Below are positions 1 through 64,000 of a stretch of DNA of 64,000 bases, one piece after another. The DNA is from Cloacibacterium normanense (lineage in GTDB: Bacteria; Bacteroidota; Bacteroidia; Flavobacteriales; Weeksellaceae). Each line of letters starts with the position of its first letter. Within the stretch, counting starts at the first letter, position 1. Made by a program: the position numbers and the translations under genes. A model generated the notes under the pieces. That model was not told the origin of the DNA. It made no database searches and saw only the letters and a list, made by a program, of their open reading frames with translations. The stretch is taken from assembly GCF_002943105.1 (NCBI RefSeq), contig NZ_PTPZ01000007.1:62001-126000 (forward strand). Reading direction: 5' to 3'.

Positions 1-208
1 TATGCGTTAAACCAGGCTCACGAAAATGCACTTGATCGTCTATCACACCCGGAATAAGAAAAGAATTTTCGGCGTCAATAATTTTATCTACATTTTCTTC
101 GGAAATAGTTGATGAAATTTTCGCAATCAAATCATCTTCAATCAATACATCAGATTTAAAAATCTTTCCTTCGTTTACGATTTGTGCGTTTTTGATTAGG
201 GTTTTCAT
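1..208 (-). CDS. pyrC: dihydroorotase, N-terminal fragment (runs off the window)
   Basis: The reverse strand opens with an ATG at 206-208 and stays open to the window edge, giving 69 residues. They read as the N-terminal beta-sandwich and first metal-binding strand of an amidohydrolase: IPGVIDDQVHFREPGLTH contains the HxR metal/substrate motif typical of dihydroorotase, which closes carbamoyl aspartate to dihydroorotate in pyrimidine synthesis. Allantoinase and hydantoinase share the fold, but the DQVHFREPG form is typical of flavobacterial dihydroorotase. The gene is divergent from the flippase. The rest lies outside the window. Confidence 0.85.
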   Translation of the reverse strand, partial: MKTLIKNAQIVNEGKIFKSDVLIEDDLIAKISSTISEENVDKIIDAENSFLIPGVIDDQVHFREPGLTH

Positions 209-350
209 TTTACTTTTAGATTTTTACAAATTTAATTTAACTTTTGAGGAAAGCCAAAGAAATTTGGGTTTTTAATACCCAATTAACACTTCAATAAATT
301 GATTTCTAAAAATTGTAAAATCCAAAATATTAAATCTCAAATCTTATCTT

Positions 351-358
351 TACTTTTG
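351..358 (+). promoter_or_regulatory. -7 box TACTTTTG ahead of the flippase gene
   Basis: TACTTTTG matches the Bacteroidota primary-sigma -7 consensus TAnnTTTG. It lies 21 bp before the TTG at 380. No convincing TTG -33 box is seen at the usual 17-20 bp spacing. If the box is used, any start at 299 would not be transcribed. Confidence 0.4.
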
Positions 359-379
359 CATTCTAAAAACGCTAAAAAA

Positions 380-1831
380 TTGTATAAAAAACTATTCGGA
401 CAGACCGCCATTTATGGTTTAAGTTCAGTATTAGTAAGGATTTTTCCTTTTCTTATCGCTCCTATCGTTACAAGAGCATTTGGGCCAGCTGCATCTTCAC
501 CATTTGTAGATTGGTACTCTATTGCTGGAGTTATTACGGTTTTTTTAACGCACGGAATGGAAACTTCGTTTTTTCGATTTGCGCAAGAAGATGATATTGA
601 CAAAAAAACCTTAATCTCTACTACTGCACTTAGCATTCTTTCGGTTGGGTTCATTTACTTGATTTTAGGATATGTTTTCAGACAAGAATTAGCAAATGCT
701 TTCGAAACGCCTGACCAAGTCAATTTTTTGGTCATTTTCTTATTCATTTTATCTTTTGATGCGTTTTCCACTATTCCTTCGGCTGTTTTAAGACTCGAAG
801 GAAGGCCAATTCAATATATGCTTTCTAAAGTAATCGGTTCATTGGTTTACTTTTTTCTAGTGGTATTTTTCATCAAATGGTTGCCTAAATTTCCAGAGGG
901 AATTCTTGGGTTAAAATACAATCCAGAAATTGGGGTAGGTTACGTTTTTATTGCTAATTTGGTTCAGAGTATTGTCACTTTAGCGATTGTAGGCAAAGAA
1001 TTTGTGAATTTCAGCATCAAAAAATTTGATTTTCAACTTTGGAAAAGAATTATGAATTATTCTTGGCCAGTAATGATTGCCGGTTTGGCTGGAATTGTAA
1101 ATCAAACCCTTGACAGACAATTTCTTAAATATTTACTTCCAGATAAAGAAGCGCGCCATCAGATTGGAGTTTATGGCGCTGTTTACAAAATCGCAACGTT
1201 TATTACAGTCTTTAGACAAGCCTATCAATTAGGCATTGAGCCCTATTTTTTCAGCAGTTTCAAAGATAAAAACAATCATAAAACCTATGCAGTTTTAATG
1301 GACGTTTTTGTAATTTGTAATTGCTTGATTTACATGGGATTGATGGTAAATCTTCAATGGATTTCTGAAAAATATTTGAGAAATCCGCTTTATTATGAAG
1401 GAATAGAAATCATTCCGATGGTGATGTTAGGTGCTTTATTTTTAGGGATTTACCTTAACCTTTCTATTTGGTACAAACTTTCAGACCAAACTAGAGTTGG
1501 TTTATATATTTCTATCATCGGAGCAGCAATTACCGTCCTTATTAACGTTCTTTTTATTCCAGAATATGGATATTGGGCAAGTGCGACTGCTGCATTAGTA
1601 ACGTTTACGAGTATGATGGTAATTTCCTACATTTGGGGAAGAATAAAATATCCTATTCCTTATAACACTGGAAAAGTAATCCTTTATCTCGTCATTTCGG
1701 TTTCACTTTCTATGATTTCGTTTTACTATTTTAGAACTAATTATATAGTAGGAAACTTATTTTTAGCATTATTCATAGGTTTTGTAGCCTTTAAGGAACA
1801 AGCCATTATCAAAAGAATTTTAAAAAGATGA
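380..1831 (+). CDS. polysaccharide biosynthesis / Wzx-like flippase membrane protein
   Basis: A polytopic inner-membrane protein of the MOP (MATE/Wzx) superfamily, expected to flip lipid-linked oligosaccharides across the membrane. About twelve to fourteen hydrophobic segments are spread along the chain, and the beginning [19 protein letters not shown] is typical of flavobacterial members. The open frame extends upstream to a TTG at 299, but that stretch is AT-rich, word-like sequence carrying a possible promoter box (351-358). The TTG at 380 gives 483 residues, the usual family length, so it is preferred. The stop overlaps the start of dut by four bases (ATGA), so the two are probably cotranscribed. 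The exact substrate is unknown. Confidence 0.85.
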
Positions 1832-2268
1832 CCATAAAAGTAATCAACAAATCAAAACACGCATTACCAAAATACCAAACTGCACTTTCTGCAGGAATGG
1901 ATTTATATGCTAATACTTCTGAACCCATCACGCTGAAATCTTTAGAAAGAAGATTAATCAGCACAGGATTATTCATTTCATTACCAGAAGGTTACGAAGC
2001 ACAAGTAAGACCTAGAAGTGGCATTGCTCTAAAAAAAGGAATTACGGTTCTGAATACTCCAGGAACAATAGATGCAGATTATCGTGGGGAAATTGGAGTA
2101 ATTTTAGTAAATTTATCGACCGAAGAATTTACCATCAATGACGGCGATAGAATCGCTCAAATGGTGATTGCTAAACACGAAACCGCAACTTGGGAAGAAG
2201 TAGACACTTTAGAAGAAACAGAACGCGGAGAAGGTGGTTTTGGCAGTTCAGGAGTCGCAAAAAAATAA
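1828..2268 (+). CDS. dut: dUTP diphosphatase
   Basis: Hydrolyses dUTP to dUMP and pyrophosphate, keeping uracil out of DNA and feeding dTMP synthesis. The five trimeric dUTPase motifs are visible in order: motif 1 around AGMDLYA, motif 2 [11 protein letters not shown], motif 3 [16 protein letters not shown] with the catalytic Asp, motif 4 GDRIAQMVI, and the C-terminal glycine-rich arm [10 protein letters not shown]. At 146 residues it has the normal length. The start overlaps the flippase stop by four bases. Confidence 0.96.
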
Positions 2269-2306
2269 CAATTAAAAACACAAATAATTTTAAACCAAAT
2301 TAAACT

Positions 2307-3332
2307 ATGAAAATTATAGTTCCAATGGCAGGACGTGGTTCTAGATTAAGACCACATACACTTACCGTTCCTAAACCATTAATTCCTATTGCAGGAAAAC
2401 CCATTGTACAAAGATTAGTAGAAGATATAGCAAAAGTAGCTGGCGAAAATATAGATGAAATCGCCTTTATCATAGGAGATTTCGGGCCAGAAGTAGAACA
2501 ATCTTTGATAGAAATTGCAGAAAAACTAGGAGCAAAAGGAAGCGTTTATACGCAAGACGAACCTCTAGGAACAGCTCACGCTATAAAATGTGCAGAACAA
2601 TCAATGCAAGGAGACGTGGTAGTAGCATTTGCGGATACCCTTTTCCGTGCTGATTTTAAATTAGACACCAATTCTGATGGGGTAATTTGGGTAAAAAAAG
2701 TAGCTGATCCATCTGCTTTTGGTGTTGTAAAATTAGATGATTATGGTTTCATCACAGATTTTGTAGAAAAACCACAAACTTTCGTTTCAGACTTGGCTAT
2801 TATTGGAATTTATTATTTCAAATCTGCAGAGAATCTAATGAATGAAATTAATTATATCATGGAGAATGATATAAAACAAGGTGGTGAATATCAGTTAACT
2901 ACCGCTCTTGAAAATCTTCGTCAAAAAGGAGCTAAATTCTCTCTAGGGAAAGTAGATGATTGGATGGATTGTGGAAATAAAAATGCAACCGTAGAAACCA
3001 ATGGTAAAATTCTTCAATACGAAAAAGAAGAATTTGCAAATTTCCCAGCATCTGCAGAAATAGAAAACAGCCTTATCATTCCGCCATGTTTTATCGGGGA
3101 AAATGTAAAAATTAAAAATTCTAAAATTGGGCCTTATGTCTCTTTAGGAAACGGAACTTGCGTAGAAAATTCTAATATCGAAAATTCTTTGATTCAAGAG
3201 AAAACAGTGATTAATCATGGTAATTTAAGCAACTCTATGATTGGAAGTCACGCACAGTACTTTGGCGTTTCTAGAGAAATTTCCTTAGGAGATTATTCGG
3301 TGCTAGATTTTTTATCAAAAGGAAATGATTAA
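2307..3332 (+). CDS. sugar-phosphate nucleotidyltransferase with C-terminal left-handed beta-helix
   Basis: The N-terminal half is a nucleotidyltransferase of the RmlA/GlmU type: MKIIVPMAGRGSRLRPHT and VPKPLIPIAGKP form the NTP-binding signature, and FADTLF is the likely metal-binding Asp region. The C-terminal part (about residues 250-330) has hexapeptide-like repeats (IENSLIIPPCFIGENVKI). It probably makes an activated sugar for cell-surface glycans. Glucose-1-P thymidylyl-, mannose-1-P guanylyl- and GlmU-like activities cannot be told apart from sequence alone. It follows dut closely and ends at a strong hairpin. Confidence 0.88.
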   Translation: MKIIVPMAGRGSRLRPHTLTVPKPLIPIAGKPIVQRLVEDIAKVAGENIDEIAFIIGDFGPEVEQSLIEIAEKLGAKGSVYTQDEPLGTAHAIKCAEQSMQGDVVVAFADTLFRADFKLDTNSDGVIWVKKVADPSAFGVVKLDDYGFITDFVEKPQTFVSDLAIIGIYYFKSAENLMNEINYIMENDIKQGGEYQLTTALENLRQKGAKFSLGKVDDWMDCGNKNATVETNGKILQYEKEEFANFPASAEIENSLIIPPCFIGENVKIKNSKIGPYVSLGNGTCVENSNIENSLIQEKTVINHGNLSNSMIGSHAQYFGVSREISLGDYSVLDFLSKGND

Positions 3333-3355
3333 TATACTATAAATCAATAAATTAA

Positions 3356-3387
3356 CCAAACCACACAAAACATTTTGTGTGGTTTGG
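3356..3387 (+). terminator. 15-bp hairpin after the nucleotidyltransferase gene
   Basis: CCAAACCACACAAAA pairs perfectly with TTTTGTGTGGTTTGG around a two-base CA centre. There is no long T-tract afterwards, which is common in this phylum. It separates the flippase-dut-nucleotidyltransferase run from the DUF4292 gene. Confidence 0.7.
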
Positions 3388-3436
3388 CGTTAAAATTGTA
3401 ATGTTCTTCCACAAGTAACATTTACAATCATAGAAT

Positions 3437-4231
3437 ATGAAAAATTATATACTTATCCTTATTTCATCATTAGCTTTATTATCTTGTAAAGCTAGAAAAA
3501 CCGTAGAACAAAATCCAGCTCCTGCAGAAAATGTAAGTTCTAATAAAGCTTTTTTCGAAACAATTACTAAAAAAGATGCTTTTGAGAGTTTAAAAATCAC
3601 TAGCAAAGTAAATGCGGAGACAGACAGATTTATCCCAACTATTGATGGAACATTTTACATAGAAAATGACCAAAAAATTTGGGCTAATTTCTCATTCCTT
3701 TTTATCTCTCAAGCAAGAGCCAATATTACACCTGCCGGAATCAAAGCCTACGAAAAGATAAATAAGACGTATATTGATTCTAATTTTGACTATATCAATA
3801 ATCTTTTGAAAGTTAATTTCATAGATTACAGTGCTTTACAAAATTTACTTTTGGGTAAAACCTTTATTCCAGTAAACGAAAAAGATTATACATTTTCACA
3901 AAATGAAAACGGTTATTTGCTGAATTCTGCTAAAAACCAAATTATCACCGTAAATGGCAAAACCAGTGAATACAAAACTTCACTAGAATATTCTCCTGAA
4001 TTGGCTTTGAAAAAGGTTTTTTTACAAGATATTAAGAACAACAATAGCCTAGAAGTGAGCTATAATGATTATGAAATTTTCGGTTCACAAAAACTCCCAA
4101 AAAGTGTTAAAATAATTATAAAAGCACAGAAAACAGACCAAATTTTAATAGAAAATACGAAATTTGAATTTTTGAAGATGGAAACTCCTTTTTCCATTCC
4201 TACTAATTATACAAAGACAGAAATTAAATGA
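3437..4231 (+). CDS. DUF4292 lipoprotein
   Basis: A 264-residue lipoprotein with a type II signal peptide (lipobox LLSCK, Cys at residue 17). The body, with GTFYIENDQKIWANFSF and the beta-rich stretch that follows, matches my memory of the DUF4292 family, a LolA/LolB-like fold restricted to Bacteroidota. The four-base overlap with the following EnvC-like gene suggests cotranscription and a shared envelope role. The LolB-like lipoprotein-sorting idea is inference; no function is shown by the sequence. Confidence 0.82.
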   Translation: MKNYILILISSLALLSCKARKTVEQNPAPAENVSSNKAFFETITKKDAFESLKITSKVNAETDRFIPTIDGTFYIENDQKIWANFSFLFISQARANITPAGIKAYEKINKTYIDSNFDYINNLLKVNFIDYSALQNLLLGKTFIPVNEKDYTFSQNENGYLLNSAKNQIITVNGKTSEYKTSLEYSPELALKKVFLQDIKNNNSLEVSYNDYEIFGSQKLPKSVKIIIKAQKTDQILIENTKFEFLKMETPFSIPTNYTKTEIK

Positions 4232-5769
4232 TGCATAAGAAACTGAGTTTATTATTAGGATTACTAGCCTTTAGCATTTTCTTTTCTCAACAAGGAAGAA
4301 AAGAACAACTGCAAAAACAAAATTCAGAGCTAAAAAAACAAATTGCTGCCATTAATGCTACTCTTGCAAAAGCGAGAGGAGAAGCAAAATTATCTCTTGC
4401 TTACCTTAATGATGTCAATAAAAAAATTGCGCTCCGAGAAAGAGTTTATAATAACACTCAGAAAGAGAAAAGATTCATAGAAGATGACATCTACCTCCGT
4501 CAGTTAGAAATCAATAAATTTAACCGTGAACTGAAAGTTCTTCGTAAAGAATATGCTGATATTCTTGTAAAAGCATATAAAAACAAAGGTGTTCAAAACA
4601 AAGTTACTTTCATTCTTTCTTCTAGAGATTTAGGGGAAGCATTGAGAAGAGTTCAATACATCAAGCAATACGGAGAATATCAAGATAAAAAAGCAGCTGA
4701 GATTAATCAAAAAGCTACTCAAATCAAAAAATCCATCGGTTTAAAGCAAAAATCTGTAAAAGAAAAGGAAAACCTTCTTAATAAACAAAAACAAGAACTC
4801 GCTGTAATTCAAGTAGAAAGAAAACAAAAAGAAGTACTTCTAGAAGAATTTAAGAAAAACGAGGCCAAACTGGTTGCAGAACTTAGAACCAAGCAAGCAG
4901 AAAATAAAAAGGTAGAAAATGCCATCAGAAATCTCATCAATGAAGAGATAAAAGCAGCTAATGCTAAAGCAGAAGCAGATAAAAAAGCAGAAGCAGAAAG
5001 AATAAGACTAGCAAAAATTGCCGCGGAAAAAGAAAAAGCAAAAATAGACGCTGAGAATAAAGCGAAAGCTGATGCTCTTGCTCTTGCGAAGAAAAAAGCG
5101 GAAGAAGAGGAAAGAAAAGCCACAAAACTTGCCCGTGAAAAAGCAGAAGCAGAAAGAGTTGCCAAAGAAAAGAATGATGCAGAAAAAATAGCAAAAGCAG
5201 AAAAAGAGAAAAAAGAGTCTGAAGAAAAAGCAAATGCAGCTAAAGCAAAAGCTGATGAAGCGAGAAACGCATCAAAAGCATTGGCAGATAAAACAGACAA
5301 AGAAAAAGCAGCTGTAGAAGAGAAAAAAATGAAAGACTTCGGAGTGGGAGCAATTACCGCAGGAAGTAACTTCGCAGCAAATAAAGGAAAAATGTCTTTC
5401 CCTGTTCCTTCTGGTCAAGTAACCGAAAGATTTGGTAGACAACCGCACCCAGTTTTCAAAGGAATTACTATTGAAAATAACGGAATAAAAGTGGTAGTTC
5501 CAAACGGAACGAGAGCAAGATGTGTATTCCCAGGTGTTGTGAGCAACATTTTGGTAAGTGGAGGCGCAAAAACTGTATTGGTTAAACATGGAGACTACTT
5601 CAGTATCTATGGAAACTTGGATAATGTAAACGTTGCCAAGAACCAACAAGTCTCTGCAGGAACCACCATTGGAAGTATAGGAACAGATTTTGATGGGAAT
5701 TTTGCCCTCGATTTTCAAATTTGGAATGGAGCCAATCCAGTTAATCCATTAGATTGGGTTTCGTATTAA
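4228..5769 (+). CDS. EnvC-like murein hydrolase activator (coiled coil plus degenerate LytM domain)
   Basis: Secreted protein: signal peptide of about 20 residues, a long Lys/Glu/Ala-rich coiled coil (about 21-370), then a C-terminal M23/LytM domain (about 385-510). The metal ligands of active M23 enzymes appear lost: the HxxxD position reads NNGIK, the YAHL position reads YGNL, and the final HLHF position reads ALDF. This is the pattern of EnvC/NlpD, which activate N-acetylmuramoyl amidases during cell division rather than cut peptidoglycan. Tandem starts ATGATG occur at 4228 and 4231; the first overlaps the DUF4292 stop. Long antisense frames here are composition artefacts. Confidence 0.88.
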   Translation: MMHKKLSLLLGLLAFSIFFSQQGRKEQLQKQNSELKKQIAAINATLAKARGEAKLSLAYLNDVNKKIALRERVYNNTQKEKRFIEDDIYLRQLEINKFNRELKVLRKEYADILVKAYKNKGVQNKVTFILSSRDLGEALRRVQYIKQYGEYQDKKAAEINQKATQIKKSIGLKQKSVKEKENLLNKQKQELAVIQVERKQKEVLLEEFKKNEAKLVAELRTKQAENKKVENAIRNLINEEIKAANAKAEADKKAEAERIRLAKIAAEKEKAKIDAENKAKADALALAKKKAEEEERKATKLAREKAEAERVAKEKNDAEKIAKAEKEKKESEEKANAAKAKADEARNASKALADKTDKEKAAVEEKKMKDFGVGAITAGSNFAANKGKMSFPVPSGQVTERFGRQPHPVFKGITIENNGIKVVVPNGTRARCVFPGVVSNILVSGGAKTVLVKHGDYFSIYGNLDNVNVAKNQQVSAGTTIGSIGTDFDGNFALDFQIWNGANPVNPLDWVSY

Positions 5770-5800
5770 AAAATCCTTACATTTGTAAAAATTTTCAAAA

Positions 5801-5995
5801 ATGATTTCACCAATTATTATACTATCACTTTCTTGGCAACATATGCTAATTGTTGCTGTAGTACTTTTATTACTTTTCGGAGGTAAGAAAATCCCTGAAT
5901 TAATGAGAGGAGTTGGTAGCGGAATTAAAGAATTTAAAGACGCTGTAAAAGAAGACGAAAAAAAACCAGAAGATAAATCTCAAAACCCTTCTTAA
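5801..5995 (+). CDS. tatA: twin-arginine translocase subunit TatA/TatE family
   Basis: 64 residues with the TatA plan: short periplasmic N-terminus, one membrane helix ([19 protein letters not shown]) ending in the conserved FGxxKIPEL hinge, an amphipathic helix ([14 protein letters not shown]) and an acidic/basic tail. TatA oligomers form the pore that moves folded proteins with RR signal peptides. No tatC is in the window. It is 31 bp after the EnvC-like gene and 1 bp before the DUF4254 gene, so it belongs to the same run. Confidence 0.93.
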
Positions 5996-5996
5996 C

Positions 5997-6608
5997 ATGT
6001 CTTTTACCGCACACGCTTGGAATATCTTCAACAAATCTGTTGAAGATTATCATTTACATGATAATGTAGACTTTCCTATCAATAATCCATTCGAAAATGG
6101 CAGTTTGGAACATCTTTTGTATACTAAGAATTGGATAGATACCGTACAATGGCATTTAGAAGATATCATTAGAGACGAAAATATTGATCCGGTAGAAGCA
6201 CTACAATTGAAGAGAACAATTGATGCTTCTAACCAAAAAAGAACTGATTTGGTGGAATATATTGACAGTTATTTTTTTCAAAAATATCAAAATATCACGC
6301 CTAAATCAGACGCTAAAATCAATACAGAAACGGTAGCTTGGGCAATTGATAGATTTTCGATTCTTGTTTTGAAAGTGTATCACATGAACCAAGAAGCTAC
6401 TAGAGAATCTGCTACAGAAGAACATAGAGCAAAGTGTACAGAAAAACTCAATGTACTTCTAGAACAGAAAGAAGATTTAAGCCAAGCGATTGATCAATTA
6501 CTTTTAGATATAGAAAACGGCGATGTTAAGATGAAGGTATACAAACAAATGAAGATGTATAATGACGAAAGTCTTAACCCTATCCTTTATCAAAAATCTA
6601 ATTCATAA
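5997..6608 (+). CDS. DUF4254 family protein
   Basis: A 203-residue soluble, mostly helical protein recognised as DUF4254, a family found mainly in Bacteroidota. It has no signal peptide or membrane segment. The gene starts one base after the TatA stop and is followed two bases later by a lipoprotein gene. In related genomes I recall it near cell-envelope or LPS glycosylation genes, but no reaction can be assigned from sequence. Confidence 0.8.
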   Translation: MSFTAHAWNIFNKSVEDYHLHDNVDFPINNPFENGSLEHLLYTKNWIDTVQWHLEDIIRDENIDPVEALQLKRTIDASNQKRTDLVEYIDSYFFQKYQNITPKSDAKINTETVAWAIDRFSILVLKVYHMNQEATRESATEEHRAKCTEKLNVLLEQKEDLSQAIDQLLLDIENGDVKMKVYKQMKMYNDESLNPILYQKSNS

Positions 6609-6610
6609 AA

Positions 6611-7063
6611 ATGAGAAATACAATAAATTTACTTTTCGCCTTGCTTCTATTGACTTCGTGCTCGGTAGAAAAAGTAAATTTATCTCCTTTGTCTAATAGT
6701 TTTTCGAGTTATTCTACCCAGACTAGTTTTTCTGAACAGACGTATAAATCTATGGAAAGGGTGAATTATCTCTCAGAAATCACCAATACGCTTACAGAAT
6801 TTCCAGTTTTTAAAAATCAAAAACTCAATGCAGAAATTTATAAAATGAAACTGCATATTTCTGATTACATTTATTCTATCAAACAGAATAACAAAGCGGA
6901 GCAAACTAAGGCTTATAACAACTATACCAATTCTTATAAAACTATTCAGACCTTAAAAACAAGTCTTCCAAAAGACGATTTAGAATTACTGAATAGATAT
7001 TTGGCTAAAATCAAAACAAACATTAGTCTTATAGATTCTTTCGATAGTACAGAATCTAAGTAA
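6611..7063 (+). CDS. small lipoprotein of unknown function
   Basis: 150 residues with a clear lipoprotein signal (INLLFALLLLTSCS, Cys near residue 17). The mature part is helical, rich in Lys/Asn/Tyr, and shows no recognised domain. It lies between DUF4254 and ribA, at the end of a run of tightly spaced rightward genes, which implies an envelope role but nothing more. Confidence 0.7.
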   Translation: MRNTINLLFALLLLTSCSVEKVNLSPLSNSFSSYSTQTSFSEQTYKSMERVNYLSEITNTLTEFPVFKNQKLNAEIYKMKLHISDYIYSIKQNNKAEQTKAYNNYTNSYKTIQTLKTSLPKDDLELLNRYLAKIKTNISLIDSFDSTESK

Positions 7064-7088
7064 ATCTTATCTTTACATAAAAAATTAG

Positions 7089-7685
7089 ATGATAACATTA
7101 CAGGCAGAATCATTAGTTCCTACCGATTTTGGAAACTTTAGAGTAATGGCTTTTTCGGATAGTGAAAAAGACTGGATGCCTCATATTGCTTTGGTTGCAG
7201 AAAACACAGATTTTTCTAAACCTCTCAATGTTCGTTTTCACTCAGAATGTATTACTGGAGAAGTTTTCCATTCTAAAAAATGTGAATGCGGTCAGCAGTT
7301 AGATGCAGCCATGAAATACATTCAAGAAAACGGAGGCATCATCGTTTATCTTCGTCAAGAAGGTAGAAACATTGGCATTATCAATAAGCTTAAAGCTTAC
7401 GCATTACAAGAAAAAGGATTAGATACCGTTCAAGCGAATCTTCAATTAGGTCTTCCTGCAGATGATAGAGATTTTAATGTAGCGATTGAAATTTTAAAAT
7501 TATTAGACGTAAAAGAAATCAATCTTTTGACGAATAATCCTGATAAAATTAAATTCGTAGAAAACAGCGAAATTCATCTCAACAAAAGAATTCCACTTCA
7601 GATGGAAGCCAATGAAAACAGCAAAGAATATCTGAAAACTAAAAAAGAATATTTCGGACATCTTCTAGATGACGAAACAGAATAA
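7089..7685 (+). CDS. ribA: GTP cyclohydrolase II
   Basis: First committed step of riboflavin synthesis: GTP to the 2,5-diaminopyrimidinone phosphate, formate and pyrophosphate. The zinc-binding Cys set appears as C-x10-C-x-C in ECITGEVFHSKKCECGQ, followed by YLRQEGRNIGIINKLKAY (GTP-binding/catalytic Arg loop) and LTNNPDK. At 198 residues it is a stand-alone RibA without the RibB (DHBP synthase) domain; a separate or fused second copy may lie elsewhere. Confidence 0.93.
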   Translation: MITLQAESLVPTDFGNFRVMAFSDSEKDWMPHIALVAENTDFSKPLNVRFHSECITGEVFHSKKCECGQQLDAAMKYIQENGGIIVYLRQEGRNIGIINKLKAYALQEKGLDTVQANLQLGLPADDRDFNVAIEILKLLDVKEINLLTNNPDKIKFVENSEIHLNKRIPLQMEANENSKEYLKTKKEYFGHLLDDETE

Positions 7686-7686
7686 T

Positions 7687-7720
7687 AAAAAACGCTTCGA
7701 GAATTTCGAAGCGTTTTTTT
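7687..7720 (+). terminator. terminator between ribA and deoD
   Basis: CGCTTCGA and TCGAAGCG pair around GAATT, with A-rich left and T-rich right arms extending the stem. It can serve ribA and, in reverse, the convergent deoD. Confidence 0.85.
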
Positions 7721-7739
7721 AGTATCTATTTGAAATTAT

Positions 7740-8447
7740 TTAAAGTTTAATTCCACTTTCTAGAGCCAGAGTCATCATGGTTCTAAGAGCAGTTTCTCTT
7801 TGGTCAGCAGAAATTTCTTCACCTGTTGGAATAATATCTGAAACTGTCAAAATCGTTGCTGCATTTTTCCCTAAATGTTTTGCATTAGCAAAAAGTGCGA
7901 AAGCTTCCATTTCTACTGCTGGACAATTATATTTCTCTGCAATGGCAGGAATTCCTGGTGTTTTTCTGTAGAAAACATCACTGGTGTGAATATTTGCCGC
8001 TTTAGTTTCAAGCGCTAATTCTTTAGCCGTTTCATTAATTACGTCAAAAGCTTTTCCTTGGTGATACATGATTTCTTCATCCATTTCCCAAGCAAATTTA
8101 GCATAAGTAGATTCACTTGCAGCTCCATCTACATTAATAAGGTCAAAAACATTAAGATCTGTAGTATAACCACCACAAGTCCCAATTCTGATAATGGTAT
8201 CTACATCATATTCTGTAAATAATTCGTAAGAATAAATCCCAATACTTGGCACTCCCATTCCACTCGCTCCTACAGAAATTTCTTTTCCTTTATACAAACC
8301 TGTAAAATAAAAAATATTTCTGGTCTTGCTTACCAATTTTACATCTTCTAGAAAATTATCTGCTATGTATTTAGCTCTTAAAGGATCTCCTGGCTGCAAT
8401 ACCGTTTTTGCAATTTCGCCTTTTTTGGCACTGATGTGAACACTCAT
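7740..8447 (-). CDS. deoD: purine nucleoside phosphorylase, DeoD type
   Basis: Phosphorolysis of purine (deoxy)nucleosides to base and (deoxy)ribose-1-phosphate in the cytoplasm. PGDPLRAKYIA at the phosphate-binding loop, RIGTCGG, VEMEAFALF (ribose-binding MEME-like motif) and TVSDII (the Asp that protonates the purine) identify the hexameric trimeric-fold PNP/UdP family; the overall pattern is DeoD rather than Udp. 235 residues is normal. It has its own -7 box at 8470-8477. Confidence 0.92.
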   Translation of the reverse strand: MSVHISAKKGEIAKTVLQPGDPLRAKYIADNFLEDVKLVSKTRNIFYFTGLYKGKEISVGASGMGVPSIGIYSYELFTEYDVDTIIRIGTCGGYTTDLNVFDLINVDGAASESTYAKFAWEMDEEIMYHQGKAFDVINETAKELALETKAANIHTSDVFYRKTPGIPAIAEKYNCPAVEMEAFALFANAKHLGKNAATILTVSDIIPTGEEISADQRETALRTMMTLALESGIKL

Positions 8448-8469
8448 AATTTTAATTTTAAAAGGACAA

Positions 8470-8477
8470 CAAAGGTA
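8470..8477 (-). promoter_or_regulatory. -7 box TACCTTTG of deoD
   Basis: On the reverse strand TACCTTTG fits TAnnTTTG, 22 bp before the deoD ATG. The -33 box is unclear. Confidence 0.5.
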
Positions 8478-8520
8478 AGAACTTTTTATGGGAAAAAAAT
8501 CTGATTTTTATTACCCAACA

Positions 8521-8558
8521 AAAAATCCCAGCAATTCATTTTGCTAGGATTTCTTTTT
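8521..8558 (-). terminator. terminator after the 8601-9116 lipoprotein gene
   Basis: Stem 8523-8534 pairs with 8541-8552 with one mismatch around a TTCATT loop. In the reverse direction it is followed by a T-run, as expected for the leftward lipoprotein gene. Confidence 0.7.
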
Positions 8559-8600
8559 TGTGAAAAATTAATATATGGATGGTTTTGAATGATTTAGTGA

Positions 8601-9116
8601 TTATTTAGGTTCTTTTAAGTTAAAATATTTCACTACTGCATTATAATCCTCGTAATTTACTTGAGCAGCAGTTCTATTTGCTCTAGAAGCTGGAACCAAT
8701 ACAATTCTAAACGTTTGATTGTTGAGATAAGTCGCTCTTTCTGTACTCGTCATGGTAGATTGGTCAAAATTAGCTTCTGTTCTTACTTGAACTCTTTTTG
8801 TATCAAAAATAAAGTTGTAATCTAATTCTCTGTTATCGCTCAAGTAAAAAGTTTTAGGTAAAAGTTGCCAAATTGCACTTGCTGAGCTGTTAGAATTGAT
8901 ATTCCTATACACCAAAACTACATCAGAAGAAGGAATATCAATCGCTTGATCCAAAGCATAATTATTAGTAGAACTAAAAGTTCCCGTTACATCCTTCATC
9001 ATAGGATATGTATCATTATCTTGAATATCTCTATCTACTACTTCATTCATTTCGCAGCTCAACATCAATAATCCTCCGAAAATCGTAAGAACCATTAAAG
9101 TAAAATATTTTTTCAT
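8601..9116 (-). CDS. lipoprotein of unknown function behind a sigma-54-like promoter
   Basis: 171 residues; signal peptide with lipobox LMLSCE (Cys near residue 21), then an acidic linker and a beta-rich domain with no named family. I do not recognise a function. The gene is monocistronic: a terminator follows and divergent genes lie upstream. Its upstream region carries a good match to a sigma-54 promoter, so expression may depend on RpoN and an enhancer-binding protein. Confidence 0.75.
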   Translation of the reverse strand: MKKYFTLMVLTIFGGLLMLSCEMNEVVDRDIQDNDTYPMMKDVTGTFSSTNNYALDQAIDIPSSDVVLVYRNINSNSSASAIWQLLPKTFYLSDNRELDYNFIFDTKRVQVRTEANFDQSTMTSTERATYLNNQTFRIVLVPASRANRTAAQVNYEDYNAVVKYFNLKEPK

Positions 9117-9151
9117 ATCAGTAATTATTTGTTGGTTAATGGTTTTTACAT

Positions 9152-9168
9152 TCCAAGTTGCGTGCCAA
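9152..9168 (-). promoter_or_regulatory. sigma-54 (RpoN)-like promoter, TTGGCACG-N4-TTGG
   Basis: Reading the reverse strand, TTGGCACGCAACTTGGA fits the -24/-12 consensus TTGGCACGnnnnTTGCA with one mismatch at the C of TTGC. The essential GG and TG dinucleotides have correct spacing, and the site lies 36 bp upstream of the lipoprotein ATG at 9116. Confidence 0.6.
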
Positions 9169-9186
9169 AATAAATTTTTAACTTTA
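9158..9186 (+). promoter_or_regulatory. possible promoter TTG-N18-TAACTTTA for the esterase gene
   Basis: TTG at 9158-9160 and TAACTTTA at 9179-9186 have near-ideal spacing for the Bacteroidota promoter, with the last -7 base off consensus. It overlaps the opposing sigma-54-like site, so the two genes may compete. Confidence 0.4.
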
Positions 9187-9222
9187 TTGTTTAATTTTCA
9201 TCAAAGAATCAAAGCTTTTAAA

Positions 9223-9993
9223 ATGAAAAACACAATCATCGTTTTCTTATTGATTTTCAGCATAAAACTATTCGCTCAAACTGAAAAATTTTATCAAATT
9301 AATGGCGTAGAAAGAAAAGCACTTTTTTTTGAGCCCAAAATAAATTCAGAAAAAATTCCAGTGGTTTTTGTTTTTCACGGTCATGGTGGAAATGCGAAAC
9401 ACGTCAGTAGAAATCTTAATTTTCATCAAAATTTCCCCGAAGCGTTAGTCATTTATATGCAAGGAATTCCCGGAGTTACCAATTCTATTGTAGACAAAGA
9501 AGGAAAATATAACGGTTGGCAAATGAATCCAGACGAATTACAAAACCGAGATGTAAAGTTTTTTGATGAAGTTTTTTCTCAAATTTCTAAAAATTACAAC
9601 CTTGATTTCGATAGAATTTATGCAGTTGGTCATTCTAATGGTTCTAGATTTGTAAATGTTTTATGGAAAATGCGACCAGAAAAATTTGCCGCATTCGTTA
9701 CTGTTGCTGGTCCTGGTGGAAATTGGCTAAAATATGCACCACAAAAATCCGTTTGGATAAGTTTTGGAAAAAATGATAAAATTGTGCCTTATAAAATTCA
9801 TAAATTTTCTTCCAAGCAATATCTAAAATTTTTTGAAGCCAATGAAAATACAGCACAAACAGAAGGCGAAATTACAATTTATCAAACTTCTGAAAACAAA
9901 GAAATTATCATAGAAGACCGAAATGCAGGACACGAATTTCCACAAAATTCTATTCCCAAAATGGTAGAATTCTTGAAACGAAATCACAGATAA
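9223..9993 (+). CDS. secreted alpha/beta-hydrolase, feruloyl esterase / PHB depolymerase-like (LpqC/CE1)
   Basis: Signal peptide MKNTIIVFLLIFSIKLFAQ fixes the start at 9223; the open frame runs back to 9139 but lacks a credible leader there. The mature protein (about 237 residues) has the oxyanion segment VFVFHGHGG, nucleophile elbow YAVGHSNGS, acid FGKNDKIVPY and catalytic His in NAGHEFPQ, a complete Ser-Asp-His triad. The family cleaves esters such as feruloylated xylan or polyesters; the substrate here is unknown. It lies next to a secreted GH3 enzyme, which is compatible with polysaccharide breakdown. Confidence 0.82.
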   Translation: MKNTIIVFLLIFSIKLFAQTEKFYQINGVERKALFFEPKINSEKIPVVFVFHGHGGNAKHVSRNLNFHQNFPEALVIYMQGIPGVTNSIVDKEGKYNGWQMNPDELQNRDVKFFDEVFSQISKNYNLDFDRIYAVGHSNGSRFVNVLWKMRPEKFAAFVTVAGPGGNWLKYAPQKSVWISFGKNDKIVPYKIHKFSSKQYLKFFEANENTAQTEGEITIYQTSENKEIIIEDRNAGHEFPQNSIPKMVEFLKRNHR

Positions 9994-10085
9994 TTGATTC
10001 AAAAAAGGCTTAATTCTAAGCTAATTCTTAACTTTTAATGATTTAAAATTTTAGAAATACATTATTTCTATAGCAATCACAAAAA

Positions 10086-10101
10086 TATGTTTGTATTTTT
10101 G
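10086..10101 (+). promoter_or_regulatory. two adjacent -7 boxes (TATGTTTG, TATTTTTG) ahead of the GH3 gene
   Basis: TATGTTTG (10086-10093) and TATTTTTG (10094-10101) both fit TAnnTTTG and precede the ATG at 10120. They fall inside the longer open frame starting at 10087, which argues that the real start is 10120. No clear -33 TTG is seen. Confidence 0.45.
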
Positions 10102-10119
10102 TTGGATAACATTGCTTTT

Positions 10120-11805
10120 ATGAAATTCATCAAAAATATATTCACTTATTTATTCATTTTAATTTTCGCGAATCTTTCGGCTCAATATTTCCCCAAAAAC
10201 GCTCCGAAAAATTTAGAGCAAAAAGCCGAAAAATATGCTGATTCTCTGTATCAACAATTGTCTTTAGACGAAAAAATCGGGCAATTATACATTGTAGCTT
10301 TGTACAATAATCGTGGAGAAGAAGAAGTTCAGAAAATTAGAAATTTGGTAGAAAAAGAAAAAATTGGTGGATTGATTCTCATGCAAGACAACGCCGAAAA
10401 ACACATCCAATTACTGAATGAATTTCAAGGGAAATCTAGAGTAAAAATGATGATTGGCATTGATGGAGAATGGGGATTGTTCCAAAGATTTCCAGCCGCA
10501 CATAAATTTCCTTGGGCTATGACTTTGGGCGCTATTCAAGACAATTCTCTCATCTATGAAATGACCTCTAAAATTGCAGAAGATTGTAAAAGAATGAGCA
10601 TTTATTGGGATTTCGCGCCAGTTGTAGATGTGAATACCAATCCTGCAAATCCTATTATTGGCAACAGAAGTTTCGGTTCAGACATCAATAATGTGATTGC
10701 GAAAGGTTTGGCTTATGCACAAGGTTTGCAAGACAATGGCGTTCTCGCTTCTATGAAACATTTCCCTGGTCATGGCGATACAGATACAGATTCTCATTTA
10801 GATTTACCAGTGGTTTCGCACAATTTGGAGCGACTCAATTCTGTAGAATTAGCTCCTTTCAAAGCACTTTTGGATAAAAAAATTGGCGGAGTTATGGTGG
10901 CGCATTTATATGTTCCAACTTTAGAAAAACAATCGGGAATTCCTGCTTCTGTTTCTTATGAATTGATTACGAATTTGCTCAAAAAATCTTATCAATACAA
11001 TGGTTTAATTATTACTGATGCTTTGAATATGAATGCAGTAGCGAAGAAATTTCCTGCAGGTGAATTAGATTTGAGGGCTTTCAAAGCGGGAAATGACATT
11101 ATGCTTTTTTCCCAAGACGTTCCAAACGGAAAAGCTTTGATAAAATCAGCTTTAGAAAAAGGTGAAATTTCTGAAAACCGCCTCGCGGAAAGTGTAAAGA
11201 AAATTTTGAGAACCAAATATTTATTAGGACTTCAAAATTTAAAATCCATAAATTCTGAAAATATTAATGAAGATTTAAACAACGCTTCTCACGCCGAACT
11301 TTCAGAAAAATTATATTCCAACGCAATAACTTTGTTGAAAGACGAGAAAAATCTTTTGCCTTTAAGTTGCAGCGAAATCTATTATTATCTTCCTTTGGAA
11401 GAAGCGCCGTTTCAGAATTTTGTAGAAAATTTAAATTTAGGAACTACAGTAAAAATCATTTCAAAAAATGAAATTGCTCAAATTCCTGAAAATTCTACGG
11501 TGATTGTTGGTTTTCACAAAGACAATTCTACGGCTTACAAACCGTACAAAATTTCACAGGAAAGTAAAGACATTTTAGCAGAATTAAGCAAAAAACAAAA
11601 TGTGATTTTAGATGTTTTTGGTTCGCCTTACGCTTTGAAAGATATTGATATCACTAAAATTTCTACGGTTTTGGTAAGTTATGAAAACAATGATTTGTCT
11701 ATGAAAGCGTCTGCAAAAGCGGTTTTAGGAAAAACAAAAATTTCTGGAAAGTTACCAGTGATTGTTAATGAAAATTTAAAAGCAGGAAGCGGAATTGAGA
11801 AATAA
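10120..11805 (+). CDS. secreted glycoside hydrolase family 3, beta-N-acetylhexosaminidase-like
   Basis: Signal peptide of about 20 residues (ends NLSAQ), then a GH3 barrel. KHFPGHGDTDTDSHLDLP carries the His/Asp catalytic dyad typical of NagZ-type GH3 enzymes, and IITDALNMNAV contains the nucleophile Asp. A C-terminal GH3 sandwich domain follows. Chosen start gives 561 residues; many relatives in this class carry an extra C-terminal serine-hydrolase domain (about 1000 residues), absent here. Likely role: releasing GlcNAc from peptidoglycan or chitin fragments. The last 93 bases are duplicated downstream of the stop (11713-11924). Confidence 0.88.
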   Translation: MKFIKNIFTYLFILIFANLSAQYFPKNAPKNLEQKAEKYADSLYQQLSLDEKIGQLYIVALYNNRGEEEVQKIRNLVEKEKIGGLILMQDNAEKHIQLLNEFQGKSRVKMMIGIDGEWGLFQRFPAAHKFPWAMTLGAIQDNSLIYEMTSKIAEDCKRMSIYWDFAPVVDVNTNPANPIIGNRSFGSDINNVIAKGLAYAQGLQDNGVLASMKHFPGHGDTDTDSHLDLPVVSHNLERLNSVELAPFKALLDKKIGGVMVAHLYVPTLEKQSGIPASVSYELITNLLKKSYQYNGLIITDALNMNAVAKKFPAGELDLRAFKAGNDIMLFSQDVPNGKALIKSALEKGEISENRLAESVKKILRTKYLLGLQNLKSINSENINEDLNNASHAELSEKLYSNAITLLKDEKNLLPLSCSEIYYYLPLEEAPFQNFVENLNLGTTVKIISKNEIAQIPENSTVIVGFHKDNSTAYKPYKISQESKDILAELSKKQNVILDVFGSPYALKDIDITKISTVLVSYENNDLSMKASAKAVLGKTKISGKLPVIVNENLKAGSGIEK

Positions 11806-11924
11806 AAAAAATTTAACCGCAAAAGCGCTTTTAGGAAAAACAAAAATTTCTGGAAAGTTACCAGTGATTGTCAATGAAAATTTGAAAGCAGGAAGTGGAA
11901 TTGAGAAATAAAAAAAATTTAACC
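11713..11924 (+). repeat. 106-bp tandem duplication of the GH3 gene 3' end
   Basis: Copy 1 (11713-11818) covers the last 93 bases of the GH3 gene including the stop; copy 2 (11819-11924) follows directly with four differences. Three of the differences would be silent and one is Val to Leu if copy 2 were read in the gene frame. Copy 2 has no start codon of its own and is out of frame with copy 1 (106 is not a multiple of three), so it is a non-coding remnant. Confidence 0.95.
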
Positions 11925-11963
11925 GTAAAAGCATCAAAAGAAATGATTGAAAACAAGTATTAC

Positions 11964-12003
11964 AAAAGTAAAAAAAGAAAAACCGATCCTTTTTTTACTT
12001 TTT
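11964..12003 (+). terminator. AT-rich hairpin after the GH3 region
   Basis: AAAAGTAAAAAAA (11964-11976) pairs with TTTTTTTACTTTT (11990-12002). It is a long, AT-only stem before bshA, plausible as a terminator. Confidence 0.5.
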
Positions 12004-12102
12004 ATTAACTCAAATATTTATATTGCTTTTGTTCCTTTTGTGGTTAAAAAAATATAATAAATTTAAAACAGAAACGGAAAACTTCGTTTCACAAAAAATA
12101 AA

Positions 12103-13242
12103 ATGAAAATAGGAATCCTTTGTTATCCAACATACGGTGGTAGCGGAATCGTAGCCACAGAACTCGGAATGTCTCTTGCCAAAAAAGGTTATGAAGTGCA
12201 CTTTATTTCTTCAGAATTGCCTGCAAGATTAGACATGACAGACCCAAACATTTTCTTCCACAAAGTAAATGTACAAACCTATCCTTTATTCAAACATCAA
12301 CCGTTTGATATTGCACTTTCTTCCACGATTTATCAAGTGGTGAAATTGTACAAATTAGATATTTTGCACGCGCATTACGCCATTCCTTATGCTTATGCTG
12401 CTTTTTTCGCCAAGCAAATGCTAAAAGAAGAAAAAGCTGATATTCCGTTAGTTACAACACTTCACGGAACAGACATCACTTTGGTTGGTCAACACCCGAG
12501 TTACAAACATGCAGTAGAATTTTCCATCAACCAATCAGATAAAATTACTACGGTTTCTGAAAGTTTGAAAAGTGATACTTTGAAATTTTTTAAAATCACC
12601 AAAGAGATTGAAGTCATCACCAATTTCATCGACAATACAGAATTTGAAGATTTAAAAACTTGCCAAAGAAATCATTTCGCCAATGAAGATGAAAAAATTC
12701 TAATTCACGTTTCCAATCTTCGTCCTGTGAAGAGAATTAAAGACGTTTTAGAAATTTTCAACAAAGTTGAAAAATCGGTAAAATCTAAATTATTGATTTT
12801 GGGAGACGGTCCAGATGTAGAAGTCATCAATGAATTTATCAATGAAAATCCGCACCTCATCAATAAAATTAAACTCCTAGGAAAAGTAGATAATTTATAT
12901 CAAATTCTGAAGTTTGCAGACGTGTTTTTATTGCCTTCAGAACAAGAAAGTTTCGGTTTGGCAGCATTAGAAGCAATGGCAGCAGAAACGCCAGTAATTT
13001 CGAGTAATGCAGGTGGAATACCAGAGGTAAACATTCAGGGAGAAACCGGATTTTTAGCAGAAGTAGGAAATGTAGAAGCTATGGCAAGTTATGCGATAAA
13101 ATTGCTTTCAGACGATAAACTTCTCGCAGAAATTAAGAAAAAAACCAAAGCAAGAGCATTAGAATTTGACTTAGTTAATATTCTTCCGATTTATGAAAAA
13201 ATGTATGAAGAAACGCTAGAAGAATTTCATAAAATGGCTTAA
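12103..13242 (+). CDS. bshA: N-acetyl-alpha-D-glucosaminyl L-malate synthase BshA
   Basis: Retaining GT4 glycosyltransferase that joins GlcNAc from UDP-GlcNAc to L-malate, the first step of bacillithiol synthesis. MKIGILCYPTYGGSGIVATELG is the characteristic BshA N-terminus with the GGSG nucleotide loop; HGTDITLVG, SNLRPVKR and PSEQESFGLAALEAMA (EX7E motif) are also present. 379 residues is standard. A 60-bp gap follows and then DUF2851, so an operon is possible. Presence implies that bacillithiol is a thiol buffer in this organism. Confidence 0.95.
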   Translation: MKIGILCYPTYGGSGIVATELGMSLAKKGYEVHFISSELPARLDMTDPNIFFHKVNVQTYPLFKHQPFDIALSSTIYQVVKLYKLDILHAHYAIPYAYAAFFAKQMLKEEKADIPLVTTLHGTDITLVGQHPSYKHAVEFSINQSDKITTVSESLKSDTLKFFKITKEIEVITNFIDNTEFEDLKTCQRNHFANEDEKILIHVSNLRPVKRIKDVLEIFNKVEKSVKSKLLILGDGPDVEVINEFINENPHLINKIKLLGKVDNLYQILKFADVFLLPSEQESFGLAALEAMAAETPVISSNAGGIPEVNIQGETGFLAEVGNVEAMASYAIKLLSDDKLLAEIKKKTKARALEFDLVNILPIYEKMYEETLEEFHKMA

Positions 13243-13308
13243 CAATCATTCTCGTAGATTCTACAAAAAGTAAATCTGCGGGAAATAAAACTAAAAAACT
13301 AACCAACC

Positions 13309-14568
13309 ATGAACGAAAATTTACTCCAATATCTTTGGAAGTATAAGGTCTTTTCCAAATTTGACTTCAAAGATACCAATGGAAACCCAATCGAAATTCT
13401 AGATTTTGGAACTTTGAACACCAATTCAGGACCAGATTTTTCTTTGGCAAAAATTAAAACGAAAAACATCGTTTTAGCAGGAAACATAGAAATTCATGTG
13501 AAATCTTCGGATTGGTATTTTCACAATCATGACCTTCAAAAAGATTATCAATCGGTTATTCTGCATGTTGTTTATTTTAATGACAAAGATGTTTCTGAAC
13601 TGAAAGAAGCCGGAATTCCTACTTTAGAGCTGAAAGCGTATATTAATGAGGAAATTCTTGCAAAATATCAAACTTTAGAAAATCAATATCAGTTCATTCC
13701 GTGTGAAAGCATCTTTGATGCTTCTAAAGTTCCATTTCTTTTTTCAGAAGAGACTTTACTCAAAAAACTAGACGAAAAATCTATAGAAATTGAGCAACTT
13801 TTAGCTCAATCAAAGAACAATTACGAAGCCGTCTTATTTCAAAAAGTAGCGTATAGTTTTGGTCTAAAAGTAAATGCAGAAATTTATCAAAATATTGCAG
13901 AAAACATTGATTTCAAAATCATTCAGAAGATTTCTCAAAATCAATTTCAGTTAGAAAGTTTACTTTTTGGGAAAGGAAATTTATTAGAAAAAGAAACCGA
14001 AACAAATCAAAAATGGAAGAGAGAATTTGAATTTCTGAAAACTAAATTTAAAATTTCAGGACAAACTTTTCCAGTAAAATTTATGCGGTTAATGCCACCT
14101 TCTTTTCCTACGATTCGGCTTTCTCAGTTGGCGATGCTGTATCATCTTCAACCCAATTTATTTTCTAAAATTTTAAAGGCTAAAAATATTCAAGAATTAA
14201 AATCACTTTTCGAAAAAGTAAAAACTTCAGAATTTTGGCAAAATCACTACACGTTCGAAAAAACTTCCGAAGAAAAAATAGAGAAAAAATTGTCTGACGA
14301 TTTTATAGAAATTCTTCTCATCAATGCAGTTTTGCCTATTATTTACACGTATTTTAAAAATATAAATCCCGAAAAAACTGACCAAGTTTTAGAATTTTAC
14401 AAAAATTTAAGCCCTGAAAAAAATTCTATCATCTCTTCATGGAAAAAACTGAACGTAAAATTTAGTTCAGCATTAGAAACCCAAGCGTTTTTGTATCATC
14501 ATAAACATTTATGTTCATACAAAAACTGCTTGAATTGTAGTATTAGCTTGAAAATTTTAAAGGATTAA
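13309..14568 (+). CDS. DUF2851 family protein
   Basis: 419 residues, cytoplasmic, no signal or membrane segment. The start (NENLLQYLWKYKVF, then GTLNTNSGPDF) and the C-terminal Cys cluster (CSYKNCLNCSISLKIL) match the DUF2851 family of Bacteroidota. The clustered cysteines could bind metal; nuclease-like folds have been suggested for relatives, but this is inference. Its stop overlaps the stop of the convergent glucosidase gene by four bases, leaving no room for a terminator. Confidence 0.85.
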   Translation: MNENLLQYLWKYKVFSKFDFKDTNGNPIEILDFGTLNTNSGPDFSLAKIKTKNIVLAGNIEIHVKSSDWYFHNHDLQKDYQSVILHVVYFNDKDVSELKEAGIPTLELKAYINEEILAKYQTLENQYQFIPCESIFDASKVPFLFSEETLLKKLDEKSIEIEQLLAQSKNNYEAVLFQKVAYSFGLKVNAEIYQNIAENIDFKIIQKISQNQFQLESLLFGKGNLLEKETETNQKWKREFEFLKTKFKISGQTFPVKFMRLMPPSFPTIRLSQLAMLYHLQPNLFSKILKAKNIQELKSLFEKVKTSEFWQNHYTFEKTSEEKIEKKLSDDFIEILLINAVLPIIYTYFKNINPEKTDQVLEFYKNLSPEKNSIISSWKKLNVKFSSALETQAFLYHHKHLCSYKNCLNCSISLKILKD

Positions 14569-17183
14569 TTTTTCAATTTAGGGTGTATTAATTTGGCAAC
14601 GGTAGAAGTCCAGCCAGTTTGGTGAGAAGCGCCTACTCCACGACCATTGTCTCCATGAAAATATTCGTAGAACATCACGTAATTTTTGAAATGTTCATCA
14701 TGGTTTAATTTATCTATATTCCCATTAAAAGCAAGATTTCCGTCTTTGTCTGGTAAGAAAATATTGCACAATCTTTGACTCAAATGATCTGCTACATAAT
14801 TTAGATTCTGATAATTCCCACTTCCCGTAGGAAGCTCTACTTTCAAACTCTCGTCGTAATAAAAATAAAATCGCTGAAGACTTTCTACAATTAAAAAATT
14901 AATCGGGAACCAAATCGGGCCTCTCCAATTGCTGTTTCCGCCGAACATACGGCTATCACTTTCGGCAGGCGTATAATGCACAACGTGATTGATGCCATTA
15001 ATTTCTAACTGAAACGGATTTTTTTCATAGACTTTTGACATTGAACGAATTCCAAATTCACTTAAAAATTCTTTTTCGTCTAACATTCTATTCAGAATTT
15101 TGGTCAATCTCGTTTTTCTTAAAATACTCATGAGATGTTTTCTGCCTTTTCCTTCTACATCCCAATGCGAAACCAATTTGGCTAGTTCGGGTTTATTTTT
15201 TAGAATCCAGTCCATTCTTTCGGTAAAATTAGGCAGTTTTTGAAGCATTTCGTGTTCTATCACTTCTACTGCAAACATTGGAATGAGACCTACAATACTT
15301 CTTAATTTTAAAGAAATTCCCGTTCCGTCGTTAAGTTGTAAAACGTCATAGAAAAATCCGTCTTCTTCGTTCCAAAGTCCATTTTTTCCTTCGCCAAGAT
15401 TTTCCATGGCTTCTGCAATGTAGAGATAATGCTCGAAAAATTTAATCGCCATATCTTCATAAACTGGATTATACAATGCCAATTCCATAGAAATTCTCAT
15501 CATATTCAGGGCAAACATCGCCATCCAAGAAGTTCCATCAGCTTGTTCTAGGTATTCCCCGTTTTTGAACTGCATATTTCGGTCAAAAGCACCAATGTTA
15601 TCCAATCCAAGAAATCCTCCTCCAAAAACATTTTTCCCATTCTTATCTTTTCGGTTTACCCACCACGTAAAATTGAGCAACAATTTCTGAAAAACGCTTT
15701 CTAAGAAATGAATATCTGGTTTTCCATTGATTTTTTCATCGATTTTAAAAACTCTAAAAGTGCTCCATGCGTGAACTGGCGGATTGACATCTGAAAAATC
15801 CCATTCATACGCTGGAAGCTGACCGTTAGGATGCATGTACCATTCTTTGGTCAATAACTGCAATTGATTTTTGGCAAAATCTGGGTCTAAAATACTAAAA
15901 CTCACACAGTGAAAGGCTAAATCCCACGTTGCAAACCACGGATATTCCCATTTATCTGGCATAGAAATAATGTCCTTGCAATTCATGTGTTTCCATTCTA
16001 CATTTCTTACATGATGCTCAAAATTCCTTTCCACAGGGAAATTTGGGTCTCCATTTAACCATTTTCCAACTTTATAATGATAAAATTGTTTATTCCAAAG
16101 CAATCCTGCAAAAGCTTGTCGCTGCACATTTTTTTCATCTTCGCAGTTAAAATCTTTTTGAATTTCGTCATAAAATTCATCAGATTCTTTTTTTCTTACT
16201 TCAAAAACCTCATCAAAATCAAAAAAAGCGTTCTCCATTTTATGAGGAGACATTCTGAAATCAAAAGTTTTAGTTTCTCCACCTTCTAATTCCGTATCGA
16301 TTACAAAAGCAGCTTTAGTTCCGAACTTTTTAGGATTTACCGTGTTTTTATGATGAACGATATGATGGTTAATTCCATCTTTAAAGTATTTATTTTCAGA
16401 TTTTTTTCCGAATAATTTTTCGGTATTGGTTTCATTTTCACAGAAAAGAATTTTCACGGATTTGTCACGAGAATAAAGTTTTTTCATTCCCAAACTCTCA
16501 TGTTCTATTTCTATTTGACCACGATGGCGCGTTGTAAAATTAGGTTTATAAGAATTATAACCCCAACTCCAATTATTTCTGTACCAAAGTGTGGGCAAAA
16601 TCACCAAAGGTGCTTTTTCTGTATTTCGGTTGGTGACGGTAACTCTGATTAAAATATCATCATGGTGAATTTTGGCATATTCTATAAAAATATCAAAATA
16701 TTCATTTTGGTCAAAAATTCCCGTATCTATAATTTCATATTCTGTTTCCTTATTGCTTCGTTCTGCATTTGTCTTGATTAAATCTTCGTAAGGAAAGGCA
16801 TTTTGCGGATATTTGTACACCATTTTCATGTAAGAATGAGTAGGCGTATTGTCTAAATAATAGAAAATTTCTTTAATGTCTTCACCATGATTTCCTTGAT
16901 GGTTGCTCAATCCAAAGAAACGCTCTTTAACCATTTTATCTTTCTTGTTCCAAAAAGAAAAAGCGAAGCACAAACATTGCTTGTCATCAGAAATTCCCGC
17001 GATTCCTTCTTCTGCCCACCTGTAAGTTCTGCTTTCTGCATCATCATGACCAGTAGCTCCCCAAGTATTTCCATCAAAGGAATAATCTTCTCTTACGTTT
17101 CCCCACTGTCTATTGCTTACATAAGGTCCCCAAGTTCTGTAATTTATATCTTGTAATCGTTGTTTTTCAGCATTCATAACCAT
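14565..17183 (-). CDS. GH63 / MGH1-like glucosidase
   Basis: 872 residues without a signal peptide, so probably cytoplasmic. The C-terminal half is an (alpha/alpha)6 barrel with NWRGPIWFPINFLIVESLQRF, ATWDLAFHCVS and YLEQADGTSWMAMFALN, as in glycosyl hydrolase family 63 (processing alpha-glucosidase I) and the bacterial MGH1-like proteins; the N-terminal half is a beta-rich domain with EERWGxx-like aromatic motifs. Likely hydrolyses alpha-glucosides or glucosylglycerate-type compounds. A second ATG two codons in (17177) is equally plausible as the start. Confidence 0.87.
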   Translation of the reverse strand: MVMNAEKQRLQDINYRTWGPYVSNRQWGNVREDYSFDGNTWGATGHDDAESRTYRWAEEGIAGISDDKQCLCFAFSFWNKKDKMVKERFFGLSNHQGNHGEDIKEIFYYLDNTPTHSYMKMVYKYPQNAFPYEDLIKTNAERSNKETEYEIIDTGIFDQNEYFDIFIEYAKIHHDDILIRVTVTNRNTEKAPLVILPTLWYRNNWSWGYNSYKPNFTTRHRGQIEIEHESLGMKKLYSRDKSVKILFCENETNTEKLFGKKSENKYFKDGINHHIVHHKNTVNPKKFGTKAAFVIDTELEGGETKTFDFRMSPHKMENAFFDFDEVFEVRKKESDEFYDEIQKDFNCEDEKNVQRQAFAGLLWNKQFYHYKVGKWLNGDPNFPVERNFEHHVRNVEWKHMNCKDIISMPDKWEYPWFATWDLAFHCVSFSILDPDFAKNQLQLLTKEWYMHPNGQLPAYEWDFSDVNPPVHAWSTFRVFKIDEKINGKPDIHFLESVFQKLLLNFTWWVNRKDKNGKNVFGGGFLGLDNIGAFDRNMQFKNGEYLEQADGTSWMAMFALNMMRISMELALYNPVYEDMAIKFFEHYLYIAEAMENLGEGKNGLWNEEDGFFYDVLQLNDGTGISLKLRSIVGLIPMFAVEVIEHEMLQKLPNFTERMDWILKNKPELAKLVSHWDVEGKGRKHLMSILRKTRLTKILNRMLDEKEFLSEFGIRSMSKVYEKNPFQLEINGINHVVHYTPAESDSRMFGGNSNWRGPIWFPINFLIVESLQRFYFYYDESLKVELPTGSGNYQNLNYVADHLSQRLCNIFLPDKDGNLAFNGNIDKLNHDEHFKNYVMFYEYFHGDNGRGVGASHQTGWTSTVAKLIHPKLKN

Positions 17184-17289
17184 TATTTTTTAATATAACA
17201 TGATGCGAAGGTAGAAAAAAATAAAAACTATGAAATTTCATTTATATTAATTTTTTCAATGACAATTTCTTATTGTGAAAAAAATGATA

Positions 17290-17297
17290 TAGCTTTG
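17290..17297 (+). promoter_or_regulatory. -7 box TAGCTTTG of the metH-metF operon
   Basis: TAGCTTTG fits TAnnTTTG and lies about 30 bp before the riboswitch, so transcription would include the whole aptamer. A TTG occurs only 14 bp upstream, shorter than usual. Confidence 0.5.
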
Positions 17298-17326
17298 CAA
17301 AAGATTTGTTCTTTCATATAATCGAA

Positions 17327-17437
17327 ATGTTATCAAGAAAGGTGGAGAGATTAGACTCTGTGAAACCTTGGCAACCTATCGCGTTTCGAAAACGAGAAAA
17401 GGTGCTACATTCTACTCATTTTTGGGATAGATAACAC
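17327..17437 (+). promoter_or_regulatory. SAM-I riboswitch (S-box) controlling metH
   Basis: P1 is formed by GTTATC (17329-17334) and GATAAC (17430-17435). Between them are the S-box hallmarks: ATCAAGAAAGGTGGAG (kink-turn side), GTGAAACC and GGCAACC of the P2/P3 core, then AAAGGTGCTACATTCTAC (the SAM-pocket/J3-4 side). It lies 62 bp upstream of the methionine synthase start. No GC-rich hairpin plus T-tract follows the aptamer, so control may be at translation or through an atypical terminator. Confidence 0.93.
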
Positions 17438-17498
17438 ATAAAAACAGTTGATTCCCTCAACTTTTCTTATAGCATTTCATTTTTTTAATCACATTGAA

Positions 17499-18509
17499 AT
17501 GCAAAATAGCGACATACTTTATCAAAATTTACAGCAAAGAATCCTTGTTCTAGACGGAGCTATGGGAACTATGCTTCAGCGATATCAGTTTACGGAAGAA
17601 GACTATCGTGGCGAGAGATTTAAAAACTGGGAATCTCCATTGAAGGGAAATAATGATTTACTTTCTCTTACTCAGCCTCATGCTATTGAAGCGGTACACA
17701 AAAAATATTTAGAAGCTGGTGCAGACATCATCGAAACCAATACTTTTTCTGCGACTACCATTGCAATGGCAGATTACCACATGGAAGATTTGGTGTATGA
17801 ACTGAATTATGAATCCGCAAAAATTGCAAGAAAAGTTTGTGATGAATTCACGGCTTTAACTCCAGAAAAACCAAGATTTGTAGCAGGTTCTATTGGCCCT
17901 ACTAATAAAACTGCATCTCTTTCTCCGGATGTAAATGACCCTGGTTATAGAGCCATTACTTTTGATGAGTTAAGAATTGCTTACAAACAACAAGCAGAAG
18001 CACTTTTAGATGGCGGTTCTGATATTCTTTTGGTAGAAACCATTTTTGATACTTTGAATGCTAAAGCTGCACTTTTTGCCATAGATCAAATTCAGGAAGA
18101 AAGAAAAATTCAGATTCCAATTATGGTTTCTGGAACCATCACAGACGCGTCTGGAAGAACTTTAAGTGGACAAACAGCTGAAGCTTTCTTGGTTTCTATT
18201 TCTCATCTTAATTTATTGAGCGTTGGGTTTAACTGTGCTCTAGGTGCGAAACAATTAACGCCTTATTTAGAAACCATTTCTAATAATTCTGAATTTTACA
18301 TTTCTGCTTATCCAAACGCTGGTTTACCGAATGCTTTCGGGCAATATGATGAATCTCCAGAATTTATGGCAGAACAAATCCGTGAATACGCAGAAAAAGG
18401 ATTGGTAAATATCGTTGGTGGTTGTTGCGGAACAACTCCTGACCACATTGCTGCAATCGCAAAAATCGTGAAAAATTATCAACCAAGAAAAGTTGATGTG
18501 ATGATTTGA
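17499..18509 (+). CDS. metH: methionine synthase, homocysteine-binding N-terminal module as a separate protein
   Basis: 336 residues corresponding to the Hcy-binding barrel of Met[34 protein letters not shown] and [12 protein letters not shown] include the zinc-binding Cys and the C-terminal GGCCGT pair. The frame is open from a TTG at 17448, but the ATG at 17499 ([14 protein letters not shown]) matches usual starts. In E. coli this module is part of a single 1,227-residue MetH; here it is split from the rest, encoded by the next gene. Confidence 0.92.
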
Positions 18510-18580
18510 TGATGAGTTAATGTGATGCTTTTCACAAGCATTATCTTATTTTCAAATTAACTAATTATCTCATTTATAAT

Positions 18581-21232
18581 ATGAAATATTTAAAACTTTC
18601 GGGTCTAGAACCTTTAATTATAACTCCAGAATCCAATTTTATCAATATTGGAGAAAGAACCAATGTAGCAGGTTCTAAGAAATTTCTCCGATTGATTAAA
18701 GAAGAAAAATTTTCTGAAGCTCTAGATATTGCTCGTCATCAAGTGGAAGGTGGCGCACAGATTTTAGACATTTGTTTTGATGATGGACTTTTAGACGGAA
18801 AATATTGCATGGTTAAATTCTTAAATTTAATCGCCTCAGAACCTGACATTTCCAGAATTCCAATGATGATAGATTCTTCAAAATGGGAAATTTTAGAAGC
18901 TGGTTTGCAAGTGGTTCAAGGGAAATGTGTAGTAAATTCCATCAGTTTAAAAGGTGGTGAAGAAGAATTTATTCGTCAAGCCAAAGCCATCAAAAGATAT
19001 GGTGCTGCAGTAGTTGTAATGGCTTTTGATGAAAATGGACAAGCTGATAATTACGAGCGCAGAATTGAAATCTGTAAAAGAAGTTACCAAATCCTCACAG
19101 AAATTGTAAAATTTCCTGCCGAAGATATTATTTTCGATCTCAATATTTTCCCTGTTGCAACAGGTATGGAAGAACACCGTAGAAATGCTCTAGATTTTAT
19201 AGAAGCAACAAAATGGGTTCGAGAAAACTTGCCTTACGTTTCGGTTTCTGGTGGTGTTTCTAATGTTTCTTTTTCATTTAGAGGAAATGATTCGGTAAGA
19301 GAAGCAATGCATTCGGTTTTCTTGTATCACGCTATCAAAAATGGAATGAATATGGGAATCGTAAATCCTACAATGCTAGAAGTTTATGATGAAATTCCGA
19401 AAGATTTATTAGAATTGGTGGAAGATGTAATGCTAGACAGAAGAGATGACGCTACGGAAAGATTATTGGATTATTCTGAAAAACATAAATCGGTAAAAAA
19501 AGAAATTGTAGAAAATCTAGAATGGAGAAATCTGCCTTTGCAAGAGAGAATTACGCATTCTTTGGTAAAAGGAATTGATAGATTTATTGAAGAAGATGTA
19601 GAAGAAGCTCGAAAAGTATCTGCAAAACCTCTAGATGTGATTGAAGGAAATTTAATGACAGGAATGGGTGTAGTTGGTGATTTATTTGGCAGCGGGAAAA
19701 TGTTTTTACCACAGGTAGTAAAATCTGCGAGAGTAATGAAAAAAGCCGTGGCTTATCTTCAACCTTTCATTGAAGCTGAAAAAGATTCTGCTCAAAAAGC
19801 CAATGGAAAAGTATTGATGGCGACTGTAAAAGGTGATGTTCACGATATTGGAAAAAATATCGTGAGCGTAGTTTTGGGTTGTAATAATTACGAAATTGTA
19901 GATTTAGGAGTGATGGTTCCTGCCGAAAAAATTATTCAAACTGCGATTGATGAAAAAGTAGATGTCATTGGTTTGAGTGGTTTAATTACGCCAAGTTTAG
20001 ACGAAATGGTGCACATTGCCAATGAATTAGAACGCAGAAATTTAGATTTCCCTTTGATGATTGGTGGTGCCACAACTTCTAAAGCGCATACTGCAGTAAA
20101 AATTGACCCGAAATATAAAAATGCGGTAATTCACGTGAATGACGCTTCCAGAGCGGTTGGAGTAGTGAGTTCTTTGTTAAGCAATAGAAATGCAGAATAT
20201 GTTTCGGATTTGAAAACCGATTATGCCGATTTCCGTGAGAAATTTTTGAATAGACAAGTTGATAAAGAATATATTTCGATTGAAGAAGCGAGAAATCAGA
20301 AATTCAAAATCGATTGGGAAAACGAGACCATCTCTGAACCTAAAAATTTAGGTATTCAATTGATTGAAAATCAAGATTTAGAAGAACTAATACCTTTTAT
20401 TGATTGGAGTCCGTTTTTCAGAAGTTGGGATTTATTTGGAAAGTATCCTCAGATTTTAGAAGACGAAATTGTAGGAGAACACGCAAAAGAACTTTTTGCA
20501 GATGCTCAAAAAATGTTGAAGAAAATCGTGGATGAAAAATTATTAACTGCAAAAGCAATTTTCGGAATTTTTCCTGCCAATTCTAATGAGCAAGACGATA
20601 TTGAACTGAAAAATGGTGAGGAAACATTCACATTTAGAACGCTTCGTCAACAACATAAAAAATCTGATGGCAAAGAATATTTGGCTTTGAGTGATTTTAT
20701 CGCTCCAAAAGATTCTGGGAAACAAGATTACATCGGTGCTTTTGCGGTGACTACAGGTTTTGGAACGGATGAATTGGCTCAAAAATATGAAGCAGAACAT
20801 GATGATTACAATGCGATTATGGTAAAAGCAATTGCTGATAGATTGGCGGAAGCTTTTGCGGAATATTTACACAAAAAAGTAAGAACTGAAATTTGGGGTT
20901 ATTCTAGTGATGAACATCTAGAAAATGAAGATTTAATTTCCGAAAAATATGTAGGAATTCGTCCTGCTCCTGGTTATCCTGCTTGTCCAGACCATTTAGA
21001 AAAAACCACGATTTGGGAAGTATTGAAAGTGAAGGAAAACATAGGATTAGAATTGACAGAAAGTTTGGCAATGTTCCCTACAGCCTCTGTTTCTGGATAT
21101 TATTTTGCAAACCCAAAATCGAAGTATTTCGGAGTAGGAAAAATTACAGAAGACCAGCTGAAAGATTACGCCGAAAGAAAAAATATAGATTTAGAATTCG
21201 CGAGAAAATGGTTGAGCCCGAATTTAGCTTAA
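18581..21232 (+). CDS. metH: methionine synthase, folate-, cobalamin- and activation-domain protein
   Basis: 883 residues holding the remaining modules of cobalamin-dependent methionine synthase: the methyltetrahydrofolate-binding barrel (about 10-290, [11 protein letters not shown]), the helical cap and B12 domain (about 330-560, with [11 protein letters not shown], the DxHxxG cobalamin motif, and GLSGLITPS), and the SAM-binding activation domain (about 580-880, with [12 protein letters not shown]). Together with the preceding Hcy module it methylates homocysteine to methionine. It shares the SAM riboswitch with its neighbours. Confidence 0.95.
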
Positions 21233-21263
21233 AATTTAAAATATTGAACTTTGAATTGAGAAA

Positions 21264-22226
21264 ATGAAAGTTACAGAACACATACAAAACGCAAACGGAA
21301 AAACACTTTTTTCTTTTGAAATTTTGCCACCTCTAAAAGGTCAAAATATACAATCGATTTTTGATGCGATTGATCCATTGATGGAATTTAATCCTGCATT
21401 TATAGATGTTACGTATCATCGTGAAGAATATGAATATGTAGAACGTGAAGATGGACTTCTGGAAAAACGAGTGGTGAAAAAAAGACCGGGAACCGTGGGA
21501 ATTTGTGCTGCAATTCAGAATAAATATGGTGTAGATGCAGTTCCGCATATTTTGTGCGGTGGATTTTCTAAGGAAGACACCGAAAATTTCTTGATAGACA
21601 TCGATTTTTTGGGAATTCATAATGTAGTTGCATTAAGAGGAGATGCGGTGAAAACAGAAACCTATTTTAAACCAGAGAAAAACGGACATGCTTTTGCCAA
21701 AGATTTGGTAGAGCAAATCGTGAAAATGAATCACGGAACTTACCTAGACGAAAGTTTAGAAAATTCTGCCTGTACAGATTTTAACATCGGTGTTGCAGGT
21801 TATCCTGAAAAACACATGGAAGCAGCAAGTCTGGAACAAGACATTTACCACCTCAAGAAAAAAGTAGAAGCAGGTGCAGATTATATCGTGACGCAAATGT
21901 TTTTCGACAATCAAAAATATAACGATTTTGTAGAAAAATGTAGAACTTCTGGTATTAATGTTCCTATTATTCCTGGATTAAAACCAATTACTACCAAGTC
22001 TCAACTGAGTATGATTCCGCATCGTTTTAAGGTAGATTTGCCTAACGAGTTGGTGATTGCCATTGCTAAAGCAAAAGACAACAAAGAAGTAAAAGAAATT
22101 GGAATCAACTGGTGCATTCAGCAAAGCAAAGATTTAATGAAAAACGGCGCTCCTGTTCTACATTATTATTCCATGGGAAAAAGCGAAGTGGTAAAAAGAA
22201 TTGCTTCTGAAGTGTTTAAAGACTAA
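21264..22226 (+). CDS. metF: methylenetetrahydrofolate reductase
   Basis: Reduces 5,10-methylene-THF to 5-methyl-THF, the methyl donor used by the MetH pair upstream. FSFEILPPLKG, DVTYHR, HILCGG and QMFFDN are family signatures of the flavin-dependent barrel; 320 residues is normal for the bacterial enzyme. The 31-bp gap to metH and no terminator between them support one SAM-regulated operon: Hcy module, MetH, MetF. Confidence 0.95.
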   Translation: MKVTEHIQNANGKTLFSFEILPPLKGQNIQSIFDAIDPLMEFNPAFIDVTYHREEYEYVEREDGLLEKRVVKKRPGTVGICAAIQNKYGVDAVPHILCGGFSKEDTENFLIDIDFLGIHNVVALRGDAVKTETYFKPEKNGHAFAKDLVEQIVKMNHGTYLDESLENSACTDFNIGVAGYPEKHMEAASLEQDIYHLKKKVEAGADYIVTQMFFDNQKYNDFVEKCRTSGINVPIIPGLKPITTKSQLSMIPHRFKVDLPNELVIAIAKAKDNKEVKEIGINWCIQQSKDLMKNGAPVLHYYSMGKSEVVKRIASEVFKD

Positions 22227-23377
22227 AGCATTTTGTGTCTTTCAAACGGAAGATTTTGGTCAAAAATATAACGATAAGTCGCGAGTTTCCTCGTGACTTT
22301 TGTTTCTAAATTTTCGGCAATTTTAATCATTCTTGGATTAAAATCTCCAATCCATTGCATTTCGTAATCGGTATAATTTCTAGTTTTTCTGAAATGCTTT
22401 GTACCTTCCCAAATCATAAATCCATCGATACCTTTTCTTTGCCATTCTGGAACAATTCCGAAAACCAATCCTACCATTTTCTTATTTTTTATAAAAAATT
22501 TAGCCAATAAAAATTTCAATTTTTCAATCCAACCGAATTTCCCATTCAAGTATTTAAACCATTGATTCAAATCTGGAATGTTAATCCACATCGCAATCGG
22601 TTTATCATTTTCATAAATGAACCAAGAGATATTTTCGTCTAGAATAGGTTTCATGATTTGAAACATTTTCAGCACTTTTTTAGCTTCTATTTGCTTTCCT
22701 TCACCATGATTTGCCCACGCTTTGTTGTAAATTTCTGCAAAATCATGCGCAAATTTTTCCAATTGATTTTTTTTCCAATGAACTGCTTTCAAATTTGGAT
22801 TTTTAGCATTCATTCTATGTCCATTCATAAAAACTTGTGAAACCTCATCATAGACTTTCCTGCCGTAACACAATTGATTAAAATAAATCTGAAAACCGTA
22901 ATTTTCAAACAATTTCTGATAATACGGCGCATGAAAATTCATCCCGTACAACGGTTCATGAAAACCTTCAATGAGCAAACCCCAAAACTTGTCTCGCTCC
23001 CCGAAATTTATCGGCCCGTCCATTGCTTCCATTCCGCGTTCCAGCAACCAATTTTTACAAAAATCAAAGATGAAATTTGCCGTTTCTTGGTCATCAATAC
23101 AATCAAAAAAACCAATTCCGCCAGTTTTTAACTTTTGTTCATACTTTGGATTGACAAAAACCGCAACTTTCCCTACTATTTGATTTTCTGCATTTTTAAA
23201 AAGAAATCTTTCACAAGTTCCATTTCTGAAAAATTTATTTTTGTTGGGATTAAAAACCTCTTCAATGTCTTTATCTAATGGGCGAATGTAATTTTTCTCG
23301 TTTCTAAACAAACGAGCTGGAAATTCTAAAAATTCTTTTTGCGTTTCTGGCGAATTAACGAGAATAGATTTCAGCAT
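22223..23377 (-). CDS. GNAT-fold acyltransferase-like protein of unknown substrate
   Basis: 384 residues, no signal peptide. The mid and C-terminal parts (GLVFGIVPEWQRKGIDGFMIW, with an acetyl-CoA-loop-like EWQRKGI) look like a GNAT-type fold, and the N-terminal FPARLFRNEKNYIRPLD is typical of a conserved but uncharacterised family in Bacteroidota. Its stop overlaps the metF stop by four bases (convergent). Substrate unknown; FemX/peptidoglycan-like or lipid acyl transfer would be guesses. Confidence 0.7.
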   Translation of the reverse strand: MLKSILVNSPETQKEFLEFPARLFRNEKNYIRPLDKDIEEVFNPNKNKFFRNGTCERFLFKNAENQIVGKVAVFVNPKYEQKLKTGGIGFFDCIDDQETANFIFDFCKNWLLERGMEAMDGPINFGERDKFWGLLIEGFHEPLYGMNFHAPYYQKLFENYGFQIYFNQLCYGRKVYDEVSQVFMNGHRMNAKNPNLKAVHWKKNQLEKFAHDFAEIYNKAWANHGEGKQIEAKKVLKMFQIMKPILDENISWFIYENDKPIAMWINIPDLNQWFKYLNGKFGWIEKLKFLLAKFFIKNKKMVGLVFGIVPEWQRKGIDGFMIWEGTKHFRKTRNYTDYEMQWIGDFNPRMIKIAENLETKVTRKLATYRYIFDQNLPFERHKML

Positions 23378-23385
23378 ACATTAAA

Positions 23386-23412
23386 AAAATCCGATTAAAT
23401 GAATCGGATTTT
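23386..23412 (-). terminator. terminator after the amylase gene
   Basis: AAAATCCGATT pairs perfectly with AATCGGATTTT around AAATG, placed just after the leftward amylase gene and before the next leftward start. Confidence 0.8.
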
Positions 23413-23437
23413 AAATGTAGTAATTATTTTTTATTTG

Positions 23438-24808
23438 TTAATCCTTCACCAAAACTTTGTAATCCCAAGGCTTCAAAGAAACAGTGTAGCTTTCTTTTAC
23501 TTGAATTTTTTCTTTACTAAAAAGTTCTGTGTAATTTCCTTGGAAATATTTAGAATCTAGGGTCACTGTTAATTCTTCGTTAGAGAAATTAAAAATTGGC
23601 AAAACAGCGTCAATATTTTTTTCACGATGGAATGAGATTACTTTGTCCATTTTATCATTGGTAATTCTTACCATTTCGCCACCGTATTTTCCGTTCCAGA
23701 GCGCTTGATTTTTGTGTTTCAAGTGAAATAAAGTACTAAATAACGCTACATGAGGATGGTCTTTCCATTCGATTGGGTCTTTGTCAAAAAATTTCAAACT
23801 TCTATCAAGTCCAGCTTCTTGTCCGCTATACATAAGAGGCATTCCGTTTACCACACCACAAAAAACGATAGAAGTTTCTAATCCTTTCCCGAAATTTCTT
23901 TGCGGCGTTCCGTTCCAAGAATTCATATCGTGATTGTCAGTAAAAACCATTCTGTAAGCATTTCTAGGAACCGAACCTACATCGTGAGCTAAATATTCTA
24001 CCAATCCGCCAATTCCTTTATTTTGTGTAGTGGCATCTTTTAATTTTTCAAAAAGCGTCCATGAGTAAGTCATGTCAAAAGATTTTTTGTACAAATCTCT
24101 ACTTTCCCACTCCGCCAACATGAAAACAGGTTTTATTTGGTCTAATTCTTTTCTGGCATTTTCCCAAAAATCTACAGGAATAAAACCTGCTACATCTGCT
24201 CTATAACCATCAATATTAGCCTCTTTTACCCAAAATTTAAGAGATTCTGTCATGTATTGTCTAAATTCTGGATTTTCATAATCAAAATCAATCACATCAT
24301 CCCAATCATACCAAGGTGTTGGTTGAAAATTTCCGTCTCTATTTTTAGTGTACCAATGAGGATGAGTGGTTGCCAAAGAATTGTCCCAAGCAGAATGATT
24401 ACCAACCCAATCGATGATTACGTACATTCCCATATCATGGATTTTTTTGACCAAATTTTTAAAATCTTGCATAGTTCCAAATTCTGGATTCACCCCACGA
24501 AAATCTTTTACAGAATAATAACTTCCTAAACCCCCTTTTTTGTTTTTTTCGCCAATAGGATGAATCGGCATGAGCCAAATAATATCTACACCCATGCTTT
24601 TCAGTCTAGGCAAATGTTTTTCAAAGGCTTTGAAAGTTCCTTCTGCAGTATATTGACGAAGATTTACTTCATAAATCGTAGCATTTTTGCTCCATTCAGG
24701 ATGGGTAATTTCTACATATTCTTTAGGAAAATATTTTTGGTCAATTTTTTGAGAAAAAAAGCTTTGAGAAAAAACAACAAGGAAAAAAACTAGAATTTTT
24801 GTTTTCAT
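23438..24808 (-). CDS. secreted alpha-amylase family protein (GH13)
   Basis: Signal peptide MKTKILVFFLVVFSQSFFSQ sets the start at 24808 rather than the upstream ATG at 24826. The GH13 regions are all visible: IIDWVGNHSA (region I), DGYRADVAGF with the nucleophile Asp (II), MLAEWES with the acid/base Glu (III) and FTDNHD (IV). A C-terminal beta domain of about 80 residues follows. It should cleave alpha-1,4-glucans outside the cytoplasm. Before the mobile element inserted, the gene lay directly downstream of ssrA. Confidence 0.92.
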   Translation of the reverse strand: MKTKILVFFLVVFSQSFFSQKIDQKYFPKEYVEITHPEWSKNATIYEVNLRQYTAEGTFKAFEKHLPRLKSMGVDIIWLMPIHPIGEKNKKGGLGSYYSVKDFRGVNPEFGTMQDFKNLVKKIHDMGMYVIIDWVGNHSAWDNSLATTHPHWYTKNRDGNFQPTPWYDWDDVIDFDYENPEFRQYMTESLKFWVKEANIDGYRADVAGFIPVDFWENARKELDQIKPVFMLAEWESRDLYKKSFDMTYSWTLFEKLKDATTQNKGIGGLVEYLAHDVGSVPRNAYRMVFTDNHDMNSWNGTPQRNFGKGLETSIVFCGVVNGMPLMYSGQEAGLDRSLKFFDKDPIEWKDHPHVALFSTLFHLKHKNQALWNGKYGGEMVRITNDKMDKVISFHREKNIDAVLPIFNFSNEELTVTLDSKYFQGNYTELFSKEKIQVKESYTVSLKPWDYKVLVKD

Positions 24809-24840
24809 TTTCAGTAATTTCCTCAAAGTTAAGAAATAAA

Positions 24841-24870
24841 AAAACGCTACAAATGATTTTGTAGCGTTTT
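24841..24870 (-). terminator. hairpin that was probably the original ssrA terminator
   Basis: AAAACGCTACAAA (24841-24853) pairs with TTTGTAGCGTTTT (24858-24870); in reverse it is followed by a T-run. It lies 8 bp outside the left attachment repeat, exactly where the ssrA terminator would be in an uninterrupted chromosome. Confidence 0.75.
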
Positions 24871-24877
24871 AATTTTC

Positions 24878-24892
24878 GTGGAGTTGGAGGGA
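24878..24892 (-). repeat. left attachment site core (duplicate of ssrA 3' end)
   Basis: GTGGAGTTGGAGGGA is identical to 36887-36901. Extending left, TTTTC versus TTTTT makes a 20-bp match with one difference. It corresponds to the acceptor/T-arm part of tmRNA. Confidence 0.9.
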
Positions 24893-24957
24893 AATGAACT
24901 TATATGAAGTTAATATACTTTATATTTTATAAATATTCTATTTATCAATATTTTACA

Positions 24958-24965
24958 TATATTTG
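24958..24965 (+). promoter_or_regulatory. possible -7 box TATATTTG upstream of the integrase gene
   Basis: Fits TAnnTTTG and lies about 66 bp before the integrase ATG, upstream of the repeated TTAGCACC sites, which an integrase bound there could cover. The region is very AT-rich, so chance matches are likely. Confidence 0.3.
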
Positions 24966-25008
24966 TATATATAAAAACATATTGTTTTTATGCTTAAATA
25001 TAGAAGTT

Positions 25009-25028
25009 TTAGCACCTAAATTAGCACC
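25009..25028 (+). repeat. subterminal repeat, left copy (candidate integrase arm sites)
   Basis: TTAGCACCTAAATTAGCACC contains two TTAGCACC octamers 12 bp apart. An identical 20-mer occurs near the right end at 36823-36842. It ends two bases before the integrase start codon. Confidence 0.85.
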
Positions 25029-25030
25029 TA

Positions 25031-26272
25031 ATGAATTATACATTTAAACTCAAAGAACCTAATAGCGAAAAGGAAACTCTTATTTACTTTCGTTCTTATT
25101 TTGGAAATGAAGGTAAAAATTTTATTTATTCTACCGGAGAAAAAATTAAACCTATTGAGTGGGATTTTGAAAATAGGCAACCCAATGATTTGAATGGACG
25201 AACAAAAAGAGCAGAAAATCATAGAAGCGTGAAAAAGCAGTTAGATAGGTATAGTGGTTTTTTTACTGAAATTGTCGATCGTTATAAGAATATTAATGAA
25301 GAACTAACCACAGATGTAATTAAACAGAGATTTGATGAACATTTTAAAAAAGTAACTGTTAAAAGTGATTTTTTTAGAATTTATCAAGATTTTTTAACTG
25401 AAAAAGAAAATGACTATACAGGGAATGCCATTTCTATTTCAACACTGAAAAGATATAAATGCAATAAGACATTGCTTGAAGATTTCCAAAAAGATTATAA
25501 AATTAAGATAGCACTCGGAAATTTCGATGAAAAGCTTTATAATAAGTTTCTCAAATATTGCATCGAGGAGAAGAAACATTCGGCAAATACGGTTCATCGT
25601 AATGTAGGATTGTTAAAAACTTTTTTAGGTTGGGCTTTGGGAAAAAAATATACATACAGCAATAGTTTTCTAAATTTCAAAAAACCTCCAAAATTCAGAA
25701 CCGATGAAATAGCTTTAAATTATCAGCAGGTAGAAGAAATTTACAATTACGATTTCAGTAAAAATAGAAGATTGGAAAGAGTAAGAGATTTGTTTGTTTT
25801 GGGTTGTGTTACAGGAATGCGTTTTGGAAATTACAGCAGTATTTCCAAAGAAGATATTCAAGAAGATTTTATTCGTGTAGTCGATTTGAAAAGCAAAACA
25901 AAAAATCTTTCAATACCATTAAACAGTATCTCACGAGCAATTTTAGAAAAGTATGATTATAATCTTCCCAATATTTCCAATCAGAAAATGAATAAATTTA
26001 TAAAAGAAGTCTTTCAGGAAATGGAGTTTACGGATGAAATAAAAAAGACAATGAAATATGGCGATGAACTGATAGATAAAAAATCGGAATTTTGGGAAAG
26101 GATATCCAGCCATACCGCCAGAAGAAGTTTTATTACAATAATGAAAAATAAACGAGTTCCAGATAAGGTAATTATGTCTTATACAGGACATAGAAGTTTG
26201 GAGGTTTTCAATAATTATTACCGCCCGAGCGAAGAAGATAAAGTTAATTATATGAATGAAGTTTTTAAATAA
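25031..26272 (+). CDS. int: site-specific tyrosine recombinase (integrase)
   Basis: 413 residues. An N-terminal Arm-binding-like region (FYFRSYFGNEGKNFIYSTGEKI-type start), a SAM-like core-binding domain (about 110-200) and a C-terminal catalytic domain. Catalytic residues are visible: Arg in GCVTGMRFGN, HTARRSF (HxxR), and TGHRSLEVFNNYYRP (His and the nucleophile Tyr). It is of the type that moves Bacteroidota integrative elements. Being next to the left attachment site and having the repeated octamers at its start codon make it the enzyme that inserted this element. Confidence 0.95.
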   Translation: MNYTFKLKEPNSEKETLIYFRSYFGNEGKNFIYSTGEKIKPIEWDFENRQPNDLNGRTKRAENHRSVKKQLDRYSGFFTEIVDRYKNINEELTTDVIKQRFDEHFKKVTVKSDFFRIYQDFLTEKENDYTGNAISISTLKRYKCNKTLLEDFQKDYKIKIALGNFDEKLYNKFLKYCIEEKKHSANTVHRNVGLLKTFLGWALGKKYTYSNSFLNFKKPPKFRTDEIALNYQQVEEIYNYDFSKNRRLERVRDLFVLGCVTGMRFGNYSSISKEDIQEDFIRVVDLKSKTKNLSIPLNSISRAILEKYDYNLPNISNQKMNKFIKEVFQEMEFTDEIKKTMKYGDELIDKKSEFWERISSHTARRSFITIMKNKRVPDKVIMSYTGHRSLEVFNNYYRPSEEDKVNYMNEVFK

Positions 26273-27000
26273 TGAAACAAAACAATTTGTATCTCAAATA
26301 CAATCCTGGTGCAGAAATTATAGCAATACCTTTTATTGTCAGTCGAATTATTAAAGGAAAAAATATAAAAGAATTGCTTTATGAAATTATTAATGCTCTT
26401 AGAGAAAAAGCTGCTAATGTAAAGTTAAATGAGCTGGAGAAATTTGAATCTCAAATAGAATATAATAACATTGAAAATTTTTTTGCCACACACTTTAAAG
26501 CGCTGGAAAATTCCAATGAACATACTTTCGAAGATAAAATAAAGTACTGTTTAAAAAAGTATGCTAAAGAATCCAAAAGCTTATTATCTGCTGCCAACAC
26601 AGTAGTTTTAGAAGAAAATTTTTTAAAAGGTGCACAAGAAACGCTTTTTTATTATTTTATTATAAATGAGAATAAAAAACCTAAAAAAACATTCCAATCA
26701 ATCTTTGCAAATAAGGAAAACTATAATAAATTCATTTCAGTAATGAAAAATAATTTTTACTTAAATGGAAATAACAAATTTGATATTCCCATTATCTTCT
26801 TTGCCGGAGTATTAACATTCCTCAAAAAAAAAGGTTTGATAAAGAATGTAAAAAATATTGACATCATAAAAGCCTTGAAAACGGATTTTGATTTTGAAAT
26901 TTCAACTGCTTCATTTTCAAATGGAATGCCCTATCCAACCAAAGAAGAAGAGAAAAAATTATTTGATGATTTATCAATAGAATTTATGATTAAGTATTAA
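26272..27000 (+). CDS. element-borne protein of unknown function
   Basis: 242 residues, not recognised. Basic, rich in Lys and Asn, no signal peptide; one moderately hydrophobic stretch (IPIIFFAGVLTFLKKKG) and a C-terminal part with alternating helices. The ATG shares one base with the integrase stop (TAATG), so it is almost certainly translated with the integrase and may help recombination or control it. This is inference from position only. Confidence 0.7.
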   Translation: MKQNNLYLKYNPGAEIIAIPFIVSRIIKGKNIKELLYEIINALREKAANVKLNELEKFESQIEYNNIENFFATHFKALENSNEHTFEDKIKYCLKKYAKESKSLLSAANTVVLEENFLKGAQETLFYYFIINENKKPKKTFQSIFANKENYNKFISVMKNNFYLNGNNKFDIPIIFFAGVLTFLKKKGLIKNVKNIDIIKALKTDFDFEISTASFSNGMPYPTKEEEKKLFDDLSIEFMIKY

Positions 27001-27078
27001 ATTTTACTGAATTTACTAAAATTCATAGATTTAAAACACAACTAAGCAATATTTGCATAGAATTTTAAAACAATTACT

Positions 27079-27357
27079 ATGCAGACAAGCAATCCATTTC
27101 AACCCATTATGGACGGATTAGAAGAGCTAAAAGAACTTATCCATTCCATAAAGAAAGAACCTGAAATCGAACTGAAAAAGAAATTCTATTCCTTTAAGGA
27201 GGCATCGGAAATTTTGAAGTTAGATTATCAGACCGTTCGTTCCCACGTTCTCAAAGGAAATATCAAAGCTGACAAAATAGGCAGATTTTACCGTATCAAT
27301 CATTTGGATTTGATGAATGCTTTAAATGAAGTAAAATCATTGAAGTATAGAAGATAG
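27079..27357 (+). CDS. helix-turn-helix (excisionase-like) DNA-binding protein
   Basis: 92 residues. After a short N-terminal helix, FYSFKEASEILKLDYQTVRSHVLKGNIKADKIGRFYRI is the winged-helix fold of MerR/Xis-type proteins (HTH_17): EASEIL, TVRSHV recognition helix, then the wing. In Bacteroidota mobile elements such proteins act as excision factors or regulators. It precedes the VapE-type helicase gene. Confidence 0.85.
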   Translation: MQTSNPFQPIMDGLEELKELIHSIKKEPEIELKKKFYSFKEASEILKLDYQTVRSHVLKGNIKADKIGRFYRINHLDLMNALNEVKSLKYRR

Positions 27358-27433
27358 ACATGTCTTTGTTTATCCGAAACACTATTCTCTAACCTTCCGT
27401 ATCTCTTACGGAGTAAATTAAAATCCACAAAAA

Positions 27434-28651
27434 ATGAGCGAGAAAGTTCCCTCTTCGACAACAGGGATTGAACCACTGATACAAAATGGGCATTTACACG
27501 GAAAGCCCACGTTGTACCAGTCGGAAACCAAATCAAAAACGATATATGACAGGACGATTGATTATCTGGAAGGGAAATACAAAATCCGTTTCAACGTCAT
27601 TGCGCTGGAACTGGAGATTTGCCTGAAAGATTCCGCCAGTGAATGGACTTCGTTAAACATCAATTCCCTTTTGATAGAGCTGGCGCAATCAGGAATCGAA
27701 ATCAATATGAATAAACTGGAAATTTTGGTAAAAAGCCATTTAATTCAGCAGTATAATCCTATCCGTGAGTATTTTGAAAATTTAGAAACTTGGGATGGAG
27801 AAAATTACATCAAAAATCTCTGTCAATATCTTAAAACTAATGATGACGAAGCATTTCTTTATCATTTTGAAAAATGGTTGACTAGAGCGGTTTTGTGTTC
27901 TCTAAATAAAGGTTATGTCAATAAACAATCTTTGGTTTTAGCATCGCATCAAAATTCGGGAAAATCATATTTTTTACGGTTTTTAATTCCGCCAAAATTA
28001 GAAAATTATTATACAGAAAATATATCCATCGACAAAGACGGAATTATTTCCATTTGTAAAAATTTGATTTGCAACCTTGATGAATTGGCAGTTTTATCAA
28101 AATCGGATGTGAATACTTTGAAATCTTTCATTTCAAAAAGCAGTGCCAATATTAGACTTCCTTATGCCAGAAAAGCTGAATTTTTAGAGCGGATTTGCTC
28201 GTTTGTAGGTTCAACCAATCGGACTGATTTTCTTACCGATGAAACAGGTAGCATTCGTTGGTTAATTTTTGAGGTGTATTCTTTCGACTTCAATTATTCT
28301 AAGGAGATCAATATCAATCAAGTCTGGGCTCAAGCCTATTACAATGCTTATGAAAGAAAAAATTACAATCCGGAATTGACAGCAACAGACATCACCGAAA
28401 ATGAAAAGCGGAACGAAAAATACGCACAGGTTTCGATGGAACAAGAGTTAATTTCGGCACATTTTGAAAAATCGGAAAAAATTGAGGAATTTCTTACGGC
28501 AACCGATATTATGTTGGCGATGAACAACGCTTTGGGATTGCGACTGAATAACATAAAAATAGGCAAAGCACTCACCAGTTTGAAATACCAAAGAATAAAA
28601 CATCCCAAACTTCAGGTGTACGGTTATCTCATCAAAAGAAAATCAGAGTAA
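27434..28651 (+). CDS. VapE-like P-loop replication helicase/primase-associated protein
   Basis: 405 residues resembling virulence-associated E / DUF5906-type SF3-like ATPases. NPIREYFENLETWDG is the typical VapE lead-in, SHQNSGKSYFLRFLI is the Walker A loop and ICNLDELAVL the Walker B region, followed by SKSSANIRLPYARKAE and FVGSTNRTDFLTDETG (sensor region). Such proteins unwind element DNA for replication. It lies just before a repeat cluster and a primase gene, consistent with a small replication module. Confidence 0.85.
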   Translation: MSEKVPSSTTGIEPLIQNGHLHGKPTLYQSETKSKTIYDRTIDYLEGKYKIRFNVIALELEICLKDSASEWTSLNINSLLIELAQSGIEINMNKLEILVKSHLIQQYNPIREYFENLETWDGENYIKNLCQYLKTNDDEAFLYHFEKWLTRAVLCSLNKGYVNKQSLVLASHQNSGKSYFLRFLIPPKLENYYTENISIDKDGIISICKNLICNLDELAVLSKSDVNTLKSFISKSSANIRLPYARKAEFLERICSFVGSTNRTDFLTDETGSIRWLIFEVYSFDFNYSKEININQVWAQAYYNAYERKNYNPELTATDITENEKRNEKYAQVSMEQELISAHFEKSEKIEEFLTATDIMLAMNNALGLRLNNIKIGKALTSLKYQRIKHPKLQVYGYLIKRKSE

Positions 28652-28654
28652 ATC

Positions 28655-28846
28655 TACCTACCAAAGTTACCAAGTTACCTTAATTATTTTAAATATCTAA
28701 TAATCAATAATTTATTAAGGTAATTGAATTTTTAAAATAATTACCTAAAACTACCTAAACAAAGGATTTATGGTAAGAAGGTAAAGAAAGGTAATGACAA
28801 GAATATGCTTTAAAACACTGTAAATCAATGGAAAGGTAATGAGGTA
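28655..28846. repeat. cluster of TTACC/GGTAA sites between helicase and primase genes
   Basis: In about 190 bp there are roughly a dozen TACC or GGTA words: mostly TACC on the left, GGTAA on the right. A perfect 10-bp inverted pair, TTACCTTAAT (28675-28684) and ATTAAGGTAA (28714-28723), flanks a very AT-rich centre. This looks like a protein-binding array, possibly the replication origin of the element or an operator for the primase gene. Confidence 0.6.
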
Positions 28847-28882
28847 AGAGAAATTAGAAAAAATATAGAAAACAAATAAAAA

Positions 28883-29842
28883 ATGAACTGCAAACAATTC
28901 AACACCATAAAGTTGGAAGAAGTCCTTCAAAATCTCGGACATCTTCCTACAAAACAAACGGATAAAGAAGCTTGGTATCTCAATCCTTTTTCCAACGAGA
29001 ACCAAGCCTCTTTTAAATTGGATAAAAGAAACAATATTTGGTATCTCCACTCGGAAGGTATAGGCGGAAATAATACCGATTTTATGCTAAAATATCTGAA
29101 TGCTTCCGTAAAAGAAGTTTTGGAATGGTCGGAAAAGCAAAACTTTTCTTCTTTTCAACCGCAAAATATTATTTGTTCAAAAATTTCAAAACCAAATTAT
29201 AAAATCACGGCAATTAATGAACTTGAAAATGAAAATCTGAAACAATATCTTCATCAAAGAGGGCTTTCGTCAAGTGCTTATCCGTTAGTAAAAGAAATTC
29301 ATTTTACATTGGGCGAGAAAAATCTTTATGCTATCGGATTTGAAAACCTTTCCGGAGGTTGGGAATTGAGAAATTCATTTTACAAAGGTTCTTTATTGAA
29401 GAAAGATATTTCTGTTTTTAAGCTTAATAATGAAAGCCAAAATCAAAATGAAACAGGGAAAAGAATCGCTGTTTTTGAAGGATTTATGGATGCTTTGTCT
29501 TTTGTTGAGCTGAAACCGTTTTTCAATGGCGATGTATTGGTGATGAATTCTATTTCATTACTGCATAAAACCAAAGAATATTTAAAAAATTATTCCGAAA
29601 TCCATTTGTTTTTAGACAATGATAAAGCAGGAGAAATTTGCAAAAATGAAATTCTGAAATCATTTCCTGAAGCCAAAGATTGTTCGGAAATTTATTTGCC
29701 TCACAAAGATTTGAATGACTATTTGCTTTCCGGAATTAATACAAAAATCAAAATAGAAGAACACAACCCAATCAAATCAAAACACGAAGAGCAGGAAAGC
29801 GAAACCAACCAAGCGAATCCGATTTACAAAAGAAAACGTTGA
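28883..29842 (+). CDS. Toprim-domain DNA primase-like protein lacking the zinc-finger cysteines
   Basis: 319 residues. The N-terminal 70 residues align in shape to the CHC2 primase finger (WYLNPFSNENQASFKLD, YLHSEGIGGNNTDFM) but contain none of the expected zinc-binding Cys. The Toprim domain follows: AVFEGFMDALSF with the Glu, and EIHLFLDNDKAGE with the DxD-like Asp pair. Such proteins are frequent on Bacteroidota mobilizable elements and may prime complementary-strand synthesis after transfer. A Gln/Asn-rich tail ends the protein. Confidence 0.83.
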   Translation: MNCKQFNTIKLEEVLQNLGHLPTKQTDKEAWYLNPFSNENQASFKLDKRNNIWYLHSEGIGGNNTDFMLKYLNASVKEVLEWSEKQNFSSFQPQNIICSKISKPNYKITAINELENENLKQYLHQRGLSSSAYPLVKEIHFTLGEKNLYAIGFENLSGGWELRNSFYKGSLLKKDISVFKLNNESQNQNETGKRIAVFEGFMDALSFVELKPFFNGDVLVMNSISLLHKTKEYLKNYSEIHLFLDNDKAGEICKNEILKSFPEAKDCSEIYLPHKDLNDYLLSGINTKIKIEEHNPIKSKHEEQESETNQANPIYKRKR

Positions 29843-29957
29843 AAATGCGTGCGGATATTTTTTTTAACAACTATCGGCAAAAGTTAGGAGCTCATTCGCA
29901 ACTTTGAAGGTCGATGCTCTCCCAACAAAGTTTCTACTTCGCTCTGCGAGGCTTTTA

Positions 29958-30120
29958 GCGGTAAAAAATAGTATAAGGTTCAGCGTTTTACCTGTGAAAA
30001 ATAATTCAGAGTAAGGCTTTCCCAACCTGTAAAAAATAATGCAAGGTCAGTCCGTAACCTGAAAAAAAAAAATGATCAGGTTGTAGAGTAACCTGCGTAA
30101 AAAATTCACAGGTCAAATCA
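29958..30120 (+). repeat. iteron-like repeats upstream of the relaxase gene (candidate oriT)
   Basis: Five related units, consensus near ACCTGnnAAAAAATnAT, begin at about 29958, 29990, 30025, 30057 and 30091, spaced 32-35 bp apart. Unit 4 contains a perfect inverted pair AACCTGA/TCAGGTT, and unit 5 ACCTG/CAGGT. The array fills the 307-bp gap (29843-30149) just upstream of the relaxase start, the usual location of an origin of transfer. The first 115 bp of the gap show no further structure that I can name. Confidence 0.7.
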
Positions 30121-30149
30121 TCATCAAATCATCATCAAAAGTAAGAAAA

Positions 30150-31310
30150 ATGAAGACATCCATCAATTTCAAAGTGGCAAAATCAGATTCCGAAATTCAT
30201 AATTTTAGAAAGAAATCCTTTGATTACATCCGCAAAGATTTAACCCCGAAAAACGAATATTGGATGGAGCAAAAAATTGCAGACCGACTGTTAAAAATAG
30301 AAGCTTTTTGCAAAGAAAAATCAGGCAGAAAATTACAGAAAAATGCAATGCCGGTTCGGGAAGCGGTGGTTGTGATTAAAGAAAATACCTCAATGCAGGA
30401 TTTGCACAACCTCTCAAAAAGATTGGAAGATGAACTGAAAATTAGGGTTTTTCAAATCGCCATTCACAAAGACGAAGGGCATTACGATAAAGACACCAAA
30501 GAATGGAAACCGAATTATCACGCTCATTTAGTCGCAGATTGGCAGGATTTGGAAACAGGAAAAACGTTGAAACATCAATCCTTTCATTATTCCAAAATGC
30601 AGGATTTGGCTTCGGAATGTTTGGGAATGGAACGTGGTGTTTCTGGTTCACTCACAAGACTGGAAGCGGTAGAATTTAAAATCAAGAAAAGAGAAGAAGA
30701 TTTGAAAATTTTGGAAGAAAGGTGCAATGAAATGCAACAGGAAATTGATTCTAAAAAAGCAGAAGATTTAATCGTAAAAGAATCCGATTTTCTCGGTTTT
30801 CAGAAAATAAAAACGGACAAAACGATTGAAAACTACAAAAAGGCTATCAAATCCAACAATCTCCAAATTCTGAAAAATAAAACAGAATTGGAATCCAAAG
30901 AGAAACAAATTGCAGAGCTGAAAACCAAAATCGAAAGCCTAAAAAACGAAGTTTTCTTTTTCAAAAACAAAAACTCCACGCTCCTGACCAATGCAACTGT
31001 TTTTGCTGTTGAAAAGAAAAAATATTTGGAATCGGTGGTTAATATCATACAGAAAACCATCAATAATGAGCGTTTGAAAGTATCTTTTTATGAACGCCTA
31101 AAATCTAAAGATTTTAAAATTTCTGATGAAGTTGCAAGGATTTGTGAAAAAATATCGAAAGACAATAATATTCCGTTTTCTGCTTTTGAGGAGGTTTTTA
31201 GGGATTCTGAGAAAATGGCAAAGATTTTCACATTGCTTCGGTTTGGAGAAAAGAGAAATAGTCAGCCTGAAGAAATCAACATTGAAAGAAAGAGCAAATT
31301 GGGGCGCTAA
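30150..31310 (+). CDS. MobV-like relaxase (mobilization protein)
   Basis: 386 residues. The N-terminal 170 residues carry a relaxase: QIAIHKDEGHYDKD followed by PNYHAHLVADW gives the HxDEG...HxH metal-binding motif (motif III) of MobV/Pre-type enzymes. The rest is a long coiled coil (about 175-300) and a basic C-terminal part. It should nick the element at oriT and lead the strand into a recipient. The catalytic Tyr/His is not certain from reading. No coupling protein or secretion genes are present in the element. Confidence 0.85.
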   Translation: MKTSINFKVAKSDSEIHNFRKKSFDYIRKDLTPKNEYWMEQKIADRLLKIEAFCKEKSGRKLQKNAMPVREAVVVIKENTSMQDLHNLSKRLEDELKIRVFQIAIHKDEGHYDKDTKEWKPNYHAHLVADWQDLETGKTLKHQSFHYSKMQDLASECLGMERGVSGSLTRLEAVEFKIKKREEDLKILEERCNEMQQEIDSKKAEDLIVKESDFLGFQKIKTDKTIENYKKAIKSNNLQILKNKTELESKEKQIAELKTKIESLKNEVFFFKNKNSTLLTNATVFAVEKKKYLESVVNIIQKTINNERLKVSFYERLKSKDFKISDEVARICEKISKDNNIPFSAFEEVFRDSEKMAKIFTLLRFGEKRNSQPEEINIERKSKLGR

Positions 31311-31322
31311 AAGTGATTTAAA

Positions 31323-33047
31323 TTAAGATAAAGCACCTAAAATACCACCTTGTCCTTCCATCTCTTTTTTCCTTTGTCTTACAAAATCTGCTGGGCGTAT
31401 GCCGTTGATTTCCTGAAAGAGGTCAGAAAAATTCTGGCGGGAACCTATTCCACATTCATCAGCCAATCCTTGAACTTTTAGTTGCAGATAATATGGATCT
31501 TCATACATTAATTTGGTAATGTAATTAATGCGAAGCGTTGAAAGATACTTGCTGAAATTTACACCTTTCACATCATTGATATACTGCGAAAGATAATATT
31601 TGTTTGTATTTAAAATATTTGCAAGTCTGTCGATAGTTAGCCCATTTTCTTTAAATCCTTTATTAGTCTCAAACTCTTTTAGTTTATTTTGTAAATCATT
31701 AAATATATCTTCACTTAATACTGAATTTGCATAGATGGAAACGCTTTCGTACGATAGTGAAGTTTGCTGGTTTTGCTGTATTAGATTATTTTCTAGTTCA
31801 AGATATTTTAATTTTATCTGTTTACCGTTTTTGTAAAATTTCCAAGCTAATAAAGCAACTATAAGTAATATTGTGATAAGTATGACAATTGTTCCTAATC
31901 CCCATTTATTACGAGTTTCTAATTTAGTTTTCGATTCTTCCAAGATTTGCGTATCATAATCTTTATGGATTTTTTCAGACAAATATTTATAATCTCTATT
32001 AAGAATGCTATCTGCTTTCAGAAGTTTTTTTGAGTACTCCAACTCTTTTTCCGAATCCTTTTGATTATGGTAATACTTAATCAGAAAATTGTAATTTCCA
32101 AGAATTTCGGGAACAATAAATTGTCTTTTCTGAAAAGTAGAATCTACTTTCTCAAATTGTTGTATTGCCAAATCTTCTTTTCCCAATCCTAAATAACTTT
32201 TTCCGATGTAGAAATCTGCGACAGAAGCCCAATAGAAATCATCTTCTTTGTTAAAAACAGGCAGGCTTTTTTGTAAAAGTGTAATAGCGGAATTATAATC
32301 TTTGTGATGATATACAGAAATTCCTTTACATTTTGTTAGGTAAGCTTTTTCTGATGGGAATTCATCGATTTTTGAAAAACGAAGCCCTGCATCAATAATT
32401 GAGTCTGCCTTCCTGTAATCTTTTATATTTCTGTAACAAACGGCAATTTGATGTAAGCTATTGAGATAGCCTTTAGTAGAATTGTATATTATATTTCGGT
32501 GGGAGTTTCCTTTTGCTTTTGGTTCAAAATAAGAAATGCATTCATTAAAGTGTTCAATGCCTTCGTTGTAGTATCCCAGATAACTTTTCACTAATCCCAT
32601 TTGATAGATAATCTTATATTTAAGATAATCATCTTTATTGTCTTTAGAATATTGATAGGCTTTTAAATATTCTGCCAATGCAGATTGGTAGTTTTTATAA
32701 TAGAAATAGTACAAACTGCCTTTCAGCAGGTAAACAGTAGAAATGAGTTCCTTATCATCTGTTTTGTGTGCAGTAGCTACGGCACTATCGGCATATTTTA
32801 TTTTAAGTCTTTTATCATTAGAGTAAAAAGTAGCATCTCTATATCCCTGCACCAATTCGGGATAGTTCTTTTCCTGCTTGGCTCTTTGTATGTAAATTTT
32901 CACATAGTGTAATGCTTTTTTATCACTCTCATCAAAATTTTCATAAACACTTCTTAGGGTTTCATAATTTGTCTGTCCATATATTTTTCCAGAAGAAAAA
33001 AACAAAGACAAATAAAAAAAACAAAAAAATATTTTTCTATATAACAC
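31323..33047 (-). CDS. membrane-anchored TPR protein with C-terminal AraC-type DNA-binding domain
   Basis: 574 residues: signal/anchor (KIFFCFFYLSLFFSSGKIYGQ), a periplasmic array of tetratricopeptide repeats (about 50-350), one membrane helix (LGTIVILITILLIVALLAWKF, about 380-400), a short coiled coil, then an AraC/XylS helix-turn-helix (about 465-560: RLANILNTNKYYLSQYIND and GLADECGIGSRQNFSDLFQ). One-component membrane regulators of this form are common in Chryseobacterium. It is divergent from the lipoprotein operon, so that operon is its likely target. Its ligand is unknown. Confidence 0.88.
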   Translation of the reverse strand: MLYRKIFFCFFYLSLFFSSGKIYGQTNYETLRSVYENFDESDKKALHYVKIYIQRAKQEKNYPELVQGYRDATFYSNDKRLKIKYADSAVATAHKTDDKELISTVYLLKGSLYYFYYKNYQSALAEYLKAYQYSKDNKDDYLKYKIIYQMGLVKSYLGYYNEGIEHFNECISYFEPKAKGNSHRNIIYNSTKGYLNSLHQIAVCYRNIKDYRKADSIIDAGLRFSKIDEFPSEKAYLTKCKGISVYHHKDYNSAITLLQKSLPVFNKEDDFYWASVADFYIGKSYLGLGKEDLAIQQFEKVDSTFQKRQFIVPEILGNYNFLIKYYHNQKDSEKELEYSKKLLKADSILNRDYKYLSEKIHKDYDTQILEESKTKLETRNKWGLGTIVILITILLIVALLAWKFYKNGKQIKLKYLELENNLIQQNQQTSLSYESVSIYANSVLSEDIFNDLQNKLKEFETNKGFKENGLTIDRLANILNTNKYYLSQYINDVKGVNFSKYLSTLRINYITKLMYEDPYYLQLKVQGLADECGIGSRQNFSDLFQEINGIRPADFVRQRKKEMEGQGGILGALS

Positions 33048-33159
33048 TTTTATAACACGTTTATGAATACAAATTTAGATAAAACAGCCTAAAATTCATC
33101 ATTTACAAATTATTTATAATCTATATAAATAAAATTTAAATTGTTAATTGTCAGTTAAA

Positions 33160-33199
33160 TATTTGTCCTAATTTCTTTTTTACGACGTCCTTATTTGTC
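33160..33199 (+). repeat. direct repeat TATTTGTC, 32 bp apart, upstream of the cargo operon
   Basis: TATTTGTC occurs at 33160-33167 and 33192-33199, each followed after 1-4 bases by AATTTC-like sequence. The 32-bp spacing is about three helical turns, as for a dimeric regulator on one DNA face. Whether it is an operator for the AraC-type protein is inference. Confidence 0.35.
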
Positions 33200-33279
33200 A
33201 ATTTCCATTTCAAGACTGGCTTTTTTAGGAAAAGTCATTTTGCACAAATAATTTAGATCCAGAATTCAATCATAAAATT

Positions 33280-33293
33280 TCCCGGCGCCGGGA
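33280..33293. promoter_or_regulatory. perfect 14-bp GC palindrome TCCCGGCGCCGGGA
   Basis: Fully symmetric and entirely G/C apart from its ends, in otherwise AT-rich DNA, 22 bp before the start of the small lipoprotein gene. It may be an operator or a 5'-leader hairpin that blocks or paces translation. Confidence 0.6.
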
Positions 33294-33315
33294 TAAACTT
33301 AAAAAACAGAATAAT

Positions 33316-33543
33316 ATGAAAAAGTTTATCTCTTGGGTATCAGCAATTGCTGTATTTGTTTTGGTAATCAGTTGTAGAGAAGCAGAAGAATTAACAACAG
33401 TTCCTGATGGAATACAAAATAATTCAATATCTGCAAAAGTAAAAAAAGATTCAGTGGGGATTACTACTCCCACCTCCAATGAATCTAATTCATTAGAGGT
33501 ACAAGAAAGCGACCCTCCGAAAAAGGATGAAATTAAGTGGTAG
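33316..33543 (+). CDS. small cargo lipoprotein
   Basis: 75 residues: signal peptide MKKFISWVSAIAVFVLVISC with Cys 20, then a short, charged, Ser/Pro/Lys/Asp-rich tail (SNSLEVQESDPPKKDEIKW) with no predicted fold. First gene of the operon divergent from the TPR/AraC regulator. No known family. Similar short lipoproteins precede larger lipoproteins in related clusters as far as I recall, but I cannot confirm it. Confidence 0.7.
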   Translation: MKKFISWVSAIAVFVLVISCREAEELTTVPDGIQNNSISAKVKKDSVGITTPTSNESNSLEVQESDPPKKDEIKW

Positions 33544-33599
33544 TTGTAAAAAGTGTGAATGAGTAGATTAGTAATAAAAATAACCTTAAAATCAAATTT

Positions 33600-35225
33600 A
33601 TGAAAAAAATCAAAATTTTAGCATTAATAACATCAATGCTGTTAATAAATTCTTGTAATGATGACTTACTGAATACATCACAACAAGATATAAAAAACGA
33701 AGTAATATCTGATGCAAGTGTGAAAAATGGAAGGTTATACTTTCCAAATAAGTCTTCGTTGCAATTTCATTATGATAAACTCAAAAATGCAAGTGAAGAT
33801 GAAATTGCAAACTATATTGATAAAAAAGATTATTTACCTTTAAGACCAATTTTAACTGAAGAAAATGAAAATTTAGTCGCTCAAAAACTGAAATCAAGGA
33901 TTGGTGGTTTGAAGCAAAAAGCTAAAGCATCAAAACATTCAAAAATATCTAATTATTTAAGCAAGACTACAAGTGATGAAGAAATAATCGATGATATTGA
34001 TGATTTAGAAGAAGTTATAGGTGATGACGCTTATGGAGCTTTTCTAAATAATGATGCTGAAATACAAGTAGGAACTGAAATTTATAAATATACAGATGTT
34101 GGTCTATTTGTAATTGAAGAAGATAAATATGCTCAACTTGATTCTTTTTTAGCTTCTAAAAATATTTCAAGTGACCTTTTAATTCCAACGGAAGAAACAG
34201 CAAAAATTAATTTTATCCAACAACAACCTTGCAATCAATTAAGTTTAGTTGCTTCAACCGACATTGAATACTTCAATTCATATGACTGCGGAGGAAATTC
34301 AGGTGGTGGTTATGGAGGAGGAGGAAGCACATACACTCCACCAGCAAACAATTACGACCAGATGTATAATTTCATTAATAATTTGCAAAATTGTTCACCA
34401 ACAAATGGTTTATTTGATGGGATATTTGGAGATAGCGATATATGTATAGATAAATATGAAAGCAGATATAGAGTAAAAACAAAGGCATATAATTATAATT
34501 ACTATTTGGTTTATAATTTGGGTGTAAAAGTAAAGCATCAATACAAAGGATGGACTGGATTGTGGAGAAAAGAAAACTGTCAAGAATTAAGATTAGGTGT
34601 TATTTCTGGACAATTTTCATACGATTATTCTAGCTATTTTCAATATCCTACTACACAGTATGGTATTACAACAATATACAATAATAATAGCCGTTTAATG
34701 TTTGATGCAAACGTAAATTGGTCACAAAATGGACTAAACATAACTGGATATTCTACACAAGGTTTTCCAAAAATTTTGCAAGATGATATTGTAATAGAAC
34801 AGTTTAGTAATAATCAATATATCAATCAAGCAATTCAAGCAGGCAATAAACAATTAGCTGCAGATAAATTAAACCAGCAATTTTGGAACTATGTAATTCC
34901 AACTTTAGGCAATTGGTGGCAAAACCTTGGAAAACCAACTCCAGATTCAAATAACATTACATATACATACAAAGCTCCTGCATTAGGTAAAATATTAATT
35001 CAAAAAACTTTGTATAAACATGCTTACAACGATGATAAATTAGAAAAGTCTTTTGATTTTGGATTTCAGATTGGGTTTAATCTCAATCCTGACAATGGTA
35101 ATATTTCACCAGATTTAAGTGGAAGCGCATTAAAAAAACCTCAAGAATTTAGAGTTTTAATGTATGGAATTGCTAAAAGAAATGGAGTTTGGCACGGAAG
35201 TAAAATTAATACTATCAACAACTAA
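33600..35225 (+). CDS. large two-part cargo lipoprotein of unknown function
   Basis: 541 residues with a lipoprotein signal (LLINSCNDD, Cys 19). About residues 20-210 form an acidic, helical domain (KNGRLYFPNKSSLQFHYDKL, EEIIDDIDDLEEV); a flexible Gly/Tyr/Ser linker (SGGGYGGGGSTYTPP, about 233-250) joins it to a C-terminal part of about 290 residues rich in Tyr, Asn and aromatic beta strands (YQYPTTQYGITTIYNN, LGNWWQNLGKP). That plan, conserved-looking anchor plus linker plus variable tail, resembles surface effector proteins, but no catalytic motif is visible. Four genes share the operon. Confidence 0.8.
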   Translation: MKKIKILALITSMLLINSCNDDLLNTSQQDIKNEVISDASVKNGRLYFPNKSSLQFHYDKLKNASEDEIANYIDKKDYLPLRPILTEENENLVAQKLKSRIGGLKQKAKASKHSKISNYLSKTTSDEEIIDDIDDLEEVIGDDAYGAFLNNDAEIQVGTEIYKYTDVGLFVIEEDKYAQLDSFLASKNISSDLLIPTEETAKINFIQQQPCNQLSLVASTDIEYFNSYDCGGNSGGGYGGGGSTYTPPANNYDQMYNFINNLQNCSPTNGLFDGIFGDSDICIDKYESRYRVKTKAYNYNYYLVYNLGVKVKHQYKGWTGLWRKENCQELRLGVISGQFSYDYSSYFQYPTTQYGITTIYNNNSRLMFDANVNWSQNGLNITGYSTQGFPKILQDDIVIEQFSNNQYINQAIQAGNKQLAADKLNQQFWNYVIPTLGNWWQNLGKPTPDSNNITYTYKAPALGKILIQKTLYKHAYNDDKLEKSFDFGFQIGFNLNPDNGNISPDLSGSALKKPQEFRVLMYGIAKRNGVWHGSKINTINN

Positions 35226-35227
35226 AT

Positions 35228-35596
35228 ATGAGACTTTCAATATTAATCATTTTGGTTTTATTAAACTCTTGTGGAAGAATAATAGAGCAAAATCAATTTA
35301 ATAGTGAGTTAAATAATTATAATTCACCATACCAAGGAACTTGGTATGGTATTTATAGTGGTTCAGGTATTAATTCAACATTCACATTAAAGGTATATAA
35401 AGCTGGAAATGTTGAAGTAATAAGAAATATATATAATTCATCTGAAACATTTTATGGACAAGTTTTTGACAATGGAGTTTTAAACTCTGTTTACTCTCAA
35501 AATTCGGAATTTACTTTAAATGGTAGTTTAGCCACGAAAAGTGGAACTTGGAAACAAAATAATTTATCTGGAAATTGGACAATAAATAAACAATAA
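35228..35596 (+). CDS. small lipoprotein, third gene of the cargo operon
   Basis: 122 residues, lipobox LLNSCG (Cys 15). The mature part is a compact beta-rich domain (YQGTWYGIYSGSGI, VEVIRNIY, GTWKQNNLSGNWTINKQ) that looks like a lipocalin or avidin-like small barrel. It begins two bases after the 541-residue lipoprotein, so they are translated together. Its size and position would suit an immunity or chaperone partner, but that is inference. Confidence 0.72.
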   Translation: MRLSILIILVLLNSCGRIIEQNQFNSELNNYNSPYQGTWYGIYSGSGINSTFTLKVYKAGNVEVIRNIYNSSETFYGQVFDNGVLNSVYSQNSEFTLNGSLATKSGTWKQNNLSGNWTINKQ

Positions 35597-35601
35597 TATA
35601 A

Positions 35602-36168
35602 ATGAAAAAGACAATAATATTATTCACTATAATCATTTCAAATTTAATTTTTTCACAAGAATTAAATAAAGATGTAGAGAATTCAATCTTCAGCACTCAG
35701 ATAGGAATTGCTGGAATTTGGTTTAATAATGAAGCAAAAATAACCAAAAACACCGTTTTAAGAAGTGAAATTGGACTATCCGCTGGTTTTTGGGGAGGAA
35801 GTTACTATGAAAAAAAAGGATTTTTATTAACTCCTCTTTTGCGTCTTGAGCCAAGATACTATTATAATATTGATCGTAGATTATCCAAAGGAAAAAATAT
35901 TGAAAGTAATTCTGCTAATTTTTTCTCTCTGAAATCAACTTTTCATCCAAATTGGTTTGTAATTTCAAATTATGATAACGTAAATATTATAAGTGATTTT
36001 TCTATAATTCCAACATATGGATTCAGAAGAAACATAAATAAGAACTTCAATTATGAATTTTCTTTTGGATTAGGCTATCGTTATTTATATTTAAAAGATG
36101 CAGGATACATAAATAACAAATCTGAAATAGCACCGGACTTGACTTTTAGAATTGGATATACATTTTAA
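35602..36168 (+). CDS. outer-membrane beta-barrel protein, last gene of the cargo operon
   Basis: 188 residues: signal peptide MKKTIILFTIIISNLIFSQ, then alternating amphipathic strands (GIAGIWFNNEAKI, LRSEIGLSAGFWGGSYY, PLLRLEPRYYYNIDRR, FSFGLGYRYLYL) ending in the C-terminal aromatic FRIGYTF, a usual signature of outer-membrane barrels of the porin/OmpA-like type. Six bases separate it from the previous gene. A strong terminator follows at 36244. Confidence 0.8.
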   Translation: MKKTIILFTIIISNLIFSQELNKDVENSIFSTQIGIAGIWFNNEAKITKNTVLRSEIGLSAGFWGGSYYEKKGFLLTPLLRLEPRYYYNIDRRLSKGKNIESNSANFFSLKSTFHPNWFVISNYDNVNIISDFSIIPTYGFRRNINKNFNYEFSFGLGYRYLYLKDAGYINNKSEIAPDLTFRIGYTF

Positions 36169-36243
36169 AAAACATTCTATATCATAGGTACTCGTGGCAG
36201 AACTCCACAATTTAATAAAATCTCATAATAATCTAAAATAACG

Positions 36244-36277
36244 ACCTCTTTTAAAGCGATTTAAAGGAGGTTTTTTT
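36244..36277 (+). terminator. terminator of the cargo operon
   Basis: ACCTCTTTTAAA (36244-36255) pairs with TTTAAAGGAGGT (36260-36271) with one G-T wobble around GCGA, followed by seven T. Confidence 0.88.
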
Positions 36278-36513
36278 GTAGGGCTTTAAAATCTGCTTTT
36301 TTCTGGTGGTAAGGCAATCATCAAAATATAGTTAACAAAAATACAGATTGTTATAACCTTGTAAAAAACCAACTGGAATTGGGAAATTAGCCGTCCTAAT
36401 TCGTAAATTTTTAAGAAAATCAAAAATAAAAAGATTTATCATTCCGGTATTTTGTAGTGCGCAAAATGAATTTACGATGTTTTCAGGAAGCCTTCTTGTT
36501 TTATCAGACAACA

Positions 36514-36792
36514 ATGATACTAATTAATCATCTTATTTTCTTCATTCTTCAGACAGGAGATTATGGAGTTGAAGCGAATGATGATTTTTTCAAAGGGAAA
36601 GGGATAGTTTTTAGATTTGTAATAACTGTTTTGTATGGTATTCCTATAGGTTTATTAATTATAAAATTCAATCTTCACACAAATCAATTCGTTGTGGGAT
36701 ATTCAATTGTAATATACTATTTTATTTTACTTTTTTTTGAATTTAGAATCTTATACAATACATTTTTTTATTCAAGAAAAAACAGAAATTGA
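36514..36792 (+). CDS. possible small membrane protein near the right end of the element
   Basis: From the ATG at 36514: 92 residues with three hydrophobic stretches (LINHLIFFILQ, VFRFVITVLYGIPIGLLII, VVGYSIVIYYFILLFF) and a basic C-terminus. The frame is open from 36457. No family recognised and codon use is very AT-rich, so it could be a chance frame; a three-helix pattern with short charged loops argues for a real protein. Confidence 0.45.
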   Translation: MILINHLIFFILQTGDYGVEANDDFFKGKGIVFRFVITVLYGIPIGLLIIKFNLHTNQFVVGYSIVIYYFILLFFEFRILYNTFFYSRKNRN

Positions 36793-36822
36793 CAATCGGA
36801 ATCTTGCTTCCGCTAATTGATA

Positions 36823-36842
36823 TTAGCACCTAAATTAGCACC
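36823..36842 (+). repeat. subterminal repeat, right copy (candidate integrase arm sites)
   Basis: TTAGCACCTAAATTAGCACC, identical and in the same orientation to 25009-25028. It lies 45 bp inside the right attachment core. Confidence 0.85.
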
Positions 36843-36856
36843 CGTAAATATAAACC

Positions 36857-36879
36857 CCTGTAAATCAATAATTTACAGG
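36857..36879 (-). terminator. element-borne replacement terminator for ssrA
   Basis: CCTGTAAAT (36857-36865) pairs with ATTTACAGG (36871-36879) around CAATA. Reading leftward it begins 7 bp after the ssrA 3' core and is followed by a T-rich stretch. It is within the element, so ssrA regains a terminator after insertion. Confidence 0.7.
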
Positions 36880-36886
36880 AGTTTTT

Positions 36887-36901
36887 GTGGAGTTGGAGGG
36901 A
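36887..36901 (-). repeat. right attachment site core, 3' end of ssrA
   Basis: GTGGAGTTGGAGGGA, identical to 24878-24892. Fifteen bases overlap the tmRNA acceptor stem and T-arm. Confidence 0.92.
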
Positions 36902-37284
36902 TTCGAACCCTCGTCCAAACAAGCAATACGCAAGCTTTCTACATGCTTATTTTGCTATTGGTTTTCGTCGTAAAGCAGACAGCAAACAGCCAACTTTACG
37001 CTTATCTTCTATAATTTTCGTTCCCGAACCGAAGTTTTTCGGGACTTATTTCCGCATTTTCTATGCCTCGGAATCGAACGTCGCAGAACAGAACTTTCGG
37101 GAGACATCTTGTTTCCTTACTATACTTCGGGAAAAACGCTAATCCTACTAAGCTTCGGATTAAGCAGCAAGAGCAAACTCTTCGTTGCCAGTTAAATTCT
37201 GTAGCAAGGGATTAAAGAGATCGCGCTACGGTTCTCTGCATGCTTACTTACCCATTGGTCTTGCTGTCGAAACCAGTCAACCCC
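36888..37284 (-). ncRNA. ssrA: transfer-messenger RNA (tmRNA)
   Basis: Rescues stalled ribosomes and tags the unfinished peptide. On the reverse strand the 5' end is GGGGTTGACTGGTTTCGACA and the 3' end carries the T-arm GGGTTCGAATCCC and acceptor CAACTCCA; GGGGTTG pairs with CAACTCC (one G-U). CCA is not encoded. The tag frame at 37160-37189 reads GGC AAC GAA GAG TTT GCT CTT GCT GCT TAA, i.e. GNEEFALAA with the AlaLeuAlaAla degron; the resume codon is Gly. Length about 397 nt. The 3' end is the attachment site of the mobile element. Confidence 0.96.
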
Positions 37285-37298
37285 AATTTTTAAGTATG

Positions 37299-37306
37299 CA
37301 AATATA
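37299..37306 (-). promoter_or_regulatory. -7 box TATATTTG of ssrA
   Basis: On the reverse strand TATATTTG fits TAnnTTTG, about 15 bp before the mature 5' end. A T-rich region lies at the -33 position without a clear TTG. Confidence 0.55.
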
Positions 37307-37502
37307 AGCAAAAAATGTACCTAAATTTTAATTCTGTATTTATTTTATATTGGCGCCAAATTTCCGCCTTCCGTCATCATTAGAACTTTTTAACCAAATT
37401 TTGAAAATTTCTCTCTTAAAAATTCATAAAAAAGTTAATCTCGGTTAAAGTTGTTTTAGCAATCAAATTTCAAAATAATTTTGAGCCTGCTAATCATAAC
37501 CC

Positions 37503-38231
37503 ATGAAGAAAACTCTAATCCTATTTTTATTCATTATCTCCCATTCTGTTCATGCTCAAGAATACATTTTTGGAAAAATTACCTCAGAACAAAACATAGA
37601 ATTATCTGGAGTTCTAATTCTAAACACCAGAACCGACGAAAAAACATATTCAGACAGCGATGGAAATTTTATGATTTCTGCAAAAAACAATGATGCACTG
37701 CGATTCGTAAAACAAAAATTTGATAGATTTACCTATTCTGTAAAACCCGAAGATTTTAAAAATTCTATAAAAATTACGCTGATAAAATCCGTTGTAGAAA
37801 TAGAAGAAGTAGAAATTAAAACCAAACTTACCGGCAATTTAAGAGAAGATGCAAGAAGAGTAGAATCTGTGAGAAAAGTAAAACTCAATAAAGATATCGC
37901 AAAATACATCACTCAAAAATCTGATCCTCTAATACTAAAACCAAAAGCAGGCGAATTTGTACAACCTAAAGGTGAAGGTTTTTCTGTAGGTAAAGTTTCT
38001 AGTAAAGCAGATAGAATTGATTTAGCTGAAGATTTTCTAGAAATTCTGGGTGAAGATTATTTTACAGATTTAGGACTTAAGAAAAGTGAAATTTCCTCGT
38101 TCATCTTTCATGTAATGAGTAGTTTAGATTTAAAAAACGCTTATAAATATGGTTATCTCAAAGGAAGCGATATTGCTCAGTTCAGGAAACAAGCAGAAAC
38201 AAAAATTAATGATTTTAGAAAATTAAAGTAG
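37503..38231 (+). CDS. secreted carboxypeptidase-regulatory-like domain protein
   Basis: 242 residues. Signal peptide MKKTLILFLFIISHSVHAQ, then a CarboxypepD_reg-like beta-sandwich (FGKITSEQNIELSGVLILNTRT, TYSDSDGNFMISA), as found at the N-terminus of SusC-type receptors and in stand-alone envelope proteins. The C-terminal half is helical and charged, with no domain I recognise. Probably periplasmic or surface. No operon partner: SIMPL begins 73 bp later. Confidence 0.78.
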   Translation: MKKTLILFLFIISHSVHAQEYIFGKITSEQNIELSGVLILNTRTDEKTYSDSDGNFMISAKNNDALRFVKQKFDRFTYSVKPEDFKNSIKITLIKSVVEIEEVEIKTKLTGNLREDARRVESVRKVKLNKDIAKYITQKSDPLILKPKAGEFVQPKGEGFSVGKVSSKADRIDLAEDFLEILGEDYFTDLGLKKSEISSFIFHVMSSLDLKNAYKYGYLKGSDIAQFRKQAETKINDFRKLK

Positions 38232-38304
38232 TATGGAATTGAATTTGATGTATAATTTTTTGTAAATTTAAAGTTATCAAATCATCACCTAAAATCACAA
38301 TTTT

Positions 38305-39036
38305 ATGAACAAAAACATTATCGCCATTGCTGTTGCTTCATTAGGCTTCATCATTGGACTTGGCTTATTAGGAAGCGCCATCAAAAACCGAAACAAATCA
38401 GAAAACACCATCTCTGTTACCGGTCTTGGAACCAAAAAATTCACTTCGGACCTCATCACTTGGAGCGGAAACTTCTCCAGAAATAGTTTTGAACTGAAAC
38501 AAGCTTATGATGCACTTTCAAACGATCGAAAAATCATCGAAAACTATTTGATTTCTAAAGGAATTCCTAAAAACGAAATCGTTTTTTCGGCGGTAGATAT
38601 TCAGAAGCAATACAATTATGTTTCAGACGCTAATGGAAGCAGTCACCAAACTTTTGCAGGTTACCAATTAACTCAATCGGTTTCATTAGAAAGTAAAGAT
38701 GTGGCAAAAATTGAAAACTTGTCTAGAAATATTACAGAAATCATCAATCTAGGAATAGAATTCACTTCTTCTCGACCTAATTATTTTTACACCAAATTGG
38801 CAGAAGTAAAACAAGAAATGATTGCTAATGCTACAAAAGACGCTAAAGAACGCGCCGAAAAAATTGCAGAAAATGCAGGTTCTGATTTAGGAAACCTTAA
38901 AAAAGCAACAATGGGTGTTATCCAAATTACCGCACCTAATTCTAATGAAGATTTTTCTTATGGCGGAACTTATAATACTCAATCAAAAGAAAAAGAAGCG
39001 AGCATTACCATTAAATTAGAATATGAAGTAGATTAG
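38305..39036 (+). CDS. SIMPL domain protein (DUF541)
   Basis: 243 residues with an N-terminal membrane anchor (IIAIAVASLGFIIGLGLLGSAI) and a periplasmic SIMPL domain: ISVTGLGTKKFTSDLITWSG, the repeat-like YQLTQSVSLESKDV, and the conserved AKERAEKIAENAGSDLGNL helix. Bacterial relatives such as YggE and BP26 affect oxidative stress tolerance or form envelope channels; the exact role here is unknown. Confidence 0.88.
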   Translation: MNKNIIAIAVASLGFIIGLGLLGSAIKNRNKSENTISVTGLGTKKFTSDLITWSGNFSRNSFELKQAYDALSNDRKIIENYLISKGIPKNEIVFSAVDIQKQYNYVSDANGSSHQTFAGYQLTQSVSLESKDVAKIENLSRNITEIINLGIEFTSSRPNYFYTKLAEVKQEMIANATKDAKERAEKIAENAGSDLGNLKKATMGVIQITAPNSNEDFSYGGTYNTQSKEKEASITIKLEYEVD

Positions 39037-39044
39037 TTGAAATT

Positions 39045-39557
39045 TTAGATTTCGTAGACCATTTCGTGGATTTCTTTTACTAACGTTTCTAGATTTTCAG
39101 GTTCGAAATTAGCCATTAAAAATAAATTAACAGCATATTTACCTTCGCCATAACTTGGTTGAAGGTAATTTTTTTCTATGATGCTAAAACCATTTCTTTC
39201 GTAAAAGCGCAATCTTCTTTCTGCAATTTCTGAAAGTGAATCAGGCTCAGTTTCTAAAATCAATTTTTCAAATTTTTCCTGTAAACTTTCCAGAATTTTT
39301 TCTCCAAATTTTTGATTTCGGAATTCTTCAAAAACTTCAAAATGCTCTAAAAAATAAAATCCTTGAAGCTCCCAAATTACACAATATCCTATATTTTCGT
39401 CTTCGTGATTAATGGAATAAACAAAAGCGTCTGGATTTTCGGCCAAATCTAAAAATTGGTCTTTGCTTCGTCTTTCTTCTTCGGGAAAAGTCTTTTCGTA
39501 GCGGTAGAAAATTTTAGAAATTTTCTTGCGGTTTTGTAATTCTTCGAACCAAACCAT
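39045..39557 (-). CDS. GNAT family N-acetyltransferase
   Basis: 170 residues. The GNAT core is visible: YCVIWELQGFYFLEHFEVFEEFRNQKFGEKIL holds motif A (the R/Q-x-x-G-x-G/A-like RNQKFGE acetyl-CoA loop), and ERRLRFYERNGF is the typical motif B helix and strand. Amino-group acetylation of an unknown small molecule or protein is expected. Single gene, separated from pspC by an AT-rich repeat. Confidence 0.85.
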   Translation of the reverse strand: MVWFEELQNRKKISKIFYRYEKTFPEEERRSKDQFLDLAENPDAFVYSINHEDENIGYCVIWELQGFYFLEHFEVFEEFRNQKFGEKILESLQEKFEKLILETEPDSLSEIAERRLRFYERNGFSIIEKNYLQPSYGEGKYAVNLFLMANFEPENLETLVKEIHEMVYEI

Positions 39558-39603
39558 TTTTATTTACGATTTACGATTTTTTGATTTACGATTTTTGATT
39601 TTA
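39558..39603. repeat. short tandem words (GATTTACGATTTTT) in an intergenic gap
   Basis: Two to three near copies of ATTTACGATTTTT between the GNAT and PspC genes. Non-coding, low complexity. Confidence 0.7.
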
Positions 39604-39617
39604 ATGAAAACCATTAT

Positions 39618-39854
39618 TTATAGGTCAAAAACATTAGGTCTTCTGGTAACGAAAATATCTTTTACCCAAAGTGTAAATGCCATCATGAGATAAACCAAGA
39701 AGAAAAAACCAGCAGTCGCAAAAGTGGAATAAATGAAAAATACACGTAATTTAGAAACAGGAATTCCCAGTCTACTCCCAAATCTGGTGAGCGTTCCGAA
39801 CCATTCATGTTCTACTTTGTGCCTTAAATCCGTAATAAATTTTGGTTCTCTCAT
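39618..39854 (-). CDS. PspC domain protein
   Basis: 78 residues with one membrane helix (FFIYSTFATAGFFFLVYLMMAFTLWV) preceded by the PspC signature GTLTRFGSRLGIPVSKLRVFF. PspC proteins sense envelope stress in the phage-shock response, but short stand-alone forms in Bacteroidota are uncharacterised. Its ATG shares a base with the MazG-like stop (TAATG), so the two are cotranscribed. Confidence 0.85.
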   Translation of the reverse strand: MREPKFITDLRHKVEHEWFGTLTRFGSRLGIPVSKLRVFFIYSTFATAGFFFLVYLMMAFTLWVKDIFVTRRPNVFDL

Positions 39855-40180
39855 TATTTCAGTTTTTCATTATTTTGATGACGGTCAAAATCTCTTTCGG
39901 TTTTTACTTTCATCTTTTTATCAAAAGCGGCTTGTAAATCTACGCCAGTTTGGTTTGCCAAGCACAAAGTTACAAAAAGTACATCTGCTAATTCTTCGCC
40001 TAAATCTTTAGATTTATCAGATTCTTTTTCGCTTTGTTCACCATATTTTCTGGCAATAATTCTAGCAACTTCTCCTACTTCTTCGGTTAACATTGCCATA
40101 TTCGTCAATTCATTAAAATAACGAACGCCAATGGTTTTTATCCATTCATCAACTTGATTTTGTAGAATTTTTATTTCCAT
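39854..40180 (-). CDS. MazG-like nucleotide pyrophosphohydrolase
   Basis: 108 residues. The all-alpha NTP-PPase metal motif is present as EEVGEVARI followed by EELADVLF (ExxE...ExxD). This small type hydrolyses (d)NTPs to monophosphates, probably for housecleaning of damaged nucleotides; the specific substrate is unknown. Upstream gene of a two-gene leftward unit with pspC. Confidence 0.88.
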   Translation of the reverse strand: MEIKILQNQVDEWIKTIGVRYFNELTNMAMLTEEVGEVARIIARKYGEQSEKESDKSKDLGEELADVLFVTLCLANQTGVDLQAAFDKKMKVKTERDFDRHQNNEKLK

Positions 40181-40186
40181 AATTTC

Positions 40187-40255
40187 TTTGTTACGAGGTA
40201 CGTGTTGCGTGTTGCGAGATAATCTCGTATCTCGAAACCCACAACTCGAAACTTT
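40187..40255. repeat. intergenic word repeat (GTTGCG / CTCGTATCTCGAAA)
   Basis: GTGTTGCG repeated and a partly symmetric CGAGATAATCTCG segment. Non-coding. Similar short degenerate words occur at other gaps in this window. Confidence 0.6.
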
Positions 40256-41656
40256 TTATTGATACGCTCCAATAGTAGGATTGCTAGTTCTGTTCACTTT
40301 TACAATATCTAGAGGAACCAAAGCTGCTGTAGAAACTTTTCCTTTGGTTTTTGCGGGAGAAGTTGCTTTCACTCTCAAATTCATTTTTTGGGTGAAATAA
40401 TTCTCAAATTTTGGATCTTCGTTTTTGATGGAATTCACAATTTTAGCATTTCCGTCCCAAGTAAAACCTGCGTTTGCAGCATCAAATTTCACCAAACAAT
40501 TCTCGATGAAATAATTAAATGTTTGTCCAGTAGTTGGCTTGAACTGAATCGCGTTATTTCTTTCGGTGTAAATGATAGAATTTTGAAGATTTAATGTTAA
40601 AGCGCCTTGTTCGTTAGAAGTTCCGTTGTTATATTCGTTAGTTGCATAGATTCCAAAACTCGGCAAAGTGCTATTTAAGTTCCAATAATTGGCAAAAGTA
40701 GCATGTAAAAAAGTATAATTTCCGCCTTTAAAAACTCCTAAATTCGCTTGTCCACAATTGTTAACCACCAAATTTTCTGCATTTACAGTGGCATTAATTC
40801 CTAAAATTCCAAAATCTTGAAAAGTATGAACAATCGTATTTTTAAGCGTAGCAGAAGCGTGATTGAGTTCTAAACCAGTGGTTCCACCAAAAATTTTAGC
40901 ATATTTTAAATTGGCAATTGCACCTTGTTCAAGCTGAATTCCGCCCCAGTTAAGAGGAAGCGTGTCATATCTCGCATCATTTCTATCTCCGCGGAAAATT
41001 ACTTCTTTGCCTAAATCTCCATTGGCAATCAATTGAGCATTTTTCCCGATTTTCAAATTGGCATTTTTATGAAAATAAACTTTTGTTCCCTCAGAAATAG
41101 TCAGTGATTTTCCATCAGCTAATTTCAAATCGCCATAAATAATTTTGGCTTTTTTATTGTTCCAAGAAGTATTGTCTGTTAAAATTTTCGGACTGTTTTC
41201 GGTAGAAATATAAAATTCCACATCTTGAACTACTGAAAGCAAAGTAACATGTTGATTCGCAACTGGCGATTCTATCTGAATTCTTTCTTCCGCAATCGCT
41301 TCTGGAGCATTTGCAGTAGGAGCAATTTCTACAAAAATATAAAGGCTGTCTTTTTTACGAAGGGGAACATTGGTAAATTCCGTTCCTGCTTTTCCATCTA
41401 CATTAATTCTGTAAAGTGAAGAATTTCCTGATTCCAGATAAATCTTTGGAATGGAAATATCTTTATTCTCGTCGTTATAAATTTTTACAGCATAGGTTTC
41501 GCTTCTCACCTGATTGTAAACCGTGTCTAGAACCAAAGTGTCTACCGAAAATCTGAGTTTTTTGCTTGGTGCATCAAATTCTATTTCATCTCTGTTACAA
41601 GAAATGACAAAAAGAGCCAACCAAAACCCGAAAAAAAGAAAATATTTTGTCTTCAT
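40256..41656 (-). CDS. lipoprotein with right-handed beta-helix repeats
   Basis: 466 residues: lipobox FVISCN (Cys 20), an N-terminal beta-sandwich region (VRSETYAVKIYNDENKDISIP), then parallel beta-helix coils (about 180-430) with regular short strands such as LKIGKNAQLIANGD, NLKYAKIFGGTTGLEL and NLQNSIIYTERN. The C-terminus DIVKVNRTSNPTIGAYQ is typical of such surface proteins. Such folds bind or cut polysaccharides in some families; no catalytic residues could be identified. Likely displayed on the outer membrane. Confidence 0.85.
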   Translation of the reverse strand: MKTKYFLFFGFWLALFVISCNRDEIEFDAPSKKLRFSVDTLVLDTVYNQVRSETYAVKIYNDENKDISIPKIYLESGNSSLYRINVDGKAGTEFTNVPLRKKDSLYIFVEIAPTANAPEAIAEERIQIESPVANQHVTLLSVVQDVEFYISTENSPKILTDNTSWNNKKAKIIYGDLKLADGKSLTISEGTKVYFHKNANLKIGKNAQLIANGDLGKEVIFRGDRNDARYDTLPLNWGGIQLEQGAIANLKYAKIFGGTTGLELNHASATLKNTIVHTFQDFGILGINATVNAENLVVNNCGQANLGVFKGGNYTFLHATFANYWNLNSTLPSFGIYATNEYNNGTSNEQGALTLNLQNSIIYTERNNAIQFKPTTGQTFNYFIENCLVKFDAANAGFTWDGNAKIVNSIKNEDPKFENYFTQKMNLRVKATSPAKTKGKVSTAALVPLDIVKVNRTSNPTIGAYQ

Positions 41657-41755
41657 GGAAGTTTAAAAATAAGCGTAAAGTTAATGAAAAAAGCTGAACT
41701 GTTTCTAAAAACGAAAAAACTGTAAAATTTCTTTCACAAAAACTTAAAACGCTAT

Positions 41756-41785
41756 TTGTCAATTCAAAAAATATTTTTATTTTTG
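41756..41785 (+). promoter_or_regulatory. Bacteroidota promoter TTG-N19-TATTTTTG of rpmE2
   Basis: TTTG/TTG at 41755-41758 and TATTTTTG at 41778-41785 are separated by 19 bp, the canonical spacing. It is the clearest primary-sigma promoter in the window, as expected for a ribosomal protein gene. The 5' leader is about 75 nt. Confidence 0.85.
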
Positions 41786-41865
41786 CAGTCTAAAATTAAG
41801 AATAATAAAAGCAGTGCCATTACACGCAATTATTATCAACTAAAATTTAAAAAGACAATAAAGAT

Positions 41866-42117
41866 ATGAAATCAGGAATTCACCCAGAAAATTATAGATT
41901 AGTTGTATTCAAAGACATGAGTAATGACGAAGTGTTTCTTTGCAAATCTACAGCTGAAACTAAAGATACTATTGTTTACGAAGGTACAGAATATCCATTA
42001 ATCAAAATGGAAATATCTTCTACTTCTCACCCATTCTACACTGGTAAAGTAAAATTAGTAGATACTGCAGGTAGAGTAGACAAATTCATGAACAAATACA
42101 AAAAATTCGCTAAGTAA
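41866..42117 (+). CDS. rpmE2: 50S ribosomal protein L31 type B
   Basis: 83 residues: [23 protein letters not shown] and the conserved [25 protein letters not shown]. The zinc-binding CxxC is absent, as in the type B (C-minus) paralogues, so it can function without zinc. A strong promoter and a terminator frame the gene. Confidence 0.95.
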
Positions 42118-42143
42118 TTTAGCCGATTTTTTCATAATAAATC

Positions 42144-42174
42144 AGTCCTTCAAAAATTTTGAAGGACTTTTTTT
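42144..42174 (+). terminator. terminator of rpmE2
   Basis: AGTCCTTCAAAA and TTTTGAAGGACT form a 9-12-bp stem followed by a T-run. Confidence 0.88.
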
Positions 42175-42226
42175 GTAAATTTGTTTATCAGCACATTATC
42201 ATATTAACCAATTAGCACATTCTAAA

Positions 42227-43387
42227 ATGCAACTTATATTTTCTGATGCTCAATTTTGGGGAGATTTTCTTCCGCTTACTTATACCAAACCTATCGCAGA
42301 ACTTAGAACAGGAATTCTTACGTTTTCTGAACGTTGGCAAAAACTGTTAGATTCTTCAGAAGTTTCTTACATCACCGAAGATTATCTTCAAAAAAAATAT
42401 AAATCTTACGAAAAGAAAGAAAGTTTACTGATTACTCCAAATTTTCTTCCTTCTGAAAATGTTTTGGATCAAATTAAAAATTTACAATTAGGAGAAGCTT
42501 TGATATATGAAAACGAAGTTTTAGCGGCAAGATTAAACATGGAAAACTTCTCACTTTCGCAGATTGAAAAAATGACAGACATAACCGAAGAACTGATTTT
42601 CTTTAAAAAAGCTACGGATTTATTTTCACTGAATGACAAAGCCATTGATTTTGATTTTGAATTGGTGACCAAAGGAAGAACTTCTGCACCACTTTCTGAA
42701 ACCAATGGATTTTTGGGCAAAAAAGAAGATTTATTTATAGAAGAAGGTGCCGAAATAGAATTTGCCACGCTTAATTGCAAAACCGGTAAAATCTACATCG
42801 GCAAAAACGCAGAAATTATGGAAGGTTCTGTAGTGAGAGGAAGTTTAGCACTTTGCGAAGGTTCTAAAATCAATATGGGTTCTAAAATTTATGGTGCTAC
42901 TACAATTGGTCCACATTCTAAAGTTGGCGGCGAAGTGAATAATATTGTTATCACTGGTTTTACCAATAAAGGTCACGAAGGTTTTGTAGGAAATTCTGTG
43001 ATTGGAGAATGGTGCAACTTGGGAGCCGACACCAATTCTTCTAACCTCAAAAACAATTATGCAGAAGTAAAACTCTGGAGTTATCCATCTAAAAAATTTG
43101 TAAAAACTGGACTTCAATTTTGCGGATTAATTATGGGAGACCATTCTAAAACTGCGATTAATACTCAATTTAACACAGGAACTGTAGTGGGAGTTGGTGC
43201 GAATATTTTCAAAAGTGGATTTCCACCCAATTTGATTGAACATTTTTCTTGGGGCGGATTTAAAGGAGATGAAAAATTCAGATTAGAAACCGCTTACGAA
43301 GTTGCCGAAAAAGCAATGGCAAGAAGAAAAATAGCTTTAACAGAAGAAGATAAAGAGATTCTGAAATGGGTTTATGAGAATTGTTAA
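42227..43387 (+). CDS. GlmU-like sugar nucleotidyltransferase/acyltransferase protein
   Basis: 386 residues. The N-terminal half (FSDAQFWGDFLPLTYTKPIAELRTGI) is the form seen in the NTP_transf_4 family, without a recognisable standard G-x-G-T-R-M loop. The C-terminal half is a left-handed beta helix with repeats (AEIMEGSVVRGSLALCEGSKINMGSKIYG). Bacteroidota commonly carry this two-part protein, proposed to supply UDP-GlcNAc for peptidoglycan and LPS as a replacement for GlmU, but this is an annotation by family rather than by shown catalytic residues. Confidence 0.84.
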   Translation: MQLIFSDAQFWGDFLPLTYTKPIAELRTGILTFSERWQKLLDSSEVSYITEDYLQKKYKSYEKKESLLITPNFLPSENVLDQIKNLQLGEALIYENEVLAARLNMENFSLSQIEKMTDITEELIFFKKATDLFSLNDKAIDFDFELVTKGRTSAPLSETNGFLGKKEDLFIEEGAEIEFATLNCKTGKIYIGKNAEIMEGSVVRGSLALCEGSKINMGSKIYGATTIGPHSKVGGEVNNIVITGFTNKGHEGFVGNSVIGEWCNLGADTNSSNLKNNYAEVKLWSYPSKKFVKTGLQFCGLIMGDHSKTAINTQFNTGTVVGVGANIFKSGFPPNLIEHFSWGGFKGDEKFRLETAYEVAEKAMARRKIALTEEDKEILKWVYENC

Positions 43388-43398
43388 GGATTTCGTTT

Positions 43399-43956
43399 AT
43401 GAAGCTAAACTACAAAAATTTTGAAATTGAAATTTTTAATGATGGAAGTTTCAAATTACATTCAGCAGATAATACATCGAGTTATAAAAACGTATATTAT
43501 AGTGATAATGATGATTTTAATAATAAAATTGCTGTAAGAACATTTGAAAATTCCCAAGAAATTTCAAATGCTATAATTTGTGAAAACGGAACAACAAATG
43601 GTTTAACAGAAAACAGCCTTATTATTAATGACAATAAAATTTGGATTTGTATAAGTAATAAAATCTATTGTTTAGAAATACCGTCATTAAAATTAATCTA
43701 TCATAAAAAATTAGATTCTGTGACAAATTTTACCATTTATAAATTTAAAGATGATTTCATTATTCACGGGGAATTAGAAATATTTAGAATAACACAATTG
43801 GGTGATATTAAATGGAGTTTTAGTGGTAAAGACATTTGGGTTAATATAGAAGGAAAACAAGAAGTAGAAATTAAGGATGATAGAATAAAGTTAATTGATT
43901 TTGAAAACAATGAATATGAAATAGATTTTAATGGAATTGAAATTTCAGAAAAATAA
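43399..43956 (+). CDS. hypothetical protein of repeated beta strands
   Basis: 185 residues from the ATG at 43399; the open frame begins at a TTG at 43381 inside the preceding gene's end. No signal peptide or membrane segment. Sequence is mostly beta (NKIWICISNKIYCLEIPSLKLIYHKKLDS) like half of a WD/PQQ-type propeller. No known family recognised. It is more AT-rich than its neighbours and lies just after the GlmU-like gene with a strong terminator behind it. Small immunity-type proteins can look like this, but nothing proves that. Confidence 0.65.
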   Translation: MKLNYKNFEIEIFNDGSFKLHSADNTSSYKNVYYSDNDDFNNKIAVRTFENSQEISNAIICENGTTNGLTENSLIINDNKIWICISNKIYCLEIPSLKLIYHKKLDSVTNFTIYKFKDDFIIHGELEIFRITQLGDIKWSFSGKDIWVNIEGKQEVEIKDDRIKLIDFENNEYEIDFNGIEISEK

Positions 43957-43960
43957 TTTC

Positions 43961-43997
43961 AAGCCGCTTTCAACATTTTTGAAAGCGGCTTTTTTAT
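43961..43997 (+). terminator. terminator after the 43399-43956 gene
   Basis: AAGCCGCTTTCAA (43961-43973) pairs with TTGAAAGCGGCTT (43979-43991), followed by T-run. Confidence 0.9.
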
Positions 43998-44035
43998 GAC
44001 TAAAAATCAATAAAATAAAAAATTTTTATTTCAGA

Positions 44036-44065
44036 TGTAATATTTTTCCGACCTTCGTTGTCTTA
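44036..44065 (+). promoter_or_regulatory. ECF-sigma-type promoter ahead of the sigma factor operon
   Basis: TGTAAT (44036-44041) and CGTTGTCTTA (44056-44065) resemble the TGTAAC / CGTCTTA pattern that I recall for autoregulated ECF sigma genes in Bacteroidota, about 16 bp apart, 18 bp before the ATG at 44083. It suggests that the sigma factor activates its own operon. Confidence 0.5.
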
Positions 44066-44082
44066 CCTATAGAAACTAACCT

Positions 44083-44592
44083 ATGAATCAAGAAACATTT
44101 AAGAATACTGTATTTGTTTTGAAAGACGAGATGTATCGTTTTGCAAAGCGATTCTTGGTGAGTAGTGACGAAGCCGAAGATTTGGTGCAGGATTTAATGT
44201 TGAAATTTTGGCAAAAAAAGGATGAATTGGTACATCTCAATTTAAAATCTTATGTACTAAAATGTGTGAAAAACGAGTGTCTCAATAAACTGAAACACGA
44301 AACGGTGAAACAGAATTTTGCAGATTTTCAATTACACAGAAGTGAGCTCTACAAAATGGAAACCAATAATCTGAAGGAGAAAATTTTAGAATTTATCAAT
44401 GCGCTCCCCGAAAAACAGAAATTGGTCATTCACCTGAAAGATGTAGAAGAATATGAAGTCTCGGAAATCTCAGAGATTTTAGAAATTGAAGAAAATGCAG
44501 TGAGAGTGAATCTAATGAGAGCCAGACAAAAAGTAAAAGAACAGATTAACAACCTGTTAGCGTTTGAAAACAGAAAAATTCAAAACATTTAA
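44083..44592 (+). CDS. ECF (sigma-70 family) RNA polymerase sigma factor
   Basis: 169 residues. Region 2 is seen as YRFAKRFLVSSDEAEDLVQDLMLKFWQK and region 4 as LPEKQKLVIHLKDVEEYEVSEISEILEIEENAVRVNLMRARQKVKE with its HTH. ECF sigma factors of this size usually report envelope stress and are held by a membrane anti-sigma factor. The genes directly downstream encode a single-pass membrane protein and two envelope proteins, so an autonomous stress-response unit is likely. Confidence 0.92.
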   Translation: MNQETFKNTVFVLKDEMYRFAKRFLVSSDEAEDLVQDLMLKFWQKKDELVHLNLKSYVLKCVKNECLNKLKHETVKQNFADFQLHRSELYKMETNNLKEKILEFINALPEKQKLVIHLKDVEEYEVSEISEILEIEENAVRVNLMRARQKVKEQINNLLAFENRKIQNI

Positions 44593-44603
44593 AACCCGAA
44601 ACA

Positions 44604-45242
44604 ATGAACCCAAATATAGATAAAGAATACCAACATATCTTCCGAGAACTGAAGGAAGAAAAAATGGATTGGAATTTCGAAGATTTCTTGAAAAAAACCG
44701 AAGAAAAACCAGAGGAAACTAAAGTAATTCCTTTGCAAAAAAAATCTGGTGGTGGCAATCAAAAATGGTATTGGATGGCGGCAAGTTTGGTTACGCTTTT
44801 TGGAATGATGATGTTTTTTAACCCAGACATTACAGAATCAACCTTGAAACCTATTGCTTCTAATGAAAGTAATTCTTCAGAAAAACCAGAACAAACCAAC
44901 ACCACAAAACCAACTGAAAATCAAGATATTAACAACAATTCAAACACTATAAAAGTTGCTGAAAATAACGTAAAACCCACTAAAAAAATAAATCATGAGT
45001 TCAGAAATGAACATCAAAATATTGCTTCTCAACCAAGTAAAACTGTAGAAAATTCTCATGAAATTCTAGAAAATCCAGCAGAAGAATACAGCGCAGATTA
45101 TGTAATCGTAAATGGCAAAAAAATCTATAACGAAGAAGAAGCCATCGATATTACGAAGGAAGCATTTCAACTTTTCGCGAGTAACGTTACCAAAACTATA
45201 AACCAGGCAGAGCCTATCAAAAATTTATCCATTAACTTTTAA
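44604..45242 (+). CDS. membrane protein, probable anti-sigma factor partner
   Basis: 212 residues: cytoplasmic acidic N-terminus (MDWNFEDFLKKTEEKPEE), one membrane helix (WYWMAASLVTLFGMMMFF, about 53-70) and a long, Asn/Ser/Thr/Glu-rich periplasmic part. No zinc anti-sigma motif is obvious. Position, 11 bp after the ECF sigma gene, and topology point to an anti-sigma or regulator role; this is inference. The C-terminal segment GKKIYNEEEAIDITKEAFQLFA looks folded. Confidence 0.68.
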   Translation: MNPNIDKEYQHIFRELKEEKMDWNFEDFLKKTEEKPEETKVIPLQKKSGGGNQKWYWMAASLVTLFGMMMFFNPDITESTLKPIASNESNSSEKPEQTNTTKPTENQDINNNSNTIKVAENNVKPTKKINHEFRNEHQNIASQPSKTVENSHEILENPAEEYSADYVIVNGKKIYNEEEAIDITKEAFQLFASNVTKTINQAEPIKNLSINF

Positions 45243-45254
45243 AAAATTAATACA

Positions 45255-45821
45255 ATGAAAAATATTATCACATTCCTATTCCTCATGTTTTTGCCAGTGT
45301 TTGCTTTGGCACAAACTGAAAAATTAGACGCAATTTTTGAAAAATATCAAGAAGCAGAAGGCGTAACTTCTATTAAGATTGCTAAACCAATGTTTAGATT
45401 GCTCAATAACATCAATATTGATGACTCTGATATGGACAAAATTAAACCGCTCATCAGTAAAATGAATGGTTTAAAAATCCTCATCATGGAAAAACCTGAA
45501 AAAGCAGAAAATCCTACCGCTGCTCAATTAGCTGCCATCAATGAAGCTAGTAAAGTAAAAAATGAAATTCTAGCTGCCGTAAAAAATCTGAAATATGATG
45601 AACTCATGACACTGAACAGCAAAGACAATAAAATCAAGTTTTTAGCAGCAGACACAAGCTCTAATCTACTGAATAACATGCTATTAACCATTTCTTCTGA
45701 GGATGAAAACATCTTGATGATGTTAGACGGACAAATCTCTATGGACGATGTTTCTAACTTGATTAATGACGTTCAAAAAGAAGACAAAACGCCTAAAACA
45801 CCAGAAAAACCTAAAAAATAA
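45255..45821 (+). CDS. DUF4252 protein (secreted)
   Basis: 188 residues with signal peptide KNIITFLFLMFLPVFALAQ cleaved by signal peptidase I, then a DUF4252-type domain (EKLDAIFEKYQEAEGVTSIKI, DDSDMDKIKPLISKMNGLKILIM, ELMTLNSKDNKIKFLAAD). The family is known mostly from Bacteroidota genes next to ECF sigma factors; function unknown. It is 12 bp after the putative anti-sigma gene and paired with a paralogue at 45899. Confidence 0.85.
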   Translation: MKNIITFLFLMFLPVFALAQTEKLDAIFEKYQEAEGVTSIKIAKPMFRLLNNINIDDSDMDKIKPLISKMNGLKILIMEKPEKAENPTAAQLAAINEASKVKNEILAAVKNLKYDELMTLNSKDNKIKFLAADTSSNLLNNMLLTISSEDENILMMLDGQISMDDVSNLINDVQKEDKTPKTPEKPKK

Positions 45822-45828
45822 ACACTGA

Positions 45829-45864
45829 AATCGCCATTTATACAAATTTTTAAAAATGGCGATT
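45829..45864 (+). terminator. hairpin between the two DUF4252 genes
   Basis: AATCGCCATTT and AAATGGCGATT form an 11-bp stem around an AT-rich loop; no long T-run. Could be an attenuator rather than a full stop. Confidence 0.5.
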
Positions 45865-45898
45865 CTCTTTCAACCATTGTCAACTAAAATTAACACTT

Positions 45899-46411
45899 AT
45901 GAAATCATTTCTAAAACTTATAGCAATTTTCACCATTTTGGTCTCTCTGCAATCTTGTATTGTTAGTGAAAAGTCTCTCTACAACGAAGAAACAAAAGGA
46001 AACGCAACCGTTACCAAAATAAATGTTCCCATGTTTATCGTAAAACCTTACATCAAAAAAGCATTGAGAGAAGACGGTGAATCAGAAGAAATTATTAGCC
46101 TGATCAAAAAAATCAGAAAAGTAAAAGTTTACACCGTACAAAATGCTTCTGATAAAATGGTTGCCCAATTTTCTAGACAATCTTTTGGCAGTAATTTACA
46201 AGAATTGATGAGTGTAAACAGCAAGGATTCCAAAATTAAAATTATGTCTGCAATTACAGATTCAGACACCATGATTAAGGATTTACTGATTACCGTGAGA
46301 GACGACAAAGAGCTGGTTTATGTAAAAGTTTTAGGAAAGTTTTCTTTGGATGACATCTCTAGAATCGCAGAATTATCTAAAAAGAATAAAGATACTGTTG
46401 CAAATAATTAA
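45899..46411 (+). CDS. DUF4252 lipoprotein
   Basis: 170 residues, paralogue of the preceding gene but anchored as a lipoprotein (LQSCIVSE, Cys 20). Shared pattern: MFIVKPYIKKAL, KVKVYTVQNASDKMVAQF, LMSVNSKDSKIKIMSAITDS, EDKELVYVKVLGKFSLDDI. One paralogue free in the periplasm and one lipid-bound suggests that they act as a pair. Function unknown. Confidence 0.82.
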   Translation: MKSFLKLIAIFTILVSLQSCIVSEKSLYNEETKGNATVTKINVPMFIVKPYIKKALREDGESEEIISLIKKIRKVKVYTVQNASDKMVAQFSRQSFGSNLQELMSVNSKDSKIKIMSAITDSDTMIKDLLITVRDDKELVYVKVLGKFSLDDISRIAELSKKNKDTVANN

Positions 46412-46415
46412 AATA

Positions 46416-46444
46416 AAAACTGCCCTTTTTGAGGCAGTTTTTTT
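46416..46444. terminator. terminator between the sigma operon and the phosphatase gene
   Basis: AAAACTGCC and GGCAGTTTT form a 9-bp stem followed by T; it can serve both converging genes. Confidence 0.85.
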
Positions 46445-47012
46445 AGTATAATAAATGATAAACTTTCACTTTTTTATCATTTTCAAAAAAATTGACAATA
46501 TAAATGTCATTAAATTTTTCGTCTGGAATATCTTTGAACAAAGGTTGCTGAATTAATTCATTAAGCAAAACTGGGTTGGTATTAGAATGTCCTGAAATAA
46601 TATTGACTCCTGTGTTTTTAGATAAATCATTTTTTACAAATTCAGAAATTTCTTTTGGATTGTAAATCTTCAAATCTAATTTTTTCTCTAAAATCAAAGG
46701 CTCTAATGTTTCTCGAGTTCTGAAAAAATCAGTACTAAAAGCATTCTGAATTTTTACTTTTTTAAACAGTTGAGCTAAATGTTTTGCCCTTTCTTTTCCT
46801 GGTTCAGAAAGGTGAGGATTTTTGCCATTATTTTCTTTCTCTCCATGTCTTACAATAATATAAACCAAAGCTTTTTTATCAATACTTTGCTTAATAGTTT
46901 TAGAAGTCGCTTTTCCTACAAAAACAGTATCTACTTTTTGCTGTGCAAAAGTCAAATTATAGCTAAAAAGGGACAGTAAAAGGAGAAATGAAGCTATTTT
47001 AAATATTTTCAT
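46443..47012 (-). CDS. histidine phosphatase family protein (SixA-like)
   Basis: 189 residues with signal peptide (KIASFLLLLSLFSYNLTFAQ). YIIVRHGEKENNG carries the RHG phosphate-binding motif with the phosphorylated His, ADFFRTRETL-like STDFFRTRETLEPL the second Arg, and SGHSNTNPVLL the second His. Phosphatase activity on a periplasmic substrate is expected. SixA-like enzymes often act on phosphohistidine, but the secreted form here suggests another substrate. Confidence 0.87.
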   Translation of the reverse strand: MKIFKIASFLLLLSLFSYNLTFAQQKVDTVFVGKATSKTIKQSIDKKALVYIIVRHGEKENNGKNPHLSEPGKERAKHLAQLFKKVKIQNAFSTDFFRTRETLEPLILEKKLDLKIYNPKEISEFVKNDLSKNTGVNIISGHSNTNPVLLNELIQQPLFKDIPDEKFNDIYIVNFFENDKKVKVYHLLY

Positions 47013-47061
47013 GATATAAAATTACCTTACAAAACTAAAATAAAATTTTAAATCAGTTTAC

Positions 47062-47096
47062 GCGACATATTTTGTCGCATAACTGTTTTATCTTTG
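47062..47096 (+). promoter_or_regulatory. recA: recA promoter region with GCGACA-N5-TGTCGC palindrome
   Basis: GCGACA (47062-47067) and TGTCGC (47073-47078) form a perfect 6-bp inverted repeat, overlapping the possible -33 TTTG (47071-47074). A -7 box TATCTTTG follows at 47089-47096 (14 bp from the TTG, short). The palindrome could be a binding site for a damage-response repressor. Confidence 0.5.
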
Positions 47097-47152
47097 TCGG
47101 AGAAAAGAAGAAAATTACGAAATTTTCTTTCTAGGTATAAACAAATTAATTG

Positions 47153-47160
47153 TATTTTTG
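47153..47160 (+). promoter_or_regulatory. second possible -7 box TATTTTTG of recA
   Basis: TATTTTTG fits TAnnTTTG 16 bp before the recA ATG; no TTG at the -33 position. Could be a second start site with almost no leader. Confidence 0.35.
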
Positions 47161-47176
47161 ATAAAATTTAAGAAAA

Positions 47177-48178
47177 ATGAGCAGTATAGACGATAAGAAA
47201 AAAGCACTCGCATTAGTCCTCGAAAAAATGGATAAAACCTACGGAAAAGGTACCGTAATGAAAATGGGAGACAGTGCAGTAGAAGAGGTAGAAGTAATTC
47301 CGAGTGGTTCACTTGGTTTAGATATTGCATTGGGAGTTGGCGGTTATCCAAAAGGAAGAGTCATCGAAATTTATGGCCCTGAATCTTCTGGTAAAACCAC
47401 ACTTACCATGCACGCAATTGCAGAATCTCAAAAACAAGGCGGAATTGCGGCTTTTATCGATGCAGAACATGCTTTCGATGCTGGCTATGCTAAAAAATTG
47501 GGAATTGATGTAGAAAATTTAATCATTTCTCAACCTGACAATGGTGAACAAGCATTAGAAATTGCAGATAATTTAATTCGTTCTGGAGCGATTGACATCG
47601 TGGTAATCGACTCTGTTGCAGCTTTGACACCAAAAGCAGAAATTGAAGGAGAAATGGGTGATTCTAAAATGGGATTGCACGCAAGATTAATGTCACAAGC
47701 TCTGAGAAAATTAACGGCAACGATTTCAAGAACAAAATGCACGGTAATTTTCATCAACCAATTAAGAGAAAAAATTGGGGTAATGTTTGGAAATCCTGAA
47801 ACAACTACTGGTGGAAATGCTTTGAAATTCTATGCTTCGGTAAGAATTGACATCAGAAGAAGTGGCTCTCCAATAAAAGTAGGCGAAGACGCAGTAGGAA
47901 ATCGTGTGAAAGTAAAAATTGTTAAAAACAAAGTTGCTCCACCATTCAAAAATACAGAATTTGATATTATGTATGGAGAAGGAATTTCTAAAGTTGGCGA
48001 AATTCTAGATTTGGGTGTAGAATTTGACATTGTTAAAAAATCTGGTTCTTGGTTCAGCTATGGCGACACGAAACTGGGACAAGGTAGAGATGCCGTGAAA
48101 GAATTACTAAAAGACAATCCTGAACTTTTAGAAGAATTAGCTGAGAAAATAAAAGTGGCTATTAAAGAAAAGAAATAA
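47177..48178 (+). CDS. recA: recombinase RecA
   Basis: 333 residues: Walker [19 protein letters not shown] region, [12 protein letters not shown] (Walker B), [49 protein letters not shown] (loop and DNA-binding parts). It catalyses homologous strand exchange and regulates the SOS response where LexA exists. C-terminal tail is short and Lys-rich. Two GC-rich hairpins follow. Confidence 0.98.
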
Positions 48179-48194
48179 TTTTTTTCAGATACAG

Positions 48195-48228
48195 AACCGG
48201 CGCGAGCAAAGCTCGCGCCGGTTTTTTT
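48195..48228 (+). terminator. very strong GC-rich terminator of recA
   Basis: AACCGGCGCGAGC (48195-48207) and GCTCGCGCCGGTT (48211-48223) form a 13-bp perfect stem with AAA loop, followed by a T-run. Far more GC-rich than the surrounding DNA. Confidence 0.92.
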
Positions 48229-48233
48229 AAGAA

Positions 48234-48260
48234 TACGGCGGCAGCTTCGCTGCCGCCGTA
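48234..48260 (+). repeat. second GC-rich hairpin after recA
   Basis: TACGGCGGCAGC (48234-48245) and GCTGCCGCCGTA (48249-48260) are a perfect 12-bp inverted repeat around TTC; AT-rich on both sides. No T-run of note. Likely back-up terminator or an inserted hairpin element. Confidence 0.8.
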
Positions 48261-48306
48261 ATTTTATTATCATTTTTCTGAACTTGCCAAAGGCACGTTC
48301 CTACAT

Positions 48307-48621
48307 TTACAAATTAATTTCTTCTAAAGGATTCCAAAAAATTTGTTTAAAATTCTGGATTTTATTTCCTTTCACTTTTACTCCTTCTTTGGCTAACTTT
48401 TCGGTAAATTTTGGAATACAACTTTCCGCAGAAATAATTCCACAAGCACTACAAACTCTATGTGCAGGGAAATCTTCATCATAATTCCTCAAAGCATTTC
48501 CTACGTGGCGAGAATGGTTTGGAAAACCAACTGCTTTAGCAATTGCTCCATAAGTAGTTACTCTACCTTTAGGAATCATTATGATGATTTCAAAAACTTG
48601 TTTTTTGAAAGTTTCGTTCAT
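48307..48621 (-). CDS. alkyltransferase-like protein (MGMT family, active Cys replaced by Ala)
   Basis: 104 residues. PKGRVTTYGAIAKAVGFPNHSRHVGNAL is the DNA-binding HTH of the O6-methylguanine methyltransferase family with the Arg finger; the active site PCHR is PAHR here, so methyl transfer is impossible. It therefore belongs to the alkyltransferase-like (ATL) proteins, which recognise O6-alkylguanine and hand it to nucleotide excision repair. The common ATL change is Cys to Trp; Ala is also known in some lineages as far as I recall. Short, single-domain form. Confidence 0.9.
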   Translation of the reverse strand: MNETFKKQVFEIIIMIPKGRVTTYGAIAKAVGFPNHSRHVGNALRNYDEDFPAHRVCSACGIISAESCIPKFTEKLAKEGVKVKGNKIQNFKQIFWNPLEEINL

Positions 48622-48762
48622 TATTATTAGATTTTAGAAGTAAGATTTCAGACATCAGATTGTTTCAAAGATAAATTTTTTTTATGGAATTGACGCTCGC
48701 TTCGCTCGCGCTCAATTATTTTCAATTTTTTTAATCTTCAAATAAAAACTGAAAAGTAAAAT

Positions 48763-48851
48763 TTAGCCCCGATTGCAGCGGCATCCTTTTTTGTGATATT
48801 GATCGGAGTCGAAATATGAACAAAAAAGATATAGCGAAAAGCGGGACTGCG
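48763..48851. repeat. candidate dispersed hairpin repeat
   Basis: The segment beginning TAGCCCCGATTGCAGCGG, with CATCCTTTTTT, and ending AAAAAAGATATAGC...AAGCGGGACTGCG is an imperfect inverted repeat whose arms can pair over some 25 bases. From memory, very similar segments recur in intergenic gaps of flavobacterial genomes. No protein is encoded. It fills part of the 48622-48998 gap. Confidence 0.6.
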
Positions 48852-48889
48852 TTTTCTAAAAATCACAAATCTTGTTGCTCCTTAAACTA

Positions 48890-48930
48890 CCCCGACTTCA
48901 CCTTGCGAAGCCACCCCTTCAAAGAAGGGG
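48890..48930. repeat. second intergenic repeat with CCCCTTC-AAA-GAAGGGG hairpin
   Basis: ACTACCCCGACTTCACCTTG, then GCGAAGCCACCCCTTCAAAG and GAAGGGGAAT. The CCCCTTC/GAAGGGG arms pair perfectly (48914-48930). I recall this word pattern as frequent between genes of Bacteroidota genomes. The rest of the gap 48622-48998 shows nothing else of note. Confidence 0.6.
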
Positions 48931-48937
48931 AATAAAA

Positions 48938-48963
48938 AAACGCCCAAAATAATTTGAGCGTTT
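48938..48963 (-). terminator. terminator after the deoxyhypusine synthase family gene
   Basis: AAACGC-C-CAAA and TTTG-A-GCGTTT pair with one mismatch; in reverse it is followed by a T-run, fitting the leftward gene starting at 49976. Confidence 0.75.
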
Positions 48964-48998
48964 ATATAACTTCTAACGTCTAACTTTCGTCTTTAGCT

Positions 48999-49976
48999 TT
49001 ATGAATTTTCTAAAATATATTTGAAAATTAGTGGAGCACAAATCGTAGCATCACTTTCAACGATGAATTTCGGTGTAGTGATATCTAATTTTCCCCAAGT
49101 AATTTTTTCGTTCGGAACTGCTCCAGAATATGAACCATAAGAAGTGGTAGAATCTGAAATCTGACAGAAATAGCTCCAGAACGGAATGTCGTGCATTTCC
49201 ATATCCTGATATAACATTGGCACAACACAAATTGGGAAATCACCTGCAATTCCTCCTCCAATTTGGAAGAAACCAACACCTTTTCCACCGCTGTTTTTTG
49301 GATACCAATCTGCTAAGAACATCATATATTCAATTCCAGATTTCATAGTAGAAGCTTTTAAATCTCCTTTAATACAATAACTTGCGAAGATATTACCCAT
49401 CGTAGAATCTTCCCAACCTGGTACTACAATTGGTAAATTTTTCTCTGCAGCAGCAATCATCCAAGAATCTTCTCTTGGGATTTCATAGTATTGCTCTAGA
49501 ACTCCAGAAAGAATCATTTTATACATATATTCGTGTGGAAAATATCTTTCTCCTTTAGAATCTGCATCTTTCCAGATTTCATAAATATGCTTTTGCAATC
49601 TACGGAAAGCTTCTTCTTCTGGGATACAAGTATCGGTAACTCTATTTAAACCTCTTTCTAGCAAATCCCACTCTTCTTGAGGCGTAAGATCTCTGTAATG
49701 AGGCACTCTTTCATAGTGAGAATGTGCTACCAAATTCATTAAATCTTCTTCTAAATTCGCACCAGTACAAGAGATAATATCTACTTTGTCTTCACGAATC
49801 ATATCTGCCAAAATTTTTCCCATTTCTGCAGTAGACATTGCTCCAGCTAACGTAATCATCATTTTCCCACCATCTTTAAGGTGTGCTACATAACCTTTTG
49901 CAGCATCTACTAAAGCAGCAGAATTAAAATGCAAATAATATTTTTCTATAAATTCGGTAATCGGTTTATTGCTCAT
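48999..49976 (-). CDS. deoxyhypusine synthase family protein
   Basis: 325 residues. LAGAMSTAEMG, DIISCTGANLEEDLM (NAD-binding), and SYSGAVPNEKITWGKL, whose Lys equals the active-site lysine (WGK) of deoxyhypusine synthase. Bacteria lack the eIF5A substrate, so bacterial members are thought to act in polyamine chemistry (homospermidine-synthase-like or from agmatine/arginine); the actual reaction is unknown. Single gene with own terminator. Confidence 0.9.
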   Translation of the reverse strand: MSNKPITEFIEKYYLHFNSAALVDAAKGYVAHLKDGGKMMITLAGAMSTAEMGKILADMIREDKVDIISCTGANLEEDLMNLVAHSHYERVPHYRDLTPQEEWDLLERGLNRVTDTCIPEEEAFRRLQKHIYEIWKDADSKGERYFPHEYMYKMILSGVLEQYYEIPREDSWMIAAAEKNLPIVVPGWEDSTMGNIFASYCIKGDLKASTMKSGIEYMMFLADWYPKNSGGKGVGFFQIGGGIAGDFPICVVPMLYQDMEMHDIPFWSYFCQISDSTTSYGSYSGAVPNEKITWGKLDITTPKFIVESDATICAPLIFKYILENS

Positions 49977-50041
49977 TTTTATAAGAATTTTTGCAAAGAT
50001 AAGATTTTTAAAGAGAAGTGAGAAGTGGGACTCACGAAGTT

Positions 50042-50188
50042 TTAATCCAAAGAATTGATTAAAACATAATATCTAAAAGCCAAAATTCCTTTTTGAAATT
50101 TCGTTAGTTTAGTTGGGTCAAGATGGCTGTATTTGGGTAAGAACTTTTTATTGAATCGGTTAACAATTCGGAAAACTGACTTTTTCAT
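50042..50188 (-). CDS. 48-residue small protein following ArfB
   Basis: ATG at 50186-50188, stop at 50042-50044; starts three bases after the ArfB stop. It reads KKSVFRIVNRFNKKFLP and ends with FQKGILAFRYYVLINSLD: basic, amphipathic, with a hydrophobic C-terminal stretch. Very similar 48-55-residue proteins occur in Flavobacteriia from memory, sometimes labelled SsrA-binding protein without evidence. Its start next to the ArfB stop implies a shared transcript and perhaps a role in ribosome rescue; this is speculative. Confidence 0.75.
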   Translation of the reverse strand: MKKSVFRIVNRFNKKFLPKYSHLDPTKLTKFQKGILAFRYYVLINSLD

Positions 50189-50191
50189 ATT

Positions 50192-50584
50192 TTAATACTT
50201 GAATTTTCTATTTTCTTTCTTTTCAGAGAGTTTCTTTTTGCTTTCTAGACGCTTTTCTACTTTTGCTCGGCTCGGTTTGGTTGCAATTCTTTTCTTCGGA
50301 ACGATGAGCGATTTATTCACCAATTCCTGAATCTTTTCAATCGCAATTTTTTTATTTTGCAATTGTGTTCTGCTTTCCGAAACGGTCAACTGAAGAATTC
50401 CATCCAAATTAATTCTATTTTTCAATTTCAAAGCAATTCTTTCTTTCTCCAAATCTGTAAATACGGCAGAATCTTCTAACTTCCACATCACTGTTACGGA
50501 AGTTTCTACTTTGTTTACATTTTGTCCGCCACTTCCGCTGCTTCGGGAAGTTTTGAAAGAAAGTTCAAGGTCGAAATTTTTCAT
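50192..50584 (-). CDS. arfB: alternative ribosome-rescue factor ArfB (peptidyl-tRNA hydrolase)
   Basis: 130 residues: the release-factor GGQ loop is in SSGSGGQNVNKVETSV and the C-terminal tail is strongly basic (KKRIATKPSRAKVEKRLESKKKLSEKKENRKFKY). The tail enters the empty mRNA channel of stalled ribosomes and the GGQ motif releases the peptide. It backs up ssrA, which also lies in the window. A small gene follows at once. Confidence 0.93.
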   Translation of the reverse strand: MKNFDLELSFKTSRSSGSGGQNVNKVETSVTVMWKLEDSAVFTDLEKERIALKLKNRINLDGILQLTVSESRTQLQNKKIAIEKIQELVNKSLIVPKKRIATKPSRAKVEKRLESKKKLSEKKENRKFKY

Positions 50585-50689
50585 AATTTATCTCTCGCTG
50601 ATAAAGCTGATTCAGCAGATATTTAACTTTTCAAATTTAATATAATTGCAAAATAAAAGGCTAAACTAATGAAAATCTGCATAATCTGC

Positions 50690-51736
50690 TCAATCTGCGA
50701 GAATCCTAAGTATTTCTTTCCTCAAAACCTTACCGTTTTCCGCTCTTGGAAATTTCTCTAAAAATAAGATTTCTTTAGGAATATGAAACTTGCTTGGAAA
50801 TTCTAAATTATAAATTTTAGATTTTGGATGTTCTTCATTTTTTCCTTCGATAACTAAAACGAGTTTTTCGCCTAAAGTTTCATCTGGTTTTCCAAGAAAA
50901 ACTAAATCTCTATCAATATGTTTTTTAACCAAGCTTTCTAATTCTTCAGCAAAAATTTTTACTCCTCCAGAATTAATAACATTGTCAAATCTCCCTAAAA
51001 ATTTGAATTGCTTTTTGTCACATTGAGTGGAATCGAAATGCATTAGTTCTACAATATCATTAGTTTGCAAAATTTCCGGATTGAGCTTTGGTGCAAAAAT
51101 TCTCAAACAATTTCTTTCATCTACAGAAATCTCAACATCATTTAAAATCGTAAAATAATTTTCCTGAACAGGAGAAATCTGCTTCAAAGCAATGTGAGAA
51201 AGCGTTTCGCTCATTCCGTAAGTCTCGTAAATTCTAGTGGGAGAATTGGAGAATTGAAGAGTAGTAAAGATTTCATTTTTCAACTTTTCTGAAACGGCTG
51301 CTCCTCCAATGATGAGATTTTTGATAAAATGAATTTTATCTAAAGAATTTTGAACTTGCAAGGGTGTCATTGCGCAAAATTCCAAATTTTCAGAAATTTC
51401 AGGAGCGGAACTTGGCACAGAAATAATGACTTTCAGTTTTCTTTCAATAGCTCTCACCAACATCATTTTACCCGAAATATATTGAACTGGCAAACAAAGC
51501 AAAGCCGTATCTCCTTCTTTCAATCCTAAAAAATCACAAGTCATTTTTGCCGAATTGAGCATTCTCTTTTTTTCGATTTCAAAGACTTTCGGAATTCCCG
51601 TAGAACCCGATGTTTGGACAGAAACTGTTTCAGAATGAGAAAACCAATCTTCCAAAAAAGAAATCACCTTTTCCTCGAATTCATTCTCTGGAAAAAGTGA
51701 TTCTATATTGATATTTTTAGAAAAATCTAAAATCAT
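50690..51736 (-). CDS. menE: AMP-binding enzyme, O-succinylbenzoate-CoA ligase-like
   Basis: 348 residues. The adenylation core signatures are present: SVQTSGSTGIPKVF (P-loop), YETYGMSETLSH, and FLGRFDNVINSGGVKIF with the hinge Asp/Arg and FPRAENGKVLRKEI, the C-terminal catalytic Lys. It is shorter than usual acyl-CoA synthetases (about 500), as is normal for MenE of this phylum. It would activate o-succinylbenzoate in menaquinone synthesis. It lies one base after the argS stop. Confidence 0.8.
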   Translation of the reverse strand: MILDFSKNINIESLFPENEFEEKVISFLEDWFSHSETVSVQTSGSTGIPKVFEIEKKRMLNSAKMTCDFLGLKEGDTALLCLPVQYISGKMMLVRAIERKLKVIISVPSSAPEISENLEFCAMTPLQVQNSLDKIHFIKNLIIGGAAVSEKLKNEIFTTLQFSNSPTRIYETYGMSETLSHIALKQISPVQENYFTILNDVEISVDERNCLRIFAPKLNPEILQTNDIVELMHFDSTQCDKKQFKFLGRFDNVINSGGVKIFAEELESLVKKHIDRDLVFLGKPDETLGEKLVLVIEGKNEEHPKSKIYNLEFPSKFHIPKEILFLEKFPRAENGKVLRKEILRILAD

Positions 51737-51737
51737 T

Positions 51738-53495
51738 TTACATTCTGTTTACCACATTAATCCCCAATAAATGTAAGGACTTTTTGATGGTTTTTGCTGT
51801 TAAATCTGAAATTTGGAGTTTGAATTGCTTTGCATTTTCGTCTTCCAAAGTCATTACAGGATTGTTTTGGTAGAAAGAATTATACGTTTTCACCAAATCG
51901 TAAACGTAATTCGCAACTTGAGCCGGACTTAATGTTTCAGCTGCTTTTTCTACAACATCTTTAAAATTAGACAATTGCATAATTAATTCTTTCTCTGAAG
52001 CATTTGGTTGATAACTTCCAAAATCTGCTTCTACAAAATTTGTTCTATTCAATAAAGACTGAATTCTAGCATACGTGTATTGAATAAAAGGCCCTGTATT
52101 TCCATTGAAATCAATACTTTCTGCAGGGTTGAAAAGCATTTTCTTTTTAGGATCTACTTTCAGCATAAAATATTTCAAAGCACCTAAACCTACAATTTCG
52201 TAAGATTTTTCTTTTTCTTCGCCAGACAAACCTTCTAGTTTTCCTAATTCTTCAGATTTTTCTTTGGCGGTAAGATACATTTCTTGCATTAAATCATCAG
52301 CATCAACCACTGTTCCTTCTCTGGATTTCATTTTTCCTTCTGGCAATTCTACCATTCCGTAAGAAAGGTGATAGAGTTGATTTGCCCAATCGAAACCTAA
52401 CTTTTTCAGGATTAAAAACAATACTTGGAAGTGATAATCTTGTTCGTTTCCAACGGTATAAATCAATTTTTGAATATCATTTTGCTTGAAACGTTCTACG
52501 GCAGTTCCTAAATCTTGTGTCATGTAAACCGAAGTTCCATCGCCACGAAGAACCAGTTTTTGGTCGAGACCATCTTCCGTTAAGTCTATCCAAACCGAAT
52601 TGTCTTCTTTTTTGAAGAAAACACCTTTTGATAGACCTTCTTCGATAATGTCTTTTCCTAAAAGGTAAGTATTGCTTTCGTATTGCACTTGATCGAAATC
52701 TACTCCTAATCTTTTATAGGTTTCATTGAAACCTGCATAAACCCAAGCGTTCATTTTCTCCCAAAGTTCACGAACTTCAGGTTTATTTTGTTCCCAATCT
52801 AAGAGCATTTTTTGAGCTTCTAAAATTATTGGCGCTTGTTTTTTTGCAGTTTCTTCGTCTAAACCTTGTTCCTTGAGTTCGGAAATTTGAGATTTATAGT
52901 TTTTATCGAATTCTACATAATAATTACCAACTAGTTTATCTCCTTTTAAGCCAGAGGTTTCGGGAGTTTCTCCGTTTCCGAATTTTTCCCAAGCGAGCAT
53001 AGATTTGCAAATGTGGATTCCTCTATCGTTGATGATTTGAGTTTTCACCACATTATAACCAGCTTCTTTTAGAATTTGAGCCACAGAAAAACCCAATAAA
53101 TTATTTCTAATGTGTCCAAGGTGTAATGGTTTGTTGGTATTAGGAGAAGAATATTCTACCATTACCGTTTGGTTTTTATTTTCTTTAACCTCGAATTGAG
53201 CAACTATTTCTTTAAAATTTTGAATAAAAGCTTCATTATTTACAGATAAATTCAAAAAACCTTTTACTACATTGTATGCTTCTACTACCTTTTGTTTTTT
53301 CAATTCTTCACCAAGTTCATTGCCCAAAACATCTGGGCTTTTCTTTGCCAGTTTCACCAAAGGAAAAATTACGACCGTAAAATCTCCTTCGAAATCTGTT
53401 TTGTTTTGTTGAACTTCTAAGGTAAGATTTTCAATTTGATAATTGTTTTTTAGAATCTCAGAAATAGAGTTTTGTATATGCTGTTTAATATCCAT
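51738..53495 (-). CDS. argS: arginine--tRNA ligase
   Basis: 585 residues, class I synthetase: NTNKPLHLGHIRNNLLG is the HIGH-type motif and MKSREGTVVDAD stands in place of KMSKS. RNDIGIH-like NDRGIHICKSMLAWEKFG and the anticodon-binding C-terminal helix bundle (SLLNRTNF..., VANYVYDLVKTYNSFY) follow. N-terminal additional domain about 90 residues. Terminator at 53527. Confidence 0.97.
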   Translation of the reverse strand: MDIKQHIQNSISEILKNNYQIENLTLEVQQNKTDFEGDFTVVIFPLVKLAKKSPDVLGNELGEELKKQKVVEAYNVVKGFLNLSVNNEAFIQNFKEIVAQFEVKENKNQTVMVEYSSPNTNKPLHLGHIRNNLLGFSVAQILKEAGYNVVKTQIINDRGIHICKSMLAWEKFGNGETPETSGLKGDKLVGNYYVEFDKNYKSQISELKEQGLDEETAKKQAPIILEAQKMLLDWEQNKPEVRELWEKMNAWVYAGFNETYKRLGVDFDQVQYESNTYLLGKDIIEEGLSKGVFFKKEDNSVWIDLTEDGLDQKLVLRGDGTSVYMTQDLGTAVERFKQNDIQKLIYTVGNEQDYHFQVLFLILKKLGFDWANQLYHLSYGMVELPEGKMKSREGTVVDADDLMQEMYLTAKEKSEELGKLEGLSGEEKEKSYEIVGLGALKYFMLKVDPKKKMLFNPAESIDFNGNTGPFIQYTYARIQSLLNRTNFVEADFGSYQPNASEKELIMQLSNFKDVVEKAAETLSPAQVANYVYDLVKTYNSFYQNNPVMTLEDENAKQFKLQISDLTAKTIKKSLHLLGINVVNRM

Positions 53496-53526
53496 TTTCT
53501 ATATTTTATGCAAAGATAATAAATAA

Positions 53527-53556
53527 AAAAACCACCCGAAAAATCGGATGGTTTTT
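53527..53556 (-). terminator. terminator upstream of argS, after the SusD gene
   Basis: AAACCACCCGA and TCGGATGGTTT pair with one mismatch around AAAA, between the SusD gene end (53580) and the argS start. It ends the leftward susC-susD transcript. Confidence 0.8.
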
Positions 53557-53579
53557 ATTGTATTATTGAAAATCAAATT

Positions 53580-55157
53580 TTATTGATCCCACCAAATTTT
53601 GGACTTATTACTGTCAGTCCCTGGATTTAATCCTGATAAAGCAGTTTTATAATTTGCACTATTAAAATTTTGCTCTTCCAAAGGATAAATCATTCTTCTA
53701 GGTATTACACCACCATTTAGAGCATTGGTCGCTGGAACTAAATTTGGATATCCGGTTCTTCTCCATTCTGACCATGAATCTAAACCATTATTAAATAGAG
53801 CTACCCATTTTTCTTCTCCAATTACTCTTAAAGCTCCAAAAGCAGTAATGTCAGCAACTCTTGCAGCAGCATAAGCATCTGCATAAACTGTTGGTTGAAG
53901 AGTAGTACCAGAAATATTAGGACCTCCCCATACATTTGTATTTCTATCATAATTATCTGAATTCGTAATATAATGTTTGTCCAAGGTTTGATAATTTAAA
54001 ACAATTCCTTGAGATAGCATTAATTCTACGTTTTCTGTTGTCCAACCTCTAGCTGCAGCTTCAGCTCTGTTTAAAAATGTATAACCTGCTGTCATCAAAT
54101 TCATAGGAGAGTCTGCTCCTCTAAATTTCAAACTCTGAGAATTTGTTGCTGATGAAGGCGCAGAATAACCAGCTGCTGTTAGACCTTGAGAACTATAACC
54201 ATAAGGAAGACCTGTAATACTCATAGAAAATGCATTATTGTACATTTTTAATCTTGTGTCAGGTGTATGATTTGAAGTTCTGTTAAATGAAGTAGTTGTT
54301 CCTTTTAATGATTCAACTAATTCTCTCGATAGTCTATAGTCAGCTGCTCTAAAAGCATTTAATGGATTAGGCAACAAATTTGATGATGAAAAAGTAAACC
54401 AAGCCTCATCTGCAATAGTTTCGATAACTCCTGAAGAATTTGATAAAGCTGCTTTAAATTCTGTAGCAGCAATACCTGTTGCTGAAGGATATTTTTTTGA
54501 CATCTGGAGAGCTACTTGTAATAAAACAGAATTTGCTAACTTCTTCCATTTACTTACATTTCCTCCATATATAATGTCCCCTTGAGGAGCTGTAGTTGAA
54601 GAGTTAAGAGCATCTCTACCATCTTTCAGGTCTTTTATTATCTGAGTATATACGGCTTGTTGAGAATCATACTTTGGCGTCTTAATTCCATTTTGTATTT
54701 GCATTGCTTCAGAAAAAGGTGCATCGCCAAATGCATCTGTAACTCTTTTCATCACAATAGCTCTAAAAATCTTAGACACTCCAATCATATTTTGAGCACT
54801 TCCTTGAACTGCCATTGCTGGAGTAACAGTGCCTGAATAATCTTGAATGATTTTAGTTAATGAATTCATTTGATTAACATAGTATCTTGACCAAGCAGAA
54901 GCTGTTTCGCCATATAGTGATTCCGTGGTATAAACATATTGTGATTGATATTGAACATATAATTGAGGATTCATTAAATATGCATTACCACCATTTTGAG
55001 CAAAATTCATCATTGCTCCTGACATTAAAGATTTATAATCTGAAGAATAAATACCATTAACATCTTTATTATAGTTATCTCCAAAATTTTCGTCTGCACA
55101 TGATAAAGCAAAAGAAAAAACAGTCAAAGATAACAGTATTGATTTTATTTTTTTCAT
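53580..55157 (-). CDS. SusD/RagB-like nutrient-binding lipoprotein
   Basis: 525 residues with lipobox FALSCADEN (Cys 20) and SusD-type tetratricopeptide-like helices (SLTKIIQDYSG, RAIVMKRVTDAFGDAPFSEAMQ, ITAFGALRVIGEEKWVALFNN). It sits on the outer-membrane surface and delivers glycans or peptides to its SusC partner, encoded 11 bp upstream. The substrate cannot be told; no glycosidase gene adjoins, so a polysaccharide utilisation locus is not evident. Confidence 0.92.
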   Translation of the reverse strand: MKKIKSILLSLTVFSFALSCADENFGDNYNKDVNGIYSSDYKSLMSGAMMNFAQNGGNAYLMNPQLYVQYQSQYVYTTESLYGETASAWSRYYVNQMNSLTKIIQDYSGTVTPAMAVQGSAQNMIGVSKIFRAIVMKRVTDAFGDAPFSEAMQIQNGIKTPKYDSQQAVYTQIIKDLKDGRDALNSSTTAPQGDIIYGGNVSKWKKLANSVLLQVALQMSKKYPSATGIAATEFKAALSNSSGVIETIADEAWFTFSSSNLLPNPLNAFRAADYRLSRELVESLKGTTTSFNRTSNHTPDTRLKMYNNAFSMSITGLPYGYSSQGLTAAGYSAPSSATNSQSLKFRGADSPMNLMTAGYTFLNRAEAAARGWTTENVELMLSQGIVLNYQTLDKHYITNSDNYDRNTNVWGGPNISGTTLQPTVYADAYAAARVADITAFGALRVIGEEKWVALFNNGLDSWSEWRRTGYPNLVPATNALNGGVIPRRMIYPLEEQNFNSANYKTALSGLNPGTDSNKSKIWWDQ

Positions 55158-55168
55158 AATAGTTTCTT

Positions 55169-58100
55169 TTAGAAATTAAGTTTTACATTAACACCAAATC
55201 CTCTAGTACTTGGCAATTGTCCATCTTCCCCATAAGCTTGTGACATTTCAGATGGATCAAATTTGTGATGATTATCTTTTGCAACCCAAATTAACCAAGG
55301 ATTTCTTGCAACAAGTCCCACTGATATGCCTTGGAATTTAGAACCTATTAATGATTTTGGTAAAGAATAACTTACAGCCATTTCTCTCAATTTAATATAA
55401 CTTGCATCATGAACATATTCCTCTGCAAGTCTGTTTCCATGGAATTGAGTAAAATATGTATATGCATCTACATAAGTATCAATAGCAGCACCTGCTTCGC
55501 TTACTCCCTTCACATGTACACCACCGCCTGTACTCACATCATCTCTTACATTAAATCCTTTATCATTAATTGCCGCTGTCGCTTCTAATAAACCTCCGGA
55601 ATTACCCCATTGTTCTGAAAGAGAGAAAAACTTTCCTCCTTTTTGAAAGTCAATTGCAGCACTTAATGTTACCCCTTTATAACTTAAAGTATTGTAAAAA
55701 CCTCCTGTAAACTTAGGTAATACAGAACCAAAATATTTATTTTGTTCTACAGCATAAGTTCCATTAGCATTTAATATCTTATTACCATTAGCATCTAATT
55801 TGAACCCATTTCCTACTAATTGTCCCCACTCCATTCCTTCTTTTTGAATTACTGAAACATATCCAAAAGCAGGTGCAAATCCATAATTAATTGCATCTAA
55901 TCCTTCGGCAACACGTTCAACTGTTGACTTATTTCTTGCAAAATTAAATGAAGTAGTCCAATTAATACCATCAGCATTTTTTAATACATCTCCAGAAAGC
56001 GATAATTCAACCCCCTTTCTGACTGCATCCGCAGAATTAATAAATGTATCAAGCATTCCACTTGAAGAAGGTACTGTTACAGGAATTGGCTCATCATTTC
56101 TTTTTTCATTATAATAGGTTGCAGAAAGTGAAACTCTATTTTTTAAGAATTTTAAATCGGCTCCTAATTCAAAATTTTGATTAATTGCTGGTTTTAGATT
56201 TGGATCAACATATCTTGTAGGCTGTAAAGCAATAATATATGATTTTGTACCAGATTTAAATGGTTGACTATTATATCTGAATTCTGGATTTAGGGCTGTT
56301 GCACTGATATCTGCTGCGATTTGCGCAATACCAGCTCTTACCTTAAAGAAAGTTAATAAGTCATTCTTCTCTATAAGGTTATGCAAAAGTACACTACCTC
56401 CTAGTGAAAATGTAATAAATGAATTATTATTATTAAAATACGCAGAATTTATATCATTTCTTAATGAACCATCAACATATATAAAATCATTATAACCTAA
56501 TGAAAATGTTCCAAACAATGATTTTGTTGTCTTTTTATAACTATATGGATTAGAAGTAGGAGCAATATCAGCATTTTTAAAGTCCCATACATCTGGAATA
56601 ATTAGTTGCCCTAATTTACCAAACACATCCATTTGAGCAGAACTGCCTGACCAATTAAAATTAGTAATTATCCCTCCTACAAATGCATTTAAATCAAATT
56701 TCCCAAATTTATTTTGATAGTTTGCTCTAATCTCATAATTATCTTCAACTCTTTTACTGTCACTATAACCAAATCCATTTAGGAAATCCATGTAACCTCC
56801 TTGTGTACCAGATGCACTTTTAGTAAGTGAGTATGGCATAAAATATTTAAAACTATTACCATCATCTCTTCTAGAAAAAGTACCTCTAATAGATAAATTT
56901 TTATTTATCTTGTAATTTGGAGATACCGAAAACATTAAGTTATCCCTAAGAGTATAATTTTCATATCTTTCCATGTAAGTATAAGGGTTAAACCAGAAAG
57001 CAGGCTTTTCATAAATTCCACTTCCCCAATTATCAGGACCCCACCAGTTCCACGAAGCATGATATCCATTAGGAGTTTCTAAATCTTTTAATTCTTTCAT
57101 TTTTTTGATATCCAAATCTCTACCAAACCATTGATTAAATGATCCTGAAGTTTGGTTAGAATAGCCATCATCAAACTCTCCTCTAACTTTTCCGCTTAAA
57201 TAATTAAATACAAAATCAACATTGAAATTATCTGTAAATTTATAGTTTGAATTCATATTAAGATAATTTCTTTTCAAAAATGTATATGGAGTAATACCTT
57301 TTTGATCTAAATTTGTGAATGATAGTCTAGCTGTATAATTATCATTACCTCCAGATAATGAAATAGTATTTTTCAAACTAACTGCATTTTCGTAGAAATC
57401 TTTCACATTATTTGGCTGAGCAACATATTTTGCTGTTTTACCATAATATGGGCTATCTTTCCACCAAGAATACCATGGCACATAATCTTGACCATCAAAT
57501 TTTGCACCCCAAGATTCATCCGCTAAATTGTTATCTCCAGCTTTATATCTCATACCATCAAAAACGGACCATTCAGCAGGATGAGAAGATGGATCGAATA
57601 CAAAGGTTTGCAATGAATTATCTCCATCATAACCTTGACCATATACATTCTGATACTTCATTGTTCTAGCAACCTTATCAACCGTTATGGTAGAATTCAA
57701 TTCTACATTCAATCTGTTCTTAACTCCCTTTTTCAAAGTCATTAAGACTACCCCATATTGAGCTCTTTGTCCATAAAGCGCAGTAGCATTTGGTCCTTTA
57801 AGAACGTTCACAGATTCAACATTATCCATGTCAATAGTATTAGGGTCAACCACTACCCCATCGAGAACATAGATTGGGTCATCATCACTTAATAAACTCA
57901 CGGCTCCTCTCAATCTAAGCTTACCTGTATCACCAAGCTTGGATCCTGCTTGCGCATTCAATTGTACACCCGCAACTTTACCCGCAATAGCCCCTTTAAC
58001 ATCTACATTCTGTGTTAAGTTCAAGTCTTTTGACTTAACTGTTTGATTTGCATAAGAAAGTGACTTTTCGTCTCTTTTAATACCCAAGGCTGTAACTACT

Positions 58101-58213
58101 ACCCCTTCGATATCCTTAGTTTTTACTGTATCTGTTTTTGCTTTTTGTGCATAAGTAACACTAAATGAAGCAGAAAGGACAACAGCTAAAACGCTTTTTG
58201 TTAGTTTCTTCAT
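55169..58213 (-). CDS. SusC/RagA family TonB-dependent outer-membrane transporter
   Basis: 1014 residues: signal peptide KSVLAVVLSASFSVTYAQ, a short N-terminal region without the usual carboxypeptidase-regulatory domain, the TonB box-like EGVVVTALGIKRDEKSLSYA, plug (VKGAIAGKVAGVQLNAQAGS, DDPIYVLDGVVVDPNTI, VESVNVLKGPNATALYGQRA) and a barrel to the C-terminal aromatic strand GFGVNVKLNF. It should import an oligomer captured by SusD. susC-susD form one leftward operon. Confidence 0.95.
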   Translation of the reverse strand: MKKLTKSVLAVVLSASFSVTYAQKAKTDTVKTKDIEGVVVTALGIKRDEKSLSYANQTVKSKDLNLTQNVDVKGAIAGKVAGVQLNAQAGSKLGDTGKLRLRGAVSLLSDDDPIYVLDGVVVDPNTIDMDNVESVNVLKGPNATALYGQRAQYGVVLMTLKKGVKNRLNVELNSTITVDKVARTMKYQNVYGQGYDGDNSLQTFVFDPSSHPAEWSVFDGMRYKAGDNNLADESWGAKFDGQDYVPWYSWWKDSPYYGKTAKYVAQPNNVKDFYENAVSLKNTISLSGGNDNYTARLSFTNLDQKGITPYTFLKRNYLNMNSNYKFTDNFNVDFVFNYLSGKVRGEFDDGYSNQTSGSFNQWFGRDLDIKKMKELKDLETPNGYHASWNWWGPDNWGSGIYEKPAFWFNPYTYMERYENYTLRDNLMFSVSPNYKINKNLSIRGTFSRRDDGNSFKYFMPYSLTKSASGTQGGYMDFLNGFGYSDSKRVEDNYEIRANYQNKFGKFDLNAFVGGIITNFNWSGSSAQMDVFGKLGQLIIPDVWDFKNADIAPTSNPYSYKKTTKSLFGTFSLGYNDFIYVDGSLRNDINSAYFNNNNSFITFSLGGSVLLHNLIEKNDLLTFFKVRAGIAQIAADISATALNPEFRYNSQPFKSGTKSYIIALQPTRYVDPNLKPAINQNFELGADLKFLKNRVSLSATYYNEKRNDEPIPVTVPSSSGMLDTFINSADAVRKGVELSLSGDVLKNADGINWTTSFNFARNKSTVERVAEGLDAINYGFAPAFGYVSVIQKEGMEWGQLVGNGFKLDANGNKILNANGTYAVEQNKYFGSVLPKFTGGFYNTLSYKGVTLSAAIDFQKGGKFFSLSEQWGNSGGLLEATAAINDKGFNVRDDVSTGGGVHVKGVSEAGAAIDTYVDAYTYFTQFHGNRLAEEYVHDASYIKLREMAVSYSLPKSLIGSKFQGISVGLVARNPWLIWVAKDNHHKFDPSEMSQAYGEDGQLPSTRGFGVNVKLNF

Positions 58214-58299
58214 ATCAAATTAAATTTTTCATTGATACAAAAATGCAAAACATTATTAACATATCCAAACTTTTTGTTAAAAAAACCTTAAATAATTAT

Positions 58300-58307
58300 T
58301 AACTTTG
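58300..58307 (+). promoter_or_regulatory. -7 box TAACTTTG of rnhB
   Basis: TAACTTTG fits TAnnTTTG, 40 bp before the rnhB ATG. A TTG at 58274-58276 is 23 bp away, a little long. Confidence 0.5.
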
Positions 58308-58347
58308 CAATGTTTTCAATACTAAGGCTGGTTTTTCGTTAAAATTT

Positions 58348-58932
58348 ATGGAATTGATAAAAAAATGGTCTGAAAATTACATCGAGGCAGGGTGCGATGA
58401 AGTAGGAAGAGGGTGTTTATGTGGTCCTGTAGTCGCTGCTGCAGTGATTTTAGACGATAATTTCGAGCAAAATTTAGTTAATGACTCTAAAAAACTAAAT
58501 TTTAAAACACGTTTAGAGCTAGATGATTACATTAAAAATAATGTAAAAGATTATGCTATTGCAGAACTTTCACCAACTTTTATAGACCAGCATAATATTC
58601 TCAACGCAAGCATACATGCCATGCATAATGCTCTTGATAAACTTACAATAATGCCTGAATTAATTTTAGTAGATGGCAATAAATTCCACCCCTATAATTT
58701 CATTCCACATCAATGTATAGTAAAAGGAGATTCTAAAGTATTATCAATTGCTGCGGCTTCTATTCTTGCAAAAAATTACAGAGACCAACTCATGATTCAG
58801 TTGCATGAAGAGTTTCCCGAATACGGTTGGAATAAAAATATGGGATACGCCACTAAAGTTCACATAGAAGCTTTGAAGAAATTTGGCCCCACCAAATATC
58901 ATAGACAATCTTTTAGATTAAACTATGATTAA
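58348..58932 (+). CDS. rnhB: ribonuclease HII
   Basis: 194 residues: AGCDEVGRGCLCGPVVAAAVIL with the first catalytic Asp/Glu pair, VNDSKKL, LVDGNKFHP and KGDSKVLSIAAASILAKNYRD with the later acidic residues and K/S/AAS motif. Removes RNA from RNA-DNA hybrids, including single ribonucleotides. Divergent from susC; ends at a hairpin shared with yidC. Confidence 0.95.
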   Translation: MELIKKWSENYIEAGCDEVGRGCLCGPVVAAAVILDDNFEQNLVNDSKKLNFKTRLELDDYIKNNVKDYAIAELSPTFIDQHNILNASIHAMHNALDKLTIMPELILVDGNKFHPYNFIPHQCIVKGDSKVLSIAAASILAKNYRDQLMIQLHEEFPEYGWNKNMGYATKVHIEALKKFGPTKYHRQSFRLNYD

Positions 58933-58942
58933 ATACAATAAA

Positions 58943-58972
58943 AAAAGTCGGTTAAAAAATTAACCGACTTTT
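58943..58972. terminator. terminator between rnhB and yidC
   Basis: AAAAGTCGGTTAA and TTAACCGACTTTT, perfect 13-bp arms around AAAA; serves both converging genes. Confidence 0.9.
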
Positions 58973-58990
58973 ATTTATTTTTAAACTGAA

Positions 58991-60796
58991 TTATTTCTTA
59001 TTCATTTTTTTGCGTTGCTCTTCTTGCATTTTTTGTTGCTCTTGAGCTTTTTCCATCATTTCACGCATACGTTTCTGGAATTTACCTTCTGGTTTTGGTG
59101 CTTTAGATTTATTTTGTTGAATCTGAGCATGAATTTTCTTTTCATCTAAAATCCAATATTTAATCGCAAGGATAATTAATATATTTAAAGCATTCGAAAC
59201 AAAATAATACCAAGAAAGTCCAGAAGAAGACGTGTTCAAGAAGAAGAAGAATGTAATTGGGAAAATATACATTATAATTCTCATATCTGGCATTCCTTCT
59301 TGCTGTGGTTGTTGCATTTGCCCAGAAGTCATAATGGTATAAATCAAAACTACGATGGTACATGCTACCGCAAAAATACTGATATGCTCTCCGATTAATG
59401 GAATATGGAATGGCAATTTAATTAAATCATCATAAGCGGTAAGGTCATTGGCAAACCAGAATCCTTTTCCTCTCAAGTCAATCATATTCGGGAAGAAACG
59501 GAAAAGTGCATAGAAAATAGGAATCTGAACCAGCGCTGGTAAACAGCCGGCCATCTGATTAATTCCAGCTTTTCTGTAAATTTCCATTGTCGCTTGTTGA
59601 CGCTTCATTGCGTTTTCTTGACCTTTAAATTTCTCTGTAACTTCTTCTATTTCTGGTTTTACCACTTTCATCATCGCACTTAATTTGTGCTGCTTAAACA
59701 TTACTGGAGACAAGATAAGTTTAGTGGCAATAGTCATTAAGAAAATTACCCAACCTGCTGCAATTCCCCAATCAGATAACCAGTTATAAACTGGCACAAA
59801 GAAAATTCTATTCAAAGTTCCTATGAAACTCCAACCTAAAGGTAATATTGTGTCAAATTCTTTTCCTTCAAAAGTTTTAAGCAATGGCAAATCAAGTGGT
59901 AAGAAATACCATTTGAAATTTTGATTCAATTCATTTCCTGCCAATTTTACTTGACCATCAAAATTGAACTTTTTCAAAAATTGTCCTTTTTCTATGGTTT
60001 CTTGAGTTCCCTTAGCGTGTGTAAATCCATTGCTAGACTCTATAATAGAAGTAAAAAACTGTTGTTTTACTGCTAACCAATTTAGGGTTTCTTCTGGCTC
60101 TTCAAATCCATTGGTATCATAATCGGTAGAACCATAATTATCAAAAGCATAATTAAATTCTGAATGGGTTTGCTCTTGCGAACGCCCTTTTTCCATTCCT
60201 CTTACAGTGTAATTCCAGTGGAAATCTGCTTTTTCATCTGTAACAATAGAAGATAAACCTTGAGTTTTAACATTAAAATCTAAAGTATAATTATCTAAAA
60301 GTTGATACACGTACTGAATTGTAGCGCCAGAAACTTGAGCAGTCATAGTAACTGTGTTATCTTTTACGCTAGGTACAAAAACTAAATCTTTTGTATTAAA
60401 AGTCTTTCCTGTTTTGTCTTTAAACTGAAATCCGTAACTAGAATTATTTTTTTCTATTAAATAAAGTGGCAAATCATGCTTATCGGTTTTAGCATTATAA
60501 GCTTTGTATTGATTAATTTCTACAGACGAAAGTTGACCTCCCAAACTTGCAAATTCTAAAGTAAGTTCTTTATTTCTTACCGTAACATTTTTTATTGCTG
60601 CTGCATTTACTGTAGCATTAATATTGTTAGCAATAGTTTTAGAAGCTACTTTTTGCTCCGTTTTTGCTTTAGCATCTGCTACTTTTTTTTCGTCTGATTG
60701 TTTGTTTTGAAAATAAAACATGAAAGCCATCAAAATGGCAGAAAAAATCACAAAACTAATCAGTTGATTTTTATCTAATCCGTTATTCTTTTGCAT
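58991..60796 (-). CDS. yidC: membrane protein insertase YidC
   Basis: 601 residues. N-terminal membrane helix (LISFVIFSAILMAFMFYF), a large periplasmic beta-domain (about 40-330) and a conserved five-helix core (WGIAAGWVIFLMTIATKLILSPVMFKQHKLSAMMKVVKPEIEE, QMAGCLPALVQIPIFYALFRFF) with the hydrophilic groove Arg, and a Lys-rich tail binding ribosomes. Inserts and folds membrane proteins with or without Sec. Terminal part of a leftward run after pyrG. Confidence 0.96.
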   Translation of the reverse strand: MQKNNGLDKNQLISFVIFSAILMAFMFYFQNKQSDEKKVADAKAKTEQKVASKTIANNINATVNAAAIKNVTVRNKELTLEFASLGGQLSSVEINQYKAYNAKTDKHDLPLYLIEKNNSSYGFQFKDKTGKTFNTKDLVFVPSVKDNTVTMTAQVSGATIQYVYQLLDNYTLDFNVKTQGLSSIVTDEKADFHWNYTVRGMEKGRSQEQTHSEFNYAFDNYGSTDYDTNGFEEPEETLNWLAVKQQFFTSIIESSNGFTHAKGTQETIEKGQFLKKFNFDGQVKLAGNELNQNFKWYFLPLDLPLLKTFEGKEFDTILPLGWSFIGTLNRIFFVPVYNWLSDWGIAAGWVIFLMTIATKLILSPVMFKQHKLSAMMKVVKPEIEEVTEKFKGQENAMKRQQATMEIYRKAGINQMAGCLPALVQIPIFYALFRFFPNMIDLRGKGFWFANDLTAYDDLIKLPFHIPLIGEHISIFAVACTIVVLIYTIMTSGQMQQPQQEGMPDMRIIMYIFPITFFFFLNTSSSGLSWYYFVSNALNILIILAIKYWILDEKKIHAQIQQNKSKAPKPEGKFQKRMREMMEKAQEQQKMQEEQRKKMNKK

Positions 60797-60913
60797 TACT
60801 TTAATTTAAGATTTGAAATTTAAGATTTGAGATTTAATTTTCTCAAATAGCATTCCTTATTAATTTGGGTGACAAAAATATGAATTTTTTGTCAGATTGT
60901 CATTTCTAAAAAA

Positions 60914-60940
60914 TTAAACTCTCAAAAAATGAGAGTTTAA
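60914..60940 (-). terminator. terminator between pyrG and yidC
   Basis: TTAAACTCTCA (60914-60924) and TGAGAGTTTAA (60930-60940), perfect 11-bp arms around AAAAA; reversed, followed by a T-run after the pyrG stop. Confidence 0.82.
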
Positions 60941-60943
60941 GAT

Positions 60944-62551
60944 TTATTTTTCTGCAGCTGCTTTCACCAAAGCTACAAACAGCGGATGCGGTGTAGCTAC
61001 AGTACTTTTATATTCTGGGTGATACTGAACACCTATATAAAAAGGATGATTTTTCAGCTCCAAAGTTTCTACTAATTTAGTATCTGGATTAATTCCCGAA
61101 GCATACAATCCATTTTTCTCGAAATCATCTAAATAATCTGAGTTAAATTCGTAGCGATGACGATGTCTTTCGGTTATATTTTTATTTCCGTAGATTTCTA
61201 TAAGTTTAGTATGAGGTTTTAATTGACATTTCCAAGCACCTAACCTCATCGTACCACCTTTATCCACTACATTTTTTTGTTCTTCCATTAAAGAAATAAC
61301 AGGATTTTTAGTCGTTAAATCAAATTCAGCAGAATTGGCATCTTTTAATCCCAAAACATTTCTCGCAAATTCGATGGTCATAATCTGCATTCCTAAACAA
61401 ATGCCCAAAAGTGGAATTTTATTTTCTCTCGCAAATTTTGCCGCCAAAATTTTTCCTTCTATTCCTCTATCGCCAAAACCTGGTGCGATAAGCATTGCAT
61501 CAATTCCTTTGAAGTTTTCTGATAAATTTTCTTCGGTTAAATCGCCACTGTAAACCCATCTCAGTTTTACTTCAGTATCTTGAGAAGCTCCTGCATGAAT
61601 AAATGCTTCGGCAATAGATTTATAAGAATCTTGAAGCGAAACATATTTTCCAACTAAAGCAATTTCAACTTTTTTCTTAGGATTTTTATATTTTTTAAGG
61701 AAGTTTTTCCAATCTTTCAAATCAGATTCTTGATTCACTGGCAAAGCCAATTCCTTAAGAACCACTTCATCAAATTTTTGTTTTTGTAATTCTAACGGAA
61801 CTTGATAAATCGTTTCTACATCTATACTTTCGATTACATTTTCTGCAGGAACGTTACAGAATTGTGCCAGTTTAGCTTTAATTTCTTTGGTAATTTTATG
61901 CTCTGTTCTGCACACCAAAACATCTGCTTGAATTCCGCTTTCCATCAATTGTCTTACGGAATGCTGAGAAGGTTTGGTTTTCAATTCACCACTTGCAGCA
62001 AGGTAAGGAAGCAAGGTAAGATGAATGACCATAGAATTATTTTCGCCGAGTTCCCATCTTAATTGACGAACACTTTCTATATAAGGTAATGATTCTATAT
62101 CGCCTACTGTTCCGCCAATTTCTGTGATGATAATGTCGTAATTTTCTTTGGCAAGAATTTTTATTCTTCGTTTAATTTCATTGGTAATATGCGGAATTAC
62201 CTGAACGGTTTTTCCTAGAAAATCTCCTTTTCTTTCTTTTTCTATTACAGTCTGATAGATTTTTCCTGTAGTAACGTTATTATTCTGAGAAGTGGCAGAA
62301 TCTAGAAATCTTTCGTAGTGACCCAAATCTAGGTCGGTTTCTGCACCATCTTCCGTTACATAACATTCTCCATGCTCATAAGGATTAAGCGTTCCTGGAT
62401 CTATATTAATGTAAGGGTCAAGCTTTTGGATGGTTACATTAAATCCTCGGGATTTTAAAAGCAGGCCAAGAGAAGCCGAAACAATGCCTTTTCCCAAAGA
62501 CGAAGTTACACCTCCTGTCACAAATATGTATTTGGTATTCTTTTTACTCAT
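60944..62551 (-). CDS. pyrG: CTP synthase
   Basis: 535 residues from the ATG at 62551 (MSKKNTKYIFVTGGVTSSLGKG); the open frame runs back to 62647, which would add 32 residues across the promoter. Synthetase domain with SSLGKGI P-loop and DPYINIDPGTLNPYEHGE, and a glutaminase domain with LLGICLGMQ (nucleophile Cys) and YHPEYKS (His, Glu). Makes CTP from UTP, ATP and glutamine. Divergent from radA. Confidence 0.97.
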   Translation of the reverse strand: MSKKNTKYIFVTGGVTSSLGKGIVSASLGLLLKSRGFNVTIQKLDPYINIDPGTLNPYEHGECYVTEDGAETDLDLGHYERFLDSATSQNNNVTTGKIYQTVIEKERKGDFLGKTVQVIPHITNEIKRRIKILAKENYDIIITEIGGTVGDIESLPYIESVRQLRWELGENNSMVIHLTLLPYLAASGELKTKPSQHSVRQLMESGIQADVLVCRTEHKITKEIKAKLAQFCNVPAENVIESIDVETIYQVPLELQKQKFDEVVLKELALPVNQESDLKDWKNFLKKYKNPKKKVEIALVGKYVSLQDSYKSIAEAFIHAGASQDTEVKLRWVYSGDLTEENLSENFKGIDAMLIAPGFGDRGIEGKILAAKFARENKIPLLGICLGMQIMTIEFARNVLGLKDANSAEFDLTTKNPVISLMEEQKNVVDKGGTMRLGAWKCQLKPHTKLIEIYGNKNITERHRHRYEFNSDYLDDFEKNGLYASGINPDTKLVETLELKNHPFYIGVQYHPEYKSTVATPHPLFVALVKAAAEK

Positions 62552-62566
62552 TAGATTAGGTTTGTG

Positions 62567-62597
62567 CAAAGTTAATGGATTTTGACTAAAGTCCCAA
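62567..62597 (-). promoter_or_regulatory. promoter TTG-N20-TAACTTTG of pyrG
   Basis: On the reverse strand TTG (62595-62597) and TAACTTTG (62567-62574) are 20 bp apart, close to the consensus. It lies only 16 bp before the pyrG ATG, which gives a short leader and supports the start at 62551. Confidence 0.72.
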
Positions 62598-62657
62598 AAA
62601 CGATTAATTATTTCAAAAATTCTGTAAATTGCAACATCATTTATCAATTATAAATCT

Positions 62658-64000
62658 GTGGCAAAAATAAAAACAGCATACTATTGTCAGAAATGTGGAA
62701 CACAATATCCGCAATGGCACGGACAATGCAAAAACTGTGGAGAGTGGAATACCCTAGTAGAAGAAATTGTAGAAAAAAAATCTTCTCACTATGATATTCT
62801 AGGAAGCGGGAAACAAAAAATCATCAACATTACCGAAGTAGAAACAGGAACAGAAATTCGTCTGAAAACTGTTTCAGAAGAGCTGAACCGTGTTTTAGGA
62901 GGCGGAATTGTTCTAGGCTCCGTTATTCTCATTGGTGGCGAACCTGGAATTGGTAAATCTACGCTCCTACTCCAACTTGCCTTAAAAATGAAGAAGAAAA
63001 TTCTTTATGTTTCTGGCGAAGAAAGCGCTTCGCAAATTAAAATGCGTGCCGACAGAATTACAGATATTCAAAACCCAAATTGTTTCCTCTACACCGAAAC
63101 TTCTATCGAAAAAATATTGATGGAAGCCAAAAATCTTCAGCCAGATTTGATGATTGTAGATTCTATTCAAACTTTACAATCTCAATTGCTAGAAAGTGCT
63201 GCAGGAACGGTTTCGCAGATTAGAGAATGTTCTGGAGAATTGATAAAATTTGCCAAAGAAAAAAACATCCCAGTTATTTTAGTTGGTCACATTACCAAAG
63301 ACGGACAAATTGCCGGCCCAAAAGTTCTGGAACACATGGTAGACGTAGTTTTGAATTTTGACGGAGACAGAAATCACCTTTTCAGATTGCTAAGAGCTCA
63401 GAAAAACCGTTTTGGTTCTACACAAGAAATTGGTATTTACGAAATGGTGACTCAAGGTTTAAAAGAAATTAAAAACCCTTCGGAAATCTTAATCACCAAA
63501 AAATTTGAAGAACTTTCTGGGAATGCAGTTGCCGTTACTTTGGAAGGAAACAGGCCGATGCTTCTAGAAATTCAAGCTTTGGTTTCTACTGCAGTTTACG
63601 GAACTCCACAACGCAGTTGTACTGGTTTTGACAGTAAAAGACTAAATATGCTTCTTGCTGTTTTAGAAAAACGCGCTGGTTTTATGTTGGGTGCAAAAGA
63701 CGTTTTTCTCAATATTACTGGTGGAATAAAAACAGATGATCCAGCTCTTGATTTGGCGGTAATTGCAGCTGTTTTGAGCAGCAACGAAGATCTAGCCATT
63801 TCTGAGAAATATTGTTTTGCGGGCGAAATAGGTTTGAGTGGAGAAATTAGACCGATTCCTCAAATTGAACAAAGAATTTCGGAAGCAGAAAAATTGGGTT
63901 ACGAAAAGATTTTTGTTTCCAACCTCAACAAAATTCCTAAAAGAAAGTTTGGAATTAAAATAGAAGAAGTGAGTAAAATAGAAGAGTTCCACGAAAAACT
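62658..64000 (+). CDS. radA: DNA repair protein RadA, missing the C-terminus (runs off the window)
   Basis: Begins at a GTG (62658) as VAKIKTAYYCQKCGTQYPQWHGQCKNCGEW, the four-Cys zinc finger of RadA/Sms. Then GGEPGIGKSTLLLQLA (Walker A), GEESASQIKMRADRI, LVGHITKDG and KNRFGSTQEIG, the RadA-specific KNRFG motif, followed by the Lon-type domain. It drives branch migration of recombination intermediates with RecA. About 447 residues are in the window; the usual length is near 455, so about ten are missing. Confidence 0.95.
   Translation, partial: MAKIKTAYYCQKCGTQYPQWHGQCKNCGEWNTLVEEIVEKKSSHYDILGSGKQKIINITEVETGTEIRLKTVSEELNRVLGGGIVLGSVILIGGEPGIGKSTLLLQLALKMKKKILYVSGEESASQIKMRADRITDIQNPNCFLYTETSIEKILMEAKNLQPDLMIVDSIQTLQSQLLESAAGTVSQIRECSGELIKFAKEKNIPVILVGHITKDGQIAGPKVLEHMVDVVLNFDGDRNHLFRLLRAQKNRFGSTQEIGIYEMVTQGLKEIKNPSEILITKKFEELSGNAVAVTLEGNRPMLLEIQALVSTAVYGTPQRSCTGFDSKRLNMLLAVLEKRAGFMLGAKDVFLNITGGIKTDDPALDLAVIAAVLSSNEDLAISEKYCFAGEIGLSGEIRPIPQIEQRISEAEKLGYEKIFVSNLNKIPKRKFGIKIEEVSKIEEFHEK

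Follow-up and report, generated by a model that had tools for sequence, protein, structure and literature searches.

What is the function of the 307-bp gap (29843-30149) that separates a Toprim/CHC2 primase gene (28883-29842, plus strand) from the relaxase gene mob (30150-31310, plus strand) in Cloacibacterium normanense? We analysed the surrounding 64,000-nucleotide stretch of DNA, hereafter the window, whose numbering is used throughout. The earlier note on this DNA had drawn attention to an array of five repeat units in the gap and proposed it as a candidate transfer origin (oriT).

The gap lies within an integrative mobilizable element of about 12 kb (24893-36884), whose limits were drawn from att-like repeats and an empty site and are approximate to the length of the repeat. 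The element is inserted at the 3' end of ssrA (tmRNA; 36885-37284, minus strand). The att-like direct repeat (24873-24899 and 36882-36908) is 85% identical between its two copies, the right one being located in the ssrA 3' end. The empty site is found in a congener (G006), in which the left flank (97.8% identity over 1493 bp) adjoins the tmRNA gene. An exact 20-bp direct repeat, TTAGCACCTAAATTAGCACC, is also present near the element ends (25009-25028 and 36823-36842) and perhaps represents integrase arm sites. Protein family matches identified a tyrosine integrase (25031-26272), an excisionase-like HTH gene (xis; 27079-27357) and a VapE/VirE-like helicase-primase gene (27434-28651), all on the plus strand. 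The order along the element is integrase, orf242, xis, VapE-like gene, primase, a conserved block and the repeat array (both described below), relaxase, an AraC/TPR regulator on the strand opposite to the relaxase, and three cargo proteins. The three cargo genes (541, 122 and 188 aa; 33600-36168) gave no match in Pfam, NCBIfam, PHROGs or PADLOC. The family libraries detected no mating-pair genes on the element, orf242 and the three right-hand proteins matching no family. The integrase, the att repeats, the empty site and a relaxase without mating-pair genes together identify an integrative mobilizable element. Two matches to TIGR03782 (TraJ family, Bacteroidetes conjugation) were obtained in the genome at 85.8 and 84.2 bits versus a cut-off of 289.95, and a conjugation helper in the same genome is possible from these sequences.

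The relaxase has 386 residues, with the motifs SEIHNFRK and HKDEGH...NYHAH (106-126) and a predicted coiled-coil C-terminus. H17, N18, R20, H106, D108, E109, H111, H124 and H126 are invariant in 31 chosen relaxases; we take H17 to be the motif-I histidine and the HKDEGH...NYHAH residues to be the HxDE...HxH motif by name. Aligned by hhalign with six plasmid mobilization proteins, the relaxase gave a probability of 100% and an E of 6.7e-65 across 196 N-terminal columns; among the matches listed, its N-terminal part shares 37-41% identity with mobilization proteins from small Bacteroidales plasmids. PF03432 scored 18.3 bits in the window relaxase, below the cut-off of 24.6; among the 31 relaxase members, 30 match it with an E no higher than 0.1. 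No Mob_Pre match was listed for the window protein. Five of the six plasmid proteins pass PF03432 (26.9-33.4 bits), and the protein of a 2.8-kb plasmid has no match. PLSDB types two of seven plasmids as MOBV, the 2.8-kb one as MOBP and four as non-mobilizable without a relaxase. These sequence comparisons argue for homology to typed plasmid relaxases, and the MOBV class label is tentative. An AlphaFold model of the protein was poor (mean pLDDT 69, pTM 0.33, residues 9-43 below 50), and Foldseek with this model gave a best E of 0.017 and no relaxase among the best 50 matches. A sequence search of the PDB with an E limit of 1 returned 14 sequences, each aligned from residue 164 on and none of them named as a relaxase. 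Contig search located the relaxase in 49 loci, and a profile search of 320 genomes from the family detected it in 63; in a sample of the order it was found in 12 of 395 genomes, all of the same family, under a first-look filter that may lose distant relatives.

We then describe the array. A unit profile confirmed that five units, 32-35 bp apart, precede the relaxase gene, as had been noted: the five top profile positions within the gap start at 29957, 29990, 30025, 30057 and 30091, with spacings of 33, 35, 32 and 34 bp, and the array extends from 29957 to 30113 on the plus strand. The scores are, in order, 8.3, 17.3, 21.4, -1.2 and 31.4, two of the five units being weak by this measure. At a score of at least 13, three array units and nothing else were detected on both strands of the 64-kb window, and 500 first-order Markov simulations of the gap yielded no match. 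The profile was trained partly on the window's own units, so independent support comes from recurrence in relatives. The shared motif proposed previously, ACCTGnnAAAAAATnAT, fits units 2-5 with 3, 4, 1 and 4 mismatches but fails for unit 1, which reads AGCGGTAAAAAATAGTATAAGGT and lacks ACCTG; at 4 mismatches it also matches the unrelated position 30108. Unit 4 carries a 2-nt insertion. The profile from relatives indicates that the motif is better given as ACCTGnGTAAAATAnnTACAGGT, an imperfect palindrome of about 23 nt, in which T4 (66), G5 (66), A10 (67), A12 (67) and A11 (61) are fixed or nearly so among 67 distinct units. A looser unit pattern, which gave 206 matches in the window's own genome versus 182 for its reversed control, was replaced by the profile. 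Scanning 29800-30200 revealed two promoter-like sites versus 0.9 expected and one terminator-like site versus 0.2 expected, the latter on the minus strand within the array (30095-30077).

The most conserved sequence of the gap lies to the left of the array, outside positions 29958-30120 to which the earlier note had been confined. It is a block (29866-29954, plus strand) that we propose as the oriT from the conservation of its centre, the aligned relatives and its association with the relaxase. The centre, hereafter the core, is the 23-nt word GTTAGGAGCTCATTCGCAACTTT (29883-29905, plus strand). Allowing up to five mismatches, it was located in 49 of 61 loci, where it has the form GTTAGGAGC[T/G]CATTCGCAACTTT with no variation beyond T/G; one further match, with five mismatches, was found in L057. 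The core is unchanged though the relaxases drop to 59% identity with the window's. Forty-four distinct block sequences were aligned; as each was chosen because it holds the centre exactly, conservation can be judged fairly from the flanks only. The 12 loci in which no core was found are L009-L011, L040, L046, L049, L053-L055 and L059-L061. Among them, L009-L011 and L061 have partial or doubtful relaxase matches (that of L061 is partial, with no core in its 12 kb), L046, L049 and L053 may correspond to places where the core is far from the relaxase, and L059 fits genome G265 (see below).

In the 320 family genomes, a search allowing two mismatches located the core at 85 places, spread over 64 genomes. 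Of these places, 78 are exact and seven have one or two mismatches; the seven include three relatives from another genus (L164-L166), in which GTTAGG is changed to GTTAAG. In a sample of the class, one of 198 genomes has the core, the window's own. A reversed-pattern control gave zero matches in the own genome and the family and one in the class sample. Plasmid and phage collections searched with 29870-29965 returned no match, and one contig of a viral collection has the core together with a relaxase. No paper containing pieces of the core was found in open-access full text, figures lying outside that coverage, or by title and abstract in topic listings. In the pair L038 and L039, a 5.7-kb contig labelled Streptomyces sp. 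ISL-12 carries the core and upstream sequence of Chryseobacterium sp. ISL-6, likely a cross-contamination.

The core is closely associated with the relaxase gene. A same-strand relaxase match lies downstream in 75 of the 85 core places, at a distance of up to 600 bp in 60 and of 1.3-24.5 kb in 15; the pairing looked solely for a core upstream on the relaxase's strand. For the other ten places, no relaxase match was found on the same strand up to 40 kb away, and G279 is the only one of them whose contig holds any relaxase match. Conversely, a core accompanies 73 of the 74 relaxase matches longer than 900 bp. In the exception, G265, the relaxase is near a contig start and a core lies 2.7 kb from the end of another contig, which suggests that an assembly break accounts for the missing core. 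An 897-bp relaxase match in G238, just under the 900-bp line, has no core. Counted by genome (hand tally of the 320), 59 have core and relaxase, five the core only, four partial relaxases only and 252 neither; in the window's own genome three cores pair with three relaxases. Lack of conservation near the relaxase in relatives had been named as an argument against an oriT here: the core passes this check in 73 of the 74 long matches, and the array is only partly conserved. The correlation of distances across the core, from primase to mob, is modestly lower (0.81) than within genes (0.90-0.91). L025, with its core at 7753, is a mosaic whose identity to L020 is about 30-48% upstream and 66-100% downstream, the switch falling within about 50 bp left of the core. 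Such a mosaic, in this one case, would be expected with recombination at a transfer origin.

Cores with no nearby relaxase were observed in a recurrent setting. Those of G207, G256 and G222 (L142, L143 and L148) lie 363-577 bp upstream of a gene for a 513-aa protein, followed by one for a protein of more than 1000 aa. The 513-aa protein, of which one was scanned, bears Por_Secre_tail, a type IX secretion domain. Its relatives are present within 1.7 kb of cores that have the relaxase kilobases away (L144, L088, L091, L094 and L098).

The array recurs less widely than the core. Fifty distinct core-to-relaxase intervals (of 87) were compared, all picked because the core lies no more than 600 bp from the start of the relaxase gene, so that all 50 have the core by selection. 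By hand tally, at least one unit at score 7 is present in 36 and at least two in 33, and the spacing is 32 or 33 bp for 43 of 52 successive unit pairs in relatives. The units near the core are on the relaxase strand and mostly to its right, with units to its left as well in L023 and L024. Away from the core, at score 15 and in loci of at least 10 kb, L025 has three hits, and L034 and L048 have a single one apiece. L025 also has a second pair of units, 32 bp apart, on the minus strand (13958-14012) at the contig edge, with no core in the sequence examined. Conservation of the array is confined to part of the relaxase family. Within a unit, the two arms pair better with each other than with swapped arms (5.04 versus 4.58 of 8; z 5.0), a weak sign of covariation, as the units share descent and pairing at (6,18) falls below the shuffled level.

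Units so spaced could be iterons, marking a replication origin or single-strand initiation sites for the primase and the VapE-like protein, separate from the oriT. Their spacing is close to three helical turns, and each of the 27 array-bearing loci compared also carries the primase, the sole tested gene always there; integrase, xis, orf242 and VapE are variably present. The array also has hairpin potential on both strands: as single-stranded DNA it folds better than shuffled sequence on either one (z -2.16 and -2.47), that of L003 doing so on one strand. However, nine loci (L028, L038, L039, L045, L047, L048, L050, L051 and L056) have the primase without the array, so the link between the two may be one of common descent, and we regard an iteron role as unlikely. 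The simplest and most likely reading of these sequences is that the array offers accessory, clade-limited protein-binding sites.

An array that is itself the oriT, as first proposed, or the relaxase's own binding or autorepression site, would account for its palindromic units, their near-constant spacing and its position adjoining the relaxase start codon. The distribution of units speaks against it. Fourteen of the 50 intervals have no unit to the right of the core (in two of them, L002, whose stretch starts inside a unit, and L023, with a unit on the left only, a cut or left-hand unit is present), and no unit is found near the core in the nine far-core loci examined, from the 15 places at which the core is at least 1.3 kb from the relaxase. 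The core stays in all of these, in copies without repeats and at up to 24.5 kb from the relaxase. Since part of the relaxase family lacks units and the core persists there, the array is probably not the core of the oriT, and we hold this alternative to be improbable; the more general part of the proposal stands, in that the gap very probably contains an oriT.

The block consists of inverted repeats with four successive arms, AACT, AAAGTT, AACTTT and AAAGTT, all hairpins being given on the plus strand. In hairpin H0 (29869-29885), AACT (29869-29872) pairs with AGTT (29882-29885). In HA (29880-29905), AAAGTT (29880-29885) pairs with AACTTT (29900-29905) around the loop AGGAGCTCATTCGC. In HB (29900-29932), AACTTTG (29900-29906) pairs with CAAAGTT (29926-29932). 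A small hairpin, HC (29942-29950), has the sequence CTC-TGC-GAG. HA shares one arm with each of H0 and HB and excludes both, and H0 and HB are compatible, both forming in the plus-strand folds predicted for the window and for L164. We had considered H0, HA and HB as three mutually exclusive hairpins and rejected this, as the arms show that HA alone excludes the others.

HB and HC covary, and H0 is compensated in one lineage. For HB, 12 cells of the alignment are changed on both sides versus 2.5 in shuffles, and none of 500 shuffles reached that value; its doubly changed pairs number two, which 40 of 500 shuffles equalled. Sliding HB by -3 columns gave a covariation score of 0.073 versus 0.078, the sequences being related. 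Across 78 distinct contexts, the first inner pair of HB is always a standard one, G-C in 74 and A-T in 4. In HC, each of the three pairs is changed on both sides in at least one sequence. H0 is paired in 98.9% of cells (alignment A2), with no pair changed on both sides; in L164-L166, a single lineage of another genus, the core GTTAAG together with the left arm CTTAACT extends the stem to 7 bp. HA pairs in all 44 sequences and is nearly invariant, showing no covariation among them. The window block as single-stranded DNA folds no better than shuffles (z -0.23 and -0.31). By eye, the HB loop of the L148 core region (G222), TTAGGACGTAAGGACTTT, is the exact reverse complement of a usual loop, AAAGTCCTTACGTCCTAA, as if the hairpin loop had flipped. 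A block that acts as a structured RNA or leader controlling the relaxase mRNA, with the array as tandem RNA hairpins and the oriT elsewhere, would fit the covarying hairpins, the better-than-shuffle folding of the array and a core upstream on the relaxase strand in 75 of 75 pairs (the sole arrangement searched), but a fifth of these cores (15 of 75) lie 1.3-24.5 kb from the relaxase, a long distance for a leader, some loci have array units to the left of the core, and the gap has no Rfam match at gathering score, with chance-level ones up to E 10, so that we give this reading very little chance.

We return to the block as the oriT of the element's relaxase, itself a relative of the relaxases on small Bacteroidales plasmids; this reading we consider highly probable from the comparative data. 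The gap would be the transfer origin region of the integrative mobilizable element, with the relaxase (30150-31310) recognising the block (29866-29954). The block arms could pair in two ways, the middle arms forming HA or the outer pairs forming H0 and HB, and the DNA may switch between these states. In the proposed mechanism, the relaxase would nick one of the strands, either within the HA loop AGGAGC[T/G]CATTCGC or next to it, probably cleaving through the motif-I histidine. The nicked strand would then pass through the conjugation machinery of a co-resident element serving as helper. The array, rather than being nicked, would most likely bind an accessory or regulatory protein on one helix face, and the bound protein might organise the relaxosome or tune relaxase expression.

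A bolder version, which we offer as a long shot, would make the block a new family of oriT that switches between two hairpin states. The phased palindromes of the array would then be a strip on which the element's primase, or a partner, is loaded to prime second-strand synthesis once transfer has taken place, and the relaxase-free copies beside secretion-tagged cargo would be islands using the relaxase in trans. As a probable oriT core, the 23-nt word would provide a sequence handle for transfer origins in elements of the Chryseobacterium group, and the proposed hairpin switch is open to testing by paired mutations.

How does this region compare with known systems? The small Bacteroidales plasmids, whose 2.8-kb records are presumably pBI143, share relaxase motifs with the element but differ visibly in their upstream sequences. 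Hairpins of the GGTTATAG/CTATAACC type are present in four of the five plasmid upstream regions listed (L134, L136, L138 and L140), and the core was not found in seven plasmid loci at eight mismatches, one chance-like match apart. With other upstream sequences in these plasmids, relaxase homology does not bring the oriT sequence along. MobM, the relaxase of pMV158, has a nick motif of the GTGTG type, and this motif is absent from the block.

The oriT of pMV158 (MobM, MOBV1) is described as having three overlapping, mutually exclusive hairpins around the nick (PMC5863519). The block resembles the oriT so described in its overlapping inverted repeats, alternative hairpins and repeated arm and in its position just upstream of the relaxase gene, a likeness of layout only. 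In contrast to the three pMV158 hairpins, HA of the block excludes H0 and HB, which can coexist, and the block, unlike the pMV158 arrangement in that account, also occurs many kilobases from the relaxase (PMC5863519). Among the integrative mobilizable elements of Bacteroidetes, Tn5520 (MobV) and Tn4555 and NBU1 (MobP) are presented as canonical (PMC5704250). The element described here is like them in being integrated and in carrying a relaxase of its own and, as far as found, no transfer apparatus; going by the published descriptions, it differs in residing in ssrA and in carrying the primase, the VapE-like gene and the conserved block (PMC5704250).
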